64,000 nucleotides of DNA from NCBI GenBank assembly GCA_002898215.1, contig BEIF01000001.1, positions 1,339,602-1,403,601 on the forward strand, written 5' to 3'. This document shows, one piece after another, positions 1 through 64,000 of this stretch. How positions within the stretch are numbered: the stretch's first letter is position 1; each line of letters begins with the position of its first letter. Below the pieces are notes generated by a model. The model was given only the letters and a program-made list of their open reading frames with translations, made no database searches and had not been told where the DNA came from. The translations under genes and the position numbers were made by a program. This DNA comes from a bacterium HR29 (lineage in GTDB: Bacteria; Chloroflexota; Dehalococcoidia; Tepidiformales; Tepidiformaceae).

Positions 1-443
1 GCGATCGCCTGAAGCGGGTTCGTCACGCCCGTCGAGGTTTCGTTGTGAGTGACGAGCACGGCGACGATCCCTGGGTCGGCGTCGAGCCGGCGGCCGATCT
101 CCGCCGGGTCGGCGGCCTCACCCCATTCAGTCTTGTACCACTGCACATCGGCACCATACGCCGCGGCGATGTTTCCGAAGCGGTCGCCGAAGGAGCCGAT
201 GGACACGGCGAGCACGCGGTCGCCCGGGCTCAAGGTGTTCACGATGGCGGCCTCCAGCCCGCCCGTGCCCGAGGTCGTGATGGAGAGGACGTCGCGAGAA
301 GCGCCGAAGACCCAGTTCAGTCCGTCGGTGACGCGGCGGAGGATAGCGCCGAACTCCGGCCCGCGGTGGTTGAGCATCTGCCCTGCGGCAGCCTGAAGGA
401 CCTCGGGGGGACAGGGGGTGGGACCAGGGATGCGAAGGTTCAC
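1..443 (-). CDS. Class V aminotransferase (alanine/serine-glyoxylate type), 3' part beyond window
   Basis: The visible 147 codons are the N-terminal part of a PLP-dependent class V aminotransferase. They open with VNLRIPGPTPCPPEVLQA and continue through LNHRGPEF and the glycine-rich TTSGTGGLEAAI stretch to VTHNETSTGVTNP, all typical of the alanine-glyoxylate / serine-glyoxylate / phosphoserine-like group. The catalytic lysine lies beyond the window edge, so substrate specificity cannot be judged. The GTG at 443 is chosen because GGGAG lies 9 bases upstream and the family normally starts a few residues before the PGPTP motif; no ATG is available in frame nearby. It is divergent from rex. Confidence 0.85.
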   Translation of the reverse strand, partial: MNLRIPGPTPCPPEVLQAAAGQMLNHRGPEFGAILRRVTDGLNWVFGASRDVLSITTSGTGGLEAAIVNTLSPGDRVLAVSIGSFGDRFGNIAAAYGADVQWYKTEWGEAADPAEIGRRLDADPGIVAVLVTHNETSTGVTNPLQAI

Positions 444-555
444 GTTGCGACTCCCGACCGATGGAAGAGGGTGGCGGCAAGGTTATGGTCGAGCCTGGCC
501 AGGCTGCGGTCAACGACAGAGCGGCCGTCCATACCACGACGGCAACGTCCGATTG

Positions 556-585
556 TTGACCAACTCACTCCGAAGGCCGTATAGT
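556..585 (+). promoter_or_regulatory. Promoter of rex with a downstream Rex half-site
   Basis: A -35 element TTGACC (556-561) and a -10 element TATAGT (580-585) are separated by 18 bases, placing the start near 592 and a leader of about 35 nt before rex. A TTCACAA heptamer at 601-607 matches one half of the Rex operator TTGTGAA-N4-TTCACAA; the other half is poor (3 of 7). Autoregulation is therefore possible but weakly supported. The rest of 444-626 shows no gene. Confidence 0.6.
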
Positions 586-626
586 GCGCAAGTTACGATT
601 TTCACAAGATCCGACGGGCTCGTGCG

Positions 627-1268
627 ATGCCGCTGGAGATTCCCGAAGTCGTGATCAACCGATTACCGCTCTACGCGCGAGCACTGGCCGAGCTGGCCGC
701 GCGCGGTGAGCAAGTGGTGAGCTCCCAAACGCTGGGCGAGATGCTGGAGGTGACGCCGGCCCAGATCCGGAAGGACTTGAGCTACTTCGGGCGCTTCGGC
801 AAGCAAGGGCGTGGCTATAACGTCCAGCTCCTCCTGGCGAAACTCCGGGAGATCCTCGGCCTCGACCGGCAATGGCGGGTCATCGTGGTCGGTGTCGGCC
901 GCCTGGGCCAGGCCATCGTCGAGTACGGCGGCTTCGAGCCGCAAGGGTTCCACATCGTCGCCGCCTTCGATGCCGACCCGGCACTCGTGGGCAAGCAAGT
1001 CGGGCGGATCCGCATCCGCAGCGTCGACGAGCTGGATGAATTCCTTCGGCGGGAACCCGTGGATATCGGCATCGTGGCCGTCCCCGCTCGAGCCGCGCAG
1101 GAGGTGATCGACCGCCTGGTGGCAGCGGGCGTTCGCGCCATCCTGAACTACGCACCGACGACGGCACACGTCCCGCCCGATGTCGCGATTCGCCACATCG
1201 ACCCTGTCATCGCGATGCAGAGCATGACGTACCACCTGAAGCTCCGTCAGGGCACGTCGGCGAAGTAG
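627..1268 (+). CDS. rex: Redox-sensing transcriptional repressor Rex
   Basis: This 213-residue protein has the normal Rex length and architecture: an N-terminal winged helix (about 1-80) with the signature QIRKDLSYFGRFGKQGRGY, then a Rossmann fold (about 85-213) with GVGRLGQAI for NAD(H) binding and a C-terminal domain-swapped helix containing MQSMTYHLKL. Rex family proteins bind DNA when NAD+ is high and leave it when NADH rises. It has its own promoter and is convergent with the atp-murA-mreB operon. A good Rex box lies on the promoter of that operon at 11750-11767, making the ATP synthase genes a likely target. Confidence 0.97.
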   Translation: MPLEIPEVVINRLPLYARALAELAARGEQVVSSQTLGEMLEVTPAQIRKDLSYFGRFGKQGRGYNVQLLLAKLREILGLDRQWRVIVVGVGRLGQAIVEYGGFEPQGFHIVAAFDADPALVGKQVGRIRIRSVDELDEFLRREPVDIGIVAVPARAAQEVIDRLVAAGVRAILNYAPTTAHVPPDVAIRHIDPVIAMQSMTYHLKLRQGTSAK

Positions 1269-1287
1269 GGGGCCGCCGAAACACCCC

Positions 1288-2364
1288 TTAGGGCTGCTCC
1301 GCGTGTGGGAAGAGGCCGACGAGCGTCTCCTCCTCGGTAGGAAGGCTGCGCTCGATGATGTCGAGGTGGTCAAGGGCGATACCGGCGCCGATCGCCACGC
1401 ACTCGAGAGGGTTGTCGGCGACGTAACAGGGCACGCCTGTCTCCTCGGTAAGGAGCTCGTCGAGGTGGCGGAGCAGCGCGCCGCCGCCTGTGAGCACGAT
1501 GCCACGGTCGATGATGTCGGCCGCCAGCTCTGGGGGCGTCTTCTCGAGCACCGCGCGGACGGTCTGGACGATGACGCCGAGGCAATCCTGAATGGCCTGG
1601 GCGATCTCCACGCTCGACAGCGTGATCGTTTTGGGAAGGCCCGAAAGCTGATCCCGCCCCCGGACTTGCGTCTTCAGCCCCTCCTCGATGGGCAGGGCGG
1701 AGCCGATGGCGATCTTCACCTCTTCGGCCGTCTTCTCGCCGATGATGAGGTTATGTCGCCGTCGAACGTAGGCCATGATCGCCTCGTCGATGCGGTCTCC
1801 CGCCATCCGCACCGATTCGGAAACGACGATGCCGAAGAGGGAGATGACCGCCGCTTCGGTGCGGCCGCCGCCGATGTTGACCACCATGTTGCCGCGCGCC
1901 GAGGCGATGGGAATTTGCGCGCCGATTGCGGCCGCCAACGGCTCGGGGATGAGGTGCGCCGGTTTGCGGGCCCCCGCTTGCTCGGCTGCGTCGCGGACCG
2001 CGCGCTGCTCGACACTGGTGACGCCAGCCGGGACGGTGATCATCACCTCGGGCCGGATGAGGTTGAAGCGACCGGTGATCTGGCCGATGAAGTAGCGGAG
2101 CATCGCCTCGGTCGTCACGTAGTCGGCGATGACGCCGTCGCGCATGGGGCGGATGACGCTGATCGTCCCCGGCGTGCGTCCTTGCATAGCTCGGGCCTCG
2201 TTCCCCACGGCGAGGATGGCGCCGTCTCGGTTATGTTTCGCTACAACCGACGGTTCGTTGACGACGATGCCCTGGCCCTTGACATACACGAGGATGTTCG
2301 CCGTGCCCAGGTCGATGCCGGCGCGCTTCGGGGTGAAGAAGGGTGCGAGGAAGTCGAAGGCCAT
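1288..2364 (-). CDS. mreB: Rod shape-determining actin homologue MreB
   Basis: The 358-residue protein has the actin-fold ATPase motifs of Mre[19 protein letters not shown] (phosphate 1) near residue 17, INIGGG-like [14 protein letters not shown] (phosphate 2), and [14 protein letters not shown] (adenosine loop). MreB filaments steer cell-wall synthesis under the membrane. It is the last gene of the minus-strand operon and its ATG overlaps the murA stop by one base (TGATG), so it is translationally coupled to a peptidoglycan enzyme. mreC and mreD, often adjacent, are not in this window. Confidence 0.95.
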
Positions 2365-3647
2365 CAGATCCGCTCCAGGGAAGCGCCGAGCGCGCGGAGC
2401 TTCTCGTCCACCCGCTCGTATCCCCGGTCCAGGTGGTGGATGTCATCGATGATGGTGGTGCCCTCGGCGACGAGCGCCGCGAGGAGCACCGCAGCGCCAG
2501 CCCGCACATCGAGGGCGCGGACAAGCGCGCCGTGAAGTTTCGTGGGGCCGCTGATGATGGCGGACGAGCCCGTGCTTACGATCTCGGCTCCCATCTTCCG
2601 AAGCTCACCCACGTACAGCATCCGATTGTCGAACACCCGCTCGTGGATGACCGATATCCCCCGCGCCTGGGTGAGCAGTGCGGCCAGGGGAGCGTGGAGG
2701 TCGGTGGCGAGCCCAGGGTAGGGGAGTGCCTGGAAGCTCACCGCCCTCAGGTCGCCGTTCCGCCGGACCGTGAGCCCGCGCTCGGTGGGCTCGACTTCGA
2801 CCCCGGCTGCGCGCAGTTTCGCCAGCAGGGCGTCCATGACGGTAACCGGGGCATCGCAAAGGTCCACCGCCCCGCCCGTGATCGCCGCGGCGATCGCGTA
2901 CGTTCCCGCTTCGATCCGGTCGGGCATGATCCGCCCGGTGACACCGTGGAGAGCATCCACGCCCTCGATCTCGAGCACTTGGGTGCCGATGCCGGAAATG
3001 CGCGCCCCCATCGCGTTGAGCAGGTGGGCGAGCTCCTGCACCTCCGGTTCCGTGGCGGCGTTCACGATGGTCGTGTGCCCGCGCGCGAGTGCGGCGGCCA
3101 TCATGACGTTCTGCGTCCCGCTGACGGAGGGGTAATCCATGAAGATGCGCGCCCCCCTGAGCCGGCCGTCGGGCGCGGTGGCGCGGGCGACGAAGCGCTC
3201 GCCGACCCGCGAGATCTCGGCGCCGAGGGCCGCGAACCCCTCGAGGTGGACGTCGATAGGCCGCTGCCCGATGACGTCGCCGCCGGGCGGAGGCGAGGAC
3301 GCCCGTCCGAAGCGGGCGAGGAGGGGGCCCATCACCTGGAAGGAGGCCCGATTCTCAGAGATGAGCTCGGTCGGCGGGTCGAGCTGGGAAACGCTGGCCG
3401 CGTTCAAGCGGAGGGTTCCGGGGGCGACGCGCTCGACGGTTGCGCCGAGGCTCACGAGGAGCTCGGCCAAGGTATCGACGTCGCGGATGGCGGGGACGTT
3501 GGTGAGGATGACGTCTTCGTCGGTGAGCAGGGCGGCGCACATCGCCGCGAGGGCGTGGTTCTTCGCCCCGGAGACGTGGACACTCCCTCGAAGCACCGCG
3601 CCGCCATGGACGACGAGCCGGGGGCCGCGCGAACGCTGCGTGTTCAT
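2364..3647 (-). CDS. murA: UDP-N-acetylglucosamine 1-carboxyvinyltransferase MurA (Asp in place of catalytic Cys)
   Basis: MurA catalyses the first committed step of peptidoglycan synthesis, transferring enolpyruvate from PEP to UDP-GlcNAc in the cytoplasm. The 427-residue protein has the inverted alpha/beta barrel repeats, [11 protein letters not shown] with Lys29 and Asn30, and [15 protein letters not shown]. The active-site loop reads [14 protein letters not shown], with Asp124 where the Escherichia coli enzyme has Cys115. The same Cys-to-Asp change in mycobacterial and chlamydial MurA gives intrinsic fosfomycin resistance, so this enzyme is predicted to be insensitive. The ATG at 3647 is chosen because the frame upstream runs into atpC and lacks MurA character. 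Confidence 0.95.
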
Positions 3648-3696
3648 CTGCCTGCGCCAGGATAGGGCCCGGCCGAAGCCGGCGGCAATGCGTCGC

Positions 3697-4137
3697 TCAC
3701 CCCGGACGTGGCGGACCCGGCCGTCGCCGCCGCTGCGCCACCCGCAGGCGCACCAGCGAGCGCTGGAGGGCGGCCTGGGCGCGGGCAAGGTCGACTTCGG
3801 CGGCGCCGCGCGCACGCGCTTCGCGGATGCGGGCTTCCGCCCGGGCTCGAGCAGCCTCCGCGCGCTGGACGTCGATCTCCTCGGCCGCTTCGGCAGCGTC
3901 CGCGAGGATGATGACGTGGTCCCGCTTCACCTCCATGAACCCGCCCGTCACGGCGAACGCTTCTTCGGCGCCGCCCTTGCGGAAGATGAGCTCGCCAGGC
4001 TCGAGCATCGTCATGAGCGCCGCGTGCTTGGGCAGGATGGTGAGCTGGCCCTCGATGCTCGGCACGATGAGCGCATCGATCCCGGTTTCGGTGCGAACCA
4101 CGCGCTCGGCCGTCACGATCTCGACGGTGAGGGGCAT
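3697..4137 (-). CDS. atpC: F-type ATP synthase epsilon subunit
   Basis: The 146-residue product starts MPLTVEIVTAERVV and contains the conserved PSIEGQLTILPKHAALMTML and GGFMEVKRDHVIILAD stretches of the N-terminal beta-sandwich (about 1-87). It ends in an Ala/Arg/Glu-rich helical hairpin. Epsilon belongs to the central stalk and modulates ATPase activity. The C-terminal tail after about residue 135 is unusually basic (RRRRPGPPRPG). It starts one base after atpD ends, so the two are coupled. Confidence 0.93.
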   Translation of the reverse strand: MPLTVEIVTAERVVRTETGIDALIVPSIEGQLTILPKHAALMTMLEPGELIFRKGGAEEAFAVTGGFMEVKRDHVIILADAAEAAEEIDVQRAEAARARAEARIREARARGAAEVDLARAQAALQRSLVRLRVAQRRRRPGPPRPG

Positions 4138-4138
4138 C

Positions 4139-5593
<1,455 letters not shown>

Positions 5594-6253
5594 TCATGCG
5601 GCCACCCCCACGATGTCGGCGAGATGGATGTCACGCAAGGAGCGGAGAACGCGGTCGGGCGCGCCCAAGTCGAGCCCTTCGGTGTACGGAGTGAGAACGG
5701 CCCACACCGTCATCCCTGCGCGGCGAGCGGCTTCGATGCCCGCCGGCGCGTCCTCCAGGGCGAGACAGGCTGACGCGGGAACCCCGAGCCGCTCCGCAGC
5801 GAGGAGGTAGATCTCTGGGTCGGGCTTACCGCGGTGGACGTCACTCCCGGTGACGACGACGTCGAACGCCTCCGTCAGCCCGATGCGCTCCAGGCAAGCC
5901 TCCACCCATTCCGCCGCGGAGGACGAGGCGAGCGCCACCGGCATATCCACCGCCCGCAGCTGGCGGACGAGCTCGACCGCGCCCGGCAGCGGCTGGGCGT
6001 TCTGTCGGTACTCCTCGAGGATGAGGGCGTTGTAACGGTCGCGGTACTCCTCCGGTGAAAGCGACAAGCCGAAGGCTTCCACCATCTGCCGCCACCCTGC
6101 CTTCGTGCCCATGAAGGGCTTGTACTCCTCGAGGGAGAGGGAGCGGCCCTCGGCCGCGAGCAGCCGGTTGACGGCCCGGAAGTGGAGCGGCTCGCCGTCG
6201 ACGAGGACGCCGTCCATATCGAACACAACTGCGGCGAATCGCCGGTCCGTCAT
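5594..6253 (-). CDS. HAD-superfamily hydrolase (beta-phosphoglucomutase / phosphatase-like) inside the atp operon
   Basis: This 219-residue protein is a subclass I HAD enzyme with a helical cap. Motif I is VFDMDGVLVD with the Asp12 nucleophile and Asp14, motif II is ALASSS, motif III is the Lys in GKPDPEIY, and motif IV is LEDAPAGIEAARRAGM. The start resembles beta-phosphoglucomutases and small sugar phosphatases, but the substrate cannot be read from sequence. Its ATG overlaps the atpG stop by four bases (ATGA), so it is co-translated with ATP synthase subunits. F1 operons normally read atpA-G-D-C without interruption, so the position is unusual. Confidence 0.9.
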   Translation of the reverse strand: MTDRRFAAVVFDMDGVLVDGEPLHFRAVNRLLAAEGRSLSLEEYKPFMGTKAGWRQMVEAFGLSLSPEEYRDRYNALILEEYRQNAQPLPGAVELVRQLRAVDMPVALASSSAAEWVEACLERIGLTEAFDVVVTGSDVHRGKPDPEIYLLAAERLGVPASACLALEDAPAGIEAARRAGMTVWAVLTPYTEGLDLGAPDRVLRSLRDIHLADIVGVAA

Positions 6254-7137
6254 TTCTGGATCGCCGCCGCACCGCCGACGATGTCGAGCAGCTCCTTCGT
6301 GATCTGCTCCTGGCGGGCCTTGTTGTAGGTAAGGGTGAGCTCGCGGACGAGCTCGTTGGCGTTGTCAGTGGCGTTCTTCATGGCGACCATGCGGGCGGAT
6401 TGTTCGCTCGCCGCCGACTCGAGGACGGCGTGGTAGATGAGCATCTCCACGTACCGCGGCAGGAGGCGTTCGAACACCGCCTTCGGCGACGGTTCGAAGA
6501 TGTAATCGAGGCGGAACTGCTCCGCCGCTTCCTCACCGAGCGCTTCCGGCGGCTCGATGGGGAGAAGCTGCTGAACCACGGGACGCTGGGTAACCGTGTT
6601 GATGAACCGGGCATAGGAGATGTAGACGCGGTCGACGACTCCGGCGAGGTAATCGTCGATGATGAGCCGAGCAATCGGCAGCGTATCGAGTTGCGAAGGG
6701 TAGTCGCCCAGCTCGGTGAACTCCGCAACCACGTTCTGGTGAGCGCGGATGAAGAAGTCGCGCCCCTTCTTCCCCACGGCGATGATCGCCGCCGGCTGCT
6801 CGAGCGAGGCGACGAACATGCCTGCGCTTCGGTTGAGGTTGGCGTTGAGGCCGCCGCAGAGCCCGCGGTCGGGCGTGATGTGCAGGACGCCGACGGTGCG
6901 GACTTCCTCGCGCCGCTGCAGGAGTGGATGGAGCGTCTCGAGCGCTTGCGTCCGGCTGAGGACGCCCGCGAGGCCGGCGAGCACCGACTCGAGCTTTTCG
7001 GCGTAAGGGCGTCCTTCGAGCGCGCGCTCCTGAGCACGACGCATCTTCGAGGCAGCCACGAGCTCGAGCGCGTGGGTGATGCGCGCCGTGTTGCGCACGC
7101 TTTGAATCCGTCGGCGGAGCTGGCGGATGGTTGCCAT
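6250..7137 (-). CDS. atpG: F-type ATP synthase gamma subunit
   Basis: The 295-residue gamma subunit starts MATIRQLRRRIQSVRNTARITHALELVAASKMRRAQ, the typical N-terminal helix of the rotor shaft. It contains ITPDRGLCGGLNANLNR and ends with the conserved C-terminal helix (MVAMKNATDNANELVRELTLTYNKARQEQITKELLDIVGGA, abbreviated here to its key features MKNATDNA and ITKELLDIV). Gamma couples c-ring rotation to the catalytic sites. It lies 35 bases after atpA and overlaps the following HAD gene by four bases. Confidence 0.97.
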   Translation of the reverse strand: MATIRQLRRRIQSVRNTARITHALELVAASKMRRAQERALEGRPYAEKLESVLAGLAGVLSRTQALETLHPLLQRREEVRTVGVLHITPDRGLCGGLNANLNRSAGMFVASLEQPAAIIAVGKKGRDFFIRAHQNVVAEFTELGDYPSQLDTLPIARLIIDDYLAGVVDRVYISYARFINTVTQRPVVQQLLPIEPPEALGEEAAEQFRLDYIFEPSPKAVFERLLPRYVEMLIYHAVLESAASEQSARMVAMKNATDNANELVRELTLTYNKARQEQITKELLDIVGGAAAIQK

Positions 7138-7172
7138 CGGCCGAGTCCTCTCTCAGAGACCAGGAGCAGGCC

Positions 7173-8675
<1,503 letters not shown>

Positions 8676-8714
8676 GGTTCGTACTCCTGGCGTGACGCCG
8701 TTCCGCGCGCGGGC

Positions 8715-9254
8715 TCACGGCGCGGCGGCGAGATGTTGTCGGAGGAGGCGCAGGCGCGTCCGCACGCTGCCGTCCACGAGTTTGTCGCCAACCCGGATGA
8801 CGATGCCACCCAAGAGGGAGGGGTCGACCCGGTGGCTGAGGCGGATCCTGCGGCCGCCGAGCCCTTCGGCCAGCGCCCGCTCCACCCGCTCCCGCAGCTC
8901 GGGGGTCAGCTCGGTGGCCGTGGCGACCTCGGCCTCGATGACACCTTCGTGCTCGTCGGCGAGTCGGGCGAACAGCTCGGCCACGCGCGGGCCCAGCGGC
9001 ACCCGGCGCTTCACGACGAGGAGCTTCGCCAGGTTCCGTACACCGGAGGGAACATCGAGGACACGGTCGACGAACTCGAGTCGTCGGTCGAGCGGCACAC
9101 GGTCATCGCCGAGGAAGAGCTGCACCTCGGGCATGGCGTAAACCTGTGCCATGTCGGCAAGCCCGGCGCGCCAGGCGTCGAGGTTCCCCTCCTCGAGGGC
9201 CACCTCGAAGGCGGCCTGGGCGTAGCGGCGGGCAGGGTCTCCGGCTCCAGCCAC
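8715..9254 (-). CDS. atpH: F-type ATP synthase delta subunit
   Basis: The 179-residue protein has the OSCP/delta N-terminal helical bundle (ARRYAQAAFEVALEEG) and a C-terminal domain ending in LLGGIVIRVGDKLVDGSVRTRLRLLRQHL. The GG-x-V/I-R-x-G-D-x-x-x-D-G-S-V pattern is diagnostic for delta. Delta ties the peripheral stalk to the top of F1. It starts with GTG at 9254, three bases after atpF. Confidence 0.95.
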   Translation of the reverse strand: MAGAGDPARRYAQAAFEVALEEGNLDAWRAGLADMAQVYAMPEVQLFLGDDRVPLDRRLEFVDRVLDVPSGVRNLAKLLVVKRRVPLGPRVAELFARLADEHEGVIEAEVATATELTPELRERVERALAEGLGGRRIRLSHRVDPSLLGGIVIRVGDKLVDGSVRTRLRLLRQHLAAAP

Positions 9255-9257
9255 GGC

Positions 9258-9767
9258 TCAGTTCCCGCTGAAGGGTGACTGGGCGAGCACGTCCTCGATC
9301 ACCCGTTGGTGGGCCTGGCGGTCGAGGGCCTGACCGATGACGCGCTCGGCAGCGGCGATCGTGAGGTCGGCGAAGGCGGCCCGGAGCTCGGCGATCGCCC
9401 GGTCGCGCTCCAGCTCGATTTCGGCCCGGGCGCGGGCGAGCGCCGCCTCCCGGTCGCGGGCGGCAGCCTCGCGCGCCTCCGCCTGGATGCGGTTGGCGAT
9501 TTCCTGCGCTTCGGCGACGAGGCGCTGGCCTTCGCGGCGCGCCGCCTCGAGCTGCTCCTGGATGTTCGCCTGGGCCTGGGCGGCCTCGGCGCGGGCAGCC
9601 TCGGCGGCGTTCAGACCCTCGGCGATTCGCTGTCGGCGCTCATCGAGCAAGCGCAGCACGGGCTTGTACAGCGTGAAGCGCAGGATGAGCAGGAGGACGA
9701 AGAAGTTCGCCACCTGCGCGATGAGCTGAGGGAGGTTGATGCCGAGGGCTTCGATGGCCTGGCCCAT
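9258..9767 (-). CDS. atpF: F-type ATP synthase b subunit
   Basis: The 169-residue protein has one N-terminal membrane helix (LIAQVANFFVLLLILRFTLYKPVL) followed by a long Ala/Glu/Arg-rich coiled coil (about 35-150). This is the usual form of subunit b, the peripheral stator that anchors F1 to subunit a. GAGG lies 7 bases before its ATG. It sits between atpE and atpH, as in other atp operons, and only one b-type gene is present. Confidence 0.95.
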   Translation of the reverse strand: MGQAIEALGINLPQLIAQVANFFVLLLILRFTLYKPVLRLLDERRQRIAEGLNAAEAARAEAAQAQANIQEQLEAARREGQRLVAEAQEIANRIQAEAREAAARDREAALARARAEIELERDRAIAELRAAFADLTIAAAERVIGQALDRQAHQRVIEDVLAQSPFSGN

Positions 9768-9795
9768 TGCGGTACCTCGAGCGGTGCTTCGCCGC

Positions 9796-10065
9796 CTAGA
9801 TGACGAACGCGATGATGATGGCGGTGAGTAGCGCGTAGATGCCGATCGCTTCGGCGAAGGCCACGCCGAGGATCATGTTCGTCTGGATGGCGCCGCGCGC
9901 TTCCGGATTGCGGCCGAGGGCCTCCATCGCCTTCCCGACGAGCCAGCCGATGGCGAGCGCGGGGCCGAGGGAGCCGATCGCCATGGCGAGGCCCGCGCCC
10001 ATCGCCTTACCGAGCTGCGGATCGTTGAAGGTCTGGAGGAAGGCAATCAGATGAGCGAGGTCCAT
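9796..10065 (-). CDS. atpE: F-type ATP synthase c subunit (proton type)
   Basis: The 89-residue proteolipid has two membrane helices joined by a polar loop containing GRNPEARG. The ion-binding glutamate is in VAFAEAIGIYALL in helix 2. Helix 1 lacks the Gln, and the residue after the glutamate is Ala, so the Na+-binding signature (Gln, Val, Glu, Ser/Thr) is absent and a proton-driven ring is predicted. An N-terminal extension of about 18 residues (MDLAHLIAFLQTFNDPQL) precedes helix 1. Confidence 0.95.
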   Translation of the reverse strand: MDLAHLIAFLQTFNDPQLGKAMGAGLAMAIGSLGPALAIGWLVGKAMEALGRNPEARGAIQTNMILGVAFAEAIGIYALLTAIIIAFVI

Positions 10066-10154
10066 TTGGCTACCAATGCCTCCATTCGTGATGGTGTCCC
10101 TCTTCGGGCAGGCTGCATTCTCGCTCCACGGACGGCCGAGCCGTCCGGTTGGCG

Positions 10155-11465
10155 CTAGCCGTGGTGCGCTCCCGCGGCCGTAGGCTGATGTTCGCCATGG
10201 CCTTCGTGTTCATGTTCGTCGCCATGGTGCTCAACTGCCATCACAAGGAATACAAGCGTCAGCAACGCGAACACCGCCGCCTGGATGAACCCCACGAAGA
10301 GCTCAAGGCCATAGATCACATCCACGAGCAGGAACGGCATGAGGAAGGTAAGCATAACGATGAGGACTTCGCCGGCGAAGATGTTCCCAAAGAGTCGAAA
10401 GGCGAAGCTGATGATCCGGATGAATTCGGAGACGAGCTCGAGCAGACCGACGAAGGTAAGCACCGGGTTCGAGAAGTTGAAAAACTTCCGCAGGTAGCCG
10501 ATCCCCAGCGATCGGAAGCCGAAGAATTCCACAATGAGGAAGGAGCAGAACCCGAGCGCGAGGGTGTTGTTGATATCGCTGAAGGCGCTGCGGAACAGCG
10601 GAATCACGAGCGCCAGCTTCTGGCCGGGGAACTCCACGTCGGTCACCACCGCGTGCAGCGCCGGGCTCTCGACCCCATGCCCTTCCCCGTGGCCCCCGGC
10701 CTCGGAGCCGTGTTCGCCCTCCGCGGGGGCGGTGACGAGCTTCGGCGCCTTCGGGTCGGCTTCCAGGGCTGCGAGCGCGGCCTTCACCTCCTCGGCGGTC
10801 GGAGCCGCGTGCTCCTCCTCACCCTGGCGGTGGAAATCGGTGAACGATTCGGCGAGGAAGACGATGTACCGGTCGAGCGCCTCGCCAGCGCTCGTGCCCG
10901 CGGGGATCTCGAACTCCACAGCCTCGCCGCCAGGCTTCGTGATGGCTACGCCGCCAGCGTTCTCCATGAACCAGGCGGCAAAATGCTCGTCCTCCTCGAA
11001 CGGCTCTCCCGCCTCCGCGTGGTCAACAATCTCGTGGAAGATGTGCGCCCCGACGTCTTCGGTCTTGCCGATGGCGTTGAAGAACGGCAGCAGTCCCATC
11101 CAGTTTGAGACGATGATGAAGATGAAAAACGTGGCGACGACCGCAAAAAATCGCCGGCCGTTTACGGTGCCGGCGACACTCTCCACTTGGTCGAGCAGGA
11201 ACTCGATGACCGCCTCCACGAAGTTCTGCACGCCGGAGGGGACCATCTTCATCCCACGGGTGGCCGCGAGGGAGAGGCCGATGATGACCACCATCGACAT
11301 CCACGAGGTGATGAGCGTGTTGGAGATGTTGAGCGGCCCGACCCTGGTGATGATTTCCGCGGGGACGATGATTTCCGGCTGCGGCCCCCGGGCGATGAGA
11401 AGCCCGATGCCCAGCCAGCCGATCACGGCGACGACAGCGATAGCCGCGATGACCGCCTTCTTCAC
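10155..11465 (-). CDS. atpB: F-type ATP synthase a subunit with large hydrophilic insertion
   Basis: Subunit a forms the proton half-channels next to the c-ring. The essential arginine is Arg357 in FAFRLFGNIFAGE, with Glu366 and Gln395 (GFIQAAVFALLTLVF) at the other conserved sites. The protein is 436 residues, against about 230-310 in most bacteria. The excess lies between the SNWMGLLPFF helix (about 120-130) and FPGQKLALVIPLFRSAFSDINNTLALG (from about 279). This insertion, about residues 131-278, is polar, acidic and His-rich (for example HGSEAGGHGEGHG). The C-terminal tail is also His-rich (VEHHGDEHEHEGHGEH). The GTG at 11465 follows GAGGGGGAG closely. Confidence 0.93.
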   Translation of the reverse strand: MKKAVIAAIAVVAVIGWLGIGLLIARGPQPEIIVPAEIITRVGPLNISNTLITSWMSMVVIIGLSLAATRGMKMVPSGVQNFVEAVIEFLLDQVESVAGTVNGRRFFAVVATFFIFIIVSNWMGLLPFFNAIGKTEDVGAHIFHEIVDHAEAGEPFEEDEHFAAWFMENAGGVAITKPGGEAVEFEIPAGTSAGEALDRYIVFLAESFTDFHRQGEEEHAAPTAEEVKAALAALEADPKAPKLVTAPAEGEHGSEAGGHGEGHGVESPALHAVVTDVEFPGQKLALVIPLFRSAFSDINNTLALGFCSFLIVEFFGFRSLGIGYLRKFFNFSNPVLTFVGLLELVSEFIRIISFAFRLFGNIFAGEVLIVMLTFLMPFLLVDVIYGLELFVGFIQAAVFALLTLVFLVMAVEHHGDEHEHEGHGEHQPTAAGAHHG

Positions 11466-11478
11466 ACTCCCCCTCGCG

Positions 11479-11700
11479 TCAGGCCCCGCCGAAGCGCCGG
11501 AGAAAATCGAGCAGCATGCGAATTCCCCCGACGAGGGCTACAGCGAGGCCGAAGATGGCACCCAACAGGGTGAAGAGCGGCGAGAGACCGGTGGCATCGT
11601 CGGCCCAACGGCCGAGCGCAACCCCGAGGATGATGCAGGTGGCGAAGTACCACCCGATGCCGAGTAGATAGGCAGCGGGTACGGCCCAGCTGCCCACCAT
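11479..11700 (-). CDS. atpI: AtpI-like small membrane protein (AtpZ/AtpI family)
   Basis: The 73-residue protein has two hydrophobic helices (about 7-29 and 42-65) joined by RWADDATGLSP, with the arrangement of AtpI/AtpZ proteins that open many atp operons. Members are implicated in c-ring assembly or Mg2+/Ca2+ handling. It is the first gene of the operon and lies 13 bases before atpB. The ATG at 11700 directly abuts GAGGAGGG, so the GTG codon immediately after it, at 11697, may be the true initiator. Confidence 0.85.
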   Translation of the reverse strand: MVGSWAVPAAYLLGIGWYFATCIILGVALGRWADDATGLSPLFTLLGAIFGLAVALVGGIRMLLDFLRRFGGA

Positions 11701-11737
11701 CCCTCCTCGGGGCGCCCCCGAACCTCAAGCCTCGCGC

Positions 11738-11767
11738 ATGATACGGGGATTGTGAAGCAATGCGCAA
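11738..11767 (-). promoter_or_regulatory. Promoter of the atp-murA-mreB operon
   Basis: On the minus strand, TTGCGC (positions 11762-11767) and TATCAT (11738-11743) form -35 and -10 elements with an 18-base spacer. The predicted start is near 11731, about 30 bases before atpI. No other plausible promoter is seen between the nuclease-family gene (ends 11783) and atpI. Confidence 0.6.
11750..11767. promoter_or_regulatory. Rex operator (ROP-like) over the atp promoter
   Basis: The 18 bases read TTGTGAAGCAATGCGCAA on the plus strand. They match the Rex consensus TTGTGAA-N4-TTCACAA at all 7 positions of the left half and 5 of 7 of the right half. The site covers the -35 hexamer and most of the spacer of the atp promoter, the ideal place for a repressor. 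Rex is encoded at the far end of the same locus. Rex control of an atp operon is known from Streptomyces; for this organism it is inference. Confidence 0.65.
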
Positions 11768-11782
11768 GCCGGGCAAGGGGCG

Positions 11783-12340
11783 TCAGGACTTCCGCCGCTC
11801 GTCGAAATCGTCGAGGTCGAGGCCTTCGATGAACTCCTTGAACGCGCCGAGCTTCTCCAGCTCCTGCGGGTCGACGGGCTTCGTCCGCTCCGGCGTGACT
11901 GGCTCGCTCGCTGCCTGAGCCGGTTCGGTCTCCGGCTCCTCATCCAGCGTGACGCCCGCCTGATCGAGCACCGACTCCTCGGCGAAGATCGGCACCTCGG
12001 CCCGGACAGCCAAGGCGATGGCGTCCGAGGGCCGAGAGTCGATCTCGAGCGTGCGGCCGTTGAACTCCAACACGATGCGCGCGTAGAAGGTGTCGTTTGC
12101 AAGGTCGTTCACCACGATGTAGACGACGCGCGCACCAAGCTCGTCGAGAATGTTGCGCAGCAAATCGTGGGTGAGCGGGCGGGCCACCGCAACATCCTGC
12201 AGGCGCACGGCAATCGCGTCCGCCTCGGCCGGACCGATCCAGATGGGCAGATACCGGTCGGTCCCCTTTTCGCGCAGGATGACGACCCGCTGGTAATTGG
12301 TCAGGCTCAGCCTGACGCTCTCGATCGTCATCTCCCTCAC
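11783..12340 (-). CDS. Bifunctional nuclease (BFN/DUF151) family protein
   Basis: The first 130 residues (VREMTIESVRLSLTNYQRVV, then LPIWIGPAEADAI and SRPSDAIALAVRAEVPIFA) match the BFN domain found in many bacteria and in plants, where a member showed RNase/DNase activity. The remainder is a Pro/Glu-rich linker and a short acidic helix ending GLDLDDFDERRKS, common in this family. The GTG at 12340 is preferred over the ATG three codons later because GGAGG lies 7 bases before it. The 185-residue gene stands alone upstream of the atp promoter. The physiological substrate is unknown. Confidence 0.88.
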   Translation of the reverse strand: MREMTIESVRLSLTNYQRVVILREKGTDRYLPIWIGPAEADAIAVRLQDVAVARPLTHDLLRNILDELGARVVYIVVNDLANDTFYARIVLEFNGRTLEIDSRPSDAIALAVRAEVPIFAEESVLDQAGVTLDEEPETEPAQAASEPVTPERTKPVDPQELEKLGAFKEFIEGLDLDDFDERRKS

Positions 12341-12458
12341 CGCGCACCCTCCAGTCCACGGTTCTCCGCGGAGGAGACTCCGAGGCGATCTTAGGCAGGC
12401 CGCGATCGGCGAGTCAATCGATTCTGCGGCATCCCGGCGTTCCGCTCCAGCGGGGCCG

Positions 12459-13793
12459 TCAATTCCTGCGGAAAGCGTTAGAGTGCCGATACGAGGACTC
12501 CGCCGACTGCCGCCGCGCGGCGCGCAGGTTGGCCACAGCGGCTGCCCCGGTAGCGGCGGCGAGCAGGGCGAGCACTCGCTCGACCCCCACCGCATCGGCC
12601 AGGGCGCCGAAGGCCAGCACGGGACCCGATGCCGCCACGGCAGCCATCGCACCCTGCGTGGCGAAGACGCGGCCCTGGAGGGAGATGGGCACGAGGTCGT
12701 TGAGCGCCGTTTGCCCGGCCACGGCGACCAGGGCATAGCAGAAACCGAACGGCACGACGAGGACCATGGCGAGGACGCCGCCGCCATCGAAGCGGCCCAC
12801 GTCGATGCTCCCAAGCCAGGAGAAGGGGCGGTATCCGGCAAGGAACTGCGCCAGGGGGTCGACGAACGCCAACAACCCGAGGAGCACCACGAAGCCGGCA
12901 AAGCCCGCCGTGCTGAGCGCGTAGTGCGGAACCCGGCGCGCCAACCACCCGGCCAAGCGCAGCCCCAGCGCAATCCCGATGGCCGCCGGGGAAAGGGCGA
13001 TGGCGCCCACCTCCACCGGTAGGCCGACCACATCCTCGATGTAGGTAGGGGCGAGCCCGGCTATCACCGTCATCGCGGTCGCGAGGAGCGTCAGCTCCAA
13101 CGCGGCCCGCATGACGCGGGGGTCGCGGCGCATTTGCCGCCAACCCACGCGCCACCAGGCATCCCGGACCTCGCCGCCGACCTCGCCTTGCGCACCCCTC
13201 TCCTGCCGCCCGATGGCGATCGCATAGCCGGCCGCAGCGACGAAGAGGGCCGCAGCCACGCCGAACAGCAGCCGGGGCTCGCCCAGAAGCCGGAGGGTGA
13301 GCGGAGCCAGGACGGCGAACCCCAGGATCTGTCCGAGACCGGTGACCGCATGACCGATGGCGTTCGCCCTCACGAGCCGGTCGCGGGCGACGATTGTGGG
13401 AAGAATCGCCGCCTCCGCCGACGAGGCGAGTTGGGTGGCGGAGGCCATTACCAGGGCCACGACGAAGTACATCCACAGCGCCGGCTCCTGGAGGGCGAGA
13501 GCGCCGCACACCGCGGCACGCACGAGATTGCCGGTGACGATGAGTAGCCGTTTCGGGAAGCGGTCCGCCGCGACCCCTGCCGCCAAGCCTACGAGCGTCG
13601 AAGGGATGACGAGAGTGAGCACGAGCAGGCTGCTCATGAACGCTCGGCCCGTCACATCGACGATGAGGAGGACGAGCCCGAAGTTCACCGCGTTGTTCGC
13701 CACGCGCGAAGCGAGGCGCTCGATGGTGAGCATGCGGAAGGGGTGCTCCTGGAGGAGTGGGGGCTGGCCCGCAACCGGGACGCTCCCCGCCAT
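12459..13793 (-). CDS. MFS transporter (EntS/exporter-like, 12 TM)
   Basis: The 444-residue protein has about 12 hydrophobic helices and the MFS loop motif GVAADRFPKRLLI between helices 2 and 3. Layout and the SRVANNAVNFGLVLLIVDVT start resemble the MFS_3/EntS group of drug or siderophore exporters. Substrate cannot be predicted. It starts three bases after the DUF951 gene, so the two are cotranscribed. A later ATG at residue 21 (MLTIERLASRV) is an alternative start. A second, unrelated-looking MFS exporter lies at 51128-52390. Confidence 0.85.
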   Translation of the reverse strand: MAGSVPVAGQPPLLQEHPFRMLTIERLASRVANNAVNFGLVLLIVDVTGRAFMSSLLVLTLVIPSTLVGLAAGVAADRFPKRLLIVTGNLVRAAVCGALALQEPALWMYFVVALVMASATQLASSAEAAILPTIVARDRLVRANAIGHAVTGLGQILGFAVLAPLTLRLLGEPRLLFGVAAALFVAAAGYAIAIGRQERGAQGEVGGEVRDAWWRVGWRQMRRDPRVMRAALELTLLATAMTVIAGLAPTYIEDVVGLPVEVGAIALSPAAIGIALGLRLAGWLARRVPHYALSTAGFAGFVVLLGLLAFVDPLAQFLAGYRPFSWLGSIDVGRFDGGGVLAMVLVVPFGFCYALVAVAGQTALNDLVPISLQGRVFATQGAMAAVAASGPVLAFGALADAVGVERVLALLAAATGAAAVANLRAARRQSAESSYRHSNAFRRN

Positions 13794-13796
13794 GCT

Positions 13797-13997
13797 TCAG
13801 CGCTCGCCGGGGCTCACGAGACGCTCCGCCCGGGAATCGAATCGACGCCGCTCGAGCATCACCCTCCGCCCGCAGCGGAGGCATTCGATGCCGACGTCGG
13901 CGCCAACGCGGAAGACACGCCACTCCCAACCGCCGCAAGGATGCCGCCGCTTCATGCGGAACACGTCGCCCACCGATACATCGGGGAACCGGAGCAT
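13797..13997 (-). CDS. DUF951 family small protein
   Basis: The 66-residue product is a clear DUF951 protein: VSVGDVFRMKRRHPCGGWEW, then VGADVGIECLRCGRRVML and a basic tail. The conserved HPCGG and CLRCG cysteines could bind a metal. The function of the family is not established; in other genomes it often sits near ychF, parB or mechanosensitive channel genes. The ATG at 13997 has TACGAT nine bases upstream and no Shine-Dalgarno sequence, suggesting a leaderless or near-leaderless mRNA. Confidence 0.88.
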   Translation of the reverse strand: MLRFPDVSVGDVFRMKRRHPCGGWEWRVFRVGADVGIECLRCGRRVMLERRRFDSRAERLVSPGER

Positions 13998-14004
13998 GCG
14001 CGGG

Positions 14005-14796
14005 CTATCGTACCGCAGCCGCAATCCGGTCGCGGAGCCTGCGCGCCGCCTCAGCGGCGCGGTCAGGGCTGGCGGGCTGACCGTCCGGGTACAGGATGCT
14101 CCGGCTCGCATTGAAGACGATGGAGCCAGGGGTGACACCGGCTGCGGCGACCACGGCCTCGATGTCTCCGCCCTGGGCGCCGACGCCCGGGACGAGAAAG
14201 CTCGCGCCGGGCGCGAGCCGCCGGACCGCGGCGACCTCCTCGCTCCTGGCCGTCGCCCCGACCACCAGGCCCAGCCGCTCCGGCCGGCTTCCCACGAGCC
14301 GAGCGACGTGTTCGAAGACGCGCAACCCCGAGGCGAGGCGCTCCGACTGCAAGTCGGCCGCGCCCGCGGCCGACGTGCGGCAGAGGACGTACACCCCGCG
14401 GTCGGCGTATTCCAAGAAGGGCTCGATCCCCTCGAAGCCGAGATACGGGTTGGCCGTCACCGCGTCGAATCCCCAGACCTCGAAGGCCGCCCGAGCGTAG
14501 GCGCGGGAGGTGGAGCCGATATCCCCCCGCTTCATGTCCCCGATGACCGGGATGCCGGAAGGAACGGCAGCCAACACCCGCTCGAGGGCGAGCAGCCCGG
14601 GGATCCCGTGGGCCTCGAAGAACGCAAGGTTGGGCTTGAAGCAGGCAGCGTACGGGGCCGTCGCTTCGACGATGGGGATGAGGAAGCCGGGCAACTCTTC
14701 CGGCGCGTGGCGTTCGGGCTGTGGGTCGAGACCGACGCACAGGTAGGAGCCGGTCTCACGCGTGCGCTCCGCGAGCCGGTCGAAGTAGTGGGTCAT
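14005..14796 (-). CDS. pyrF: Orotidine 5'-phosphate decarboxylase, type 2
   Basis: The 263-residue enzyme makes UMP from OMP in pyrimidine synthesis. It has YLCVGLDPQPERH at the N terminus, FKPNLAFFEAHG, and the catalytic GDMKRGDIGSTSRAYA with the Asp-x-Lys-x-x-Asp triad. This spacing and the length are of the type 2 group found in actinobacteria, myxobacteria and Chloroflexota. Its ATG overlaps the murI stop by four bases, so translation is coupled. No other pyr genes are nearby. Confidence 0.94.
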   Translation of the reverse strand: MTHYFDRLAERTRETGSYLCVGLDPQPERHAPEELPGFLIPIVEATAPYAACFKPNLAFFEAHGIPGLLALERVLAAVPSGIPVIGDMKRGDIGSTSRAYARAAFEVWGFDAVTANPYLGFEGIEPFLEYADRGVYVLCRTSAAGAADLQSERLASGLRVFEHVARLVGSRPERLGLVVGATARSEEVAAVRRLAPGASFLVPGVGAQGGDIEAVVAAAGVTPGSIVFNASRSILYPDGQPASPDRAAEAARRLRDRIAAAVR

Positions 14797-15584
14797 GCCG
14801 TGGTCTCCGCGTGCGCAGCGAAGAGTTCGGGAACGAGTGAGCGGGCAACGGTTTCGAAACGCGCTCGCGGCCCGGAGGCGATGAGCTCGAAGGTGGCCGG
14901 GCCAGCGCCATCGGGCGCCACCAGCCCCTCCTCCCGCAGCACGGCCAGCGCCCGCCTCGCAACGGCGTCGCTCGTGTCGACGACGGTGAGCTCCGGAAAA
15001 ATGGCCCGGATATCGGACATTAGGAAGTGGTAATGGGTGCATCCGAGGACCACCACGTCGGCTCCTGTGGCGACGTGGGGGCCGAGGAGCCGTTCCAACG
15101 CGACGCGGGCCTCTCGAGTCCCCACGCGCCCCTCCTCGACCAGCTCGGCGAGTCCGTGTCCTGCGACCGCGCGGACGTGGACGCCGGACCCGTACTCCTC
15201 CCGGACCCGCCGGAAGAGCTCGCCATCCAGCGTGTTCGGCGTGGCGAGGACCAGCACCACGCCGGAACGGGTATGCGCAGCGGCGGGCTTCACGCCCGGC
15301 ACCATGCCGACGATGGGCACCGGGAATGCCGCCCGCAGGTCGGAGAGCGCCGCGGCCGAAGCCGTATTGCAGGCAACCACCACCAGCTTCGCGCCCCGAG
15401 CGATGAGGGCGTGGAGAGCGGCGAATGCCCGCTTGCGAATCTCCGCCGCGGGGCGGCCACCGTAGGGAAACCAAGCCGTATCGGCGAAGTACAGGATCGG
15501 TTCGAGCGGAGCGTACGAGCGGAAGGCGCGGGCCACGCTCAGCCCGCCGACGCCCGAATCGAAGAACCCGACGGGCGGAACCAT
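14793..15584 (-). CDS. murI: Glutamate racemase MurI
   Basis: The 263-residue enzyme supplies D-glutamate for peptidoglycan. The N terminus GFFDSGVGGLS carries the catalytic-pocket Asp-Ser, and the two catalytic cysteines are in VVVACNTASAAA and VVLGCTHYHFL. It is the first gene of a murI-pyrF pair. The ATG at 15584 has TATCCT eight bases upstream and no Shine-Dalgarno sequence, so a leaderless transcript is likely. The promoter is divergent from the ComB-like gene. Confidence 0.94.
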   Translation of the reverse strand: MVPPVGFFDSGVGGLSVARAFRSYAPLEPILYFADTAWFPYGGRPAAEIRKRAFAALHALIARGAKLVVVACNTASAAALSDLRAAFPVPIVGMVPGVKPAAAHTRSGVVLVLATPNTLDGELFRRVREEYGSGVHVRAVAGHGLAELVEEGRVGTREARVALERLLGPHVATGADVVVLGCTHYHFLMSDIRAIFPELTVVDTSDAVARRALAVLREEGLVAPDGAGPATFELIASGPRARFETVARSLVPELFAAHAETTA

Positions 15585-15592
15585 CGCGTCCG

Positions 15593-15625
15593 AGGATAGC
15601 ACCGGGGCCCCGCTCAGCCGATACT
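15593..15625. promoter_or_regulatory. Back-to-back leaderless -10 elements for murI and the ComB-like gene
   Basis: TATCCT on the minus strand (15593-15598) lies 8 bases before the murI ATG. GATACT on the plus strand (15620-15625) lies 7 bases before the ATG at 15633. Both distances place the transcription start at or within a base or two of the start codon. The 48-base region between the genes holds nothing else. Confidence 0.5.
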
Positions 15626-15632
15626 GGCGGAG

Positions 15633-16352
15633 ATGGTCGCCCTCCGACACCTCGACGTCGCCCTCCTCCCGGCCGAGGCCGCCTCGATGGACGCCGAGTG
15701 CTATCTCGTGATCGATGTCCTGCGGGCAACGACGACCATCGCCGTGCTGCTCGCGCGGGGAGCGGCCGAAGTGCGCGTCGTCGGTAGTCTTGCCGAGGCT
15801 CGGCAGTTCGGGGGCGACGTCCTGCGTGCCGGCGAGGAGCGCGGCTTCCGGCCCGAAGGGTTCGACCTCGGGAATTCTCCCACGGAAGCGGCCACCGCCG
15901 CCGTGGAAGGAAGGCGCATCGTCATGGCGACGACGAACGGGACGAACGCGCTGCTGGCGGCCGCCGGTCGGGGGGCGGTGTTCGCCGCATCGCTCGTAAA
16001 CCTCTCCGCTGCCGCAGCAGCCGCCGCACAATACCGCCGCGCGGCGATCCTCTGTGCGGGAACCCACCGCGGCACCAGGTTCGCGCTGGAGGATTTCGCC
16101 GTCGCGGGGCTGCTGACGGCAACGCTCGCGCGAAGCGCCCCGAATCTGGAGCTAGGAGACGGTGCGAGGCTCGCCCTGGCCTGCGGCCGGACCCCCGAGG
16201 CCTCGGGGATGGTACGCGCGGCAGCCCACGCCCGGTACCTGGCCTCCGTCGGGTTCGGAGCGGACATCGAAGCTGCGCTCCAACTCGACTCGTGGCCGGT
16301 GGTACCCCACGTCGCCGCCTCGGGCGAGGGGTGGGCCGCTCTCCGGTGCTGA
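15633..16352 (+). CDS. comB: 2-phosphosulfolactate phosphatase (ComB) family protein
   Basis: The 239-residue protein carries the ComB signatures VIDVLRATTTIAVLL, FDLGNSPTEA, MATTNGTNALLAA and LCAGTHRGTRFALEDFAVAG. ComB releases phosphate from 2-phosphosulfolactate in coenzyme M synthesis in methanogens, but homologues occur in many bacteria that make no coenzyme M, where sulfolactate-related or other roles are assumed. No comA, comC or comDE homologue is seen here, so the physiological role is open. The gene is divergent from murI. Confidence 0.88.
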   Translation: MVALRHLDVALLPAEAASMDAECYLVIDVLRATTTIAVLLARGAAEVRVVGSLAEARQFGGDVLRAGEERGFRPEGFDLGNSPTEAATAAVEGRRIVMATTNGTNALLAAAGRGAVFAASLVNLSAAAAAAAQYRRAAILCAGTHRGTRFALEDFAVAGLLTATLARSAPNLELGDGARLALACGRTPEASGMVRAAAHARYLASVGFGADIEAALQLDSWPVVPHVAASGEGWAALRC

Positions 16353-16359
16353 TGGGCCG

Positions 16360-17694
16360 CTAGAGGCGGCGCTCGGCAGCGCGCCACTCCTCCTCGAGAC
16401 GACGAACAGCCGCTGGGTCCGGAGGGCGTCCCGCGTACCGGAACGCTTCAAGGGCGTCCGTGATGCGGTCGGTTACGGGGTCCCCGATCGCCGCCCGGAG
16501 GGGAAGGCGCAGCTCGGCGGGCGTACTGCCGGGCGATCGGACGACACCCCGCCGGGATGCCGCTTCCACGGCGCGCAGATAGAGGGCAGCGACCGGGTGG
16601 AGGGGGCGCCCGTGTCGCCGCTCGGGCCAGCGAGCGAGGCGGCGGAGCATTCCCCTCAGGTCGTCGCCCGGGCCGCCGGCCCGCTCCACATCTGCCCGTG
16701 GCGGTTCGGCGCTCGCGAAACGGTGCCAGAAGCGGAAAGCGGCCAGGGCCAAGATGGCGAAGAGCGCCAGGAGGAGCATGAGGATGGAAGCGCGGCCGAG
16801 GTAGGCGAGCACCCGCCAGGCCCCGCCGGGTTCGCCACCCGGTTCACCTTCGCCCAAAAGCCCGCGGGCAAGTTCGTGCGGGGGCTGGAGCTCAGGGTTG
16901 TCGGGGCGGAGGACGGCCATGAGGCGCTCGACGACCCAGACGACCGGCGTCAGGGTCCAGGTGAGCACGAAGAGGGCGCCGTCGAACAGCGCGGTGCCGA
17001 GTGCCGGTGCCGCCACAGCGTAGAGGACGCCGAAGAGCAGCACGGCCGCCGCCACCGCTCCGAGGGCGATGGCGAGAAGGGCCGCGGCGAAGGAGCCCGC
17101 CCGTAGGTCGCCGAAGGTCGTCCCGCTGCGCGCGAGTTGGGCAAGGATGAGCGCCAGCGCGCCGGCAGCCACGCTGGCGAAGGCAGCCGCAGCCACCGCT
17201 TCGGCCCGTTCTGACGCGGCGCCGAACACCGCCGCCAGCGCGGCAGCGGCCATCGCTGGCGCCCCCGTACGCGCGAACGATTCCAGGTCGACCTCGCTCA
17301 CGCCACGGTGGACGGCACGCGCCCACAGCGGGAGCACGAGCAGCGCGGCGATGAAGGCATCGGCGCCGCGCTCCGCGACCTCGTCGGCATCGGCGAGGAA
17401 CTCCCCGACCCAGGCCAGGTTCCAGAGGGCGAGATCGCCGGCGTAGACGAACCGAAGCGACCCGTACAGCACGGCGTAGCCCGCAAGGCCCGCGACCGCG
17501 AACCGGACCCTCCGCGGGAGCTCGAAGCGCGAAAGGGCGCTGCCCGCCCCGAACCCCGCAAGGGCAACGGCGATGAACGCGGGCAGCGGCATCACCTGCC
17601 GTCCTTCGTGGTAGCCGGAGCCGATCCATTGGGCAACGGCGCTCGCGAGCAGCGCTTCGGCCAGCAGAGCGGCGAGAACTGCCAGCGCGGTCAT
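16360..17694 (-). CDS. DUF4129 membrane protein of a MoxR-DUF58 module
   Basis: The 444-residue protein has about nine to ten hydrophobic helices in its first 370 residues and a cytoplasmic C-terminal DUF4129 domain (ALYLRAVEAASRRGVV...STPAELRLP...FRYAGRPPD). DUF4129 usually follows a transglutaminase-like domain (TgpA); here no transglutaminase domain or Cys-His-Asp triad is visible. Its ATG overlaps the DUF58 stop by four bases, giving a tight MoxR-DUF58-DUF4129 operon. Such operons are linked to chaperone-like maturation of cell-surface or metal-binding proteins, but the target here is unknown. Confidence 0.8.
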   Translation of the reverse strand: MTALAVLAALLAEALLASAVAQWIGSGYHEGRQVMPLPAFIAVALAGFGAGSALSRFELPRRVRFAVAGLAGYAVLYGSLRFVYAGDLALWNLAWVGEFLADADEVAERGADAFIAALLVLPLWARAVHRGVSEVDLESFARTGAPAMAAAALAAVFGAASERAEAVAAAAFASVAAGALALILAQLARSGTTFGDLRAGSFAAALLAIALGAVAAAVLLFGVLYAVAAPALGTALFDGALFVLTWTLTPVVWVVERLMAVLRPDNPELQPPHELARGLLGEGEPGGEPGGAWRVLAYLGRASILMLLLALFAILALAAFRFWHRFASAEPPRADVERAGGPGDDLRGMLRRLARWPERRHGRPLHPVAALYLRAVEAASRRGVVRSPGSTPAELRLPLRAAIGDPVTDRITDALEAFRYAGRPPDPAAVRRLEEEWRAAERRL

Positions 17695-18896
17695 GGCGCC
17701 GCCTCCGCCACTCCAGCGAGCCGCAGCACCCGGTAGACGGGCACCGGCCCCAGTGAAGCCGGGTCGGCACGTTCGGAGGTGAGCACCGCGGCGGTGCCGT
17801 AGCCCTGAGCATGGAGCCGCACCACCTCGGCGGCGAGCTCTTCGGGAACGAGGCTCGCCACCAGCACGACGGTCGCGCCGAGGGGCCAGCGGCCGCTCTC
17901 CTTGCGAATCACCGAGGCGAGCTCCTGAAGGGTGAGCGGCTGCACCATAGCCAGCGCCTCGAGGATGCGGACAAGCTGGTCGCGGCTGGCCGACGGCGGC
18001 AGCCTGAGGGGCCGGTCGGCGTCGGGGAGGGAGCCGTTGGCGAGAAGGCCGACGGGGTGACGGTGCTCGTGGGCCCATGCCGCGATCGAGGCCGCCACGG
18101 TAACCGTCCGCTCCAGGTCGTCGGCCAAATACCCCTCCCACGAATGGGGGAGTGTGTCGACGTTGAGGAGTAGGTAGAGGTGCCGAGCTGCCGACGGTTC
18201 GTACACGCGGGAGGCGAGCTCGCCCAGCCGAGCGGTAGCCTTCCAGTCGATGCGGCGCAGCGGGTCGCCGGGGCGGTATTCGCGCAGCCCCTTGATGCGC
18301 AGCGGGTCCTCGAAGAGCTGCGCCCGGCCCTTGGCGTCGCCGAACGGCCTGTCGGCGGGGAGCCCGAGCTCGGGAAGGGAGACGATACGCGGGTAGACGA
18401 CCAAGCGCTCCATCGAGGGGACGGGGAGCGTCTGCGGCTCCAGCCCGAGGATGTCCGAAGATTTCACCGTAGCGGGGCCAATCTGGTGGTACCCACGGGA
18501 GTTGCTCCCGAGGCGGAACTGCCAGCGAGCGCGTGCGTACCACCCGAGGGTTCCGCTCTTCCGGAGGAAGCTGAACCCAGGGGCCGCGGCCGCGGAAAGA
18601 CGCTCACCTTCGACACGGAGCGGGTCGGCGAGCGCGACCTGCCATTCGAACCAGGGCAGCGGAAGCAGCTTCCGGTTCTCGAGCTCCACGGTGAGGGTGG
18701 TCTGCTCGCCCGGGAAGAGTCGACGATCGGCGAGCGAAACCCGGAAGCGCGTGCCGGCGAAGAGCTCCCGGTGCCAGAGAGCGGCCGCCAGCCCGAGGAA
18801 GGTGAGGAGAAAGCCCAACCCCGAAACCAAGGGCAGTTCGGCGACCAAGCCGAGGAGCACGGCGAACGGTCCGAGGAGCAGGAGGACGGCGCGCAT
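17691..18896 (-). CDS. DUF58 domain protein
   Basis: The 401-residue protein has two membrane helices at the N terminus (about 3-42). A beta-rich domain follows (LFPGEQTTLTVELENRKLLPLPWFEWQ), then a von Willebrand A-like DUF58 domain whose signature here is REYRPGDPLRRIDWKATARLGELASRVYEP. DUF58 proteins are partners of MoxR AAA+ ATPases. It starts three bases downstream of the moxR-like gene, and its 3' end overlaps the DUF4129 gene by four bases. Confidence 0.9.
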   Translation of the reverse strand: MRAVLLLLGPFAVLLGLVAELPLVSGLGFLLTFLGLAAALWHRELFAGTRFRVSLADRRLFPGEQTTLTVELENRKLLPLPWFEWQVALADPLRVEGERLSAAAAPGFSFLRKSGTLGWYARARWQFRLGSNSRGYHQIGPATVKSSDILGLEPQTLPVPSMERLVVYPRIVSLPELGLPADRPFGDAKGRAQLFEDPLRIKGLREYRPGDPLRRIDWKATARLGELASRVYEPSAARHLYLLLNVDTLPHSWEGYLADDLERTVTVAASIAAWAHEHRHPVGLLANGSLPDADRPLRLPPSASRDQLVRILEALAMVQPLTLQELASVIRKESGRWPLGATVVLVASLVPEELAAEVVRLHAQGYGTAAVLTSERADPASLGPVPVYRVLRLAGVAEAAP

Positions 18897-18899
18897 CGC

Positions 18900-19883
18900 T
18901 CAGCCCTCGATGGGCACGGGCACCCGCTCCATGACCTCGCGGAGGACGTCCTCGGCGGTCCGGCCCCGAAGCCGGGCCTGACTCGAGAGGATGAGGCGGT
19001 GAGCGAGGACGTGTGGAGCCATCGCCTTCACGTCATCCGGAAGGACGTAATCCCGCCCCTCCAGCAAGGCATGGGCACGGGCAGCCCGGAAGAGGGCCAG
19101 GCTTGCCCGAGGGCTCGCGCCGAGCTCCAGGGCAGGCTCCTCCCGGGTCGCGCGGACGAGCCGGACGGCGTACCGCCGCACCTCCGGGTCGACGTAGAGG
19201 CGCTGGAGGGCGGTCGAGAAGGCAACGATCTCCTTAGCGGAGAGGACGGGGCTCAGCCCTTCCAGGGGGCTCGACGCTCCGTGCCGCTCGACCATCTCGT
19301 CTTCGGCCGCTTCGTCGGGGTAGCCGATGCGCAGGCGGAGGAAGAAGCGGTCGAGCTGCGCCTCGGGAAGGGGGAAGGTGCCCTCCAGCTCGATGGGGTT
19401 CTGCGTGGCGATGACGAGGAAGGGACGAGGGAGCACCGTGGTGACGCCCTCGACGGTGAGCTGGCGCTCCTCCATCGCTTCCAGCAGCGCCGATTGTGTT
19501 CGAGGAGTGGCCCGATTCAGCTCGTCGGCGAGCACGATGTTTGCCGCAATGGGCCCTTCGCGGAACCGGAACTCACCGGTCCGGGGGTCGTAGTAGTGCA
19601 CCCCGGTGATATCGGCGGGCATGAGGTCGGGCGTGAACTGGATGCGCCGGAAGGTACAGCCGAGCGACTGGGCGAGGGCCTTCGCCAGGGTGGTTTTCCC
19701 GATCCCCGGCACATCTTCGACGAGGACGTGGCCTTCGCAGAGCAGGGCGGCCAGGAGAAGGCGGATAACGCCGCTCTTGCCGACGACCACCCGTTCGACG
19801 TTCGTCTGGACCCGGTCGAGGGCGCCGCGAATTGCCGCCACCTCGGCGGATGCGAGCCGGTTGGTCGTCGGTGCGTCGGACAC
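18900..19883 (-). CDS. MoxR family AAA+ ATPase
   Basis: The 327-residue ATPase has the MoxR-type Walker A region GHVLVEDVPGIGKTTLAKALA, Walker B VLADELNRATPRTQSALLEAMEE and sensor 1 FLVIATQNPIE. The C-terminal lid helix region contains HVLAHRLIL. MoxR ATPases act as chaperones for protein complexes and metal insertion, with VWA/DUF58 partners. It heads the three-gene module. The GTG at 19883 has GAGGAA about 7 bases upstream; TACGAT 17 bases before it gives a very short leader. Confidence 0.93.
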   Translation of the reverse strand: MSDAPTTNRLASAEVAAIRGALDRVQTNVERVVVGKSGVIRLLLAALLCEGHVLVEDVPGIGKTTLAKALAQSLGCTFRRIQFTPDLMPADITGVHYYDPRTGEFRFREGPIAANIVLADELNRATPRTQSALLEAMEERQLTVEGVTTVLPRPFLVIATQNPIELEGTFPLPEAQLDRFFLRLRIGYPDEAAEDEMVERHGASSPLEGLSPVLSAKEIVAFSTALQRLYVDPEVRRYAVRLVRATREEPALELGASPRASLALFRAARAHALLEGRDYVLPDDVKAMAPHVLAHRLILSSQARLRGRTAEDVLREVMERVPVPIEG

Positions 19884-19949
19884 GAGCGTTCCTCGGCGCC
19901 ATCGTAGCGGCTCGGCACAGCGCCGAACACCGGCGGGGCTCGGCTCGGT

Positions 19950-20669
19950 TTAGCGCAGCCAGCGCACGAGCCACTCCTCGGCCGCGCCGATGACGTCGGG
20001 CCCGATTTCGAAGTGGCCGCCCGGCAGCCAGACGATGTCCTTTTCGCCGGGAAGGGCATCGTAGAGCCGCTCGGTAGCCTCACGAGGGATCAGTTCGTCG
20101 CGGAGCTTCGCCACGATGCGGACGGCAGTCGCGGCGAGCCCTGGGAGGACGCTGTCGGGGCCTGTGGCCGGTCCCACGAGGCCGCCCTCGCCGACCAAGC
20201 AGAACACGGCCGCTCGGAACCCGCCGTGGCCCGCGACGGCAGGAATTCCGAACATGCTCCCGAGGGAGTAGCCAACGAAGCCGAGCCGGCCACGGTCGAC
20301 GGGATAGCGGCCAGCGAGGCAATCGATGATGGCGGCGAGTTCCCGCGTGTACCGCCTGCCGGCGGCGGCGAGAAGCTGGCGGTCGCGCAGCAGCCCCATC
20401 GGGTCATACACATCCCGGTCGCCGTGGTAGGGGGCGTCGAAGCCGCCGACCATCCAGCCTCGGTTCGCCCACAACCGGGCGGGCTCGGCGACGAAGTAGT
20501 CATCCTTGCTGCTGGTGGCGGGGTGCTGGAGCAGCACCAACGGCCAGGGGCCCTCGTCGCCAGCCGGGACGTACACCATTCCCGGGACGCGCTCACCGTC
20601 GACCTCGATGGAGAACTCAGCGAGGGTGAGGCCGTCGAGGGGCGTTTCCCAGAATTCGGCGTCGGGCAT
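19950..20669 (-). CDS. Alpha/beta hydrolase (dienelactone hydrolase-like)
   Basis: The 239-residue protein is a single-domain alpha/beta hydrolase. The nucleophile elbow is GYSLGS, the likely acid is Asp in AKLRDELIP, and the catalytic His lies in WLPGGHFEIGPDV. The N-terminal beta sheet (FSIEVDGERVPGMVYVP) is of the acetyl-xylan esterase/dienelactone hydrolase type. The substrate is unknown. TACACT nine bases before the ATG suggests a leaderless or near-leaderless mRNA. It is downstream of the small zinc-type gene and CoA transferase on the same strand. Confidence 0.82.
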   Translation of the reverse strand: MPDAEFWETPLDGLTLAEFSIEVDGERVPGMVYVPAGDEGPWPLVLLQHPATSSKDDYFVAEPARLWANRGWMVGGFDAPYHGDRDVYDPMGLLRDRQLLAAAGRRYTRELAAIIDCLAGRYPVDRGRLGFVGYSLGSMFGIPAVAGHGGFRAAVFCLVGEGGLVGPATGPDSVLPGLAATAVRIVAKLRDELIPREATERLYDALPGEKDIVWLPGGHFEIGPDVIGAAEEWLVRWLR

Positions 20670-20693
20670 GCTCGGAACAGTGTAGGTGAGGCC

Positions 20694-20855
20694 TCAGCGG
20701 TGCGTCCGCTCGATGCGCCCCCGTTCGAGTTGCCGCGCGTGCTCGGGGCAGAGCCACGCCCGGCTCCCACCCATGATGAGCACCCGCCGTTCGGGGCGGG
20801 CCGTGCAGCCGGGAATCTCGCATTGGCCAGGGGGGAACATATCGAAGAAGCGCAT
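20694..20855 (-). CDS. Small Cys/His protein, possible zinc knuckle (53 aa)
   Basis: This short ORF starts at an ATG preceded by GGAGGG 6 bases upstream. It encodes 53 residues with C12-x4-C17 and C36-x2-H39 spaced by about 18 residues (QCEIPGC and WLCPEHARQLERG). The pattern fits a single zinc-binding site. The gene begins 18 bases after the CoA transferase stop, so it probably belongs to that transcription unit. No family is recognised. Codon use is like its neighbours. Confidence 0.6.
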   Translation of the reverse strand: MRFFDMFPPGQCEIPGCTARPERRVLIMGGSRAWLCPEHARQLERGRIERTHR

Positions 20856-20873
20856 CACCACCCTCCGAGATGT

Positions 20874-22085
20874 TCAGCGGATGATTCCGGCCTGGCGATA
20901 CTCGGCGACCCGCTCGTCGGACCAGCCGAGCCACTCGCGGAGGATCTCCTCTGTGTGTTCCCCGTGGCCGGGCATCGGCCGGCCGACGCGGGCAGGCGTC
21001 TTCGAAAGGCGGATGGGGGTGTTCGGAAGCTTCAGCGAACCGGGCTTTCCGTAGGGCAACGGGATGTCGACCAGCGCCCCCCGCGCCTGGACGTGGGGAT
21101 CGCTGAAGAGGTCGGCGATCGTGTTCACCTTGCCCACGGAGCAGCAATCGGCCCGGACGAGGATGTCGAACCAGTCGGCCGTGGTTCGCCGCCGCAGCGC
21201 CTCAGCGAGCTCCGCCTCGAGGGCCTCGACGTGGCGGACTCGTTCCTCGTTCGTCTGGAACCGGGGATCGTGGGCGAGGTCGTCGCGGTCGATCACCGCG
21301 CAGAAGAGCTCCCAGTCCTTCACGTTGGCGATGACGATCCAGCCATCGGCGGTCGGGAATGGGCCGAACGGGGCCACGAGGGGATGACGGCTGCCGATGC
21401 GGGAGGGGGCTTCGCCGAACGCCGAATGCCGGACGATGGCGTTCTCGCAGAGCGCCATCTGTGCCTCCATGAGCGCCACGTCGAGGAACTGCCCCTCGCC
21501 GGTGCGGTCACGGGCGCGGAGGGCAGCGAGGATTCCGAGCGCCAGGTAGAGTCCGCCGACCATGTCGCCGATGCTGACGCCGACCCGCATCGGCGGCCCA
21601 TCCGGCTCGCCGTTCAGGCTCATGGTGCCCCCCATCGCCTGCGCCACCGCGTCGACAGCAGGCAGGTCCCGGTACGGGCCAGTCTGTCCGAAGCCGCTCA
21701 GTGCAGCGTAGATGAGGCGGGGGTTCTCGGCTCGGAGCCGTTCGTAGCCGAGCCCGAGCCGCTCCATCGTGCCGGGCCGGAAGTTTTCGGCCACGACATC
21801 GACGTGGCGAACGAGCTCCAGCACGAGCTGCTTCCCCTCCTCACGGCGCAGGTCGATGCAGATCCCCTTCTTGCCGCGGTTGGGACTGAAGAAGAACGTC
21901 GAGATGCCTTCGAAGTAGGGGCCGAAGCCGCGCTGGCGCTCCTCGAGCTTGGGATATTCGACCTTCACCACCTCGGCGCCGAGGTCGGCCAGCTGCATGG
22001 TGGCAAAGGGTCCCGCAAGCGCCCAGGTGAAGTCGAGGACGCGGACACCCTCGAGCGGAGCGGGAGGGAGCTGGGTTTCGCTCAT
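20874..22085 (-). CDS. CaiB/BaiF family III CoA transferase
   Basis: The 403-residue protein has the family III CoA transferase features: [54 protein letters not shown] and [17 protein letters not shown]. The expected catalytic Asp is in [11 protein letters not shown]. These enzymes move CoA between carboxylic acids, and here the donor and acceptor cannot be told. It overlaps the udgB stop by four bases. Neighbouring fatty-acid and amino-acid catabolic genes suggest an acyl-CoA degradation role. Confidence 0.92.
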
Positions 22086-22795
22086 TCCGCCGACGATCGT
22101 ACTGCACGCCGCTGGTCGGCCGTGAGGGAGTCGATGAGCTCCCGTGCCCGGGCGAAGATGGCGTCGAACATCGGCTCCGTCAGGCGGCCGGTGAAGGTGT
22201 TCTGCTGGCTCGGATGGTAGGAGCAGAGCAGCATCCTCCCCCCGGGGAGTGCGTATTCGGCGCCGTGTGCGAAGGCGGGGCGCGGGCGTACCCCGTAGAG
22301 CCGGGATGCGGTCTCGGCCGCCACCGCACCGAGAGCCACCACGACACGCACCCGGCTGAGGCAAGATGCCTCCTCGAGGAGGAAGGGGAAACATGCCGCC
22401 CGCTCGGCCGGAGTGGGCCTATTGGCCGGCGGCGCGCAGCGCACGGACGCCGTCACGTACGCATCGACGAGACGGAGGCCGTCATCCCGACTGCGGGAGT
22501 GCGGCTGGTTGGCGAAACCGGCGCGATAGAGAGCGCGGAACAGCCAGTCGCCCGAGCGGTCGCCCGTGAAGAGGCGACCGGTCCGGTTCGCACCATGGGC
22601 GGCAGGAGCAAGCCCGAGGACGAGCAGCCGCGCCTCGGGATCGCCGAAACCCGGTACCGGGCGGGCCCAATACTCCCAGCCTCGGTACCGCCGGGGCGGG
22701 CGCTGGGCCACCTCTCGGCGCCAGGCTGTCAGGCGGGGGCATCGCTCACAGGCAGCGACGCGCTCCGCCAGATCTGCGAGGCGAGCGGCCGTCAT
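22082..22795 (-). CDS. udgB: Uracil-DNA glycosylase, family 5 (UdgB)
   Basis: The 237-residue DNA repair enzyme carries four cysteines for a 4Fe-4S cluster (C16-x2-C19 near the N terminus, two more around SVRCAPP and AACFPF). It has the family 5 motifs [21 protein letters not shown] and [17 protein letters not shown]. Motif A lacks the polar catalytic residue of family 1, as is normal for UdgB, which removes uracil and other deaminated bases. The ATG at 22795 is chosen because it overlaps the upstream gene's stop as ATGA. Confidence 0.92.
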
Positions 22796-23331
22796 GGCCG
22801 GGAGGGCGCCGGCTCCTCGACGAAGACGGTCGCCGCCACGGCCCCCGGAAGCCCGTCGCATTCGGTGACCACCAGTTCGAGAGGAGCGTCTACCTCGAAC
22901 GGGACGTAACTGTAGGTGCGCGGCATCGGCCGCCAGACCGGCTCGGCGTCGGGCGCAAAGTAGCCGTCGGTGTGGGATTCGGGCACCACGAGGATCTCGA
23001 CCGGCGGCCGCCCGTCGGCCGGGACCGCCCGCAAGCGGACATCGGTGGATGTGGGTGCCTCGGGATGGTAGCGCAGATGGACGGCGAGGATTCGGCCGCG
23101 AACTGGCGAAGGTGTGCGGGCCGAGCCGGAAGCCTTCCCGCGCATCCCTTCCGTGTCGGCGGAGATGACGACCGCTCGCACCGCCGGGAGACGGGACTCC
23201 GCGGGCTCTCGCGTCGACCCCGCCAGTTCGTACAGACGCCCCTCGGCGTCCGGGTCCGGGGCCATCTGCTCGGCGATGACGGAGCGGTCCTCGTCATCGG
23301 ATGCTTCGCCCCAAGGCTGCAAGCGCGGCAT
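22792..23331 (-). CDS. Hypothetical protein upstream of udgB
   Basis: The 179-residue product has an acidic N terminus ([21 protein letters not shown]) and a C-terminal beta-rich half ([23 protein letters not shown], split by short turns). There are no membrane helices, no signal peptide and no known catalytic motif. No family is recognised. GAGGAGG before the ATG and a four-base overlap with udgB support it as a real gene of the udgB-CoA transferase operon. Confidence 0.65.
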
Positions 23332-23434
23332 CGCGGCCTCCTCGCATCTCAGCTTAGCGAATGCAGCGCCAGATGCCGGCGGCCGTTCACCCGAACGAGG
23401 GAGGTCGTCGAAGGGCGGGGGCGACGATGAGGTA

Positions 23435-23453
23435 GGCGCCTGCCGGAGGCGCC
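23435..23453. terminator. GC hairpin just after the 31-codon ORF
   Basis: GGCGCCT and AGGCGCC form a perfect 7-bp stem around a 5-base loop. On the minus strand it starts five bases after the stop of the small Cys-rich ORF. There is no U tract, so termination is uncertain; attenuation is possible. Confidence 0.35.
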
Positions 23454-23457
23454 GCTG

Positions 23458-23553
23458 CTACCGCTGAGGCGCGGGGCGGCTCCCAGCGCTGGCCCGGGCC
23501 GCCTCGCAAATGCGGCACCGGCAGACGCTCACGTGGACGAACGTCCTGGGCAT
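23458..23553 (-). CDS. Small Cys-rich peptide, 31 aa
   Basis: The ORF encodes MPRTFVHVSVCRCRIC followed by a basic Ala/Arg/Pro tail. Its ribosome binding site is close to ideal, with AGGAGGTGG ending 6 bases before the ATG, one of the best in the window. Three cysteines in six residues (C-R-C-R-I-C) could bind a metal or make it a cysteine-sensing leader. The next minus-strand gene starts 127 bases downstream, with a GC hairpin in between. No family is recognised, and it could be fortuitous. Confidence 0.45.
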   Translation of the reverse strand: MPRTFVHVSVCRCRICEAARASAGSRPAPQR

Positions 23554-23634
23554 ACTGCCACCTCCTGTGAAGATTTCCCGCTCGCCCACCTCGCTTCCTA
23601 TCGTACCCGGTGCTGTGTTAACGCGAGGGTGCGG

Positions 23635-23662
23635 TTGCTGCCGGTGCCGGCACGGGTAGGAT
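23635..23662 (+). promoter_or_regulatory. Putative promoter of the acyl-CoA carboxylase gene
   Basis: TTGCTG (23635-23640) and TAGGAT (23657-23662) are spaced by 16 bases. The predicted start is near 23669, giving a leader of about 44 nt before the chosen GTG at 23713. The region 23554-23712 otherwise holds no gene. Confidence 0.45.
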
Positions 23663-23712
23663 CGGCTCGGCGACTCTTCGTGTCGACCTTCCAATCCCAC
23701 CGGAGCCGCACC

Positions 23713-26700
23713 GTGCCCATCCGCAAGCTCCTCGTCGCCAATCGGGGCGAAATCGCTTCGCGTATCGCCCGCGCTGCCTCCGCACTGGGCATCCGCACGG
23801 TCGCCGTGTACTCCGCGGACGACGGGGACTCGCCGCATCTGGACCTCGCCGATGAAGCGGTCCCGCTTCGGGAAGCGGGGGTTGCCGCCTACCTCGACAT
23901 CGCCGGGCTGGTGGAAGCGGCCGTCCGCGCCGGCTGCGACGCGGTTCATCCTGGCTACGGATTTCTCGCCGAGCAAGCCGCCTTCGCTCGCGCGTGCGAG
24001 GCCGCCGGGCTCACCTTCGTCGGGCCGCGTCCGGAGACGCTCGAGCTCTTCGGGGACAAGGCCCGGGCGCGGCGTCACGCCGCCGCGTGTGGCGTGCCCG
24101 TCCTGGAGGGCATCGACCGGCCGGTAACGCTCGAGGAAGCCCGGTCGTTCTTCGCCGCCCTGCCGGCCGGGAGCGCGGCGGCGCTGAAGGCCGTGGCGGG
24201 CGGAGGCGGACGCGGCTTGCGCGTCGTGGAGCGGCCGGAAGCGCTCGCGGAAGCGTACGAGCGCGCCCGATCGGAGGCGGCGGCCGCCTTCGGGATCCCC
24301 GACGTGTACATCGAACGGTTTCTGCCGCGAGCCAGGCACGTCGAGGTCCAGATCCTCGGCGACGGGGCGGGAGCTGCCCTCCATCTCGGGGAGCGGGAGT
24401 GCTCCCTCCAACGGCGCTTCCAGAAGCTCGTCGAGATCGCGCCGAGCCCTGCTCTGCCCGTCAGCACGAGGCAGGCACTGTACGAAGCCGCCGTCGCAAT
24501 GGCCCGAGCGGCGAACTACCGGAACGCGGGCACGTTCGAGTTCCTCGTGAACGCCGACGATCCCGACGAGTGGTACTTCATCGAGGCGAACGCGCGCCTC
24601 CAGGTCGAGCACACCGTGACCGAAGAAGTCTTCGGGGTGGACCTGGTGGCATGCCAGCTCCTGCTGGCGGGCGGCGCCTCTCTCCAGGAGCTGGGGATCC
24701 CGGAAGCCCAGGGGCCGACAGGCTACGCCATCGAGCTACGGGTGAACGCCGAACGGCTGCTTCCCGATGGAAGCGTGCGGCCGAGCACGGGCGTGATCGA
24801 CGAGCTCGAGCTCCCCGGGGGCCCTGGAATCCGGATCGATGGGAACGCGCGCGTCGGCTATCGCCCGAACCCGCGCTTCGACCCTCTCCTCCTGAAGCTG
24901 GTTGTCCGCTCGCCTTCGCCGAGCTTCGCCACGGCGGTGCGGCGGGCCCGCCAGGCCCTCCGCGAGCTGCGCATCACAGGCGTGGAGACGAACGCTGCCT
25001 TCCTCCGCGCGCTCCTCGAGCGGGAGGACGTGGAGCGAGGCGAATTCGACACGCGGACCGTCGACCGAAACTGGGAAGCGCTCGTCGCGACCGCCGAGGC
25101 CCTCCGCGGCGATCCACTGGCCGTGCTCCGTCACGGCAAGCGGCCGGCTGCGGCCGCCGAACGCCGGACGGTCCCCGCTCCCGAGGGAAGCCTCGCCGTC
25201 GAGGCGCCGTTGCAGGGCACGGTGGTGGCCATCGAAGCCGCTGAAGGCCAAGCTGTCGCCCCCGGCCAGACGCTCCTCATCCTCGAAGCGATGAAGATGG
25301 AGCACGTGGTGGCGGCGCCGGCCGCGGGGACCGTCCTCCGCATCGATGTTGCGGTAGGGGAAACCGTGGCCGAGGGAGCGCCGCTCCTCTACCTGGCGCC
25401 CGCGGAGGCCGGAGCCGAATCGGCCGCCGGTGGAGGCCCGCTCGACCTCGACCGCGTTCGTGCCGACTTGGCGGAGGTCATGGAACGGCACCGGAAGACG
25501 CTCGACGAGGCCAGGCCCGAAGCCGTTGCCCGGCGCCGGGAAACGGGCCAGCGCACCGCCCGCGAGAACATCGCCGACCTGTGCGACCCCGCAAGTTTCG
25601 TGGAGTACGGGGCGCTGGTAATCGCTGCCCAGCGCCGGCGCCGCCCGGTGGAGGAGCTCATCGAACGGACGCCCGCCGACGGCCTCATCGCCGGGGTCGG
25701 GCGGGTCAACGGTCACCTCTTCCCGCCCGAAAAATCCCGCTGCGTCGTGATGGCTTACGACTACACGGTGCTGGCCGGCACCCAAGGGCACATGAACCAT
25801 CGGAAGAAGGACCGGATGTTCGAGCTCGCCTACAAATGGCGGCTCCCGGTCATCTTCTTCACGGAAGGCGGCGGCGGGCGCCCCGGGGACACCGACGCCC
25901 CTGGGGTGGCCGGCCTGGACGTGATGGCGTTCCACCTCTGGGGGAAGCTCAGCGGGCTCGTCCCGTTGATCGGCATCAATTCGGGCCGCTGTTTTGCCGG
26001 GAATGCCGCCATCCTCGGATGCTGCGACGTCGTCATCGCGACGGAGAACTCGACCATCGGCATGGGTGGCCCGGCCATGATCGAGGGCGGCGGGCTGGGG
26101 GTGTATCGCCCCGAGGAAGTCGGCCCCATGTCCGTTCAGGTGCCGAACGGCGTCGTGGACATCCCCGTGAAGGACGAGGCTGAGGCGGTGCAGGTGGCGA
26201 AGCAGTACCTGTCGTACTTCCAAGGGGCGGTCCCCACGTGGAGGTGCGAGGACCAACGGCGGCTCCGGCACATCGTCCCCGAAAACCGCCTGCGCGCCTA
26301 CGACATGCGGGAGCTCATCGCCATCCTGGCCGACGAGGGCTCGGTGCTCGAGCTTCGCCGCGGATTCGGCCAGGCGATGATCACAGCCCTCATCCGGATC
26401 GAGGGGCGTCCCTTCGGCCTCATCGCCAACAATCCAGCCCATCTCGGCGGCGCCATCGACGCGGCGGCCGCCGACAAGGCCGCCCGCTTCATGCAGCTGT
26501 GCGACGCGTTCGACCTCCCGATCCTGTCGTTGTGCGATACCCCGGGCATCATGGTTGGGCCGGAGTCGGAGAAGGAGGCGAACGTCCGCCACGCGGCGCG
26601 GATGTTCGTGACCGGGGCCAACCTCACCGTGCCCCTCTTCACGGTGGTGGTCCGGAAGGGATACGGGCTCGGCGCGCAGGCGATGGCCGGCGGGAGCTTC

Positions 26701-27012
26701 CACGCGCCAGTGTTCACGGTCGCCTGGCCGACGGGGGAATTCGGAGGCATGGGGCTCGAGGGGGCCGTGAAGCTGGGCTACCGACGGGAGCTCGAGGCTA
26801 TCCAGGACCCTGTCGAGCGGAAGCGCGTGTTCGACGAGATGGTGGCCCGGATGTACGAGCACGGCAAAGCCCTGAACATGGCCACGCACTTCGAGATCGA
26901 CGATGTCATCGACCCCGCGGAAACGCGCCGTATCGTCATTTCCGCGCTCGATGCCATGCCGCCGCCCCCGCCGCGCACGGGAAAGAAACGACCGAACATC
27001 GACACCTGGTGA
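23713..27012 (+). CDS. Single-chain biotin-dependent acyl-CoA carboxylase (BC-BCCP-CT fusion)
   Basis: One 1,099-residue polypeptide carries the whole reaction. Residues 1-450 are biotin carboxylase (KLLVANRGEIASRIARA, the ATP-grasp glycine loop AVAGGGGRGLRVV, EANARLQVEHTVTEEV). Residues about 490-560 are BCCP with Lys528 in EAMKMEH. Residues about 590-1099 are the carboxyltransferase (RRETGQRTARENIADLCD, SGRCFAGNAAILGCCD, LGAQAMAGG). The layout matches single-chain long-chain acyl-CoA carboxylases; acetyl-, propionyl- or other acyl-CoA remain possible. The GTG at 23713 is chosen because CGGAG lies 7 bases before it and BC normally starts here. An in-frame GTG at 23680 is the alternative. Confidence 0.93.
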   Translation: MPIRKLLVANRGEIASRIARAASALGIRTVAVYSADDGDSPHLDLADEAVPLREAGVAAYLDIAGLVEAAVRAGCDAVHPGYGFLAEQAAFARACEAAGLTFVGPRPETLELFGDKARARRHAAACGVPVLEGIDRPVTLEEARSFFAALPAGSAAALKAVAGGGGRGLRVVERPEALAEAYERARSEAAAAFGIPDVYIERFLPRARHVEVQILGDGAGAALHLGERECSLQRRFQKLVEIAPSPALPVSTRQALYEAAVAMARAANYRNAGTFEFLVNADDPDEWYFIEANARLQVEHTVTEEVFGVDLVACQLLLAGGASLQELGIPEAQGPTGYAIELRVNAERLLPDGSVRPSTGVIDELELPGGPGIRIDGNARVGYRPNPRFDPLLLKLVVRSPSPSFATAVRRARQALRELRITGVETNAAFLRALLEREDVERGEFDTRTVDRNWEALVATAEALRGDPLAVLRHGKRPAAAAERRTVPAPEGSLAVEAPLQGTVVAIEAAEGQAVAPGQTLLILEAMKMEHVVAAPAAGTVLRIDVAVGETVAEGAPLLYLAPAEAGAESAAGGGPLDLDRVRADLAEVMERHRKTLDEARPEAVARRRETGQRTARENIADLCDPASFVEYGALVIAAQRRRRPVEELIERTPADGLIAGVGRVNGHLFPPEKSRCVVMAYDYTVLAGTQGHMNHRKKDRMFELAYKWRLPVIFFTEGGGGRPGDTDAPGVAGLDVMAFHLWGKLSGLVPLIGINSGRCFAGNAAILGCCDVVIATENSTIGMGGPAMIEGGGLGVYRPEEVGPMSVQVPNGVVDIPVKDEAEAVQVAKQYLSYFQGAVPTWRCEDQRRLRHIVPENRLRAYDMRELIAILADEGSVLELRRGFGQAMITALIRIEGRPFGLIANNPAHLGGAIDAAAADKAARFMQLCDAFDLPILSLCDTPGIMVGPESEKEANVRHAARMFVTGANLTVPLFTVVVRKGYGLGAQAMAGGSFHAPVFTVAWPTGEFGGMGLEGAVKLGYRRELEAIQDPVERKRVFDEMVARMYEHGKALNMATHFEIDDVIDPAETRRIVISALDAMPPPPPRTGKKRPNIDTW

Positions 27013-27016
27013 GGTT

Positions 27017-27050
27017 GCGAGCGCCCCGGGGAGTCTCCCGGGGCGCTCGC
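27017..27050. terminator. Bidirectional terminator hairpin between carboxylase and acyl-CoA dehydrogenase
   Basis: A perfect 14-bp inverted repeat (GCGAGCGCCCCGGG and its complement) encloses the 6-base loop gagtct. It starts four bases after the carboxylase stop and ends 22 bases before the stop of the convergent dehydrogenase gene. It would work for both strands. There is no U tract on either side. Confidence 0.75.
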
Positions 27051-27072
27051 CGCTGTCGGAGCCGGTCGTGGC

Positions 27073-28284
27073 CTACTCGAAGGTCTGGAAGTCCCAGGTT
27101 TCGCCGGCGCGGTACTTCCGGATGACACGCCGCGACACCACCATGCGATGCACCTCATCGGGACCGTCGGCGATGCGGAGGGTACGCGCCGACTTGTACA
27201 TTGCCTGGAGCGGGACGTCGGTGGTGACGCCGAGCGCGCCGTGGACCTGGATGGCCTTGTCGATGACGTCGCAGGCCACGTTCACGACGAAGAACTTGAT
27301 CATCGAGATTTCGACCCGGGCTTCGTCGCCGGAGTCGATCTTCTGGGCGGCCTGCATCGTGAGGAGGCGAGCCGCCTGGATGTTCACCAGCGAGTCGGCG
27401 ATCCAGTTCTGAATGGTCTGCTTGTCGGCCAATGGCCCGCCGAAGGCCTCGCGGCTAACAGCACGCTGGCACATCAAGTCGAAGGCGCGCTGGGCAAGGC
27501 CGAGAGTCCGCATGCAGTGGTGGATTCGGCCCGGGCCGAGCCGCTTCTGGGCGATGCGGAAGCCCTCTCCCTGAGGGCCAAGGAGGTTCGTCACCGGCAC
27601 CCGCACGTTGTCGTACAGGATCTGCGGGTGGTTGGCGTCGTGCTCGCCCCACACCTCGATGATGCGCTCGATCTTGAACCCGGGCGTGTCGGTGGGAACG
27701 ATGATTTGGCTGAAGCGCTTGTGCGGCGGCGCGTCGGGGTCCGTCATGCACATCACGATGGCGAACGCCGCTCCGATGGCGCCCGAGCTGAACCACTTGC
27801 GGCCGTTGATCACCCACTCATCACCCTCGCGCACGGCGCGGGTCTGGAGGTTCGTCGGGTCGGCACCGGAAACCGCCGGTTCGGTCATCGAGTAGCAGGA
27901 GCGGATTTCGCCCGCGACCAGCGGCTTCAGCCAGCGCTCTTTCTGCTCCTCGGTGCCGAAGAGCCAGAGGATCTCGGCATTGCCGGAATCCGGAGCCTGG
28001 GAGCCGAAGGCGCGGGGTGCCACCAGACTGCGGCCGATGATCTCGTTCATGTAGGCGTAGGTGAGGAAGGGGATGCCCATGCCGCCCGCTTCCTTCGGCA
28101 TGTGGGGCGCCCAGTAACCGTTCTTCTTGTTGATGGCCTGCAGCTCCTTCATGAGCTGCTCCGCCCGCTCGTCCCCCCGCGCGAGCACGTTCTCGTTCGG
28201 GTAGATGTACTCCTCCATGAAGCGCTTGACGTATTCGCAGCGCTCCTTCGTCTCGTCCGAGATCTGCAAGACGGTGTCGGGCAC
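27073..28284 (-). CDS. Acyl-CoA dehydrogenase (ACAD10/11-like branch)
   Basis: The 403-residue flavoprotein has the ACAD layout: N-terminal helical domain, middle beta domain with CYSMTEPAVSGADPTNLQT, and C-terminal helical domain with REAFGGPLADKQTIQNWIAD and IQVHGALGVTTDVPL. The catalytic-base region reads LRIADGPDEVHRMV, with Asp where short/medium-chain enzymes have Glu in the YEGT motif. This pattern is typical of the ACAD10/11 group that acts on longer or branched acyl-CoAs. The GTG start has AAGGAGG six bases upstream. It sits downstream of the E1/E2 genes on the same strand with its own 113-base upstream region. Confidence 0.93.
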   Translation of the reverse strand: MPDTVLQISDETKERCEYVKRFMEEYIYPNENVLARGDERAEQLMKELQAINKKNGYWAPHMPKEAGGMGIPFLTYAYMNEIIGRSLVAPRAFGSQAPDSGNAEILWLFGTEEQKERWLKPLVAGEIRSCYSMTEPAVSGADPTNLQTRAVREGDEWVINGRKWFSSGAIGAAFAIVMCMTDPDAPPHKRFSQIIVPTDTPGFKIERIIEVWGEHDANHPQILYDNVRVPVTNLLGPQGEGFRIAQKRLGPGRIHHCMRTLGLAQRAFDLMCQRAVSREAFGGPLADKQTIQNWIADSLVNIQAARLLTMQAAQKIDSGDEARVEISMIKFFVVNVACDVIDKAIQVHGALGVTTDVPLQAMYKSARTLRIADGPDEVHRMVVSRRVIRKYRAGETWDFQTFE

Positions 28285-28397
28285 GAGGATCCTCCTTCGG
28301 CGTAGCGTTGCGAGGCGATACTCGCCCTTGGCTGGATAGTTTGCAAGGGGCTACCGGTCGACCGTTCCCGTCCGTCCGGCCGTTGCCTGTCGGCCGC

Positions 28398-29609
28398 TCA
28401 TCGTTCCGCAGGGGCCTCGAGGAGCGTTTTGAGCGTCGCCAGGAACGCCCCCGCCTCGTGGCCGTCGAGGGCGCGGTGGTCGAACGTGAGGCAAACGTTC
28501 ACCATGGCCCGGACGGCGATAGCGTCGTCGCCGACGACCACCGGGCGCCGCACCACCCGTTCGAGGGTGACGATAGCCACCTCGGGGGCGTTCAGGATCG
28601 GTCGCGAAGCGATGGACCCGAAGGCGCCGGTGTTGTTCACGGTGATGGTGCCACCTTGGACGTCGCTGAGCTGGAGCCGGCCGCCCCGCGCGCGCTCGAT
28701 GAGGTCGTCGAGCGCCCGGGCGAGCCCTTCGATGCTGAGCTCCTGGGCTCGGTGGAGGACGGGGACGACCAGACCCCCCGGCGCGGCCACGGCGATGCCC
28801 AAGTTGACATCGCGGAAGCGACGAAGCTCCCCCTCCTCGAAGCGAGCATTCAGGTTCGGGTGCTCACGGAGGGCTCGGCACACCGCCTGCGCGAAGAACG
28901 GGAGGAGCGTGAGGTGCCGCCCGAGCTTCGCCGCTATCGTGTCGCGAAGCCTGAGCAGTTCGGTGACGTCGGCTTCCACCATCGTCCAGGCCTGCGGCAC
29001 CTCGCGAGCCGCGCGGCTCAACCGCTCGGCGATGGTCCGGCGCGTGGGCGAGAGCGGGACGACCTCGTAGGCGGCGGCCGGCGCCGGAGAGACCGCGGCG
29101 GTCGAGGGGGTGGCGGAAGGGGCCTCGCCGCGGGCTGCGAGGTACGCCTCGACGTCTTTCCTGGTCACGCGCCCACCGAGCCCCGTGCCCGGAATCCGTT
29201 CGAGGTCGATGCCGTGCAGGCGCGCCAGTCGAAGCACGGCGGGCGTGTACCGGCGGCGCCGGTCGCCGGCGGCTGTGGGCTCGGGAGAAGGCCGCGGTGA
29301 TTCCACCGAGGCCCGCGCCGAGACGGCAGCGGCGACTGGGGTCTCGCTCGAGTCCGCTTCGGACGGCCGGGTACCGGCCGTGACGATCTCGCAGAGCGGC
29401 GTGCCCACCGGGACCGTTTCGCCTTGGGCGACGAATTGCCGCCCCATCACGCCCTCGAACGGCGAGGGGAGCTCCACGTTCACCTTTTCGGTCTCGACTT
29501 CGCAGAGCGGTTCGTCGAGGGCGACCGGGTCGCCCGGCTGCTTCAGCCAGCGCAGCACGGTGCCTTCGGTGACGCTCTCGCCGAGCTGGGGCATGGTAAC
29601 GACTGGCAC
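28398..29609 (-). CDS. 2-oxoacid dehydrogenase E2 (dihydrolipoamide acyltransferase, branched-chain type)
   Basis: The 403-residue protein has one lipoyl domain (residues 1-75) with the lipoylated Lys in VETEKVNVEL. A Pro/Ala linker and a peripheral subunit-binding domain follow (YTPAVLRLARLHGIDL...GGRVTRKDVEAYL). The catalytic domain carries FDHRALDG near the C terminus. It transfers the acyl group to CoA. AAGGAGG five bases before the GTG at 29609 decides the start. It follows E1 alpha and E1 beta with an 11-base gap. Confidence 0.95.
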   Translation of the reverse strand: MPVVTMPQLGESVTEGTVLRWLKQPGDPVALDEPLCEVETEKVNVELPSPFEGVMGRQFVAQGETVPVGTPLCEIVTAGTRPSEADSSETPVAAAVSARASVESPRPSPEPTAAGDRRRRYTPAVLRLARLHGIDLERIPGTGLGGRVTRKDVEAYLAARGEAPSATPSTAAVSPAPAAAYEVVPLSPTRRTIAERLSRAAREVPQAWTMVEADVTELLRLRDTIAAKLGRHLTLLPFFAQAVCRALREHPNLNARFEEGELRRFRDVNLGIAVAAPGGLVVPVLHRAQELSIEGLARALDDLIERARGGRLQLSDVQGGTITVNNTGAFGSIASRPILNAPEVAIVTLERVVRRPVVVGDDAIAVRAMVNVCLTFDHRALDGHEAGAFLATLKTLLEAPAER

Positions 29610-29620
29610 CGGGCCCTCCT

Positions 29621-30598
29621 TCAGTAGGCGGCAAGTTCGCGCGCAGCTGCAGCGATCTTCCGCCGGTCGGGCATGTAGAACCCTTCCATCGCGGGGTGGT
29701 AGGGGATGGGCGGGATGTCGGGCCCGCAGAGGCGGCGGATGGGCGCGTCGAGGTATTCGAAAGCGTGCTCGGCGATGAGCGCTGCGATTTCGGCTCCGAA
29801 GCCTCCGGTGAGGGTGTCTTCGTGGACGATGAGCACCTTCCCCGTGGCCCTCGCCGCTTCGAGCACCGCCTCGGTATCGAGCGGCCGGAGGGTGAGCAGG
29901 TCCACGACCGTGCACTCGATGCCCTCCGCGGCGAGCTCTTCGGCAGCGGCGAGGCATTCGTGGAGCATGAGGCCGTAGGCGTAGAGGGTCAGGTCGCCGC
30001 CGCGCCGGGTGACTCGCGCTTTGCCGATGCGCGTCTCTGCCGGCGCGCCGTTCAGCTCCTGGCGGATGAGCCGGTACGTGCGCTTGTGTTCCAGGAAGAT
30101 GACCGGGTTCGGGTCTTCAACGGCGGCAAGGAGGAGAGAGCGGTAATCGGCGGGAAAGGAGGGGGCGACGACCTTCAGGCCCGGCATGTGGGCGTAGAAC
30201 GCCTCGATGCTCTGCGAGTGGTGCTGGCCGCCGTGGACGCCGCCACCCCACGGAGTCCGCACGACAAGCGGCAGCCAGGCGTCGCCCTTCGTCCGGTAGC
30301 ACCACCGCGATGCTTCCGAGCAGAGCTGGTCGAAGGCGGCGTGGATGAAGTCGGCGAATTGGATCTCGGCGATGGGGCGCATCCCGTAGTGGGCGGCGCC
30401 GATGGCGATGCCGACGATGGAGGATTCGGCCAGAGGCGTATCGATGACCCGTCCCGGATACTTCGCCGCGAGGCCTTCGGTGGCGCGGAAGACGCCACCC
30501 GCCTCCACGTCCTCGCCGAGGATGAAGACGCGCTCGTCCCGCGCCATGGCCTCGTCGAGCGCCATGCGGACCGCTTCGAGAACGGAGACCTCGGCCAC
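29621..30598 (-). CDS. 2-oxoacid dehydrogenase E1 beta subunit
   Basis: The 325-residue thiamine-diphosphate enzyme subunit contains FILGEDVEAGGVFRATEGL, DTPLAESSIVGIAIGAAHYG, and WLPLVVRTPWGGGVHGGQHHSQSIEAFYAHMPGLKVV in segments, all typical of E1 beta in pyruvate and branched-chain complexes. It assembles with E1 alpha to decarboxylate the 2-oxo acid. The GTG at 30598 has AAGGAG seven bases upstream and lies one base after the E1 alpha stop. Confidence 0.95.
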   Translation of the reverse strand: MAEVSVLEAVRMALDEAMARDERVFILGEDVEAGGVFRATEGLAAKYPGRVIDTPLAESSIVGIAIGAAHYGMRPIAEIQFADFIHAAFDQLCSEASRWCYRTKGDAWLPLVVRTPWGGGVHGGQHHSQSIEAFYAHMPGLKVVAPSFPADYRSLLLAAVEDPNPVIFLEHKRTYRLIRQELNGAPAETRIGKARVTRRGGDLTLYAYGLMLHECLAAAEELAAEGIECTVVDLLTLRPLDTEAVLEAARATGKVLIVHEDTLTGGFGAEIAALIAEHAFEYLDAPIRRLCGPDIPPIPYHPAMEGFYMPDRRKIAAAARELAAY

Positions 30599-30599
30599 G

Positions 30600-31625
30600 T
30601 CAGTACTCCTTGTAGACGTGGGTCAGGGCATCCTCCGGGGCGGGGTCGGGCTGGGCGAGGGCCCATTCGACCGCGTCGCGGACCTCTTCCTCCACGTGGG
30701 CCTCGATCTCTTCCAGGTCTTCGCGCGGGAAGATGCCGTCAGCGAGGACGCGCTCTCGAAAGACGGTGATGGGGTCCTTCTTCGCCCACTCTTCAAGCTC
30801 TTTGCGCGGCCGATAGCGAGTGTCGTCGTCTTCGCTCGAGTGGGCCCAGAGCCGGTAACACTTGGCCTCGATGAGCCACGGCCCGCCACCCCGACGAGCC
30901 TGGTCGACCGCGGGCTTCACCGTCTGGTAGACGGCGACGCAATCCATACCGTCGACGATGGCAGCGTGCATGTCGTAGGCGCGGGCGCGGTCGGCAACGT
31001 GGGGGACGGGCATCTCCTTCTCGGTCCGTTCGGAGATGGCGTAGCCGTTGTTTTCGACGAAGAAGATGACCGGCAGACGGTGGATGGCGGCGAAGTTCAA
31101 CGCTTCGTGGAAATCGCCGCGGCTGGTGGCCCCTTCGCCGCAGCAGGCCATGACGACCAACTGCTCGCCCCTCAGCCGCGCCCCGAGCGCGATGCCCACG
31201 GCGTGCACGAGCTGCGTGGCCACGACCGACGATTGCGTGACGATGCGGCGGGCAGGGCTCGACCAGTGCGCCGGCATCTGCCGGCCGTAGCTATTCGGGT
31301 CGTCCCGCTTGCCGAGGACGTTCAGCATCGCTTCGCGGGCAGTCATCCCGAAGACGAGGTTCATCGCCAGGTCGCGGTAGTAGGGGGCGAGGTAATCGGT
31401 TCCCCGTTCGAGCGCCATGGCAGCGCCGACTTGAGCCGCCTCCTGTCCGGCGCCAGCAATCACGAAGGGGGCGCGGCCTTGACGGTTGAGGATGAGCATC
31501 CGCTCGGAGAGGCGCCGCGCAAGGAGCATGTAGTAGTACATCTCCTCGAGCTGCGCTTCCGAAAGCAGGTAGTCGTGGCGCTGCTCGCGGGAGCGGGCCT
31601 TCCGGGTGCGTTCACGCGTTGCCAT
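30600..31625 (-). CDS. 2-oxoacid dehydrogenase E1 alpha subunit (branched-chain type)
   Basis: The 341-residue subunit binds thiamine diphosphate through CGEGATSRGDFHEALNFAAI and FVENNGYAIS. The C-terminal phosphorylation-loop-like segment YRLWAHSSEDDDTRYR matches branched-chain 2-oxoacid dehydrogenases rather than pyruvate dehydrogenase, so the natural substrates are probably valine, leucine and isoleucine-derived oxo acids. With E1 beta and E2 it forms a compact operon. No E3 gene is present, so a shared dihydrolipoamide dehydrogenase must be encoded elsewhere. Confidence 0.93.
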   Translation of the reverse strand: MATRERTRKARSREQRHDYLLSEAQLEEMYYYMLLARRLSERMLILNRQGRAPFVIAGAGQEAAQVGAAMALERGTDYLAPYYRDLAMNLVFGMTAREAMLNVLGKRDDPNSYGRQMPAHWSSPARRIVTQSSVVATQLVHAVGIALGARLRGEQLVVMACCGEGATSRGDFHEALNFAAIHRLPVIFFVENNGYAISERTEKEMPVPHVADRARAYDMHAAIVDGMDCVAVYQTVKPAVDQARRGGGPWLIEAKCYRLWAHSSEDDDTRYRPRKELEEWAKKDPITVFRERVLADGIFPREDLEEIEAHVEEEVRDAVEWALAQPDPAPEDALTHVYKEY

Positions 31626-31722
31626 AGCACCCCCCGCGCGCCGCTGCGCGCTCCAGCGTCATCCTACCACTGGGGTCAAGGCGGTTGAGAGATGCATATG
31701 CGTAACCGATGGGTGAGCGCGC

Positions 31723-32730
31723 TCACTCCTCCGGAAATATGGGCTCCTGGAGCGAAGCCCCCGCCGCCTCCTCGAAGCTCGCCGCTACGAAATGGTCGCC
31801 CACGCCGTGGTAGCGGAACAGGCGACCTCCGGGTGCCGCCAGCTCGGCGAGGAAGCCATCCACGAGTGCCTGCGTGCAGACCTCGCCCGGCCGGTGCACA
31901 CCGAGGCAGCCGTCACGCCAGGTCACGAGGCGGAAGGAGTACACGCTCACCCGGTCCGGGGCGGTGCCGAGGCGGGTTGCCAGGTCCTCGCGCATCGCCC
32001 GCTGGACGGCAACGTGGTCGGAAGGCGGCTCCACCGTGCGGCGACCTTGCTCGAAATCGGTAGCGATGAAGCCGTACGCGGAGACGTGGTAGCGGTACGG
32101 CTCGCCACCCGCCTCGAGTTCGACGATGAAGCCGGGCGCGAGCATCTCGCCGCAGGCGGCCTCCGGCCGCACGAAGCCGAGGCAGAGGTCGGGGAAGGTC
32201 ACCGGGGCGATGAACGTGGTGACCACGTCGCTCCTCGGCGTCCCGGTCCGGAGCGAGAGGTCCCACGCGGCGTAATCGGCGAGGATGGCACCCAAGTCGG
32301 CCCGGACGTCGGGCGGAACGGGGGAGCCGTCCTCCAGCGTTCCCGTCGCGAAGGAGGCCGCGACGAAGCGATCCCCACCGAGGTGGTAGCGATACTCCTT
32401 CCCGGCCGCCTCGAACCAGGCGATGAACCCACCGATGAAGATCATCGTGCAGGCTTCGCCTTCCTCCTTCACGCCGAGGCAGCCGTCCCAACCTGCGTGC
32501 TGCAGCCGGCGCAGGTGGACGTCGAGCGGGTCGACCCGCAGGCGCCCGGCGAGGTCGAGCCTGGCGGCATGGAGTGCCGACTCGGCCGGCAGGGTGGGTT
32601 GCGAAGGAGCGGTGCTCACCGGGCCGGAGCCATCATCGCCACGGTTGGCGCGGGCGCCGCAGGCGGCCGCGGCGAACGCGGCGACGACGAGGAGCGCTGC
32701 GAGGACGACGAACAGAGGACCACGGAGCAT
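31723..32730 (-). CDS. Lipoprotein with three tandem 'GCLG...YRYH' repeats
   Basis: The 335-residue protein starts with a lipoprotein signal (MLRGPLFVVLAALLVVAA, lipobox AAAC). It then carries three repeats of about 90-100 residues. Each contains a core of (D)GCLG(V/F), a second Cys 8-12 residues later, GF(I/L) and (Y/F)RYH followed by F(V/I)A. The cores read WDGCLGVKEEGEACT, FPDLCLGFVRPEAACG and WRDGCLGVHRPGEVCT. The paired Cys suggest one disulfide per repeat outside the membrane. Function is unknown; similar repeats occur in cyanobacterial and Chloroflexota secreted proteins. Confidence 0.72.
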   Translation of the reverse strand: MLRGPLFVVLAALLVVAAFAAAACGARANRGDDGSGPVSTAPSQPTLPAESALHAARLDLAGRLRVDPLDVHLRRLQHAGWDGCLGVKEEGEACTMIFIGGFIAWFEAAGKEYRYHLGGDRFVAASFATGTLEDGSPVPPDVRADLGAILADYAAWDLSLRTGTPRSDVVTTFIAPVTFPDLCLGFVRPEAACGEMLAPGFIVELEAGGEPYRYHVSAYGFIATDFEQGRRTVEPPSDHVAVQRAMREDLATRLGTAPDRVSVYSFRLVTWRDGCLGVHRPGEVCTQALVDGFLAELAAPGGRLFRYHGVGDHFVAASFEEAAGASLQEPIFPEE

Positions 32731-32803
32731 TTCCACCCCCGAGCGAGGTGTCGCTGGATGGAATGACGCCGGGCGTCGCCGGAATGTTCCCGTCGCTCCT
32801 TCG

Positions 32804-32885
32804 TGCCGGGGGTGGGAGTCGAACCCACACGCCTCGCGGCCGCGGATTTTAAGTCCGCCGCGTCTGCCGATTCCGCCACCCCGGC
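32804..32885 (-). tRNA. tRNA-Leu (UAA anticodon)
   Basis: Read on the minus strand, the 82-nt gene has the acceptor stem GCCGGGG/CCCCGGC, a D-arm GCGGAATCGGCAGACGC, the anticodon stem GCGGA/TCCGC with loop CTTAAAA (anticodon TAA at 32849-32851), a variable arm and a T-arm GTGGGTTCGACTCCCAC. The discriminator base is A, as expected for leucine. The CCA end is not encoded. It lies between the repeat lipoprotein and the putA-like gene on the same strand. Confidence 0.96.
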
Positions 32886-32939
32886 ACGCGACCTCAGCAT
32901 ACGACAGTCCCGCGGACCGCAGCCCGGAGCGCGACGCAC

Positions 32940-35870
32940 TCAGCGCGCGAGGAGATCCTCGGCGAAGCCGCGCCGGAGCGTGTTCTCCGTAACCACCCTC
33001 GGCACCGTGAAGGGGATAAGGGTGTCCGGGCCGCCCGCCTTGTCGCCCAGGCCTGAGCGGCGGAACCCACCGAACGGCTGGCGCCCCACCATGGCGCCCG
33101 TGATCTTGCGGTTGATGTACAGGTTCCCGACGCGGAAGTCGCGCATGGCGAGAGCGATGTTCCGGGGGTTCCGCGAGAAAACACCGCCCGTGAGCGCGTA
33201 CTCGGCATCGTTCGCCAGTGCAAGGGCCTCGTCGAAGCGGTCCACCGTGAAGAGGGTGAGCACCGGACCGAAGATCTCCTCCCGCGCCACCGCCGAGGTC
33301 GGCGGAAGCCCTTCGAACACTTGGGGGGCGACGTACCGGCCCTCCGACGGGGCATCGCCCCGTGCGAGGAGCCGCCCCTCGCGCGTGGCGAGGCGTAGAT
33401 ACTGCTCCACTTTCTCCTTCGCTTGGTCGGAGATGAGTGGGGGCACCACGGTCCAGGGGTCCTCGGGCAGCCCCACCGGGAGGCTTTCGACGGCCCCTGC
33501 AAGGCGCTCCCGGAATTCGGCCGCGGCGGAGCCGACGACGATTACGCGGCTGCAGGCGCTGCATTTCTGACCCGCGTACCCGAACGCCGAGGCGACGACT
33601 CCCAGAACGGCCTCATCGATGTCGGCATCCTCATCGACGATGACGGCATTCTTGCCGCCCATCTCGGCAACGACGCGCTTCGGACCCGCAGGGGCGGCGG
33701 GCGAGGACGCCGCGACGGCGAGGATGTGGAGCCCTACCTCCGCGCTGCCCGTGAAGGCGATGACGTCGACTTGGGGGTGACGGACAAGGGCTTCGCCCAC
33801 CACCTCACCCCGACCCGGAAGGAAGTGGACGACATCGGGCGGGACGCCGGCCTCGTGGAGCAGGTCGACGAAGCGCCGGGCCACGACCGGTGATTCCTCG
33901 GCGGGCTTGACGATGGCGCAGCAGCCGGCCGCGAGGGCGGCGGCTGTCATCCCGGCCATGATCGCGAGGGGGAAGTTCCAAGGAGCGATGATGGCGGCCA
34001 CGCCGCGCCCTTCCCGAAACGTGCGATTCCGTTCACCCGGCACCAGATCGAGGTGTTCGCCGAGCTCGAGGCGCTCGGCCTGGAGGGCGTAGTACCGCAG
34101 GTAGTCGACCGCCTCGACGACGTCACCGTCGGCTTCGCGCCACGGCTTGGCGCACTCGTGGACCATCAGCGCGGCGAACTCCCACCGGCGAGCCGCGAGG
34201 AGGTCGGCGGCGTGCCGGAGGATTTCGCCCCGGCGTCGCGCCCCGGCGTCGCGCCAGGCGGGAAACGCCCGCCGGGCGCGCTCGGCCGCCTCGTCGGCCT
34301 CGTCGGGCCCGGCGTACGAGACCTCGGCGAGCAGGGTGCCTGGATGGGCAGGTGGTTCCGCCGCAGCCAGCTCCCGGCCGGGAAGCTCGCGCCCCCCTAC
34401 CAGCGGTCCAATGCGCCTGCCGAATTTCGACCACTCCCGAGCAAGCGCCTGTCGCATCGCCTCACGGTGAGCGGGGAGGTGCCATTCGGCGGCGGGGTGG
34501 TTCCGGAACGGGGCGGCGCGCACGGGCAGCGACGCCGGTGCCGGTGGAGCGGGCGGCCGCAACACCTCCTCCGGGTCGGCCGATTCGAACTTATGCACAA
34601 TCCACGATTCGTTGGCCGTGTTTTCGAGGAGGCGACGCACAAGGTAGCCCATGCCGGGGATGAGCTCCCCCACCGGGACGTAGACGCGGGTCCGGTATCC
34701 CAGGGCTGAGACCGCCCGCCGCAGCCCTTCGGCCATCCCGTACAGCGTCTGGAATTCGAGCGCCTCGGGCGGGAGCCCGGCCTCCTCGGCGCGCACCATC
34801 GCCTGGGCGATGCTGCGCGGGTTGTGGGTGCCGAACGCCGGGCGGAGATGCGGCCATGCCCGCAGCAACCGCTCCGTACAGCGCTCGAAGTGCCAATCGG
34901 TGGCCGATTTCTCCTCGAACACCGGGACGGGGTGACCGAGCTGACGGGCTACGACCCGCTCCTCGTCCCAGTAGGCGCCCTTCACCAGGCGCACCGCGAA
35001 AGAACGCCCCGTGCGTCGCGCGAGGTCCTCGAGCCACTCGAGAACATCGAGCGCGTCGCGGAGGTAGGCCTGGACCACGATCCCGGCGCCATCCCACCCT
35101 TCCAACCCTTCCTCCAAGAGGGCATCGGCAAAGACGCGATGCACGAGGTCGCGGTAGCGGTACTGCTCCATATCGACGTAGATCCCCGCCCCGAGCTCTC
35201 GCGCCCGTCGGAGAATGGGGAGGAGGCGCGGCTGGATGTCCCGCGAGACCGCCTCCGGGGCCGCTGGTTCGAAGTGCGGCGTAAGCGCCGAAAGCTTGAC
35301 GGAGATGTTCGGCGTTCGAGCGAACTCGGGCGCGTTCCACGCGGTGCTCGCGGCCGCCAGGGTGTCCAGAAGGTGGAGGTACCGCTCCCGGTACCCGTCC
35401 GCTTCGCGGGCGGAGAGAGTGGCTTCGCCGAGGACGTCCAGGGTCGACGCCACCCCCGCCTCCGCAAGCGCGCGCAGCTTCGGCAGGGCGTCCTGGGCAT
35501 CGCGGCCGGCGATGAAGCGGTCGGCCATGGCGAAGACGCCTTGGCGCACGACCCTCGATAGGACGGGGCGGAACGGGCGCTGCCCACCCACACGACTGCC
35601 GAGCGCGACGGGACCGGGAGCGCCCTCGCGAAAGTACTGGCGCACGTGGTCGGCGACCGCCTGGGCGCTCCGCAAGGCAGGCAGGACGTCGACGAAGCGA
35701 AGGAGCTTGACACGGAAGGTCGGGTCGCGCGTCGCCCATTCGAAGAGGCGCTCTTGCCACCAGGCCGGCGTAAGGTGCAGCAGCCGCTGTGGCTCCACAG
35801 CAGCGAGGAGGCGGCGACCGCGCTCCTGGATCCTGCGCTCGAGTGCATCGCCGTCGGGCGTGGGAGCCAC
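32940..35870 (-). CDS. putA: Bifunctional proline dehydrogenase / L-glutamate gamma-semialdehyde dehydrogenase
   Basis: The 976-residue fusion converts proline to glutamate in two steps. The N-terminal half is FAD-dependent PRODH (NISVKLSALTPHFEP, VRLVKGAYWDEERVVA, ALEFQTLYGMAEGLRRA). The C-terminal half is an aldehyde dehydrogenase with APWNFPLAI, VAEMGGKNAVIVDEDADIDE and the catalytic Cys in GYAGQKCSACSR. No ribbon-helix-helix DNA-binding domain is present, so it is a catalytic PutA only. The GTG at 35870 is supported by TAGAAT six bases upstream. It diverges from a class III aminotransferase, which may act in the same nitrogen pathway. Confidence 0.95.
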   Translation of the reverse strand: MAPTPDGDALERRIQERGRRLLAAVEPQRLLHLTPAWWQERLFEWATRDPTFRVKLLRFVDVLPALRSAQAVADHVRQYFREGAPGPVALGSRVGGQRPFRPVLSRVVRQGVFAMADRFIAGRDAQDALPKLRALAEAGVASTLDVLGEATLSAREADGYRERYLHLLDTLAAASTAWNAPEFARTPNISVKLSALTPHFEPAAPEAVSRDIQPRLLPILRRARELGAGIYVDMEQYRYRDLVHRVFADALLEEGLEGWDGAGIVVQAYLRDALDVLEWLEDLARRTGRSFAVRLVKGAYWDEERVVARQLGHPVPVFEEKSATDWHFERCTERLLRAWPHLRPAFGTHNPRSIAQAMVRAEEAGLPPEALEFQTLYGMAEGLRRAVSALGYRTRVYVPVGELIPGMGYLVRRLLENTANESWIVHKFESADPEEVLRPPAPPAPASLPVRAAPFRNHPAAEWHLPAHREAMRQALAREWSKFGRRIGPLVGGRELPGRELAAAEPPAHPGTLLAEVSYAGPDEADEAAERARRAFPAWRDAGARRRGEILRHAADLLAARRWEFAALMVHECAKPWREADGDVVEAVDYLRYYALQAERLELGEHLDLVPGERNRTFREGRGVAAIIAPWNFPLAIMAGMTAAALAAGCCAIVKPAEESPVVARRFVDLLHEAGVPPDVVHFLPGRGEVVGEALVRHPQVDVIAFTGSAEVGLHILAVAASSPAAPAGPKRVVAEMGGKNAVIVDEDADIDEAVLGVVASAFGYAGQKCSACSRVIVVGSAAAEFRERLAGAVESLPVGLPEDPWTVVPPLISDQAKEKVEQYLRLATREGRLLARGDAPSEGRYVAPQVFEGLPPTSAVAREEIFGPVLTLFTVDRFDEALALANDAEYALTGGVFSRNPRNIALAMRDFRVGNLYINRKITGAMVGRQPFGGFRRSGLGDKAGGPDTLIPFTVPRVVTENTLRRGFAEDLLAR

Positions 35871-35876
35871 GCCGAC

Positions 35877-35882
35877 ATTCTA
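35877..35882 (-). promoter_or_regulatory. Leaderless -10 element of putA
   Basis: TAGAAT on the minus strand ends 6 bases before the putA GTG, and no Shine-Dalgarno sequence is present. No clear -35 is seen, as for the other leaderless starts in the window. Confidence 0.55.
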
Positions 35883-35950
35883 TGCGCTGCCGCCGCTGCC
35901 AGCGTTGCGGCGGGTCCCGGAGGAGCGCAGAATGCCGCCGAGGGACGAGG

Positions 35951-37300
35951 ATGGCGACGCAACCGCGGCTTCGCCGGCGCCCGGCGCTCTGGCTCCAGAA
36001 TCAGCCCCTCGATGCCTTCGAGCGGGACGACCCTCCCCTCGTCATCGACCGCGGTGAGGGGATCTACCTCTGGGACCGGGAAGTCCGCAGGTACATCGAC
36101 GCCCTCTCCGGCCTGTGGGTGGTAGCGGCTGGCCATGGTCGCACCGAGCTCGCCGAAGCGGCGGCCGAGCAGGCGAGCCGGCTCGCGTACGCGAACACGT
36201 TCGCGTACGCGACCGAACCGGCTCTGGAACTCGCCGAGGCGCTGGTGAAGCTCGCACCACCGGGGATTGCCCGCGTCCACTTCGCCAACTCCGGGTCGGA
36301 GGCGGTCGAGCTCGCGCTGAAAATCGCGAAGCAGTACCACTACAACCGCGGCGAGGGGAAGCGGTACAAGATCATCTCGCGCATCGGGTCGTACCACGGG
36401 CAGACGGCAGGCGCCCTGAGCGTGAACGGGGCGAGCTACGCGGTACGTCCACCCTTCGAGCCACTGGTACCAGGAGCGATCCGCGTCCCGGGGGTGAACT
36501 GCGCCCACTGCCCGTACGAGAAGACGTATCCCTCGTGTAACGTCTACTGCGCTCGCGCCATCGCGGGGTTCATCGAGGCGGAACGCCCGGAAACCGTCGC
36601 CGCGGTCATCGCCGAGCCCATCTCCATCGCCAACGGGAACTTCGTCCCGCCCGCGGAGTACTGGCGCACCCTTCGGGAGGTGTGCGATGCCTACGGCGTC
36701 CTGCTCATCGCTGACGAGGTCATCAACGGGTTCGGACGAACAGGACGGTGGTGGGGGATCGACCACTTCGGCATCGTGCCCGACCTGATGACGGTGGCCA
36801 AGCAGCTCAGCTCGGGATACGCGCCCATCGGCGCGGTGCTGGTCCACGAACGGGTGGCAGCGGCTTTCGAAGGGGGGCCGGAGCGGGCGTTCATGAGCGG
36901 GCTCACCTTCGCCGGACATCCCGTGGCCTGCGCCGTGGCGCGGGCGAACCTCGGCATCCTGCAGCGCGAGCGTCTGCCGGAACGCGCCGCCTCCGTGGGC
37001 GCTCACCTGGGCGCGCGGCTGCGCGAAATCGCTCGCGGGCGGCGAGTGGTAGCCGACGTGCGCGGGATCGGCTTGCTATGGGCGCTCGAAATCGTGCGCG
37101 ACCGCGATAGCGGCGAGCCCTTCCCGAGCCGGGAGCTGTCCCGATGGCTCGAGTCGGCGCTCCAGCGCCGGGGCCTGTTGACCCGCGCCGGCAGCCTGCT
37201 CTTCCTGGCCCCGCCACTGGTCACCGACCGGGAGGAGGCCGATGCCATCGCCGACATCGTCGACGATGCCCTCGCCGAGCTCGAGCGGGGTGGCCCCTAG
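35951..37300 (+). CDS. Class III pyridoxal-phosphate aminotransferase
   Basis: The 449-residue enzyme is a fold-type I class III aminotransferase. The N terminus has WLQNQPLDAFERDDPPLVIDRGEGIYLWD, the PLP site has FANSGSEAVELALKIAKQYH and LIADEVINGFGRTGRWWG, and the Schiff-base Lys is Lys284 in MTVAKQLSSGYAPIGA. This is the taurine/beta-alanine/omega-amino-acid-pyruvate branch. The exact amino donor cannot be assigned. A further Cys cluster in NCAHCPYEKTYPSCNVYC is unusual but also seen in this branch. The ATG follows a GAGGGACGAGG stretch. It overlaps an alternative longer CheW start downstream. Confidence 0.9.
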   Translation: MATQPRLRRRPALWLQNQPLDAFERDDPPLVIDRGEGIYLWDREVRRYIDALSGLWVVAAGHGRTELAEAAAEQASRLAYANTFAYATEPALELAEALVKLAPPGIARVHFANSGSEAVELALKIAKQYHYNRGEGKRYKIISRIGSYHGQTAGALSVNGASYAVRPPFEPLVPGAIRVPGVNCAHCPYEKTYPSCNVYCARAIAGFIEAERPETVAAVIAEPISIANGNFVPPAEYWRTLREVCDAYGVLLIADEVINGFGRTGRWWGIDHFGIVPDLMTVAKQLSSGYAPIGAVLVHERVAAAFEGGPERAFMSGLTFAGHPVACAVARANLGILQRERLPERAASVGAHLGARLREIARGRRVVADVRGIGLLWALEIVRDRDSGEPFPSRELSRWLESALQRRGLLTRAGSLLFLAPPLVTDREEADAIADIVDDALAELERGGP

Positions 37301-37340
37301 GGGGTGCGGAGCGCCCCCAGCGGTGCCGACCCCTAAGGTG

Positions 37341-37790
37341 ATGGGCGAGTTCGATGCCGTCTGGGTCTTCTTCCGCGTGGGCGCGGTGCCCTGCGCCCTT
37401 CCCGCGGGCGCTGTCGAGAGCGTCGAGCGGGAGCTCGCCGTGACCCCCGCGGCAGGCGCTCCACGGTCGGTCGCCGGGCTTGCCCTCGTGCGCAGCCACG
37501 TCGTGCCAGTGGTGGACCTCCACCGCCTCTTCGGACAGCCGGCACCGCGGTCGGGCGGGAGCTACCTGGTGGTGCGCCTTGCGTCGGGCCAGAGCGCGGC
37601 GCTCTGGGTCAGCGACACGGAGGACATCGAGCGCGTCGAGCCGCATGCCTTCCAGTCGGTGGCGATCCCTGGAAGGCGAAGCCGGTACGCTCGGCGAGTC
37701 ATCGTCCGTGAAGACGGCCGCCTGTGGCTGGCATTGGACGCGGAGAGGTTAGTGGTCAAGGGCGCACGGAACGTGGCGCAGGCGGCCTAA
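37341..37790 (+). CDS. CheW-like domain protein (solitary)
   Basis: The 149-residue protein is a stand-alone CheW-like SH3-type domain: VFFRVGAVPCALPAGAVESV, APRSVAGLALVRSHVVPVVDLHRLFG, SYLVVRLASGQSAALWVSD and a C-terminal strand. CheW couples chemoreceptors to CheA, but no cheA, receptor or methylation gene is nearby. It may act in a Frz/Pil-type or other chemosensory system encoded elsewhere. The start is uncertain: GTG at 37323 is in frame and would add six residues. Confidence 0.75.
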   Translation: MGEFDAVWVFFRVGAVPCALPAGAVESVERELAVTPAAGAPRSVAGLALVRSHVVPVVDLHRLFGQPAPRSGGSYLVVRLASGQSAALWVSDTEDIERVEPHAFQSVAIPGRRSRYARRVIVREDGRLWLALDAERLVVKGARNVAQAA

Positions 37791-37804
37791 ACCGGGCTGC
37801 CCGC

Positions 37805-38779
37805 TCAAGGGCAGGGAACGTAGGTATGGTCCTCGCGGCGGACCAGCCCACGCTCCTCGAGGAGGTCGAGGTGACCCTGGATGGCAGGTAGGACCTGCCA
37901 GAAGCGGCGCTCCAACGCTCGAGGGTAGGCGCGAGCCGCGAGCTCGTACGGCGTGGCACGCCCGGCCTGGCGCAAGTCGGCGAACACCCGCTCGGTGCGG
38001 GCCTCGATCGCACCAATGGCGGCATCGATGGCATCCTCGACGTCGGCGAACGGCTCCCCGTGGCCAGGGAAGCAGCGGGTGAACGCGGAATCACGCAGGG
38101 TGAGAAGAGCGTCGAGGAAGCGCGGCAGGCTCCGGAAGCGGACGGGGCCGCCCGAGGCCGGGTCAAGCTGAATCCCCGGAGTCGGCGTGAAGCCCTTAAG
38201 CAACTGGTCGCCGGAAAAGAGCCAACCCTCCCTTGGCTCGACGATGACCACCGTTCCAGGGGTGTGCCCCGGGAGATGCCGCACCTCGAGGCCGTTCGGA
38301 AGTCCGAGGGGATACGGTCGGGGCACGAAGGGATCGTAGCGCAGGCCGCTCGGGTGGCGGGCACGAGGCCCGGCGGGCGGATACCCCTCGGCACGCTGCC
38401 ACCGTTCCGCGAACGCACGGCGCCGCTCCAGAGCATCGACGACGCTTGCGACGACTTCAGGCGGCGCTCCGCAGGTTTCGACGAACTCGACGAGGACACG
38501 CCAGCCGTCGCCCCTGGGCACGAGGGTGCCCACGAGGTGGTGGTCAAGCGGGTGGAGGAACACCGGGACTCCCTGTGCGGCCCACCGCGCGCCGAGCCCC
38601 GCGTGGTCGGCATGGCCGTGGCTGACGGCAACGGCGCGAACCCCGCAGACCTCACCGGCGAGGACCTCCCAAGCTCCGGCGTAGTCCGGGCCAGCGTCCA
38701 CGAGGATGGCACCTTCCGAGCCCTCCACCACGTAGAGGCTGTTGTCGGCGAGGGCGATGCGCGTGACACGGAGAGCCAC
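37805..38779 (-). CDS. MBL-fold metallo-hydrolase (LACTB2/glyoxalase II-like)
   Basis: The 324-residue protein has the metallo-beta-lactamase signature AVSHGHADHAGLG, a second His in LPGHTPGTVVIV, Asp in LFSGDQLLKGF and a late FPGHGEPF. A C-terminal winged-helix-like domain (ELAARAYPRALERRFWQVLPAIQGHLDLLEERGLV, in part) is typical of LACTB2-like hydrolases. The substrate (thioester, lactone or RNA) is unknown. The GTG at 38779 is preferred because TACACT lies six bases upstream and no Shine-Dalgarno is present. It is divergent from the TPP riboswitch. Confidence 0.85.
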   Translation of the reverse strand: MALRVTRIALADNSLYVVEGSEGAILVDAGPDYAGAWEVLAGEVCGVRAVAVSHGHADHAGLGARWAAQGVPVFLHPLDHHLVGTLVPRGDGWRVLVEFVETCGAPPEVVASVVDALERRRAFAERWQRAEGYPPAGPRARHPSGLRYDPFVPRPYPLGLPNGLEVRHLPGHTPGTVVIVEPREGWLFSGDQLLKGFTPTPGIQLDPASGGPVRFRSLPRFLDALLTLRDSAFTRCFPGHGEPFADVEDAIDAAIGAIEARTERVFADLRQAGRATPYELAARAYPRALERRFWQVLPAIQGHLDLLEERGLVRREDHTYVPCP

Positions 38780-38810
38780 GGGGCGAGTGTAGCGGGGAAC
38801 CGCCGGCCAG

Positions 38811-38839
38811 TTGACCAGGGAGAAGCAGAGGGGTAGCGT
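38811..38839 (+). promoter_or_regulatory. Promoter of the thiamine-precursor uptake operon
   Basis: TTGACC (38811-38816) and TAGCGT (38834-38839) are separated by 17 bases. Transcription would start near 38846, just before the TPP riboswitch. The region is shared with the divergent MBL-hydrolase promoter. Confidence 0.5.
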
Positions 38840-38867
38840 TGACCGCGACAACCAAAGAGCGCCAGCA

Positions 38868-38955
38868 GCCGCTGGGGGGGCCGGAACGGCTGAGATCCTC
38901 GGACGAGGACCACCCCGGAACCTGATCTCGGTAATGCGAGCGTAGGGAATGCGGC
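38868..38955 (+). promoter_or_regulatory. TPP riboswitch (THI element)
   Basis: The element has the invariant blocks of the thiamine-pyrophosphate aptamer: CTGAGATCC in the pyrimidine-sensing arm and ACCTGATC...GGTAATGC...AGCGTAGGGAA in the pyrophosphate-sensing arm. Its P1 helix pairs GCCGC (38868-38872) with GCGGC (38951-38955). It precedes a thiamine-type binding protein and an ABC transporter. Ligand binding is expected to favour the terminator at 38972. Confidence 0.97.
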
Positions 38956-38971
38956 GTGGAGCAAGCCTTCC

Positions 38972-39012
38972 AGAGGCGGCCACGTGCGTACATTCCGTGG
39001 CCGCCTCTCTTT
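38972..39012 (+). terminator. Riboswitch-controlled intrinsic terminator
   Basis: AGAGGCGGCCACG (38972-38984) and its exact complement (38996-39008) form a 13-bp stem with an 11-base loop, followed by CTTT. It lies 16 bases after the aptamer and 40 bases before the first gene. It is the likely expression platform: with TPP bound, transcription stops here. Confidence 0.8.
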
Positions 39013-39051
39013 CGCGGCCCCCGAGCACGGCTGGCGCGGACGAGGGCCGCG

Positions 39052-39366
39052 ATGATCGCTGAAATCCAATGCCTTCCGACGCCTGCGGGCAACGAAGCCC
39101 GGCCGTACGCCGTCATCGAGGCTGCCATCGCCGCCATCGAGAGGTCCGGGCTCCGCACCGAAGTGGGAGCGCTGGGGACCACCGTCGAGGGTCCGGCCGA
39201 CGCCGTGTGGGCGGCGGTCCGGGCGGCGCACGAGGCCTGCCTTCGCGCCGGAGCGGAACGCGTGGTCACGATCGTGAAGGTGGCGGAAACGCGCGAGGGC
39301 GGCCCGACCATCGACGCGCTCACCGGACGATACCGCAGGAGCGCCGGCGATGAGCAGCGTGGTTGA
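39052..39366 (+). CDS. Thiamine-binding protein, MTH1187/YkoF family
   Basis: The 104-residue protein is a ferredoxin-like thiamine-binding domain (DUF77): MIAEIQCLPTPAG, YAVIEAAIAAIERSGLRTEVGALGTTVEG and AVWAAVRAAHEACLRAGAERVVTIVKV, ending in ETREGGPT. Members bind thiamine or related compounds. It is the first gene after the TPP riboswitch. The last 17 bases overlap the start of the permease gene, so the two are coupled. GAGG lies 7 bases upstream of the ATG. Confidence 0.9.
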   Translation: MIAEIQCLPTPAGNEARPYAVIEAAIAAIERSGLRTEVGALGTTVEGPADAVWAAVRAAHEACLRAGAERVVTIVKVAETREGGPTIDALTGRYRRSAGDEQRG

Positions 39367-40156
39367 ACGGACGACTGCGCGGGCGGCCGCGGCCGCCAGC
39401 GATTACGGGCCGGCAGCGCTCTTCCTCGCGGCTCTGGTTGCGGGTTGGGAAGTCGCCGTCCGCCTCCTCGATATCGCCCCGTACATCCTGCCCGCCCCGA
39501 GCCGCATCTGGGACGCCTTCCTGCGAACGCGCACCACCCTCCCCGAGCACATCATCACCACCCTTCGCGAAGCCGTGCTCGGCATCGCCTACGGTGCGGC
39601 CGTCGGCGCGGGCCTCGCCGTGGCGCTCGCCGGGGTACCGCTCCTCCGGCGCGTTCTGTACCCCGTCCTGGTCACCTCGCAGACCATCCCCATGATCGTC
39701 CTCGCCCCCATCCTCATCGTTTGGTTCGGCTTCGGCGAGACGCCCAAGGTCGTGCTGGTGGCCCTCTGGGTGTTCTTCCCTGTGACGGTTTCCATGACCG
39801 ATGGCCTCCTCGGCGCGGACCGGGAGCTCATCGGCCTCGTGCGAAGCATGGGCGGCACCCGCCGGGACGTGCTTCGCCACGTTCTCATCCCCTCGGCGCT
39901 CCCGGCGCTCTTCGCCGGGCTGAAGATTTCGGCGACGTACTCGGTAGCGGCCGCGGTGATCGCCGAATACATGGGAGCGCAATCGGGACTGGGGCTGTAC
40001 ATCAGCCGCTCGGCCGCATCCTTCCGAACCGACCAGATGTTCGTGGCCATCGGCATCATCGCCACGGCGAGCATCGCCCTCTTCGCGCTGGTGCACCTCG
40101 CCGCCCGGCTGATGACGCCGTGGATGTATCTCGAGCCCCGAGGAGGGAAGGGATGA
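39350..40156 (+). CDS. thiX: ABC transporter permease (thiamine-precursor type)
   Basis: The 268-residue membrane protein has six predicted helices and the BPD permease EAA loop (ALPALFAGLKISATYSVAAAVIAEYMGA). Similarity is to SsuC/ThiX-type permeases. With the following lipoprotein and ATPase it forms a complete importer under TPP riboswitch control. Its likely cargo is a thiamine pyrimidine precursor or salvage product. The symbol is by operon context. Confidence 0.85.
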   Translation: MSSVVERTTARAAAAASDYGPAALFLAALVAGWEVAVRLLDIAPYILPAPSRIWDAFLRTRTTLPEHIITTLREAVLGIAYGAAVGAGLAVALAGVPLLRRVLYPVLVTSQTIPMIVLAPILIVWFGFGETPKVVLVALWVFFPVTVSMTDGLLGADRELIGLVRSMGGTRRDVLRHVLIPSALPALFAGLKISATYSVAAAVIAEYMGAQSGLGLYISRSAASFRTDQMFVAIGIIATASIALFALVHLAARLMTPWMYLEPRGGKG

Positions 40157-41151
40157 AGCGAAGGATCGCTCTACTGGCCTTGACGCTGCTCGCCGCGGCC
40201 TTCATGGCTGCCTGCGGCGGCGGTGGCGAGGAGGGGAAGGAGCTTCGGCGGGTGACGCTGATGCTCGACTGGACCCCGAACACCAACCACACGGGCATCT
40301 ACGTGGCCAAGGAGAAGGGCTGGTACGCCGAGGAAGGGCTCGACGTGCAGATCGTCGAGCCGGCCGAGGCGGGCGTGACCCAAGTGGTCGGCGCCGGTCA
40401 GGCCGACTTCGGCATCTCGTTCCAGGAGATGGTCATCCCCGCGCGGGAGCAGGGCGTGCCCGTCGTCTCCATTGCCGCCATCATCCAGCACAACACCTCG
40501 AGCCTTGCCTCGCTCGCCGAACGGAACATCGTGCGCCCACGCGACCTGGAGGGGAAGACGTACGGCGGCTTCGGCGGCGCCCTCGAGCGGGAGATCATCA
40601 GCCGGCTGGTGGCCTGCGACGGTGGAGACCCCTCTAAGGTGAAGTTCGTCGAGGTGGGGAACGTCGACTACCTCGTGGGTATGGACCGCGGTGACTACGA
40701 CGTGGTGTGGATTTTCGACGGCTGGGAAGGCATCCGCTTCACCGAGATCGAGAAGCGGAAGATGAACTTCATTCGCTTCATCGACCACACGGATTGCATC
40801 CCCGACTGGTACACGCCGCTCATCATCACGAACGAGCGCATGATCGCGGACCAGCCGGATGTCGTGCGGGCGTTCATGCGAGCCACGGCGAGGGGGTACC
40901 AGTTCGCCATCGACCACCCCGCCGAGGCAGCCGACATCCTGCTGAAGGCCGTGCCCGAGCTCGACCCCCAGCTCGTGAAGCTGAGCGCCGAATTCCTGGC
41001 GAAAAAGTACACGGAGCCGGGGCGACCATGGGGCCTGCAGGACGAGAAGGTTTGGGTCGACTTCGAACGATTCCTCCGGCAGGCGAAGCTGACGAGCGAG
41101 GCTGTCGACGTGAGCAAAGCCTATACGAACGAGTTCCTGCCCCGGGAGTGA
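40153..41151 (+). CDS. thiY: NMT1/THI5-like substrate-binding lipoprotein
   Basis: The 332-residue protein has a lipoprotein signal (MKRRIALLALTLLAAAFMAAC, lipobox AAC) and the NMT1/THI5 domain: VTLMLDWTPNTNHTGIYVAKEKGWYAEEGL in part, ADFGISFQEMV, and NERMIADQPDVVRAFMRATARGYQFAI in part. ThiY-type proteins bind the formylated aminopyrimidine precursor of thiamine. Its ATG overlaps the permease stop (ATGA). It is the capture subunit of the importer. Confidence 0.9.
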   Translation: MKRRIALLALTLLAAAFMAACGGGGEEGKELRRVTLMLDWTPNTNHTGIYVAKEKGWYAEEGLDVQIVEPAEAGVTQVVGAGQADFGISFQEMVIPAREQGVPVVSIAAIIQHNTSSLASLAERNIVRPRDLEGKTYGGFGGALEREIISRLVACDGGDPSKVKFVEVGNVDYLVGMDRGDYDVVWIFDGWEGIRFTEIEKRKMNFIRFIDHTDCIPDWYTPLIITNERMIADQPDVVRAFMRATARGYQFAIDHPAEAADILLKAVPELDPQLVKLSAEFLAKKYTEPGRPWGLQDEKVWVDFERFLRQAKLTSEAVDVSKAYTNEFLPRE

Positions 41152-41174
41152 GACGCTCGAAGTAAGGTGAGAGG

Positions 41175-41939
41175 GTGCCCGCGATTGAGTTGCACCGGAT
41201 TTCCCATACGTTCGCGGGCACCCCGCCCGTCGAGGCTCTTCGTGAGGTCTCCCTGACGGTTGAGGCGGGCGAGTTCGCCAGCATCGTCGGCCCCAGCGGG
41301 TGCGGCAAGACGACGATCCTCCGCATCCTCGCGGGGCTCATCGTGCCGACGGCAGGAGAGGCCCGGATCGGGGGCCGCAGCACCATCGGACGCCCCGGCC
41401 TCGCGGCGTACATGCCCCAGCGGGACCTGCTCCTGCCCTGGCGGCGCGCGCTCGAGAACGCAACGTTGGGGGCAGAGATTGCGGGTATGCCCCGCGGCGA
41501 GGCGCGCCGGCGGGCCCTGGAGCTGTTCGAGCAGTTCGGCCTGAGGGGGTTCGAGCGGGCTTGGCCGGCACAGCTCAGCGGCGGGATGCGGCAGCGCCTG
41601 GCGCTCTTGCGGACCTTCCTCCTCCCCTTCGATGCCATCCTCCTGGACGAGCCGTTCGGGGCGCTCGACGCCATCACCCGCCGGACGATGCACGCCTGGC
41701 TGCAGGACGTGTGGCTCCGTGACCGGAGGACCGTGCTGTTCGTCACCCACGACGTGGAGGAGGCCCTAATGCTGGCCGACACGGTCTACATCATGACCGC
41801 CCGACCGGGCCGCATCGCCGAAACGATGCGCGTCCCCTTCGCCCGCCCTCGGCCGCTGGATATCGTGGCTGACCCGAGGTTCGCCGCCCTGAAGGAGCGG
41901 CTACTGGAAACGCTCGACCGCGCAGTTCAGGAGGGTTGA
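41175..41939 (+). CDS. thiZ: ABC transporter ATP-binding protein (thiamine-precursor type)
   Basis: The 254-residue ATPase has Walker A VGPSGCGKTTIL, the Q-loop region YMPQRDLLLPWR, the signature QLSGGMRQRLALLR, Walker B ILLDEPFGALD and the H-loop VTHDVEEALML. The C-terminal ITARPGRI-like segment (YIMTARPGRIAETM) is of the nitrate/sulfonate/taurine subfamily. It completes the importer. The GTG start is preceded by AAGGTGAGAGG, which could serve as ribosome binding site or, as TAAGGT, as a -10 element. Confidence 0.9.
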   Translation: MPAIELHRISHTFAGTPPVEALREVSLTVEAGEFASIVGPSGCGKTTILRILAGLIVPTAGEARIGGRSTIGRPGLAAYMPQRDLLLPWRRALENATLGAEIAGMPRGEARRRALELFEQFGLRGFERAWPAQLSGGMRQRLALLRTFLLPFDAILLDEPFGALDAITRRTMHAWLQDVWLRDRRTVLFVTHDVEEALMLADTVYIMTARPGRIAETMRVPFARPRPLDIVADPRFAALKERLLETLDRAVQEG

Positions 41940-42003
41940 GCGCTTGCCAGACACTTCGCCTCTCGCTACAGTTCGCCGCCGAGACGCTTTCGGGGGCGCG
42001 GCA

Positions 42004-42930
42004 ATGGAGTTCCGTGTTATCGCGACCGGTCTGGAGTTCCCGGAGGGGCCCGTTGTCCTGCCGGACGGAGATATCCTCGTGACCGAGATCAAAGCGGGTC
42101 GTCTGACGCGCATCTCGCCGAACGGGGAGAAACGCGTCTTCGCGGTGACCGGGGGCGGACCGAACGGCGCTGCCATCGGGCCCGACGGGTGGATTTATGT
42201 CACGAATAACGGCGGCTTCGAATGGTACACGAGGCCGCTCCCCGATGGGTCGCTCGGCGTCTTCCCCGGCGACCAGCCTGCCGATTACACCGGCGGTTCG
42301 ATCCAGCGCATAAGCCCCGACGGCTCCGTGGTCGAAACGCTGTACCGAGAGTGCAACGGTATCCCGCTGAAGGGACCGAACGACCTTGTCTTCGACGCGG
42401 AGGGGAACTTCTACTTCACCGACCTGGGGAAGGCCCGGGCGCGCGAACGGGACCGGACGGGGGTGTACTACGCGTCGCCAGACGGCAAGTTCATCAGGGA
42501 AATCATCTTCCCGATGGAGCAGCCGAACGGCATCGGCTTGAGCCCCGATGGCAAGGTGCTGTACGTGGCAGAGACGCCGACGGCCAGGGTGTGGGCGTGC
42601 GAGCTCGCCGGTCCGGGCGAAGTCGCACGTCGGTACGTGCTGGCTCAGGTCCCGGGCGCCCCGCCGCTGAACCTCGCGTACCTCGATTCCATGTGTGTCG
42701 ACGCCGAGGGGAACGTCCTCGTCGCTACCATCGTCCACGGCGGGATCACCACCATCTCCCCCGACGGGAAGCGGTTGCAGCACACCCCGACAGGCGACCC
42801 GCTGACGACGAACTGCTGCTTCGGCGGTCCCGACCTGCGCACCCTCTACGTGACGCTGAGCGCGACCGGGCGGCTGGTGGCGTTCGACAATTGGCCTACC
42901 CCAGGGCTGAAGCTCGCCTTCCCTCGTTGA
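42004..42930 (+). CDS. SMP-30/gluconolactonase family protein
   Basis: The 308-residue beta-propeller has the SMP-30/GluL signature: GLEFPEGPVVLPDGDILVTEI, LKGPNDLVFDAEGNFYFTDLG and QPNGIGLSPDGKVLYVAET. The metal ligands expected from the family are Glu in FPEGP, Asn in GPNDL, Asn in PNGIG and Asp later. It probably hydrolyses a sugar or other lactone. The ATG at 42004 matches the family start; a TTG at 41944 with AGGAGGG eight bases before it would add 20 residues. It is the last gene of the plus-strand thi transport run. Confidence 0.85.
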   Translation: MEFRVIATGLEFPEGPVVLPDGDILVTEIKAGRLTRISPNGEKRVFAVTGGGPNGAAIGPDGWIYVTNNGGFEWYTRPLPDGSLGVFPGDQPADYTGGSIQRISPDGSVVETLYRECNGIPLKGPNDLVFDAEGNFYFTDLGKARARERDRTGVYYASPDGKFIREIIFPMEQPNGIGLSPDGKVLYVAETPTARVWACELAGPGEVARRYVLAQVPGAPPLNLAYLDSMCVDAEGNVLVATIVHGGITTISPDGKRLQHTPTGDPLTTNCCFGGPDLRTLYVTLSATGRLVAFDNWPTPGLKLAFPR

Positions 42931-42942
42931 AGGAGGCCGAAG

Positions 42943-43704
42943 CTACTGGGCGACGGCGATGACCTGAATCTGGACGGTCACCTCTTCCTCCACGGATACG
43001 AAGCCGGCGATGTTCAATACCGGGATGTCGAAATCCTCGTACCGGAACTTCGTGGTGGCCAGGGCGGTGATCACGTTGCCCCGCCGGCGGGCGACGGTCT
43101 CCCACTCGAGGGTCCGCTTCACGCCGTGCAGCTCCATCGTGCCCACGAGGGTGACCTTCACGTCCTGCCCCTCTGGGATTTCGCCCGGCCACCCCTCGAT
43201 GGCCTCGATGGTGAAGCTCGCCTCCGGATAGCGCGTCACCTCCAGCGCTTCGCGAACGCGGGTGTCCCGGCGACTCTCATCGCTCCGCAGGTTGGCCAGC
43301 TTGACGACGACCCTCGAGACGTTGTTCGGGTCGAGCCCCGTTTTCCCGATGAAGAATTCGCCGCTCACCTCGGAGGTCGTCCCCTTCGCCGTGGAGGGAA
43401 CGCCGATGCGAGCGAGCGTTTCCCCAGCGAGGTACCAGGCTTCGGTGCGCCCTTCCACGTCTGGGTGTTCGGGCACGATGACGTACCGCGTGAAGTCGCC
43501 CGTCGCGCCGCCCGCTCCTGCCGTCGGGGACGGCGTGTCGCCAGTCGAGGCTGCGGGCGTTGGAGTCGGAGTGGCCTCGCGGAATGCGAGGGGCTCGGTC
43601 GCCGGATCGGCCTCCGAGCGGATGAGAAACCACCAGACTCCCGCCAGGACGGCCACGACGGCGGCCAGGCCAGCGAGTACAGCGAGGACGATACGGAGTC
43701 GCAC
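42943..43704 (-). CDS. YceI family protein with N-terminal membrane anchor
   Basis: The 253-residue protein has an N-terminal membrane helix (about 4-28), a Thr/Pro/Ala-rich linker, and a YceI lipocalin-like domain: SEVSGEFFIGKTGLDPNN, SDESRRDTRVREALEVTRYPEASF, VKVTLVGTMELHGVKRTLEWE and TTKFRYEDFDIPV. YceI proteins bind isoprenoids in a beta-barrel. GGGAG lies five bases before the GTG at 43704. It is convergent with the SMP-30 gene and has its own promoter. Confidence 0.9.
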   Translation of the reverse strand: MRLRIVLAVLAGLAAVVAVLAGVWWFLIRSEADPATEPLAFREATPTPTPAASTGDTPSPTAGAGGATGDFTRYVIVPEHPDVEGRTEAWYLAGETLARIGVPSTAKGTTSEVSGEFFIGKTGLDPNNVSRVVVKLANLRSDESRRDTRVREALEVTRYPEASFTIEAIEGWPGEIPEGQDVKVTLVGTMELHGVKRTLEWETVARRRGNVITALATTKFRYEDFDIPVLNIAGFVSVEEEVTVQIQVIAVAQ

Positions 43705-43800
43705 GGCAGCTCCCGCGAACGTGCAAGATTGCGTCACTGAGGGTACGGCAAGGGCAAAAAAGGGTAGTAAAGCCTCCTGGCGGAGGGGTAGGCTGCCTTC

Positions 43801-44976
43801 GTGCTCCGGGGTCTCGCCGTGACCTTGGCCGTTTGGGCGCTCGGCTTCGCCGTGCTCCGGCTCACCATCGCCGGCCCGGAGCTGTGCGAGCCGCCGCCGC
43901 CCACCGCCGTGGAAGCGAGCATCTCGGCGGCAGCAACCTGGCTCAGCGCGCATCAGTCCGCCGATGGCCGCTTCCTGTACGAGTACGACCGGGACGCCCG
44001 CGCGGCTTCCCCGGAGTACAACGAGGTGCGCCACGCCGGTGTCACGATGTCCCTCTACCAGCTCGCGGCCGCGGGGAAACCCGACTATCTCGACACCGCC
44101 GAACGGGGGCTCGACCGCATGCTCGGCCGACTCCTTCGAAGGGATGGCTGGGCGGCCATCCGCGAAGACGACGGCACGGCAAAGCTCGGCTCGACGGCGT
44201 TGCTGGTCGCAGCGCTCGTGTTTCGGCGCGAGGCGACCGGCGACCTCCGGTACGACCCGCTGTTGGCGGAGCTGGGCCGCTTTCTCCTTGCGATGCAGGA
44301 GCCCAACGGCCGCATGCTCGCATACTGGTCGCCAGCGCTCGGGGGCCCCATACCCGACCTCACATCCCGCTACTACACAGGGGAAGCGTTCTGGGCGCTG
44401 ACGCTGCTGGCCAGGACGTTTCCTCACGAAAGGGAGTGGCTCGACGGAGCGCGCCGCGTAGCCCGCTACCTTGCCGAAGAACGGGACGAGGCGGAGGAGC
44501 TGGAATTCGCACCGTGGCCCGACCAATGGGCTGCCTACGGCTTCGCCGAATTGGCACGCTTGGCGCCACTTTCCGAGTCGGAGGTTGCGTACCTCCGTTC
44601 GCTGGCGGAACGATTCGGCATGCTGGTGCGATTCGATGCCCAGCGCGGCGAAGACGACGTTTCGACCCTCTTCCGGGGGGAAGGGGCCCGCGGCGCCGGC
44701 TTGGGGACATGGGTCGAGGGGTTGGGAGCGCTCTGGCGGGCAGCGTCCGTGGAGACCCGCTTGGCCGACCTTCGCCCTGCCATCTCGGAGCGCGCATTGT
44801 GCGGCGCCGGACTCCTCGTGGCGCGTCAGACCGCCGCGGAAGAGGCGGAGGGCGATGCCCGTGCCGTGGGAGCGTGGTTTCGAAGCGGCGTCACCCGGAT
44901 GGACGACCAGCAGCATGCGCTCTCTGCGCTCCTGGCAGTCCTCGAAATCCTGACCGAGGCCGAGCCACAGGAATGA
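43801..44976 (+). CDS. Membrane-anchored alpha/alpha-toroid-like protein, unknown function
   Basis: The 391-residue protein has one N-terminal membrane helix (LRGLAVTLAVWALGFAVLRL). The rest is helical, with a repeating pattern of (A)ATWLSAHQSADGRFLYEYD, LGSTALLVAALVFRREAT, QEPNGRMLAYWSP and YYTGEAFWALTLLART. Such QxxDG and GS/TAL repeats are typical of alpha/alpha toroids (terpene cyclase, glycosyl hydrolase 88/127-like folds). No catalytic set can be assigned. GTG at 43801 has TAGGCT six bases upstream, fitting a leaderless mRNA. The stop overlaps the next gene. Confidence 0.65.
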   Translation: MLRGLAVTLAVWALGFAVLRLTIAGPELCEPPPPTAVEASISAAATWLSAHQSADGRFLYEYDRDARAASPEYNEVRHAGVTMSLYQLAAAGKPDYLDTAERGLDRMLGRLLRRDGWAAIREDDGTAKLGSTALLVAALVFRREATGDLRYDPLLAELGRFLLAMQEPNGRMLAYWSPALGGPIPDLTSRYYTGEAFWALTLLARTFPHEREWLDGARRVARYLAEERDEAEELEFAPWPDQWAAYGFAELARLAPLSESEVAYLRSLAERFGMLVRFDAQRGEDDVSTLFRGEGARGAGLGTWVEGLGALWRAASVETRLADLRPAISERALCGAGLLVARQTAAEEAEGDARAVGAWFRSGVTRMDDQQHALSALLAVLEILTEAEPQE

Positions 44977-45539
44977 CCGCCTATTGGGAACTCGCCGTGG
45001 TGCTGGCGGCAGCCGTGAACCCAGCGGCGATCGCGGCGGCCGCAAGCGAGCTGCCGGGCTCCAGGGCCTCGCGGGGCCAGGCCGTGGCCATCGCCTGGGC
45101 GATCGGGGCGGGGATGACAGCGGCCGCCGCCTACGGCGCCGAACGGCTCCTGGCGGGACTCGAGCTGAGCCACGAAACGTTCCGCATCGCCGCGGGGGCC
45201 GTGCTCGCCGTGACGGGGACGCGGGAGACGTGGCGCGGCAGCCCCCCGCTCTCCTCCGTTCCCAACCGGGCTTGGGAACAGGGGGTGTACCCGCTCGGGC
45301 TGCCGCTGTTCGCCTCGCCGGCTGGCTTGATGACTGCCGTCGCCCTCGCCGGGCACCCGGAAGTGGGGCCGGCGAAGACCCTGGGCGCCGCGCTGCCGGT
45401 CCTGGCCGCGGCCGCCGCCGCCGCGCTCGCCGCCCGCGAGCGGCACCAGGGCCTCTGGCGAGCGGCAGCCCAGTCCATCGGCGCCCTCGCCGTCGCCGTG
45501 GGGGTCGCGTTCGTCGTCGCCGGGATCCGCTCCGTGTAA
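44973..45539 (+). CDS. Multi-pass membrane protein, MarC-like
   Basis: The 188-residue protein has about six hydrophobic helices, with an NP pair near the N terminus (VVLAAAVNPAAIAAAASELPG) and FASPAGLMTAVALAG in the second half. The pattern is like MarC/LysE-type small transporters with internal repeat symmetry, but the match is weak. It overlaps the preceding gene by four bases and so belongs with the toroid-like protein. Confidence 0.55.
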   Translation: MTAYWELAVVLAAAVNPAAIAAAASELPGSRASRGQAVAIAWAIGAGMTAAAAYGAERLLAGLELSHETFRIAAGAVLAVTGTRETWRGSPPLSSVPNRAWEQGVYPLGLPLFASPAGLMTAVALAGHPEVGPAKTLGAALPVLAAAAAAALAARERHQGLWRAAAQSIGALAVAVGVAFVVAGIRSV

Positions 45540-45546
45540 CCCGTGC

Positions 45547-46044
45547 TCACCACCGCTCCCAGTGCACCAGCTCGTGCAGCGGGAGACGCTGACGCCCCCC
45601 GTGGAGGGGGTACCTCCGGTCGGGGTAGCCGAAGGCGAGCACCATCGCCACAGAGTGGTCGGGAGGAATGCCGAGCACCGCGCGGGCGCGGTCCTGGTCG
45701 TGCATGGCCACCGGGCAGCTCGTGACGCCCTCCGCCCAGGCAGCGAGCATCATGTTCTGGGCGGCCCTCCCGGCGTCGAACGCACCGCCACCCGGAACGA
45801 GAACGAGGGCCACGACCAGCGGGGCCGATGGGAGGTGGTGGGCATACTGGCCGCAGCCTGCGAGCTCGGCCTTCCCCTGGGCGCCGCGCACGACGATGTA
45901 GCGCACCGGCTGCGAATTCTTGGAGCTTCCGGCCATCCGGCCCGCCTGGAGGATGCGCTGGACCGTCTCGTCGGGGATGGGCTTGTCCAGATAATGGCGA
46001 GTATCTCGCTTGGATATAATGACCCTGTACGCGTCCGGCGTCAT
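45547..46044 (-). CDS. Nitroreductase family protein
   Basis: The 165-residue FMN enzyme has a nitroreductase fold: IISKRDTRHYLDKPIPDETVQ, LQAGRMAGSSKNSQP, AAQNMMLAAWAEGVTSCPVAM and the C-terminal ALAFGYPDRR-like VLAFGYP. The native substrate is unknown. It is shorter than average for the family (about 180-220). GGGGGA eight bases before the ATG at 46044 supports the start. It is divergent from yebC. Confidence 0.9.
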   Translation of the reverse strand: MTPDAYRVIISKRDTRHYLDKPIPDETVQRILQAGRMAGSSKNSQPVRYIVVRGAQGKAELAGCGQYAHHLPSAPLVVALVLVPGGGAFDAGRAAQNMMLAAWAEGVTSCPVAMHDQDRARAVLGIPPDHSVAMVLAFGYPDRRYPLHGGRQRLPLHELVHWERW

Positions 46045-46071
46045 GCAACGAATCCCCCTGAGACTGGGGTA

Positions 46072-46100
46072 TTCATAGCGGATCACCGCTGGCCTGTCAC
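46072..46100 (-). promoter_or_regulatory. Promoter of the nitroreductase gene
   Basis: On the minus strand GTGACA (46095-46100) and TATGAA (46072-46077) are separated by 17 bases. The start would be near 46065, about 20 bases before the ATG at 46044. Confidence 0.5.
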
Positions 46101-46175
46101 GGCGAGCTGGCGCTACGCGGGAAAGGGGCTCGGCCCCTACACTCGGAACACGGAGGAATCGCGAAGGAGGCTCGG

Positions 46176-46928
46176 ATGGCGGGTCACTCCAAGTGGGCGC
46201 AGATCAAGCGGCAGAAGGGCGCAAACGACGCCAAGAAGGGTGCCCTCTTCACGCGGCTCACCCGGGAGATCATGGTGGCTGTGAAGCAGGGCGGCCCCGA
46301 CCCGGCGGCGAACTTCAAGCTGCGTCTCGCCATCCAACGCGCCAAGCAGGCGAACATGCCCAGCGACAACATCGAGCGGGCGATCGCCAAAGCCACCGGC
46401 GCATCCCCCGAGGCGAACCTCGAAGAGGTCTTCTACGAAGGGTACGGGCCGGGCGGCACCGCCATCCTGGTGGCGGCCCTGACGGATAACCGGAACCGGA
46501 CCGTCTCCGAGGTGCGCCACCAGTTCACGCGCGCAGGCGGAAGCCTGGGCGAAGCCGGCTCGGTGAGCTGGCAGTTCGAACCGGCCGGCGTGCTCACGGT
46601 CGCCCTCCGCGGACGGGACGCCGACGAGGCAGCCCTCGCGGCGATCGACGCGGGTGCCGCCGACGTCGAGCCCATGGGCGACTTTCTCGAGGTTCGCACG
46701 GCACCCGCGGACCTGGAGCGGGTTCGCCGGACCCTGGAGGAGGCGGGATACGAAATCGAACACGCCGACTTCGCCATGATCCCGAAGACGACCATCCAGC
46801 TCGACGAGAAGACGGCCCACCAGGCGATGCGCCTCATCGAGGCGCTGGAAGAGCTGGAGGACGTCCAGCGCGTGTACACGAACGCCGACTTCAGCGAGGA
46901 AGCGATCGCCAGTTATTCCGGAACCTGA
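46176..46928 (+). CDS. yebC: YebC/PmpR family regulator (TACO1-like)
   Basis: The 250-residue protein starts MAGHSKWAQIKRQKGANDAKKG, which is diagnostic for YebC. It continues with MPSDNIERAIAKATG and the EVFYEGYGPGGTAILVAALTDNRNRT block. YebC proteins bind DNA as regulators or, in some species, help ribosomes at difficult sequences. GGAGG lies 5 bases before the ATG. It precedes ruvC, a common pairing in bacteria. Confidence 0.97.
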   Translation: MAGHSKWAQIKRQKGANDAKKGALFTRLTREIMVAVKQGGPDPAANFKLRLAIQRAKQANMPSDNIERAIAKATGASPEANLEEVFYEGYGPGGTAILVAALTDNRNRTVSEVRHQFTRAGGSLGEAGSVSWQFEPAGVLTVALRGRDADEAALAAIDAGAADVEPMGDFLEVRTAPADLERVRRTLEEAGYEIEHADFAMIPKTTIQLDEKTAHQAMRLIEALEELEDVQRVYTNADFSEEAIASYSGT

Positions 46929-46978
46929 ACGAGTGCGCGGCGGTTCCCCCTCGGCTGAACCTCGGGTAGGGTGAGCCC

Positions 46979-47488
46979 ATGCGCATCCTGGGTATCGACC
47001 CCGGGCTCGGAGCCACAGGGCTGGGTGTCATTGAGGGTGACCGGGACACCGTCCGCCATGTGTACCACACGGCCGTCAGGCCGAGCAGCTCCCTGCCCTT
47101 GCCGGAGCGGCTCGAGGTTATCCGCTCCGCCGTCCGCGACGCCGCGCGGGATTGGCACGCCGACGCCGCGGCCGTCGAGAGCGGCTACGTCGGCCCGAAC
47201 CCACGGTCGGCCCTCGCCCTCGGCCAGGCCCGGGCCGCGGCGCTCCTCGGCGTCGCCGACGCCGGCATTCCGGTGTTCGAGTACGCGCCGGCAATCGTGA
47301 AGCAGACGATCGCGGGCTACGGACGAGGCGACAAGGGCCAGGTCGCGCGTATGGTCCGCCTCCAACTCGGATTGGAGGAGGAACCCCGCCCAGCGGACGC
47401 GGCGGACGCCCTGGCTGTCGCCATCACCCACTGGGCCCACTGGCGGCTCGACGCGGCCCGACCCTCGGATGCCCGCTCAGGCCGCTAA
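46979..47488 (+). CDS. ruvC: Holliday junction resolvase RuvC
   Basis: The 169-residue nuclease cuts Holliday junctions in recombination. Catalytic acidic residues are Asp7 in ILGIDPGLGATG, Glu in AAVESGYVGPNPRSALALGQAR and the C-terminal pair in RPADAADALAVAI. The EYAPAIVKQTIAGYGRGDKGQVARMV block is typical. ruvA and ruvB do not follow. The 3' end overlaps the convergent M16 peptidase gene by 12 bases. TAGGGT six bases before the ATG suggests a leaderless mRNA. Confidence 0.95.
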   Translation: MRILGIDPGLGATGLGVIEGDRDTVRHVYHTAVRPSSSLPLPERLEVIRSAVRDAARDWHADAAAVESGYVGPNPRSALALGQARAAALLGVADAGIPVFEYAPAIVKQTIAGYGRGDKGQVARMVRLQLGLEEEPRPADAADALAVAITHWAHWRLDAARPSDARSGR

Positions 47489-48748
47489 GAGGTTCGCGAG
47501 CTCGTCCTCGTCGAGGTCGGGCCCGACCACCGCACAGTGCATCGCACCTGCCCGGTAGACGCGGGATGCCACCCGCTGAACGTCTTCGGCGGTGACGGCC
47601 TCCAGCGCCGCGACGACGTCCTCGACCTCCTCGATCTCTCCGCGAGTGAGCAGCAGCTCGCCGTGGCGCTGCCCCACGGCGTGAGCCGTCTCGAGTGAGA
47701 GCCGAAAGCGGCCCACGGCATGCTCCTTCGCCTTGCGCAGCTCCTCGTCGGGTACGGGCGCTGCCACCAGCTTCTCCAGCTCGCCGATGCACACCTGGAT
47801 GCTTTCGGCGAGTTTGGCCCGGTCGACGCCGGCGGAGATGGTGAAAATGCCCGTGTCGGCGAGGAGACCGTACGACGAGTGGACGGCGTACGCGAGCCCG
47901 CGGCGCTCGCGCACCTCGCGGAAGAGACGGGACGACATCCCGGCACCGAGGATGTCGTTCAGCACACGGAGCGCGTACCGGTCGGGGTCGGCTCGTCCGA
48001 AGATGGGGAGGCCGAGGGAGAAGGAGCACTGGTCGACCGTGCGAACGTCGACGGCGACGCGTGGCCCCCGAACGGAGGGGTCGTAGGGCGGGACGGGCGG
48101 GACGCTACCGCGTCGGATGTCGGAGAAGAGCCGGTCGGCGAGCTCCACCACGCGCCCCGGCTCGACGTTCCCCGCGACCGAGACGACCACGTTGGGAGCT
48201 CGGTACCAGCGCTCCATGTGCTCGAGGAAGTGGGGGCGCTCGATCCGCTGCACGGTCTCGATGGTCCCGCCGACGTCCCAGCCGCAGGGTTGGTCGCCGT
48301 AGACCGCCATCCCCACGAGCCTCCCGGCCCACACTTGGGGGTTGTCGTGGTTCCGCTTCAGCTCCTGCTGGACGACGGTCCGCTCCCGCTCGATCTCCTC
48401 GGCATCGAGCTTGGAATGGAGCACCATGTCGGCAGCCACATCGAGGGCGGTCTCGACATGGTCGAAGGGGACGATGTTCCAGTAGCAGGTGAACTCCTTG
48501 TTCGTGTAGGCGTTCAAGGTGCCGCCCGAACCCTCGATCGCCTCGGCGATGGCGTGCGCATCGGGGCGCCGTTCGGTCCCCTTGAAGACCATGTGCTCGA
48601 GAAAATGCGTGATCCCGTTCAGCTCACGAGGTTCGGACCGGGACCCCACCCCAACGAAGACGCTCACGGAAACGGCCTGGGTGGCGGGCATCGGTGTAAC
48701 CACCACTCGGAGGCCGCTGGGTAGGGCGACGAGCTCCCAAGTGGGCAC
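47477..48748 (-). CDS. M16 family zinc peptidase (processing-peptidase-like)
   Basis: The 423-residue protein has the inverted zinc motif HFLEHMVFKG with His48, Glu51 and His52, then RPDAHAIAEAIEGSGGTLNAYTNKE in part. It is the size of the single-ring M16B peptidases such as YmxG/PqqL-like proteins. The C-terminal half is the inactive paired domain. GGAGG lies six bases before the GTG at 48748. Its role may be removal of signal fragments or peptide turnover. Confidence 0.93.
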   Translation of the reverse strand: MPTWELVALPSGLRVVVTPMPATQAVSVSVFVGVGSRSEPRELNGITHFLEHMVFKGTERRPDAHAIAEAIEGSGGTLNAYTNKEFTCYWNIVPFDHVETALDVAADMVLHSKLDAEEIERERTVVQQELKRNHDNPQVWAGRLVGMAVYGDQPCGWDVGGTIETVQRIERPHFLEHMERWYRAPNVVVSVAGNVEPGRVVELADRLFSDIRRGSVPPVPPYDPSVRGPRVAVDVRTVDQCSFSLGLPIFGRADPDRYALRVLNDILGAGMSSRLFREVRERRGLAYAVHSSYGLLADTGIFTISAGVDRAKLAESIQVCIGELEKLVAAPVPDEELRKAKEHAVGRFRLSLETAHAVGQRHGELLLTRGEIEEVEDVVAALEAVTAEDVQRVASRVYRAGAMHCAVVGPDLDEDELANLLAA

Positions 48749-48830
48749 GATGAACCTCCATCGCGGGCGAAGGGTGTGACGTCATTGTACCCCTGACGGG
48801 AGGCGAGCCCGGGCCGCGTAGACTTGGTCC

Positions 48831-49811
48831 GTGGAGCGCCGCGCGGAACCTCGGCTCGCGCCCAACTGGACCACCCTCGCCGGCGCGGTGGAGGGGGTCC
48901 TAGCAGCCCTGGGAGTGCCGCTGCCACGGCACGCGGTGATGGGGCTGACCGGCTGCGCCTTCGCCTTCGCACTGGCGGAAAGCGAAGCGGGCGCGGCCAG
49001 CCCCGCCGGTCTCCACGCCTTCGATACCTGGCGCCTCGGCGAACGGCTCGCCCGCACAGGCGTACGCTTCGAGCGGTTCGCACCGAACGATGCCGACCCG
49101 CACGAGGCGATCGCCTGGATCGCTTCCCGCACCGAACGGGGCGTGCCGGTGATCGCCTGGGCTCTGCGGCTCCGGGAGTGGGGCATCATCCGGGAGGTCG
49201 ACCAAGCCTCGGAAACGTTCACCGTCGACGACCTCCTCTCCCCGGAAGTAGGACCGACGGCAGCGTGGGCTGATTGGCCCTGGGGCGGCGAACGGATCGA
49301 CCTCCTTGCTCCAGTCGAGGCCGTTGCCGCCGAGGATGCGGCAGAGGACCTGGTCATCGACTCCCTGCGCGATGCCGCCGCGCTCCTCGAAGGCCGCATC
49401 CGCCCGGCAGGGCTTCCGACGGGGGCAGAAGCGCTCGAGGCGTGGGCTCGCGCCTTCGAAGAGGGCCGGGCAATCGACCGAAGCGGGAACGCCCACTGTC
49501 TCGCCGCCCTCCTCGCGGCCCGGAGCGACGGCGCCACGTACTTCTCGGAGCTCGCGGAGGCGTTGCCCGAGGCGTCGGAGCCGCTGCAGGCTGCAGCGGA
49601 AGGGCTGCGACGCGAAGCCGCGGAGCTCGCCCAGCTCGTGACGCTCTTCCCCTACCCCGCGGGAGGAGCCGGGGCGCTCGCAAGCGCGGGAATCCGGAGG
49701 ATCGCGGCCGCCGCGCTCCGGCGGGCGGCTGACTGGGAACGGCAAGCAGCCCAGAGAGTGCGCGTAGCCCTTGCGGTTTTCGACTCGGGTCACCGACTGT
49801 CCTCAGGCTGA
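48831..49811 (+). CDS. BtrH/C39-like protein, hypothetical
   Basis: The 326-residue protein has a papain-like C39-type start: WTTLAGAVEGVLAALGVPLPRHAVMGLTGCAFAFAL, broken by the conserved His and Cys, similar to BtrH N-terminal domains of peptide acyltransferases and to DUF4872-like proteins. A second half is helical and Ala/Glu-rich. No ordinary Cys-His-Asp triad can be mapped with confidence. The GTG at 48831 has TAGACT six bases upstream. The function is unknown. Confidence 0.55.
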   Translation: MERRAEPRLAPNWTTLAGAVEGVLAALGVPLPRHAVMGLTGCAFAFALAESEAGAASPAGLHAFDTWRLGERLARTGVRFERFAPNDADPHEAIAWIASRTERGVPVIAWALRLREWGIIREVDQASETFTVDDLLSPEVGPTAAWADWPWGGERIDLLAPVEAVAAEDAAEDLVIDSLRDAAALLEGRIRPAGLPTGAEALEAWARAFEEGRAIDRSGNAHCLAALLAARSDGATYFSELAEALPEASEPLQAAAEGLRREAAELAQLVTLFPYPAGGAGALASAGIRRIAAAALRRAADWERQAAQRVRVALAVFDSGHRLSSG

Positions 49812-49925
49812 CACCGGACCGGCTCCTCGCCGACACCGCCCGGCCACGCGGCCGACACCCTCCGCCGTCGACTTTCACCACGAAGACGTGCACCGCACGC
49901 GCCGCATCGGGTGGAGGTCGGCAGG

Positions 49926-51035
49926 ATGGTGGGACAGCGCACAGCGGCCCTGGCGTTCGGAGCGGTAGCCTTCGCGCTCCTCGCCTTCGCAAGCCTTACC
50001 GGTCCGAGCACCCCAGCCCGGGCGCTGGTGAACTGCGACGTGAGCGACTACTCGCTCGATTCGGAGGAGCTCGCCTTCCTCGCCCTCATCAACCAGTATC
50101 GCAGCGAAAACGGGCGAGGTACGTTGAGCGTTTCGACGACGCTGAACCGCATGGCCCACTGGATGGCATGGGACCTGGGGACGAACGGGTACTTCTCGCA
50201 CACCGATTCCCTCGGCCGGATGCCCTACCAGCGCGCGCAGGATTGCGGATACCCGACCGGTGCGGGGGAGAACCTGGCTGCCGGCCAGTCGTGGGACACC
50301 GCGCTCGAAGCGTTCAACGCCTGGAAGAATTCCCCCGGACACAACCAGAACATGCTCGCGAGCTACTACGTGGCCATCGGCATCGCCCGAGTGTACGTGC
50401 CGGGGTCACCCCTGGGGTGGTACTGGGTCACGAACTTCGGCACGGTGGCCGAAGGCGGGGGTTCGAACCCGACACCCACCCCGACCCCGACGAACACGCC
50501 GACTCCCACGCCAACGCCCACTCCGACGGCGTCTCCTTCGGCCTCGCCGAGCCCTTCGCCATCGCCCACGCCAACCCCCAGCCCGACGCCGACTCCCACG
50601 CGGACGGCGACTCCCACGCCGACGCCAACCCCCACGCCGACGCCGACGCCGACGCCTACCCCTACCCCGACGCCGTCGGGATCGGGCGCAGGGGGAGGCT
50701 TCGGTGGCGGTAGCATGCCCCCGGCAGACCCATCGCCGACCCCGACGCCATCACCGACTCCAACTCCGACACCAGGCCGCGATACTCCGCCGCGGATCTC
50801 CCTACGCCCCGGGCCGAACCTTGTGACCTGGGCGGGGGAGGACAAGGTGCCCGTGAGCCAGCTCGCGACCATGCCGGAGATCGCGATGGTGTACGGCTGG
50901 GATGCAGCCCGGCAGCAGTGGCTGCGGTGGGGAAGCGGGCTCCCCGCCTGGGCCAACTCACTGCGCGAGCTGGAGCGGGGTGGAGCGTACTGGATCATCG
51001 CCACGGCCAACGCCACCCTCCTCTTCGAGGAGTAG
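49926..51035 (+). CDS. Secreted CAP (SCP/PR-1) domain protein with Pro/Thr linker
   Basis: The 369-residue protein has a Sec signal peptide (about residues 1-33, ending PARA). A CAP domain follows at about 45-175 (LALINQYRSENGRGTLSVS, YFSHTDSLGRMPYQRA, AGENLAAGQSW, AFNAWKNSPGHNQNML). A Thr-Pro/Ser-Pro linker at residues 182-250 leads to a C-terminal beta domain beginning ISLRPGPNLVTWAG, found on other Chloroflexota secreted proteins. GGAGG eight bases before the ATG at 49926 decides the start. It is probably exported and may bind sterol-like lipids or the wall. Confidence 0.9.
   Translation: MVGQRTAALAFGAVAFALLAFASLTGPSTPARALVNCDVSDYSLDSEELAFLALINQYRSENGRGTLSVSTTLNRMAHWMAWDLGTNGYFSHTDSLGRMPYQRAQDCGYPTGAGENLAAGQSWDTALEAFNAWKNSPGHNQNMLASYYVAIGIARVYVPGSPLGWYWVTNFGTVAEGGGSNPTPTPTPTNTPTPTPTPTPTASPSASPSPSPSPTPTPSPTPTPTRTATPTPTPTPTPTPTPTPTPTPTPSGSGAGGGFGGGSMPPADPSPTPTPSPTPTPTPGRDTPPRISLRPGPNLVTWAGEDKVPVSQLATMPEIAMVYGWDAARQQWLRWGSGLPAWANSLRELERGGAYWIIATANATLLFEE
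50469..50676 (+). repeat. Pro-Thr coding low-complexity repeat
   Basis: About 208 bases repeat CC(C/G)AC(G/C) units, encoding PTPTP-type linker residues 182-250 of the CAP protein. A shorter copy lies at about 50731-50772. It is a protein linker and not a CRISPR array. Confidence 0.85.
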
Positions 51036-51077
51036 GGGCGATGCGAATAGCCCGAACCGGTCCTCCGTCGTAAGCTC

Positions 51078-51101
51078 GTGGCGCGACGCGCGTCGCGCCA
51101 C
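51078..51101. terminator. Perfect 24-bp GC palindrome after the CAP gene
   Basis: GTGGCGCGACGC and its exact complement abut with no spacer. As RNA it folds to a stem of about 10 bp with a 4-base loop. It is 42 bases after the CAP stop and 27 bases before the MFS start. It is a probable terminator; a dimeric repressor operator is possible. There is no U tract. Confidence 0.5.
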
Positions 51102-51127
51102 TTCGGCGGCGCGTGTGGGGAGCCCCA

Positions 51128-52390
51128 TTGTCCACCCCGACCATCGCCAGTGAAGCTGAGCCCGCCCCCAGCAGTGGACTGACCGCGCCGGGGCGGGCGC
51201 TCTCGTCGCTGCGTCACCGAGAGTTCCGCTTCCTGTTGGGAAGCTCGACCGCCCTCCAGGTCGGCTCGTGGATCCAGACGATCGGCATGGGGTGGCTCGT
51301 CCTCCACGACCTGGACGGGAGCGCCACGAGCCTCGCCCTGGTAGGGCTCGTACGGGGCGCGTCGCAGCTACTCATCGCACCGCTCGGGGGCTACGCCGCG
51401 GCACGCTGGGACCGTCGAAAACAGCTCATCGGCTATTCCGCAGGCGCAGCGACCATCGCCGCCCTCCTCGCCACGTTCACGGCGAGCGGGCTGATCACGC
51501 TCGAGCTCGTGTACCTCTTGGCGGCCATCGCCGGCGTGCTCGATGCCCTCGCGGGACCGATCAGGATGATGCTGATCCACGACACGGTAGGGCCCGACGA
51601 CCTCACCAACGCCGTGGCCCTCAACGGCATCGCCGGCAACGCGATGCGGGTGATCGGCCCGGCGACAGGAGGCATCCTCATCGGCCTTTTGGGGACCGAA
51701 GGCGCGTTCCAGGCCCAGGCGGCCGCGCTCGCGCTGGCAGCCCTCCTCTCGGTGCCCCTGCGCCCGAAGCCTCCGACCCAGCCTCCGCCGGGGCCGCTCT
51801 GGAGGAGCATCGTCTCAGGGATGCGGTACACCGTCCGCGATCGCGCGGTAGCAGTGGTCGTGGTCCTGGCGCTAGTTCCCAGCTTGCTGGTGTACCCGTA
51901 CGTGACCTTCTTGCCGGTGTTCGCTCGCGACGTCCTCGGCTCGAACGAGCGGGGATACGGCCTCCTCGCCGCGGGGGTGGGGGTGGGCTCGCTCCTAGGC
52001 GGCACGCTCGTGGCGATGACGGCGCATCGAGCCCGCCTCGGGCCGGCGATGGGCTGGGCATGCTTCGTTTACTGCCTCTGCGTCGTCGCCTTCACCTTCT
52101 CGCGGAACCTGTGGCTCTCGTTCGGGATCCTGGCCGTCGCGGGGGTCTTCCACAGCGTGTACGCGGCCCTCAATTCCTCGCTGATGCAGCTGAAGGCGGC
52201 TCCGGAGTTCCGCGGCCACGTCTTGTCCCTGCAGATCATGACGTGGGGAGTGAGCCCGTTCGCCGCCCTGGCGATGGGTAGAATGGTCGATACGTGGGGC
52301 GCCCCCACGGTAGTGGGAACGTGGGTCGCGACCGCAGCGGCGGTCACGCTTGCGACCATCGCCGCGACCCGCGGGCTCCGCGACATCTGA
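51128..52390 (+). CDS. MFS transporter (MFS_3/EntS-like)
   Basis: The 420-residue protein has about 12 membrane helices, beginning LRHREFRFLLGSSTALQVGSWIQTIGMGW in part. The MFS loop motif is AAARWDRRKQLIG after helix 2. The second half starts at VVVVLALVPSLLVYPYVTFLPVF. It belongs to the drug/siderophore exporter group like the one at 12459-13793. The TTG at 51128 has GGGGAG five bases upstream; GTG at 51113 is the alternative. It is followed by an exonuclease gene with a 13-base gap. Confidence 0.82.
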   Translation: MSTPTIASEAEPAPSSGLTAPGRALSSLRHREFRFLLGSSTALQVGSWIQTIGMGWLVLHDLDGSATSLALVGLVRGASQLLIAPLGGYAAARWDRRKQLIGYSAGAATIAALLATFTASGLITLELVYLLAAIAGVLDALAGPIRMMLIHDTVGPDDLTNAVALNGIAGNAMRVIGPATGGILIGLLGTEGAFQAQAAALALAALLSVPLRPKPPTQPPPGPLWRSIVSGMRYTVRDRAVAVVVVLALVPSLLVYPYVTFLPVFARDVLGSNERGYGLLAAGVGVGSLLGGTLVAMTAHRARLGPAMGWACFVYCLCVVAFTFSRNLWLSFGILAVAGVFHSVYAALNSSLMQLKAAPEFRGHVLSLQIMTWGVSPFAALAMGRMVDTWGAPTVVGTWVATAAAVTLATIAATRGLRDI

Positions 52391-52403
52391 CGGGGGAAGA
52401 GCC

Positions 52404-53072
52404 GTGACGGAGCAGCGGCTGGCGGCCATCCTCGCGCCCGGGCTGCGTTGGGTCGATGCGAACACCCGCCAGGCGGACCGCCCCGCCCCGCCCGAGGCCC
52501 TGGAAGGGAGGGAGCTGTGCATCCTCGACTTGGAGATGAGCGGGCCCGACCCCCAGGTGCATGAGATCCTCGACATCGGGGCGGTGCGCGTCTCCCTCGA
52601 AGAGGGCTTGCCGGAAGAGGCGTCCTTCGGCACGAAGGTTCGGCCGAAGCACATCGGAACGGCGAACCAGGCCTCGTTGCGCATCGTGGGGTACTCGCCC
52701 AAAGCTTGGCGGGACGCCGTGTCGCTCGAGGATGCGGTCGCCGAGCTGGTGGAGTTCGGCGCGGGGGCGGTGCTCGCAGGGTGGGGCATCCGCCTGGACC
52801 TCGCCTTCCTCTTCGAAGCACTCGAACGGACCGGCTACGAGTGGCCGTTCGCCGACGTCGTCCTGGATGTGCAGCCCGTCGCCCAGGCCGTGCTCAAGGA
52901 CGGCACCGTCGATAGCTGGAACTTGGGCCACGTGGCCGATCGACTCGGGATCGGGCGGCTGGGCGAACACGGCGCACTCGCCGATGCCTACGCCGCCTAC
53001 GACGTGCTCGCGAAGCTCGTCGAGCTGGCGAGCTCGGCGTCCGAAGGAGAGCGGAAGGCTGCGCGATCTTGA
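52404..53072 (+). CDS. 3'-5' exonuclease (DEDDh, DNA polymerase III epsilon-like)
   Basis: The 222-residue protein has the DEDDh nuclease signatures: LDLEMSGPDPQVHEILDIGAVRV with the first Asp-Glu, GWGIRLDLAFLFEALE with the second Asp, and LGEHGALADAYAAYDVL with the His and last Asp. It is a free-standing proofreading-type exonuclease or oligoribonuclease-like enzyme. GGGGGAAG lies before the GTG at 52404. The N-terminal 37 residues precede the domain and have no known function. Confidence 0.88.
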   Translation: MTEQRLAAILAPGLRWVDANTRQADRPAPPEALEGRELCILDLEMSGPDPQVHEILDIGAVRVSLEEGLPEEASFGTKVRPKHIGTANQASLRIVGYSPKAWRDAVSLEDAVAELVEFGAGAVLAGWGIRLDLAFLFEALERTGYEWPFADVVLDVQPVAQAVLKDGTVDSWNLGHVADRLGIGRLGEHGALADAYAAYDVLAKLVELASSASEGERKAARS

Positions 53073-53107
53073 CAAGCCGTTCGGCTGGTGCGAACGATAG
53101 CGGCGAA

Positions 53108-53233
53108 GGGTTCTCGGGGCGAGGTGGAAGTCCTCACCGGCGGTGAAAGCCCGCGAACCCGGGGCGGAAGCGCCTCGGGCCGACCTGGTGGAATTCCAGG
53201 GCCGACGGTGACAGTCCGGATGGGAGAGAACCC
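53108..53233 (+). promoter_or_regulatory. FMN riboswitch (RFN element)
   Basis: All conserved blocks of the FMN aptamer are present: TTCTCGGGGC...GAGGTGGAAGTCCTCACCGG, CGGTGAAAGCCCGCGA, GGTGGAATTCCAG and GCCGACGGTGACAGTCCGGATG. P1 pairs GGGTTCTC (53108-53115) with GAGAACCC (53226-53233). It precedes the riboflavin synthesis operon. Binding of FMN should reduce expression of the operon. Confidence 0.98.
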
Positions 53234-53299
53234 CGGCAGTGCCCGCCTCCCTGCGGGTGGGCCGGCGTTGGCCCCGAGCGCCCGTACTGCCGCGAGGGG
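53234..53299 (+). promoter_or_regulatory. Expression platform: possible ribosome-binding-site sequestering hairpin
   Basis: CGGCAGT (53234-53240), directly after P1, is complementary to ACTGCCG (53286-53292), and the stem ends one base before the GAGGGG ribosome binding site of ribE at 53294-53299. An inner CCCGC/GCGGG hairpin lies between the strands. No U tract is present, so translational control is more likely than termination. Confidence 0.5.
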
Positions 53300-53302
53300 C
53301 CG

Positions 53303-53911
53303 ATGTTCACCGGAATCATCGAAGAAGTCGGAACGGTCGTCGAAGCGGGGCAGGGGTTCCTGCGCATCCGAGCGCCGCGCATCCTGGAGGATGCCCGGCT
53401 CGGTGACTCCATCGCCGTCAACGGCGTCGACCTCACCGTCGCGGAAATCGCCGGAGACACCTTCTTCGCCAACCTGATGCCGGAGACGTACCGGCGCTCG
53501 AACCTGGGCGACCTCCGGCCCGGCGACCCTGTGAACCTCGAGCGGAGCCTCCGACCGAACGACCGGCTCTCCGGACACATCGTCCGGGGAGTGGTGGAGG
53601 GGGTAGGCACCATCGACTCGCTCCTTCCGGAGGGAGATGCACTCATCGTGCGCATCCGCGCCCCCAAGGAGCTCCTCCGGTACATGGTGGTGAAGGGGCC
53701 CGTGGCGGTCGACGGGATCAGCCTCACGATCATCGCCAAGGACGAGGAGGCCTTTGCCGTCTCTCTGGTGCAGTACACCCAGCAGCACACGACGCTCGCA
53801 TCGCGCAAACCAGGCGAGCGGGTGAACCTGGAAACGGACATCCTCGCCCGGTACGTCGAGCAGTTCGTGCAAGACTACTCCCGTCTGGGCGCTCTGGAGC
53901 AGGTCGGATGA
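53303..53911 (+). CDS. ribE: Riboflavin synthase alpha chain
   Basis: The 202-residue enzyme forms riboflavin from two lumazine molecules. It has the internal duplication of RibE: MFTGIIEEVGTVVEAG and LGDSIAVNGVDLTV in the first barrel, then LSGHIVRGVVEGVGTI and VAVDGISLTI in the second. The first three residues MFT are invariant. It is the first gene after the FMN riboswitch. The stop overlaps the ribBA start. Confidence 0.97.
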   Translation: MFTGIIEEVGTVVEAGQGFLRIRAPRILEDARLGDSIAVNGVDLTVAEIAGDTFFANLMPETYRRSNLGDLRPGDPVNLERSLRPNDRLSGHIVRGVVEGVGTIDSLLPEGDALIVRIRAPKELLRYMVVKGPVAVDGISLTIIAKDEEAFAVSLVQYTQQHTTLASRKPGERVNLETDILARYVEQFVQDYSRLGALEQVG

Positions 53912-55161
53912 GCGAGCGCGATTCCGTCATCGCCACCATTCCCGAGGCCATCGAAGAGCTGCGCCGCGGGAAGTTCATCATCATCACCGACGACGAGTCG
54001 CGAGAGAACGAGGGCGACCTGGTGATGGCCGCCCAGTTCGTCACGCCGGAAGCCATCAACTTCATGGCGAAGTACGGCCGCGGCCTCATCTGCATCTCGC
54101 TTACCGAAGAGCGCGTCGAAGAGCTGCAGCTTCCGATGATGGTGGACGAGAACAGCTCCCACTTCGGGACGCCGTTCACCGTCTCCGTCGAGGCGCGGAC
54201 CGGGGTGACGACGGGGATCAGCGCGGCCGACCGCGCCCGTACGGTGCAGGTGCTCATCGACCCCAAGACGAAGCCGCACGACCTGGTGCGCCCGGGCCAC
54301 ATGTTTCCCTTGCGGGCGCGGAAGGGGGGCGTTCTCGTGCGGGCCGGGCAGACCGAGGCCAGCATCGACCTCTGCCGGCTGGCCGGGTTGTATCCGGCGG
54401 CCGTGCTGTGCGAAATCATGAAGGCCGACGGCGAAATGGCCCGCATGCCCGACCTGAAGCGCTTCGCGCGCCGCCACGGGCTGAAGATCGTCACCATCAA
54501 CGACCTCATCAAGTACCGGCTGCGCACCGAGCGGCTCGTTCAACGGGTGGCCGAAGCGCGGCTCCCGACCCCCTACGGCGAGATGAAGATCATCGCCTAC
54601 AAGGCCCAGCACGACCCGAGCGAGCACGTGGCCCTCGTGAAGGGGGAAATCGACCCGGAGAAACCGGTGCTCGTCCGCGTCCACGACCAGTGCGTGACCG
54701 GCGATGTGTTCGGGTCCCTCCGCTGCGACTGCGGCGAGCAGAAGGAACGGGCCCTGCGCATGATCGCGGAGCAGGGCGGCGTGTTCCTCTACATGCGCCA
54801 GGAGGGGCGAGGCATCGGCCTCCACAACAAGCTTCGAGCGTACGCCCTCCAGGACCAGGGACTCGACACCGTCGATGCCAACCTCGCCCTCGGTTTTCCG
54901 CCAGACCGGCGCGACTACGGCATCGGGATGCAGATCCTCGTCGACCTCGGCGTCCGCAAGATGCGCTTGTTGACGAACAACCCGGCCAAGCGCGCCGGAC
55001 TCGAGGGGTACGGTCTCGAAGTGGTGGAGCGGGTGCCAATTCAGACCACGCCGAACCCCTTCAACATGCGGTACCTGGAGACGAAACGGCGGCGCATGGG
55101 CCACCTCCTCGACGGCCTGGAACCGATCGCCGACCCGGGCTTGATCACCCGCGAGGGCTGA
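53908..55161 (+). CDS. ribBA: 3,4-dihydroxy-2-butanone-4-phosphate synthase / GTP cyclohydrolase II
   Basis: The 417-residue bifunctional enzyme supplies both precursors of riboflavin. The N-terminal half (1-205) has DDESRENEGDLVMAAQFV and the HLF-like motif of RibB. The C-terminal half (from about 210) has the zinc site CVTGDVFGSLRCDCGEQ and the YMRQEGRGIGL motif of RibA. It overlaps ribE by four bases and is followed by ribH after one base. The 5' end carries no extra domain. Confidence 0.97.
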   Translation: MSERDSVIATIPEAIEELRRGKFIIITDDESRENEGDLVMAAQFVTPEAINFMAKYGRGLICISLTEERVEELQLPMMVDENSSHFGTPFTVSVEARTGVTTGISAADRARTVQVLIDPKTKPHDLVRPGHMFPLRARKGGVLVRAGQTEASIDLCRLAGLYPAAVLCEIMKADGEMARMPDLKRFARRHGLKIVTINDLIKYRLRTERLVQRVAEARLPTPYGEMKIIAYKAQHDPSEHVALVKGEIDPEKPVLVRVHDQCVTGDVFGSLRCDCGEQKERALRMIAEQGGVFLYMRQEGRGIGLHNKLRAYALQDQGLDTVDANLALGFPPDRRDYGIGMQILVDLGVRKMRLLTNNPAKRAGLEGYGLEVVERVPIQTTPNPFNMRYLETKRRRMGHLLDGLEPIADPGLITREG

Positions 55162-55162
55162 G

Positions 55163-55687
55163 ATGGTGCGCGAGCTTCACGGCAGCTTGGAGGGGAGCGG
55201 GCTCCGCGTGTGCGTCCTCGCCAGCCGCTGGAACACCTTCGTGACCGAGAAGCTGGTCGAAGGGGCCGTGCGGAAGCTGCGCGAGGCGGGCGTGTACGAG
55301 GACGACATCGAGGTGGCGTGGGTCCCTGGCGCCTTCGAACTCCCCGTCGCCGCCAAATGGGCGGCCGAAACGGGAGCATTCGATGCCGTGGTGTGCCTCG
55401 GGGCGGTCATCCGCGGGGAGACGGCGCACTTCGAGTACGTGGCGGGCGGGGCAGCGCAGGGCATCGCCCGCGTCGCTCTCGACACCGGCATCCCGGTCGC
55501 CTTCGGGGTTTTGACCTGCGACACCGCCGCGCAGGCGATGGCCCGCGCCGGCGGAAAGGCAGGGCACAAGGGCGAGGAGGCGGCGGCAACTGCCATCGAA
55601 ATGGCCCGACTGCGGCAGCTCCTCCGGGACGGGCACGAGGCGTCCCGCTCGGGAGGGGAGCGGGCTCAGGGCAAGGGCGCGAGGTAG
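55163..55687 (+). CDS. ribH: 6,7-dimethyl-8-ribityllumazine synthase
   Basis: The 174-residue enzyme condenses the two RibBA-derived intermediates to lumazine. Diagnostic segments are VCVLASRWNTFVTEKLVEGA, VAWVPGAFELPVAAKWAAE, LGAVIRGETAHFEYVAGGAA and PVAFGVLTCDTAAQA. The C-terminal tail from about residue 150 is hydrophilic and longer than usual. It is the last gene of the operon; ribD is not here. Its 3' end overlaps a convergent gene by 22 bases. Confidence 0.96.
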   Translation: MVRELHGSLEGSGLRVCVLASRWNTFVTEKLVEGAVRKLREAGVYEDDIEVAWVPGAFELPVAAKWAAETGAFDAVVCLGAVIRGETAHFEYVAGGAAQGIARVALDTGIPVAFGVLTCDTAAQAMARAGGKAGHKGEEAAATAIEMARLRQLLRDGHEASRSGGERAQGKGAR

Positions 55688-56541
55688 TCCTCCACCGCCC
55701 AGCCGTCCCCCTGGGGAGTGGCAAGCTGCCACCACGCGTAGCCGTCGGCCTCCCGCGGGCCGCCGCGAACTTCGACCTCCGTCCCGTCAGGAAGGCACGC
55801 CACGACGTCGCCCTGGAGGCTCGGCAGCGCGCGCAGATTGAGGCACTCGCCGGTCCCGGTGACCCTCAACCGCTGCCCGACCACGAAGCGTCCGGTGGGC
55901 GTGGCCGCCGTCGGCGTCACCCCCGGCGGGGTGGCCGTCGCGTCGGGCACGGGGGTGTTCGCTTCGCCTTGGGAAGCCGCTGTCGCCGTCGCGGCCGGCG
56001 GCGAACCTGATCCGCCGTCCAGCAGCCGTTCGCCGACGATAATGACCGCGAGCGCGGTGAGCGCCGCTAGGACCGCGGACGCCGGAAGATACCAATACCG
56101 CGCCCAGCGGTGGCGTTCGTACACCGCCAGGTTGGGAGGATTGCCGCGCCGGAAACGATTGCGCGTGGCATACGGGATGGTCAGCGGCTGGGGCCGCGGT
56201 GCCGCTGTCGAAGGAGGCCCCTGCTCCAGGGACGGTCGCGCCGGCGTTGCACCGACGACAGCCTCCGCGCCCTCCTCGGCGCCTTGCGACGCGCTCGGCG
56301 GTTCACCCTTCGACGCCTCGGCGCGCGGCGTGTCGGCTACGGCCGGCCGAGGAGCGGCAGGCGCCAGGGAGTAGGCGAGGGCGATCGGTGTCCGTGGATG
56401 TTCACCCGGGGTCGTGCATCCGTCCTGGCGAACCCAACAGCGGGGATGGTACAGGACGCCGCACCCCGTGCAGCGGAGCACCGCGTCCCCCTCGATGAAG
56501 GCTTCGTCGCACATCGGGCAGAAGCGCTGCTCGGCCGCCAC
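55666..56541 (-). CDS. Prokaryotic RING-like / SH3 membrane protein
   Basis: The 291-residue protein starts with a zinc-binding Prok-RING type domain: CPMCDEAFIEGDAVLRCTGC, HPRCW and a last Cys (RQDGC). A Pro/Ala-rich cytoplasmic region of about 90 residues follows, then one membrane helix (about 155-175, YLPASAVLAALTALAVIIVG) and a Thr/Pro linker. An extracellular bacterial SH3-like domain (LRVTGTGECLNLRALPSLQG... WWQLATPQGDGWAVEDYL) ends it. It may connect a cytoplasmic zinc domain with the cell wall. The function is unknown. Confidence 0.8.
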   Translation of the reverse strand: MAAEQRFCPMCDEAFIEGDAVLRCTGCGVLYHPRCWVRQDGCTTPGEHPRTPIALAYSLAPAAPRPAVADTPRAEASKGEPPSASQGAEEGAEAVVGATPARPSLEQGPPSTAAPRPQPLTIPYATRNRFRRGNPPNLAVYERHRWARYWYLPASAVLAALTALAVIIVGERLLDGGSGSPPAATATAASQGEANTPVPDATATPPGVTPTAATPTGRFVVGQRLRVTGTGECLNLRALPSLQGDVVACLPDGTEVEVRGGPREADGYAWWQLATPQGDGWAVEDYLAPLP

Positions 56542-56574
56542 GCTCTCACCTTGCCGCGGTAGTGAGCGGAATGT

Positions 56575-57777
56575 CTATCGGCCCGAAAGCTCGCGGAGAG
56601 CACGTTCGATGATGCGCACACCGAAGGCGATACCGAGCCCGATGGCGTCCTCGTCGATGACGAAGGCCGGGTCGTGGTGGCGTCCGGCTATGCCTTTCGC
56701 CTCGTTCCGGGCGCCCAGCCAGAAGTAGCAGCCGGGCCGGTGCTGGAGGAAGACCGCCATATCGTCGGCGCCCATGCTGGGGCTGGCAAGCAGCCTCCCT
56801 TCGCCGAAGAAGGCCAACGCCTCCCGGCGAACCGACTCGGTCGCCTCGGGGTCATTCACCAACGGCGGACAGGTCGTCCGGTGTTCGACCGAACCCGAGG
56901 CCCCGAAGGCCGCGCACACTCCCACCACCACCTGGCGGACGTGCTCCACCGTGCGCTCGAGCACGCGGTCGCTGTACGTGCGGATGGTCCCGGCGAGGTT
57001 GGCGCGGTCGGCGAGCACGTTCCCCCGGTACCCCGCCTCGACCTTACCGATGGTCAGCACGACGGACTCATGCGGGCTCGTCATCCGGCTGACTACAGCC
57101 TGGAGGGCGACGATGACGTGGGCGGCAACCAGCACAGCGTCGACGCCCTGATGGGGAGATGCGGCATGCCCGCCCCTGCCCTCGATGGAGATACGGAGGC
57201 TTGTCGGGGCCGCGAAGAAGGGCCCGGGGGCGACGTTCACCATCCCGATGGGGATGTCGGCGCTGATGTGGAGTCCGAGAACGCGGCCCACTCGGGGCTG
57301 TTCCAGGACGCCATCGGCGATGCAGGCCTCGGCGCCGCCCGAAGCCTCCTCGGCTGGCTGAAAGACGAACCGCACGCTGCCGGGGAGGTCGCTCGCCCGC
57401 GCCGCGAGCACCCGAGCGATCCCGAGGGCGATCGCCGCGTGGGCATCGTGCCCGCAGGCGTGCATCACCCCCTCGTTCCTGGACGCGTAGGGGAGGTCGG
57501 ACCGCTCGGGGATCGGCAGGGCATCGATGTCGGCACGCCAGAGCACGCAGGGCTCGCGGCGCTTCCCCACGACCAGCGCGGTGGCCCCGGTCTTCGCCAC
57601 GGGGCGCACATCTTCGAGTCCCAGCCGCCGGAGCTCGTCGAGGATGCGGGCCTGGGTGCGCGTCTCCTGCCAGGAGAGCTCGGGATGACGGTGGAACTCA
57701 CGGCGCAGCTCCACAGCGTAGGAGGCGGCCGAGGCGGCGTCGCGGGGCAGGGCCGGGAGCGAAGGCGCGCGCATCAT
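56575..57777 (-). CDS. M20 family amidohydrolase/aminoacylase
   Basis: The 400-residue enzyme has M20D amidohydrolase features: LRREFHRHPELSWQE, VLWRADIDALPIPE, NEGVMHACGHDAHAAIALG with metal-binding Cys/His, FVFQPAEEASGGAEA with the catalytic Glu, and a dimerisation lid (RGGHAASPHQGVDAV). It probably cleaves N-acyl amino acids or small peptides. ATG at 57777 has TAGGCT seven bases upstream and no Shine-Dalgarno sequence; a second ATG follows directly. It is 10 bases after the EamA gene. Confidence 0.93.
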   Translation of the reverse strand: MMRAPSLPALPRDAASAASYAVELRREFHRHPELSWQETRTQARILDELRRLGLEDVRPVAKTGATALVVGKRREPCVLWRADIDALPIPERSDLPYASRNEGVMHACGHDAHAAIALGIARVLAARASDLPGSVRFVFQPAEEASGGAEACIADGVLEQPRVGRVLGLHISADIPIGMVNVAPGPFFAAPTSLRISIEGRGGHAASPHQGVDAVLVAAHVIVALQAVVSRMTSPHESVVLTIGKVEAGYRGNVLADRANLAGTIRTYSDRVLERTVEHVRQVVVGVCAAFGASGSVEHRTTCPPLVNDPEATESVRREALAFFGEGRLLASPSMGADDMAVFLQHRPGCYFWLGARNEAKGIAGRHHDPAFVIDEDAIGLGIAFGVRIIERALRELSGR

Positions 57778-57787
57778 GCGGGCTAGC

Positions 57788-58720
57788 CTAACAGAGGGGC
57801 TCTGCGGGCGTGGAGCCTGCCGCCGGAGTCGCAGGCCGCAGCCAGCGTTCGAACACGCCCTGAACGAGGGCAACGCCCAAGGCGATGCACACCAGCGCCA
57901 GAAGGACGTGGGGGCCGACGGGTTCGTCGAGGACCGCCCAGCCGAGGAGGACGCCCGTCGGGGGGATGAGGTACGTCACCACGGAAGCGCGGACCGGTCC
58001 GACCTCGCGGAGGAGGGACATGTATCCGAACACGGCCACCCCCGAGCCGACGATACCGAGCACTCCGAGGCTCGCGAGGGAACCGGCGTCCCAATCCGCC
58101 GTGCGGAAGGCGCCGGTGCCGAACGCCAACGGAGCCAGAAGGAGCGAGGCGAGTCCCACTTGACCGAAGGTGAGCCCGAAGGGCGAGATGTCGGCGTACC
58201 AACGGCGGATGGCGACGGCGGAAGTAGCGTACATCAGCGTAGCGACGAGGATGATGGGCACTCCCCGAAGGGGGTCGCCGCCGAGGTGGGAGAGGTCGTC
58301 GGCCATCAGGAGGACGACGCCCCCGAAGCCGAAGCCCAACCCGAGGACGCGCAGGCCGTTGAGCCGCTCGACTCGGAGAACGGCAGCGGCGAGCAGCGCC
58401 GTCCAGAGGGGCATCGAGGCGTTGCCGATGGCCGCCATCCCACTGGTGACGAACTGCTGGGCGTAGGCGATGAGCGACCAGGGCAAGGCGAAGTTGAGCC
58501 CCGCCAACAGGCCAAGCTTCGCCCACGCCCGCCACCCGCGCGGCAGGTCGGCGCAGCGCGCTGCCGCGAGGGGCATCAGACCGAGGGCTCCCAGGGCCGT
58601 GCGGGCGAAGGCGACGCCCTCGGGAGCCACGCCGTGGTTCAAAAGGACCCGGATGAAGAGGAACGACGCCCCCCACACGCCCGCAACTGCCCCCAAAAGG
58701 CTCCAGGCACGGAGGCTCAT
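57788..58720 (-). CDS. EamA/DMT family transporter
   Basis: The 310-residue protein has ten membrane helices in two five-helix EamA repeats, beginning WSLLGAVAGVWGASFLFIRVLL in part. GSGVAVFGYMSLLREVGPVRASV and YLIPPTGVLLGWAVLDEP are the usual end of the second repeat. Such transporters export amino acids or metabolites. The ATG overlaps the upstream YkgJ-like gene by four bases. With the M20 hydrolase downstream, export or salvage of acyl amino acids is a guess. Confidence 0.88.
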   Translation of the reverse strand: MSLRAWSLLGAVAGVWGASFLFIRVLLNHGVAPEGVAFARTALGALGLMPLAAARCADLPRGWRAWAKLGLLAGLNFALPWSLIAYAQQFVTSGMAAIGNASMPLWTALLAAAVLRVERLNGLRVLGLGFGFGGVVLLMADDLSHLGGDPLRGVPIILVATLMYATSAVAIRRWYADISPFGLTFGQVGLASLLLAPLAFGTGAFRTADWDAGSLASLGVLGIVGSGVAVFGYMSLLREVGPVRASVVTYLIPPTGVLLGWAVLDEPVGPHVLLALVCIALGVALVQGVFERWLRPATPAAGSTPAEPLC

Positions 58721-59313
58721 GCGGGCTGCTCCGCGAACATCCGGCGGAACTGAAGGCTCAGCGTGTCGCGGAGGAGCCGAAGCCATGCAACCTCGCCGAG
58801 CGGCTCGCCGACGAATCCGGGGCAAGCGCGGTGGAAGAGCAGGACGGGGACCGTCCCAACACCACCGACCCCCTCGAGTGCGGCCATGGCCTCGCGGACG
58901 CGCTCCGGCGACGGAGCGATGAGCCGGCCCGTACCCTCGTCGACGAACACGACCTGGTACGGATAGAGGCGGCAGGCCGTCGGGCGGGCTTCGTACTGCG
59001 TGCAACGGCCGTCGGCGCCGAGGAACCGACAGGCACCCCCCTCGCGGGCGAGCACGTACGGCTCCGCCAGCGGGAGCACGACCGGGACACCCCCTTCGCA
59101 CTCGACGACGGATTCGACCGGGAGGCCGGAGAGCCGCAGGAAGCGTTCGAGGTCTTCCGCATCCAGGGCCACGGTGAAAGGACGGCAGCAGTTCACCGGG
59201 CACGCCGAGGAGAGGCAGCGGAAGGCCGGCGTTTCGGGACCCACGAACCCGTAGCCGCCGAACCGCGCGGCAATCGCCGCCCAAGCTGCGCGGGAGCGTT
59301 CCGCCAGGGACAC
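58717..59313 (-). CDS. YkgJ family cysteine cluster protein
   Basis: The 198-residue protein carries a CxxxxCxxxxCC cluster (CLSSACPVNCC) near residue 30, and C-x8-C followed by C (ACRFLGADGRCTQYEARPTACRLYPY in part). This spacing is diagnostic of the YkgJ/UPF0153 zinc or iron-sulfur proteins. Their function is not established. GTG at 59313 has TATCAT nine bases upstream. It is the first gene of a three-gene minus-strand unit. Confidence 0.82.
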   Translation of the reverse strand: MSLAERSRAAWAAIAARFGGYGFVGPETPAFRCLSSACPVNCCRPFTVALDAEDLERFLRLSGLPVESVVECEGGVPVVLPLAEPYVLAREGGACRFLGADGRCTQYEARPTACRLYPYQVVFVDEGTGRLIAPSPERVREAMAALEGVGGVGTVPVLLFHRACPGFVGEPLGEVAWLRLLRDTLSLQFRRMFAEQPA

Positions 59314-59603
59314 GACGCCACCATGATAGGGGTCGGGGAGGGCCCTGTTGCGCAACGGAAACGCCTTCGCCACACTGGAGGACGTGCAATCCCGCGACGC
59401 GCGACGAAAGGAAGGTGCCCCCGCCCCGGACTCACCGGGGCGCGTGCTCGGCGTTCGCGCGTAGGGCAGCGGCTGCTTCCCACGCCGGTGCCCATCCCTT
59501 CGTGATGGCGTTGCCCGCTCTTTCGGTGTGGCAGAGCAGCGCCGAACATCCCCGATGCCAGGCATGAATTCGAGCAACCTGCGTTTCCCGAGGAGGAGCC
59601 GCG
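59314..59603 (+). promoter_or_regulatory. Long leader of leuA with an 8-bp GC hairpin
   Basis: These 290 bases hold no supported gene. A perfect hairpin, CGCCCCGG (59422-59429), loop ACTCA, CCGGGGCG (59435-59442), is the strongest structure. A 20-codon ORF (59505-59567) has only two Leu codons and is not a convincing leader peptide. No T-box (GGUGGNACCGCG) or other known riboswitch is recognised. Confidence 0.35.
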
Positions 59604-61154
59604 ATGGAAAAGATCTACATCTTCGACACGACGCTTCGGGATGGTGAGCAATCGGCAGGGGTCGCCTTCACCCCGGCGGAGAAATTGGAGATCGCCCGCC
59701 AACTCGAGCGGCTCAACGTCGACGTGATCGAAGCGGGGTTCCCGTGCTCCACGCCGGGTGACCTCGAGGCGGTCACGCTCATTGCGAAGGAGGTGCGTGG
59801 GCCGCAGATCTGCGCGCTGGCGCGAGCCGTTCCGGCGGATATCGATACCGCCTGGGAGGCGGTGCGCCACGCGGCCGAGCCGCGCATCCACGTCTTCATC
59901 AACAGCAGCGATATCCAGATGGCGCACCAGCTGCGGAAGAACCGGGAGGAAGTGCTCCTCCAAGCCGAGGAGATGGTGCGCTACGCGGCGCGCTACACGA
60001 GCAACGTGGAGTTCAGCCCGATGGACGCGACGCGCGCCGACCCGCGCTTCATCTTCGAGATCGTGCGGCGGTGCATCGACGCCGGGGCGACGACCATCAA
60101 CATCCCCGACTCGGTGGGCTACGCCATCCCCGAGGAGCTCGGCGCCTTCTTCGACGCGCTTTTCGAAAACGTGCCGAACATCCACAAGGTACGCGTCAGC
60201 TTCCACGGCCAGAACGACCTCGGCTTGGCGACCGCGAACTCACTCACGGCCATCCAGCACGGAGCGCGCCAGGTGGAAGTCACCGTCAACGGGATCGGCG
60301 AACGTGCGGGCAACACCTCGCTCGAAGAGGTGGTGATGGCCATCAAGACGCGGAAGGACTTCCTGCCCTTCTACACCGACATCAACACCCGGGAGATCTA
60401 CCGGGCGAGCAAGCTGGTGGAACGCCTCTCGGGGATGCCGGTGCAGTGGAACAAGGCGATCGTCGGGAAGAACGCCTTCCGCCACGGCTCGGGCATCCAC
60501 CAGGACGGCATCCTGAAGCTGCGGGAGACCTGGGAGATCATGGACCCGGCCGAAATCGGCATCCCGCAGGGCACGCAGCTCGTGCTGGGGAAGCTGTCCG
60601 GCCGGCATGCCTTCAAGAACCATCTCCAGCAGCTGGGCTACGAGCTCACCGACGAGGAGCTGAACCGCGCCTTCGCCGCCTTCAAGGCGTTGGCCGACAA
60701 GAAGATCGAGATCGACGACCGGGACCTGGAGGCCATCGTCAACGAGCAGCTCGCCGGCGAAGACGGCGGCGGGTGGAAGCTCGACCTCGTGCAGGTCTCC
60801 GCTGGCGACCACACCACCCCGACCGCAACCCTGCGGCTCATCGACCCGGAGGGGAACGTCCGCGTGGACGCGGCGACGGGAACCGGGCCGGTCGACGCCG
60901 TCTACCGGGCGATGAACCGCATTACGGGGCTGCAGCCGAAGCTCACCGAGTTCAGCGTGAAGAGCGTGACCGAAGGAATCGACGCCCAGGGGGAGGTGAC
61001 CATCCGCATCGAGGAGGACGGCCAAACCTACTCCGGCCGGGCTTCCGACACGGACATCATCGTCGCCAGCGCCCGGGCCTACATGATGGCGCTCAACCGC
61101 ATGCTCTCGGCACAGAAGCGGCGGCGAGGCGCCGCCGCGGCCGCTTCCCAGTAG
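59604..61154 (+). CDS. leuA: 2-isopropylmalate synthase LeuA
   Basis: The 516-residue enzyme starts leucine synthesis. The TIM barrel has IFDTTLRDGEQSAGVAFTPAEK with metal-binding Asp, FHGQNDLGLATANSL with His and the NGIGERAGNTSLEE motif. The KNAFRHGSGIHQDGILK segment and C-terminal LeuA dimer domain (about 380-500) with the allosteric region are present. The length matches LeuA with regulatory domain, so leucine feedback is likely. GAGGAGGAG before the ATG is a good ribosome binding site. It stands alone here; leuBCD are not nearby. Confidence 0.94.
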   Translation: MEKIYIFDTTLRDGEQSAGVAFTPAEKLEIARQLERLNVDVIEAGFPCSTPGDLEAVTLIAKEVRGPQICALARAVPADIDTAWEAVRHAAEPRIHVFINSSDIQMAHQLRKNREEVLLQAEEMVRYAARYTSNVEFSPMDATRADPRFIFEIVRRCIDAGATTINIPDSVGYAIPEELGAFFDALFENVPNIHKVRVSFHGQNDLGLATANSLTAIQHGARQVEVTVNGIGERAGNTSLEEVVMAIKTRKDFLPFYTDINTREIYRASKLVERLSGMPVQWNKAIVGKNAFRHGSGIHQDGILKLRETWEIMDPAEIGIPQGTQLVLGKLSGRHAFKNHLQQLGYELTDEELNRAFAAFKALADKKIEIDDRDLEAIVNEQLAGEDGGGWKLDLVQVSAGDHTTPTATLRLIDPEGNVRVDAATGTGPVDAVYRAMNRITGLQPKLTEFSVKSVTEGIDAQGEVTIRIEEDGQTYSGRASDTDIIVASARAYMMALNRMLSAQKRRRGAAAAASQ

Positions 61155-61193
61155 GCCTGGACGAAGCGGTCGCATCGCTGCGACGCTGAGCGC

Positions 61194-61799
61194 GTGGGAC
61201 TGGGGCGAGGTTCGAGGTTCCTGACGAGGGCTGTCCTGGCGGCCGTGGCCGGGGCGGCCCTTCTCTTCGGAGGCTGTGAGAAGCCGGACGCCTCCTACGT
61301 CACCTCTCCCTCGGCGATAGCCCTCCTCGGCACCGCCGAGGGAGAGGTCCGTTTGGGGTCCGTGCCTCCGCCCCTCCCGGTCACGAGCGACGCCCCGGGA
61401 TGGTCATTCGACCTAGGCAACGCCCGGTTCTCGGAACTCGAGAACGGCGTTCCCTCAATCCAGGTTGTGACCCAGATCATCGCGCGGCCGGGCGCCAGGA
61501 TGGAGATGTGGCTGTTGAGCGGCGGCGCCCCGGTCTACTCGTGGTCTGGAGGCACCACGCGCGACTACAACGGGGTGTTCTGTTTTCAGATTGCCATCGC
61601 CAGCGGCGACGAGGCGCTTCCCCTTGGCCCGGGACCCTTCGCCTTACGGATCGCGTTCGTCGACGAAGCGACTGGCGAGCCGCTCGCAGTGAAGGAAGTG
61701 CGGGTGGCCGGTTTTGCCCCCGACCTCCGCCGTTCGTACCCGCGTGGTCCAGCCGGCCCAGGTGCCCAGCTTCTGGGGTGCCCGCGCAGCGTAATCTGA
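61194..61799 (+). CDS. Putative lipoprotein, unknown function
   Basis: The 201-residue protein has a lipoprotein signal (VGLGRGSRFLTRAVLAAVAG, lipobox FGGC at about residue 28). A beta-rich domain follows (WSFDLGNARFSELENGVPSIQV, EMWLLSGGAPVYSWSGGTTRDYNGVFC), ending in a Pro-rich tail. The domain is not recognised. GTG at 61194 has no clear Shine-Dalgarno or leaderless -10, so the start is uncertain. Confidence 0.6.
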   Translation: MGLGRGSRFLTRAVLAAVAGAALLFGGCEKPDASYVTSPSAIALLGTAEGEVRLGSVPPPLPVTSDAPGWSFDLGNARFSELENGVPSIQVVTQIIARPGARMEMWLLSGGAPVYSWSGGTTRDYNGVFCFQIAIASGDEALPLGPGPFALRIAFVDEATGEPLAVKEVRVAGFAPDLRRSYPRGPAGPGAQLLGCPRSVI

Positions 61800-61804
61800 G
61801 CCGG

Positions 61805-62680
61805 CTACTCCTCCTCGTCGTCGAAGAGAGGCCCCGCCGCCTCGTCGACGACGGAGTCCTCGGCTTCGGATTCGTCGCTCCAGCTCTCCTCGGCCTCCTC
61901 GTCGTCGGAGCGCTCCTCGACCTCCTCTTCGAGGATGTCCTCCTCGTCCTCTTCGAAGAGCTCGATCTCCTCGTCGGCGCGCACCAGCTCCGGGCGCGTA
62001 TAGGCGCGGATGTCGGTTGGCCGAGCGTGGGGGAAGCTGACCTTCCCGATCTGAGAGGGGTGCTGGAACTCCTCCCGGATCATGATGCGCACGTCGCCGC
62101 TGGCCGCCACGAGCTTGGCGGAGTAGCGGTTTCCGCCGCGCATGAGCCGCGCGAGCCGAAGGCCGATGCGAGGCTCCACCATCCCGAGGTATTCGCCGGT
62201 CGGGAGGTAAGCGTTGACGGCGTTCCCGGCCACGCGGAGCTCCACCGGGTCGCCCGCGTCCAGGAGATTGGCCTTGCTCCGGTCGACGGCGTGCAGGACG
62301 GCGACGGCCGACTTGCCCGTCTCTTCGATGAACGCCCCGCGGGAGACCCGCGTTTGCAGCGTCGGTGATGCCTGGCTGGCCTCGAGCGAAGCGAGGCGGT
62401 CGAGGTTCTTCTTGGCGATGATGTTCGCCGGGTCGAGCTCGAGCGCCCGAGCATACGCCGCCTTGGCCTCGGCAACGCGGCCGAGTTCGGAGAGAGCCTT
62501 GCCGAGGCGGTTGTACCCTTCGGGGTCGTTTTCGAAGAGCCGGACGTACTCCTGATTGAGGCGCACGGCCTCCTCCCAGCGGCTTTCGATGGCAAGCTTG
62601 ACCGCCTGCTCGGTGAGCTGCCGGCGCCGTCGCGCGCGTTCTTCGGGGGTCATGGTTTCGGCCGATTGGGGGTTCGTCAC
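61805..62680 (-). CDS. TPR protein with acidic C-terminal tail
   Basis: The 291-residue protein has an N-terminal helix (TPEERARRRRQLTEQAVKLAIE), two TPR-type repeats (EEAVRLNQEYVRLFENDPEGYNRLGKAL, then AEAKAAYARALELDPANIIA) and a middle beta domain of about 100 residues. The last 55 residues are almost only Asp, Glu, Ser and Val. The same layout occurs widely in Chloroflexota. GTG at 62680 is chosen as the family start; the ATG at 62704 would add eight residues. It is convergent with the lipoprotein gene. Confidence 0.75.
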   Translation of the reverse strand: MTNPQSAETMTPEERARRRRQLTEQAVKLAIESRWEEAVRLNQEYVRLFENDPEGYNRLGKALSELGRVAEAKAAYARALELDPANIIAKKNLDRLASLEASQASPTLQTRVSRGAFIEETGKSAVAVLHAVDRSKANLLDAGDPVELRVAGNAVNAYLPTGEYLGMVEPRIGLRLARLMRGGNRYSAKLVAASGDVRIMIREEFQHPSQIGKVSFPHARPTDIRAYTRPELVRADEEIELFEEDEEDILEEEVEERSDDEEAEESWSDESEAEDSVVDEAAGPLFDDEEE

Positions 62681-62850
62681 CTCTTCACGTTCCGAGGGAA
62701 GCATGGTGGGGCACGAAACCGGAGCGGTCTCGGGAACCGTCAGGATATCGGCCGCCGGGCTGTGGAGCAATGGTACGCGACGCCGCCGCGCGTTGAGCGT
62801 GTACCAGCTCGCGAGTAGGCTTTCGGCCACACCGAACGATCGAGGGGAGC
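62681..62850. other. Intergenic region between divergent genes
   Basis: This 170-base region carries no gene that can be supported. Upstream in-frame codons could lengthen the TPR gene, but the family start argues against it. Confidence 0.3.
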
Positions 62851-63918
62851 GTGGTTCGAATCGAGATCAGCGGCAGGGGACTACTCGCCGCCGCGGCCGT
62901 AGGGGTGTCGCTCTGGGCACTCTGGCAGCTCTGGGGGCTCGTCCTGCTCGTCCTCGCAGCGCTCATCCTCATGACGGCGTTAGCCCCGGCCGTGAGCTGG
63001 CTCGAGGGCCGGGGTGTGCCGCGGGCTGCAGCCGTGCTGCTCCTCCTGTTCGGCATCCTCCTGGCTGTCGCGGGGATGTTCGCCACGATCGCTCCCGCCG
63101 TCTACGAGGAGGTACAGCAACTCCGCACGAACCTGCCGGAGTACGCCGTCGACGTCGAGCGGCTCGCAGCCGACCTGGGGTTCGACACCTCCGACTGGGA
63201 GCTGGAACGGCGGGCACGCGAAATCGACTGGACCGAACTGGTGAGCGGGCGGCTCGCTCTCACGTACGGGCAGCGGGTGGCCTACGCCCTCTTCTCCACC
63301 GTGACGGTGCTGGTGCTCACCGCCTACCTCCTGATGGACGCCCGCCGGCTGCGAGCGTTCGTGCTCCGTTTCGTCCCCGAACGCCGGCAGCCGGACGCAC
63401 AGCACTTCCTGAAAGAGCTCTCCCGGGTCGTAGGCGGCTACGTCCGGGGGCAGCTCGTCACCTCGGCGGTGATCGGCGCGTACACGACCATCGTCCTGGC
63501 GGCGGTCGGCGTCCCCAATCCGCTCGCGTTCGGGCTGTTGGCAGCCTTCGCCGACGTGATCCCGCTCGTCGGAGCGTTCATCGCCATCGTGCCGGCGACG
63601 CTGGCCGCCTTCCAGGAGTCGCCGACCCTCGCTGCCGTCGTCCTCGGCCTGCTGCTTGCGTACCAGCAGTTCGAGGACCGATACCTCGTACCGAAGGTGT
63701 ACAGCCGGACCCTCAACGTCCCTCCGCTCGTGGTGCTCCTCGCGGTGCTGGTCGGAGCAGAGCTCCTCGGGATCGCGGGGGTGCTCTTGGCGCTGCCGGC
63801 TGCCGCGGCGGGGCGCGTCGTGCTCGACTACTACTGGCCCCCGGCCCCCGAACCGACCCCAGGGCCGACTTCCGCGGAGGCCGAGCCGCCGGCGGAAGCC
63901 GCGCCCGAGCTGCGCTAG
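62851..63918 (+). CDS. AI-2E family (PerM-like) transporter
   Basis: The 355-residue membrane protein has seven to eight helices and the AI-2E/PerM layout. N-terminal helices are followed by a coiled external region (VYEEVQQLRTNLPEYAVDVERL), then GGYVRGQLVTSAVIGAYTTIVL, FADVIPLVGAFIAIVPA and QFEDRYLVPKVYSRTLNVPPLVV. Members export varied solutes, some linked to Na+/H+ exchange. GTG at 62851 follows GAGGGGAGC. The C-terminal tail is Pro/Ala/Glu-rich. Confidence 0.88.
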   Translation: MVRIEISGRGLLAAAAVGVSLWALWQLWGLVLLVLAALILMTALAPAVSWLEGRGVPRAAAVLLLLFGILLAVAGMFATIAPAVYEEVQQLRTNLPEYAVDVERLAADLGFDTSDWELERRAREIDWTELVSGRLALTYGQRVAYALFSTVTVLVLTAYLLMDARRLRAFVLRFVPERRQPDAQHFLKELSRVVGGYVRGQLVTSAVIGAYTTIVLAAVGVPNPLAFGLLAAFADVIPLVGAFIAIVPATLAAFQESPTLAAVVLGLLLAYQQFEDRYLVPKVYSRTLNVPPLVVLLAVLVGAELLGIAGVLLALPAAAAGRVVLDYYWPPAPEPTPGPTSAEAEPPAEAAPELR

Positions 63919-63921
63919 AAT
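63916..63921 (+). promoter_or_regulatory. Leaderless -10 element of dapB
   Basis: TAGAAT ends 7 bases before the GTG of the last gene, with no Shine-Dalgarno sequence. It lies across the stop of the AI-2E gene. Confidence 0.55.
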
Positions 63922-63928
63922 CGCCGCC

Positions 63929-64000
63929 GTGGAACGCATCCGTGTCGCCGTTTCCGGCACTGGGAGGATGGGCCGCGAGTCGGCCCGGGCGGTCCGCTCC
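63929..64000 (+). CDS. dapB: 4-hydroxy-tetrahydrodipicolinate reductase DapB, 5' end only
   Basis: Only 24 codons are inside the window. They read VERIRVAVSGTGRMGRESARA, the NAD(P)-binding Rossmann start of DapB (usually VAVxGAxGRMG). DapB belongs to lysine/meso-diaminopimelate synthesis for the cell wall. The rest is outside the window, so the call rests on one motif. Confidence 0.7.
   Translation, partial: MERIRVAVSGTGRMGRESARAVRS

Follow-up and report, generated by a model that had tools for sequence, protein, structure and literature searches.

Rex regulons have reportedly been reconstructed by genome comparison in several phyla by Ravcheev et al. in 2012, with the same type of evidence as is used here. 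Thermotoga maritima, one of the organisms whose Rex is compared below, is fermentative, and its TM0201 operator is not known to lie on an ATP synthase operon. That operator reads TTGAGAA-ATTT-ATCACAA and is asymmetric, as is the box described in this work, and in the T. maritima Rex complex Arg48 and Lys49 contact bases (PMC8836258). The RegPrecise collection for Chloroflexi (five genomes, PMC3840689) is likewise a comparative regulon reconstruction on the same type of evidence as ours.

Rex control of ATP synthase has been established experimentally in Streptomyces avermitilis, where Rex binds atpI in vivo, represses atpIBEFHAGDC, and protects TTGTGATACGGTTCACGA in a footprint that runs from -50 to -22 of atpI and includes part of the -35 (PMC5355995); an earlier, sequence-only reading of the DNA presented above had correctly noted such control in Streptomyces. 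The locus analyzed here resembles that system in its predicted Rex box, which lies between the -35 and -10 and overlaps the -35 of an operon beginning with atpI, and in the candidate targets complex I and rex, which are also Rex targets in S. avermitilis (PMC5355995). It differs in its left half-site, which is TTGCG. Moreover, cydA1B1CD belongs to the S. avermitilis regulon, and rex is the first gene of a heme operon there (PMC5355995), whereas here coxB (cytochrome oxidase) is a predicted target and rex is convergent with atp-murA-mreB.

The atp-murA-mreB cluster and rex

The window, by which we mean the whole 64-kb stretch of DNA analyzed, contains the following features.

590–607, plus strand: predicted autoregulatory Rex operator, AAGTTACGATTTTCACAA, in the rex promoter
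627–1268, plus strand: rex, convergent with mreB (NF003995, 280 bits against the curated family cut-off of 126; single copy in the genome)
1288–3620, minus strand: murA (2364 to about 3620) and mreB (1288–2364), downstream of atpC (NCBIfam)
3697–11465, minus strand: atpB-E-F-H-A-G-(HAD phosphatase)-atpD-atpC (NCBIfam/Pfam)
11479–11700, minus strand: atpI, first gene of the cluster (PF09527; the start may be the GTG at 11697)
11738–11743, minus strand: predicted -10, TATCAT (family consensus TATGAT), after an 18-bp spacer
11750–11767, minus strand: predicted Rex operator, with two mismatches, conserved in the family and tracking rex across the class
11762–11767, minus strand: predicted -35, TTGCGC, assigned from sequence and doubling as the left half-site of the operator; invariant in 29 genomes

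Along the minus strand, a transporter gene and a bifunctional-nuclease gene, whose stop is at 11783, come before the box, which is followed in turn by atpI-B-E-F-H-A-G, the HAD phosphatase, atpD, atpC, murA, and mreB. The sequence-only reading had placed rex at the other end of this operon; the gene does adjoin the mreB end (1288), but it lies outside the predicted operon, on the plus strand, and is convergent with it. Nine relatives were compared, three of them members of the same family and the other six each from a further family, and all keep the order of rex, mreB-murA, and atp.

PF06971 was found once in the genome, so that rex is a single-copy gene. Its product has the winged-helix N-terminal domain and the Rossmann NAD(H) domain of Rex proteins (PF06971, PF02629), with intact DNA- and NAD(H)-binding residues, and matches the solved Rex structures 5ZZ5 and 7WB3 over its whole length (E=4e-49); the latter is the homologous T. 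maritima protein (PMC8836258). The recognition helix, QIRKDLSYFG, has the same letters throughout this alignment, in which the contact region runs QIRKDLSYFG...GRGY with a glycine-rich wing and counterparts of T. maritima Arg48 and Lys49 are present. The NAD(H)-binding segments GVGRLG, FDADP, and EY also match those of the solved Rex proteins, and their glycine-rich, Asp, and Tyr positions are conserved.

The box at the atpI promoter

The plus-strand sequence TTGTGAAGCAATGCGCAA at 11750–11767 agrees with the Rex consensus TTGTGAA-N4-TTCACAA at 12 of 14 positions, the count already given in the sequence-only reading. Read on the minus strand, the direction of atp transcription, it is TTGCGCATTGCTTCACAA, or TTGCGCA-TTGC-TTCACAA, with both mismatches in the left half (TTGCGCA versus TTGTGAA). 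The box is thus an inverted repeat of the TTGTGAA-N4-TTCACAA type with no more than three mismatches, located at a promoter, where it spans the predicted -35 and the spacer. At this threshold 0.29 matches are expected in the window and 27 of 100 shuffled windows contain at least one, so the window alone leaves the atpI box non-significant. The same threshold returned 28 sites from the organism's own genome, compared with nine for a reversed-motif control, and in 18 of the 20 loci fetched no predicted gene overlaps the site.

TTGCGC and TATCAT, separated by 18 bp, make up a plausible promoter that lies about 40 nt before atpI. The earlier proposal that the box covers the -35 and spacer agrees with this prediction, the TTGCGC half-site being the predicted -35 itself. 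A strict sigma-70 scan did not list the atpI promoter, because its hexamers are weak, and returned a promoter-like site at 12417–12388, upstream of the nuclease gene. The earlier claim that the atpI promoter was the only one seen for the operon is therefore too strong, and read-through into the atp genes from the preceding gene is possible.

In the organism's family, TTGCGC-N6-TCACAA precedes atpI at the same position in all 29 genomes with sequence there (own genome included, 13 genera), among relatives whose AtpB proteins are merely 52–67% identical; the box was thus found where the sequence-only reading had suggested looking for it, upstream of atpI in close relatives. A TATGAT-type -10 sits 18 bp after TTGCGC in these promoters. 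Mean pairwise identity among the 29 genomes is 0.90 in the box and 0.94 in the -10 hexamer, compared with 0.37 in the 50 bp just upstream of the box. Such conservation inside diverged DNA excludes chance, which the window alone does not.

Other boxes and co-occurrence with rex

Similar boxes recur at respiratory promoters and at rex itself. In the rex promoter (-35 TTGACC, 556–561; -10 TATAGT, 580–585) the box lies downstream of the -10, and 29 of 30 rex promoters in the family carry, just after the -10, GTTACGNATTTCACAA or a variant sharing the TTTCACAA half; the site is asymmetric (GTTAC...TTCACAA). At coxB, whose promoter has a TTGACA-type -35 and a TATAAC-type -10, 14 of the 18 family loci have TTGCG[A/C]-N6-TTCACAA directly after the -10. 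TTGCG is not a -35 at coxB, and it therefore counts as a half-site independently of any -35 role. TTGTG-N7-TCACAA-like boxes follow the -10 of nuoA in at least 13 of 22 family loci. Because the boxes at coxB, nuoA, and rex lie downstream of the -10, the box must be more than a promoter element. The pattern TTGYG-N7-TCACAA has 134 sites in 25 family genomes versus 12 for the reversed control, and six versus none in the own genome. Four of these six are at atpI, coxB, nuoA, and a nuoI/nuoG cluster; of the other two, one is close to a nuoB-like gene and one precedes an uncharacterised gene.

Several separate complex I clusters have a Rex-like box nearby, including two nuoA copies, the nuoI/nuoG cluster, and the isolated nuoB-like gene; in the own genome (G000) these boxes are found at C1:350008, C1:734346, C3:28563, and C4:37598. 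There is also a second group of intergenic palindromes, TCGTGA-N6-TCACGA (G000 C1:961914, C1:1073593, C1:1051826, and C2:287917), preceding genes for an acyl-CoA dehydrogenase, a histidine kinase, a PHP protein, and a multicopper oxidase, which are perhaps CRP-type sites rather than Rex sites. A near-perfect palindrome, TTGTGCAAAAATGCACAA (G000 C1:215715-215732), separates a dihydroorotate dehydrogenase gene from a divergently transcribed Mrp/ApbC gene.

To the family data we added a class-wide sample drawn outside the family, in which a box upstream of atpI was counted at up to three mismatches. It is present in 32 of 64 genomes with rex versus three of 34 without (Fisher test, p=4e-5; p=1.5e-4 when counted by genus). 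Counted by family, the figures are 21 of 31 with rex and none of 14 without (p=1.2e-5); genomes of both kinds are related in clusters, for which the collapse to families corrects in part. When the half-sites were permuted, the 149 resulting motifs had on average 1.3 matches, and at most nine, in the 64 regions from rex-bearing genomes; the permutation script covered whole fetched stretches, and the real motif then matches in four of the 34 genomes lacking rex. The clear cases of a box without rex, G073 and G148, are drafts (90% complete, 8% contaminated) from families that otherwise bear rex, and the gene was likely missed in them, while the third match, in G082, has a different offset and resembles a chance hit.

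Half of the rex-bearing genomes of the class have no box before atpI at up to three mismatches, indicating that Rex control of atp is not universal. In other families the box typically reads TTGTGATANNNTTCRCAA, and its core contains or overlaps the -10 hexamer (TGTGA-TATAAT-type cores); one example is TTGACC-N18-TATAAT within TCGTGATATAATGCACGA. As the box lies over the -35 in the organism's own family and over the -10 in others, the operator appears to have moved within the promoter while staying upstream of atpI.

These distributions bear on which protein, if any, reads the box. The CRP/FNR consensus, TGTGA-N6-TCACA, is identical in spacing and letters to the core of the Rex site, two CRP-type HTH proteins score above cut-off in the own genome, and the TCGTGA-N6-TCACGA palindromes, which stand before non-respiratory genes, may be CRP sites, so a regulator of this family could be the reader instead. 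However, in a set of 93 genomes of the class, presence of the box follows that of rex (p=1.6e-5) and shows no association with CRP-type HTH proteins (p=0.66). Eleven genomes with the box have no clear CRP-type protein, 22 of 25 with a CRP-type protein and no rex lack the box, and the genes that carry it (complex I, oxidase, ATP synthase, rex) are Rex targets (PMC5355995). The co-occurrence test leads us to reject a CRP/FNR-family protein as the main reader, a role that we regard as improbable.

The conserved block might instead be a strong core promoter and nothing more, with a lineage-specific -35, a constrained spacer, and an incidental likeness to Rex sites. TTGCGC and TATGAT are indeed the -35 and -10 of one promoter, and the conservation takes in the -10, yet TCACAA is invariant within the spacer, where sequence is normally free. 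Furthermore, at coxB this TTGCG-N7-TCACAA comes after the -10, and hence is not a -35 there, the box sits over the -10 in other families, and it is missing where rex is missing. We reject this very improbable explanation because the box is placed differently at coxB, nuoA, and rex, as well as in other families. The notion that a two-mismatch match arose by chance draws on the 27% of 64-kb shuffles that yield a match at up to three mismatches; it is refuted, and can for practical purposes be dismissed, because conservation holds in 29 of 29 genomes at one position amid diverged DNA and none of the 149 permuted half-sites came near the real count.

Proposed redox control and its reach

We consider it highly probable that the box is a Rex operator, at which NAD+-bound Rex would repress atp and NADH would relieve the repression. 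The sequence-only reading had interpreted the box in this way, and its interpretation gains support from the conservation in all 29 family genomes, from the tracking of rex rather than of CRP-type proteins, and from the recurrence at nuoA, coxB, and rex. With NAD+ plentiful, a Rex dimer would occupy 11750–11767, over the -35 and most of the spacer, and block RNA polymerase at the atp promoter. Under a shortage of oxygen or another acceptor NADH would rise and bind Rex, the DNA-binding domains would close up, and Rex would leave, allowing ATP synthase to be made. Both occlusion and release by NADH are expected here by analogy with atpI of S. avermitilis (PMC5355995). The same Rex may act on its own gene, the complex I clusters, and cytochrome oxidase via boxes at transcription starts; at coxB, nuoA, and rex the box would cover the expected start site, which would be an occluding position too.

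Based on gene order, the gap of about 77 bp between atpC and murA, and the lack of a recognisable promoter (a scan of this gap returned no promoter-like site), murA and mreB may be carried on the atp transcript and hence be under Rex co-control. This suggestion is made with caution, as gaps are longer in some relatives, exceeding 1 kb in G022.

A switch of this kind would be fairly ordinary, Rex control of atp being already proven in Streptomyces; what is added here is the extension to a new lineage, a clean pattern of co-occurrence with rex, and an operator whose position shifts. If correct, our reading would carry the experimentally established control of ATP synthase by Rex beyond Streptomyces into an unrelated lineage, represented here by mostly draft genomes, on comparative evidence that is unusually clean, and would define a small candidate regulon of rex, atp, the nuo clusters, and cox. 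It would also exemplify an operator that is retained even as its location with respect to the promoter shifts, and it prompts the testable question of whether the wall genes downstream of atp inherit redox control. More tentatively, and in our view less likely than not, a single NADH-responsive repressor might set the expression of all of oxidative phosphorylation (complex I, the terminal oxidase, and ATP synthase) together with that of the cell-wall genes murA and mreB, its operator shifting between promoter elements, across a large, mostly uncultured class.

Two other aspects of the atp genes were observed. The HAD phosphatase gene between atpG and atpD (window 5594–6253, minus strand) is beta-phosphoglucomutase-like, and its position is kept in same-family relatives and in at least one other family. 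AtpB (10155–11465, minus strand) is 436 aa long, with a His-rich C-terminal tail and a long acidic, His-rich insert that splits the Pfam domain, and many families across the class show the domain split in this way.
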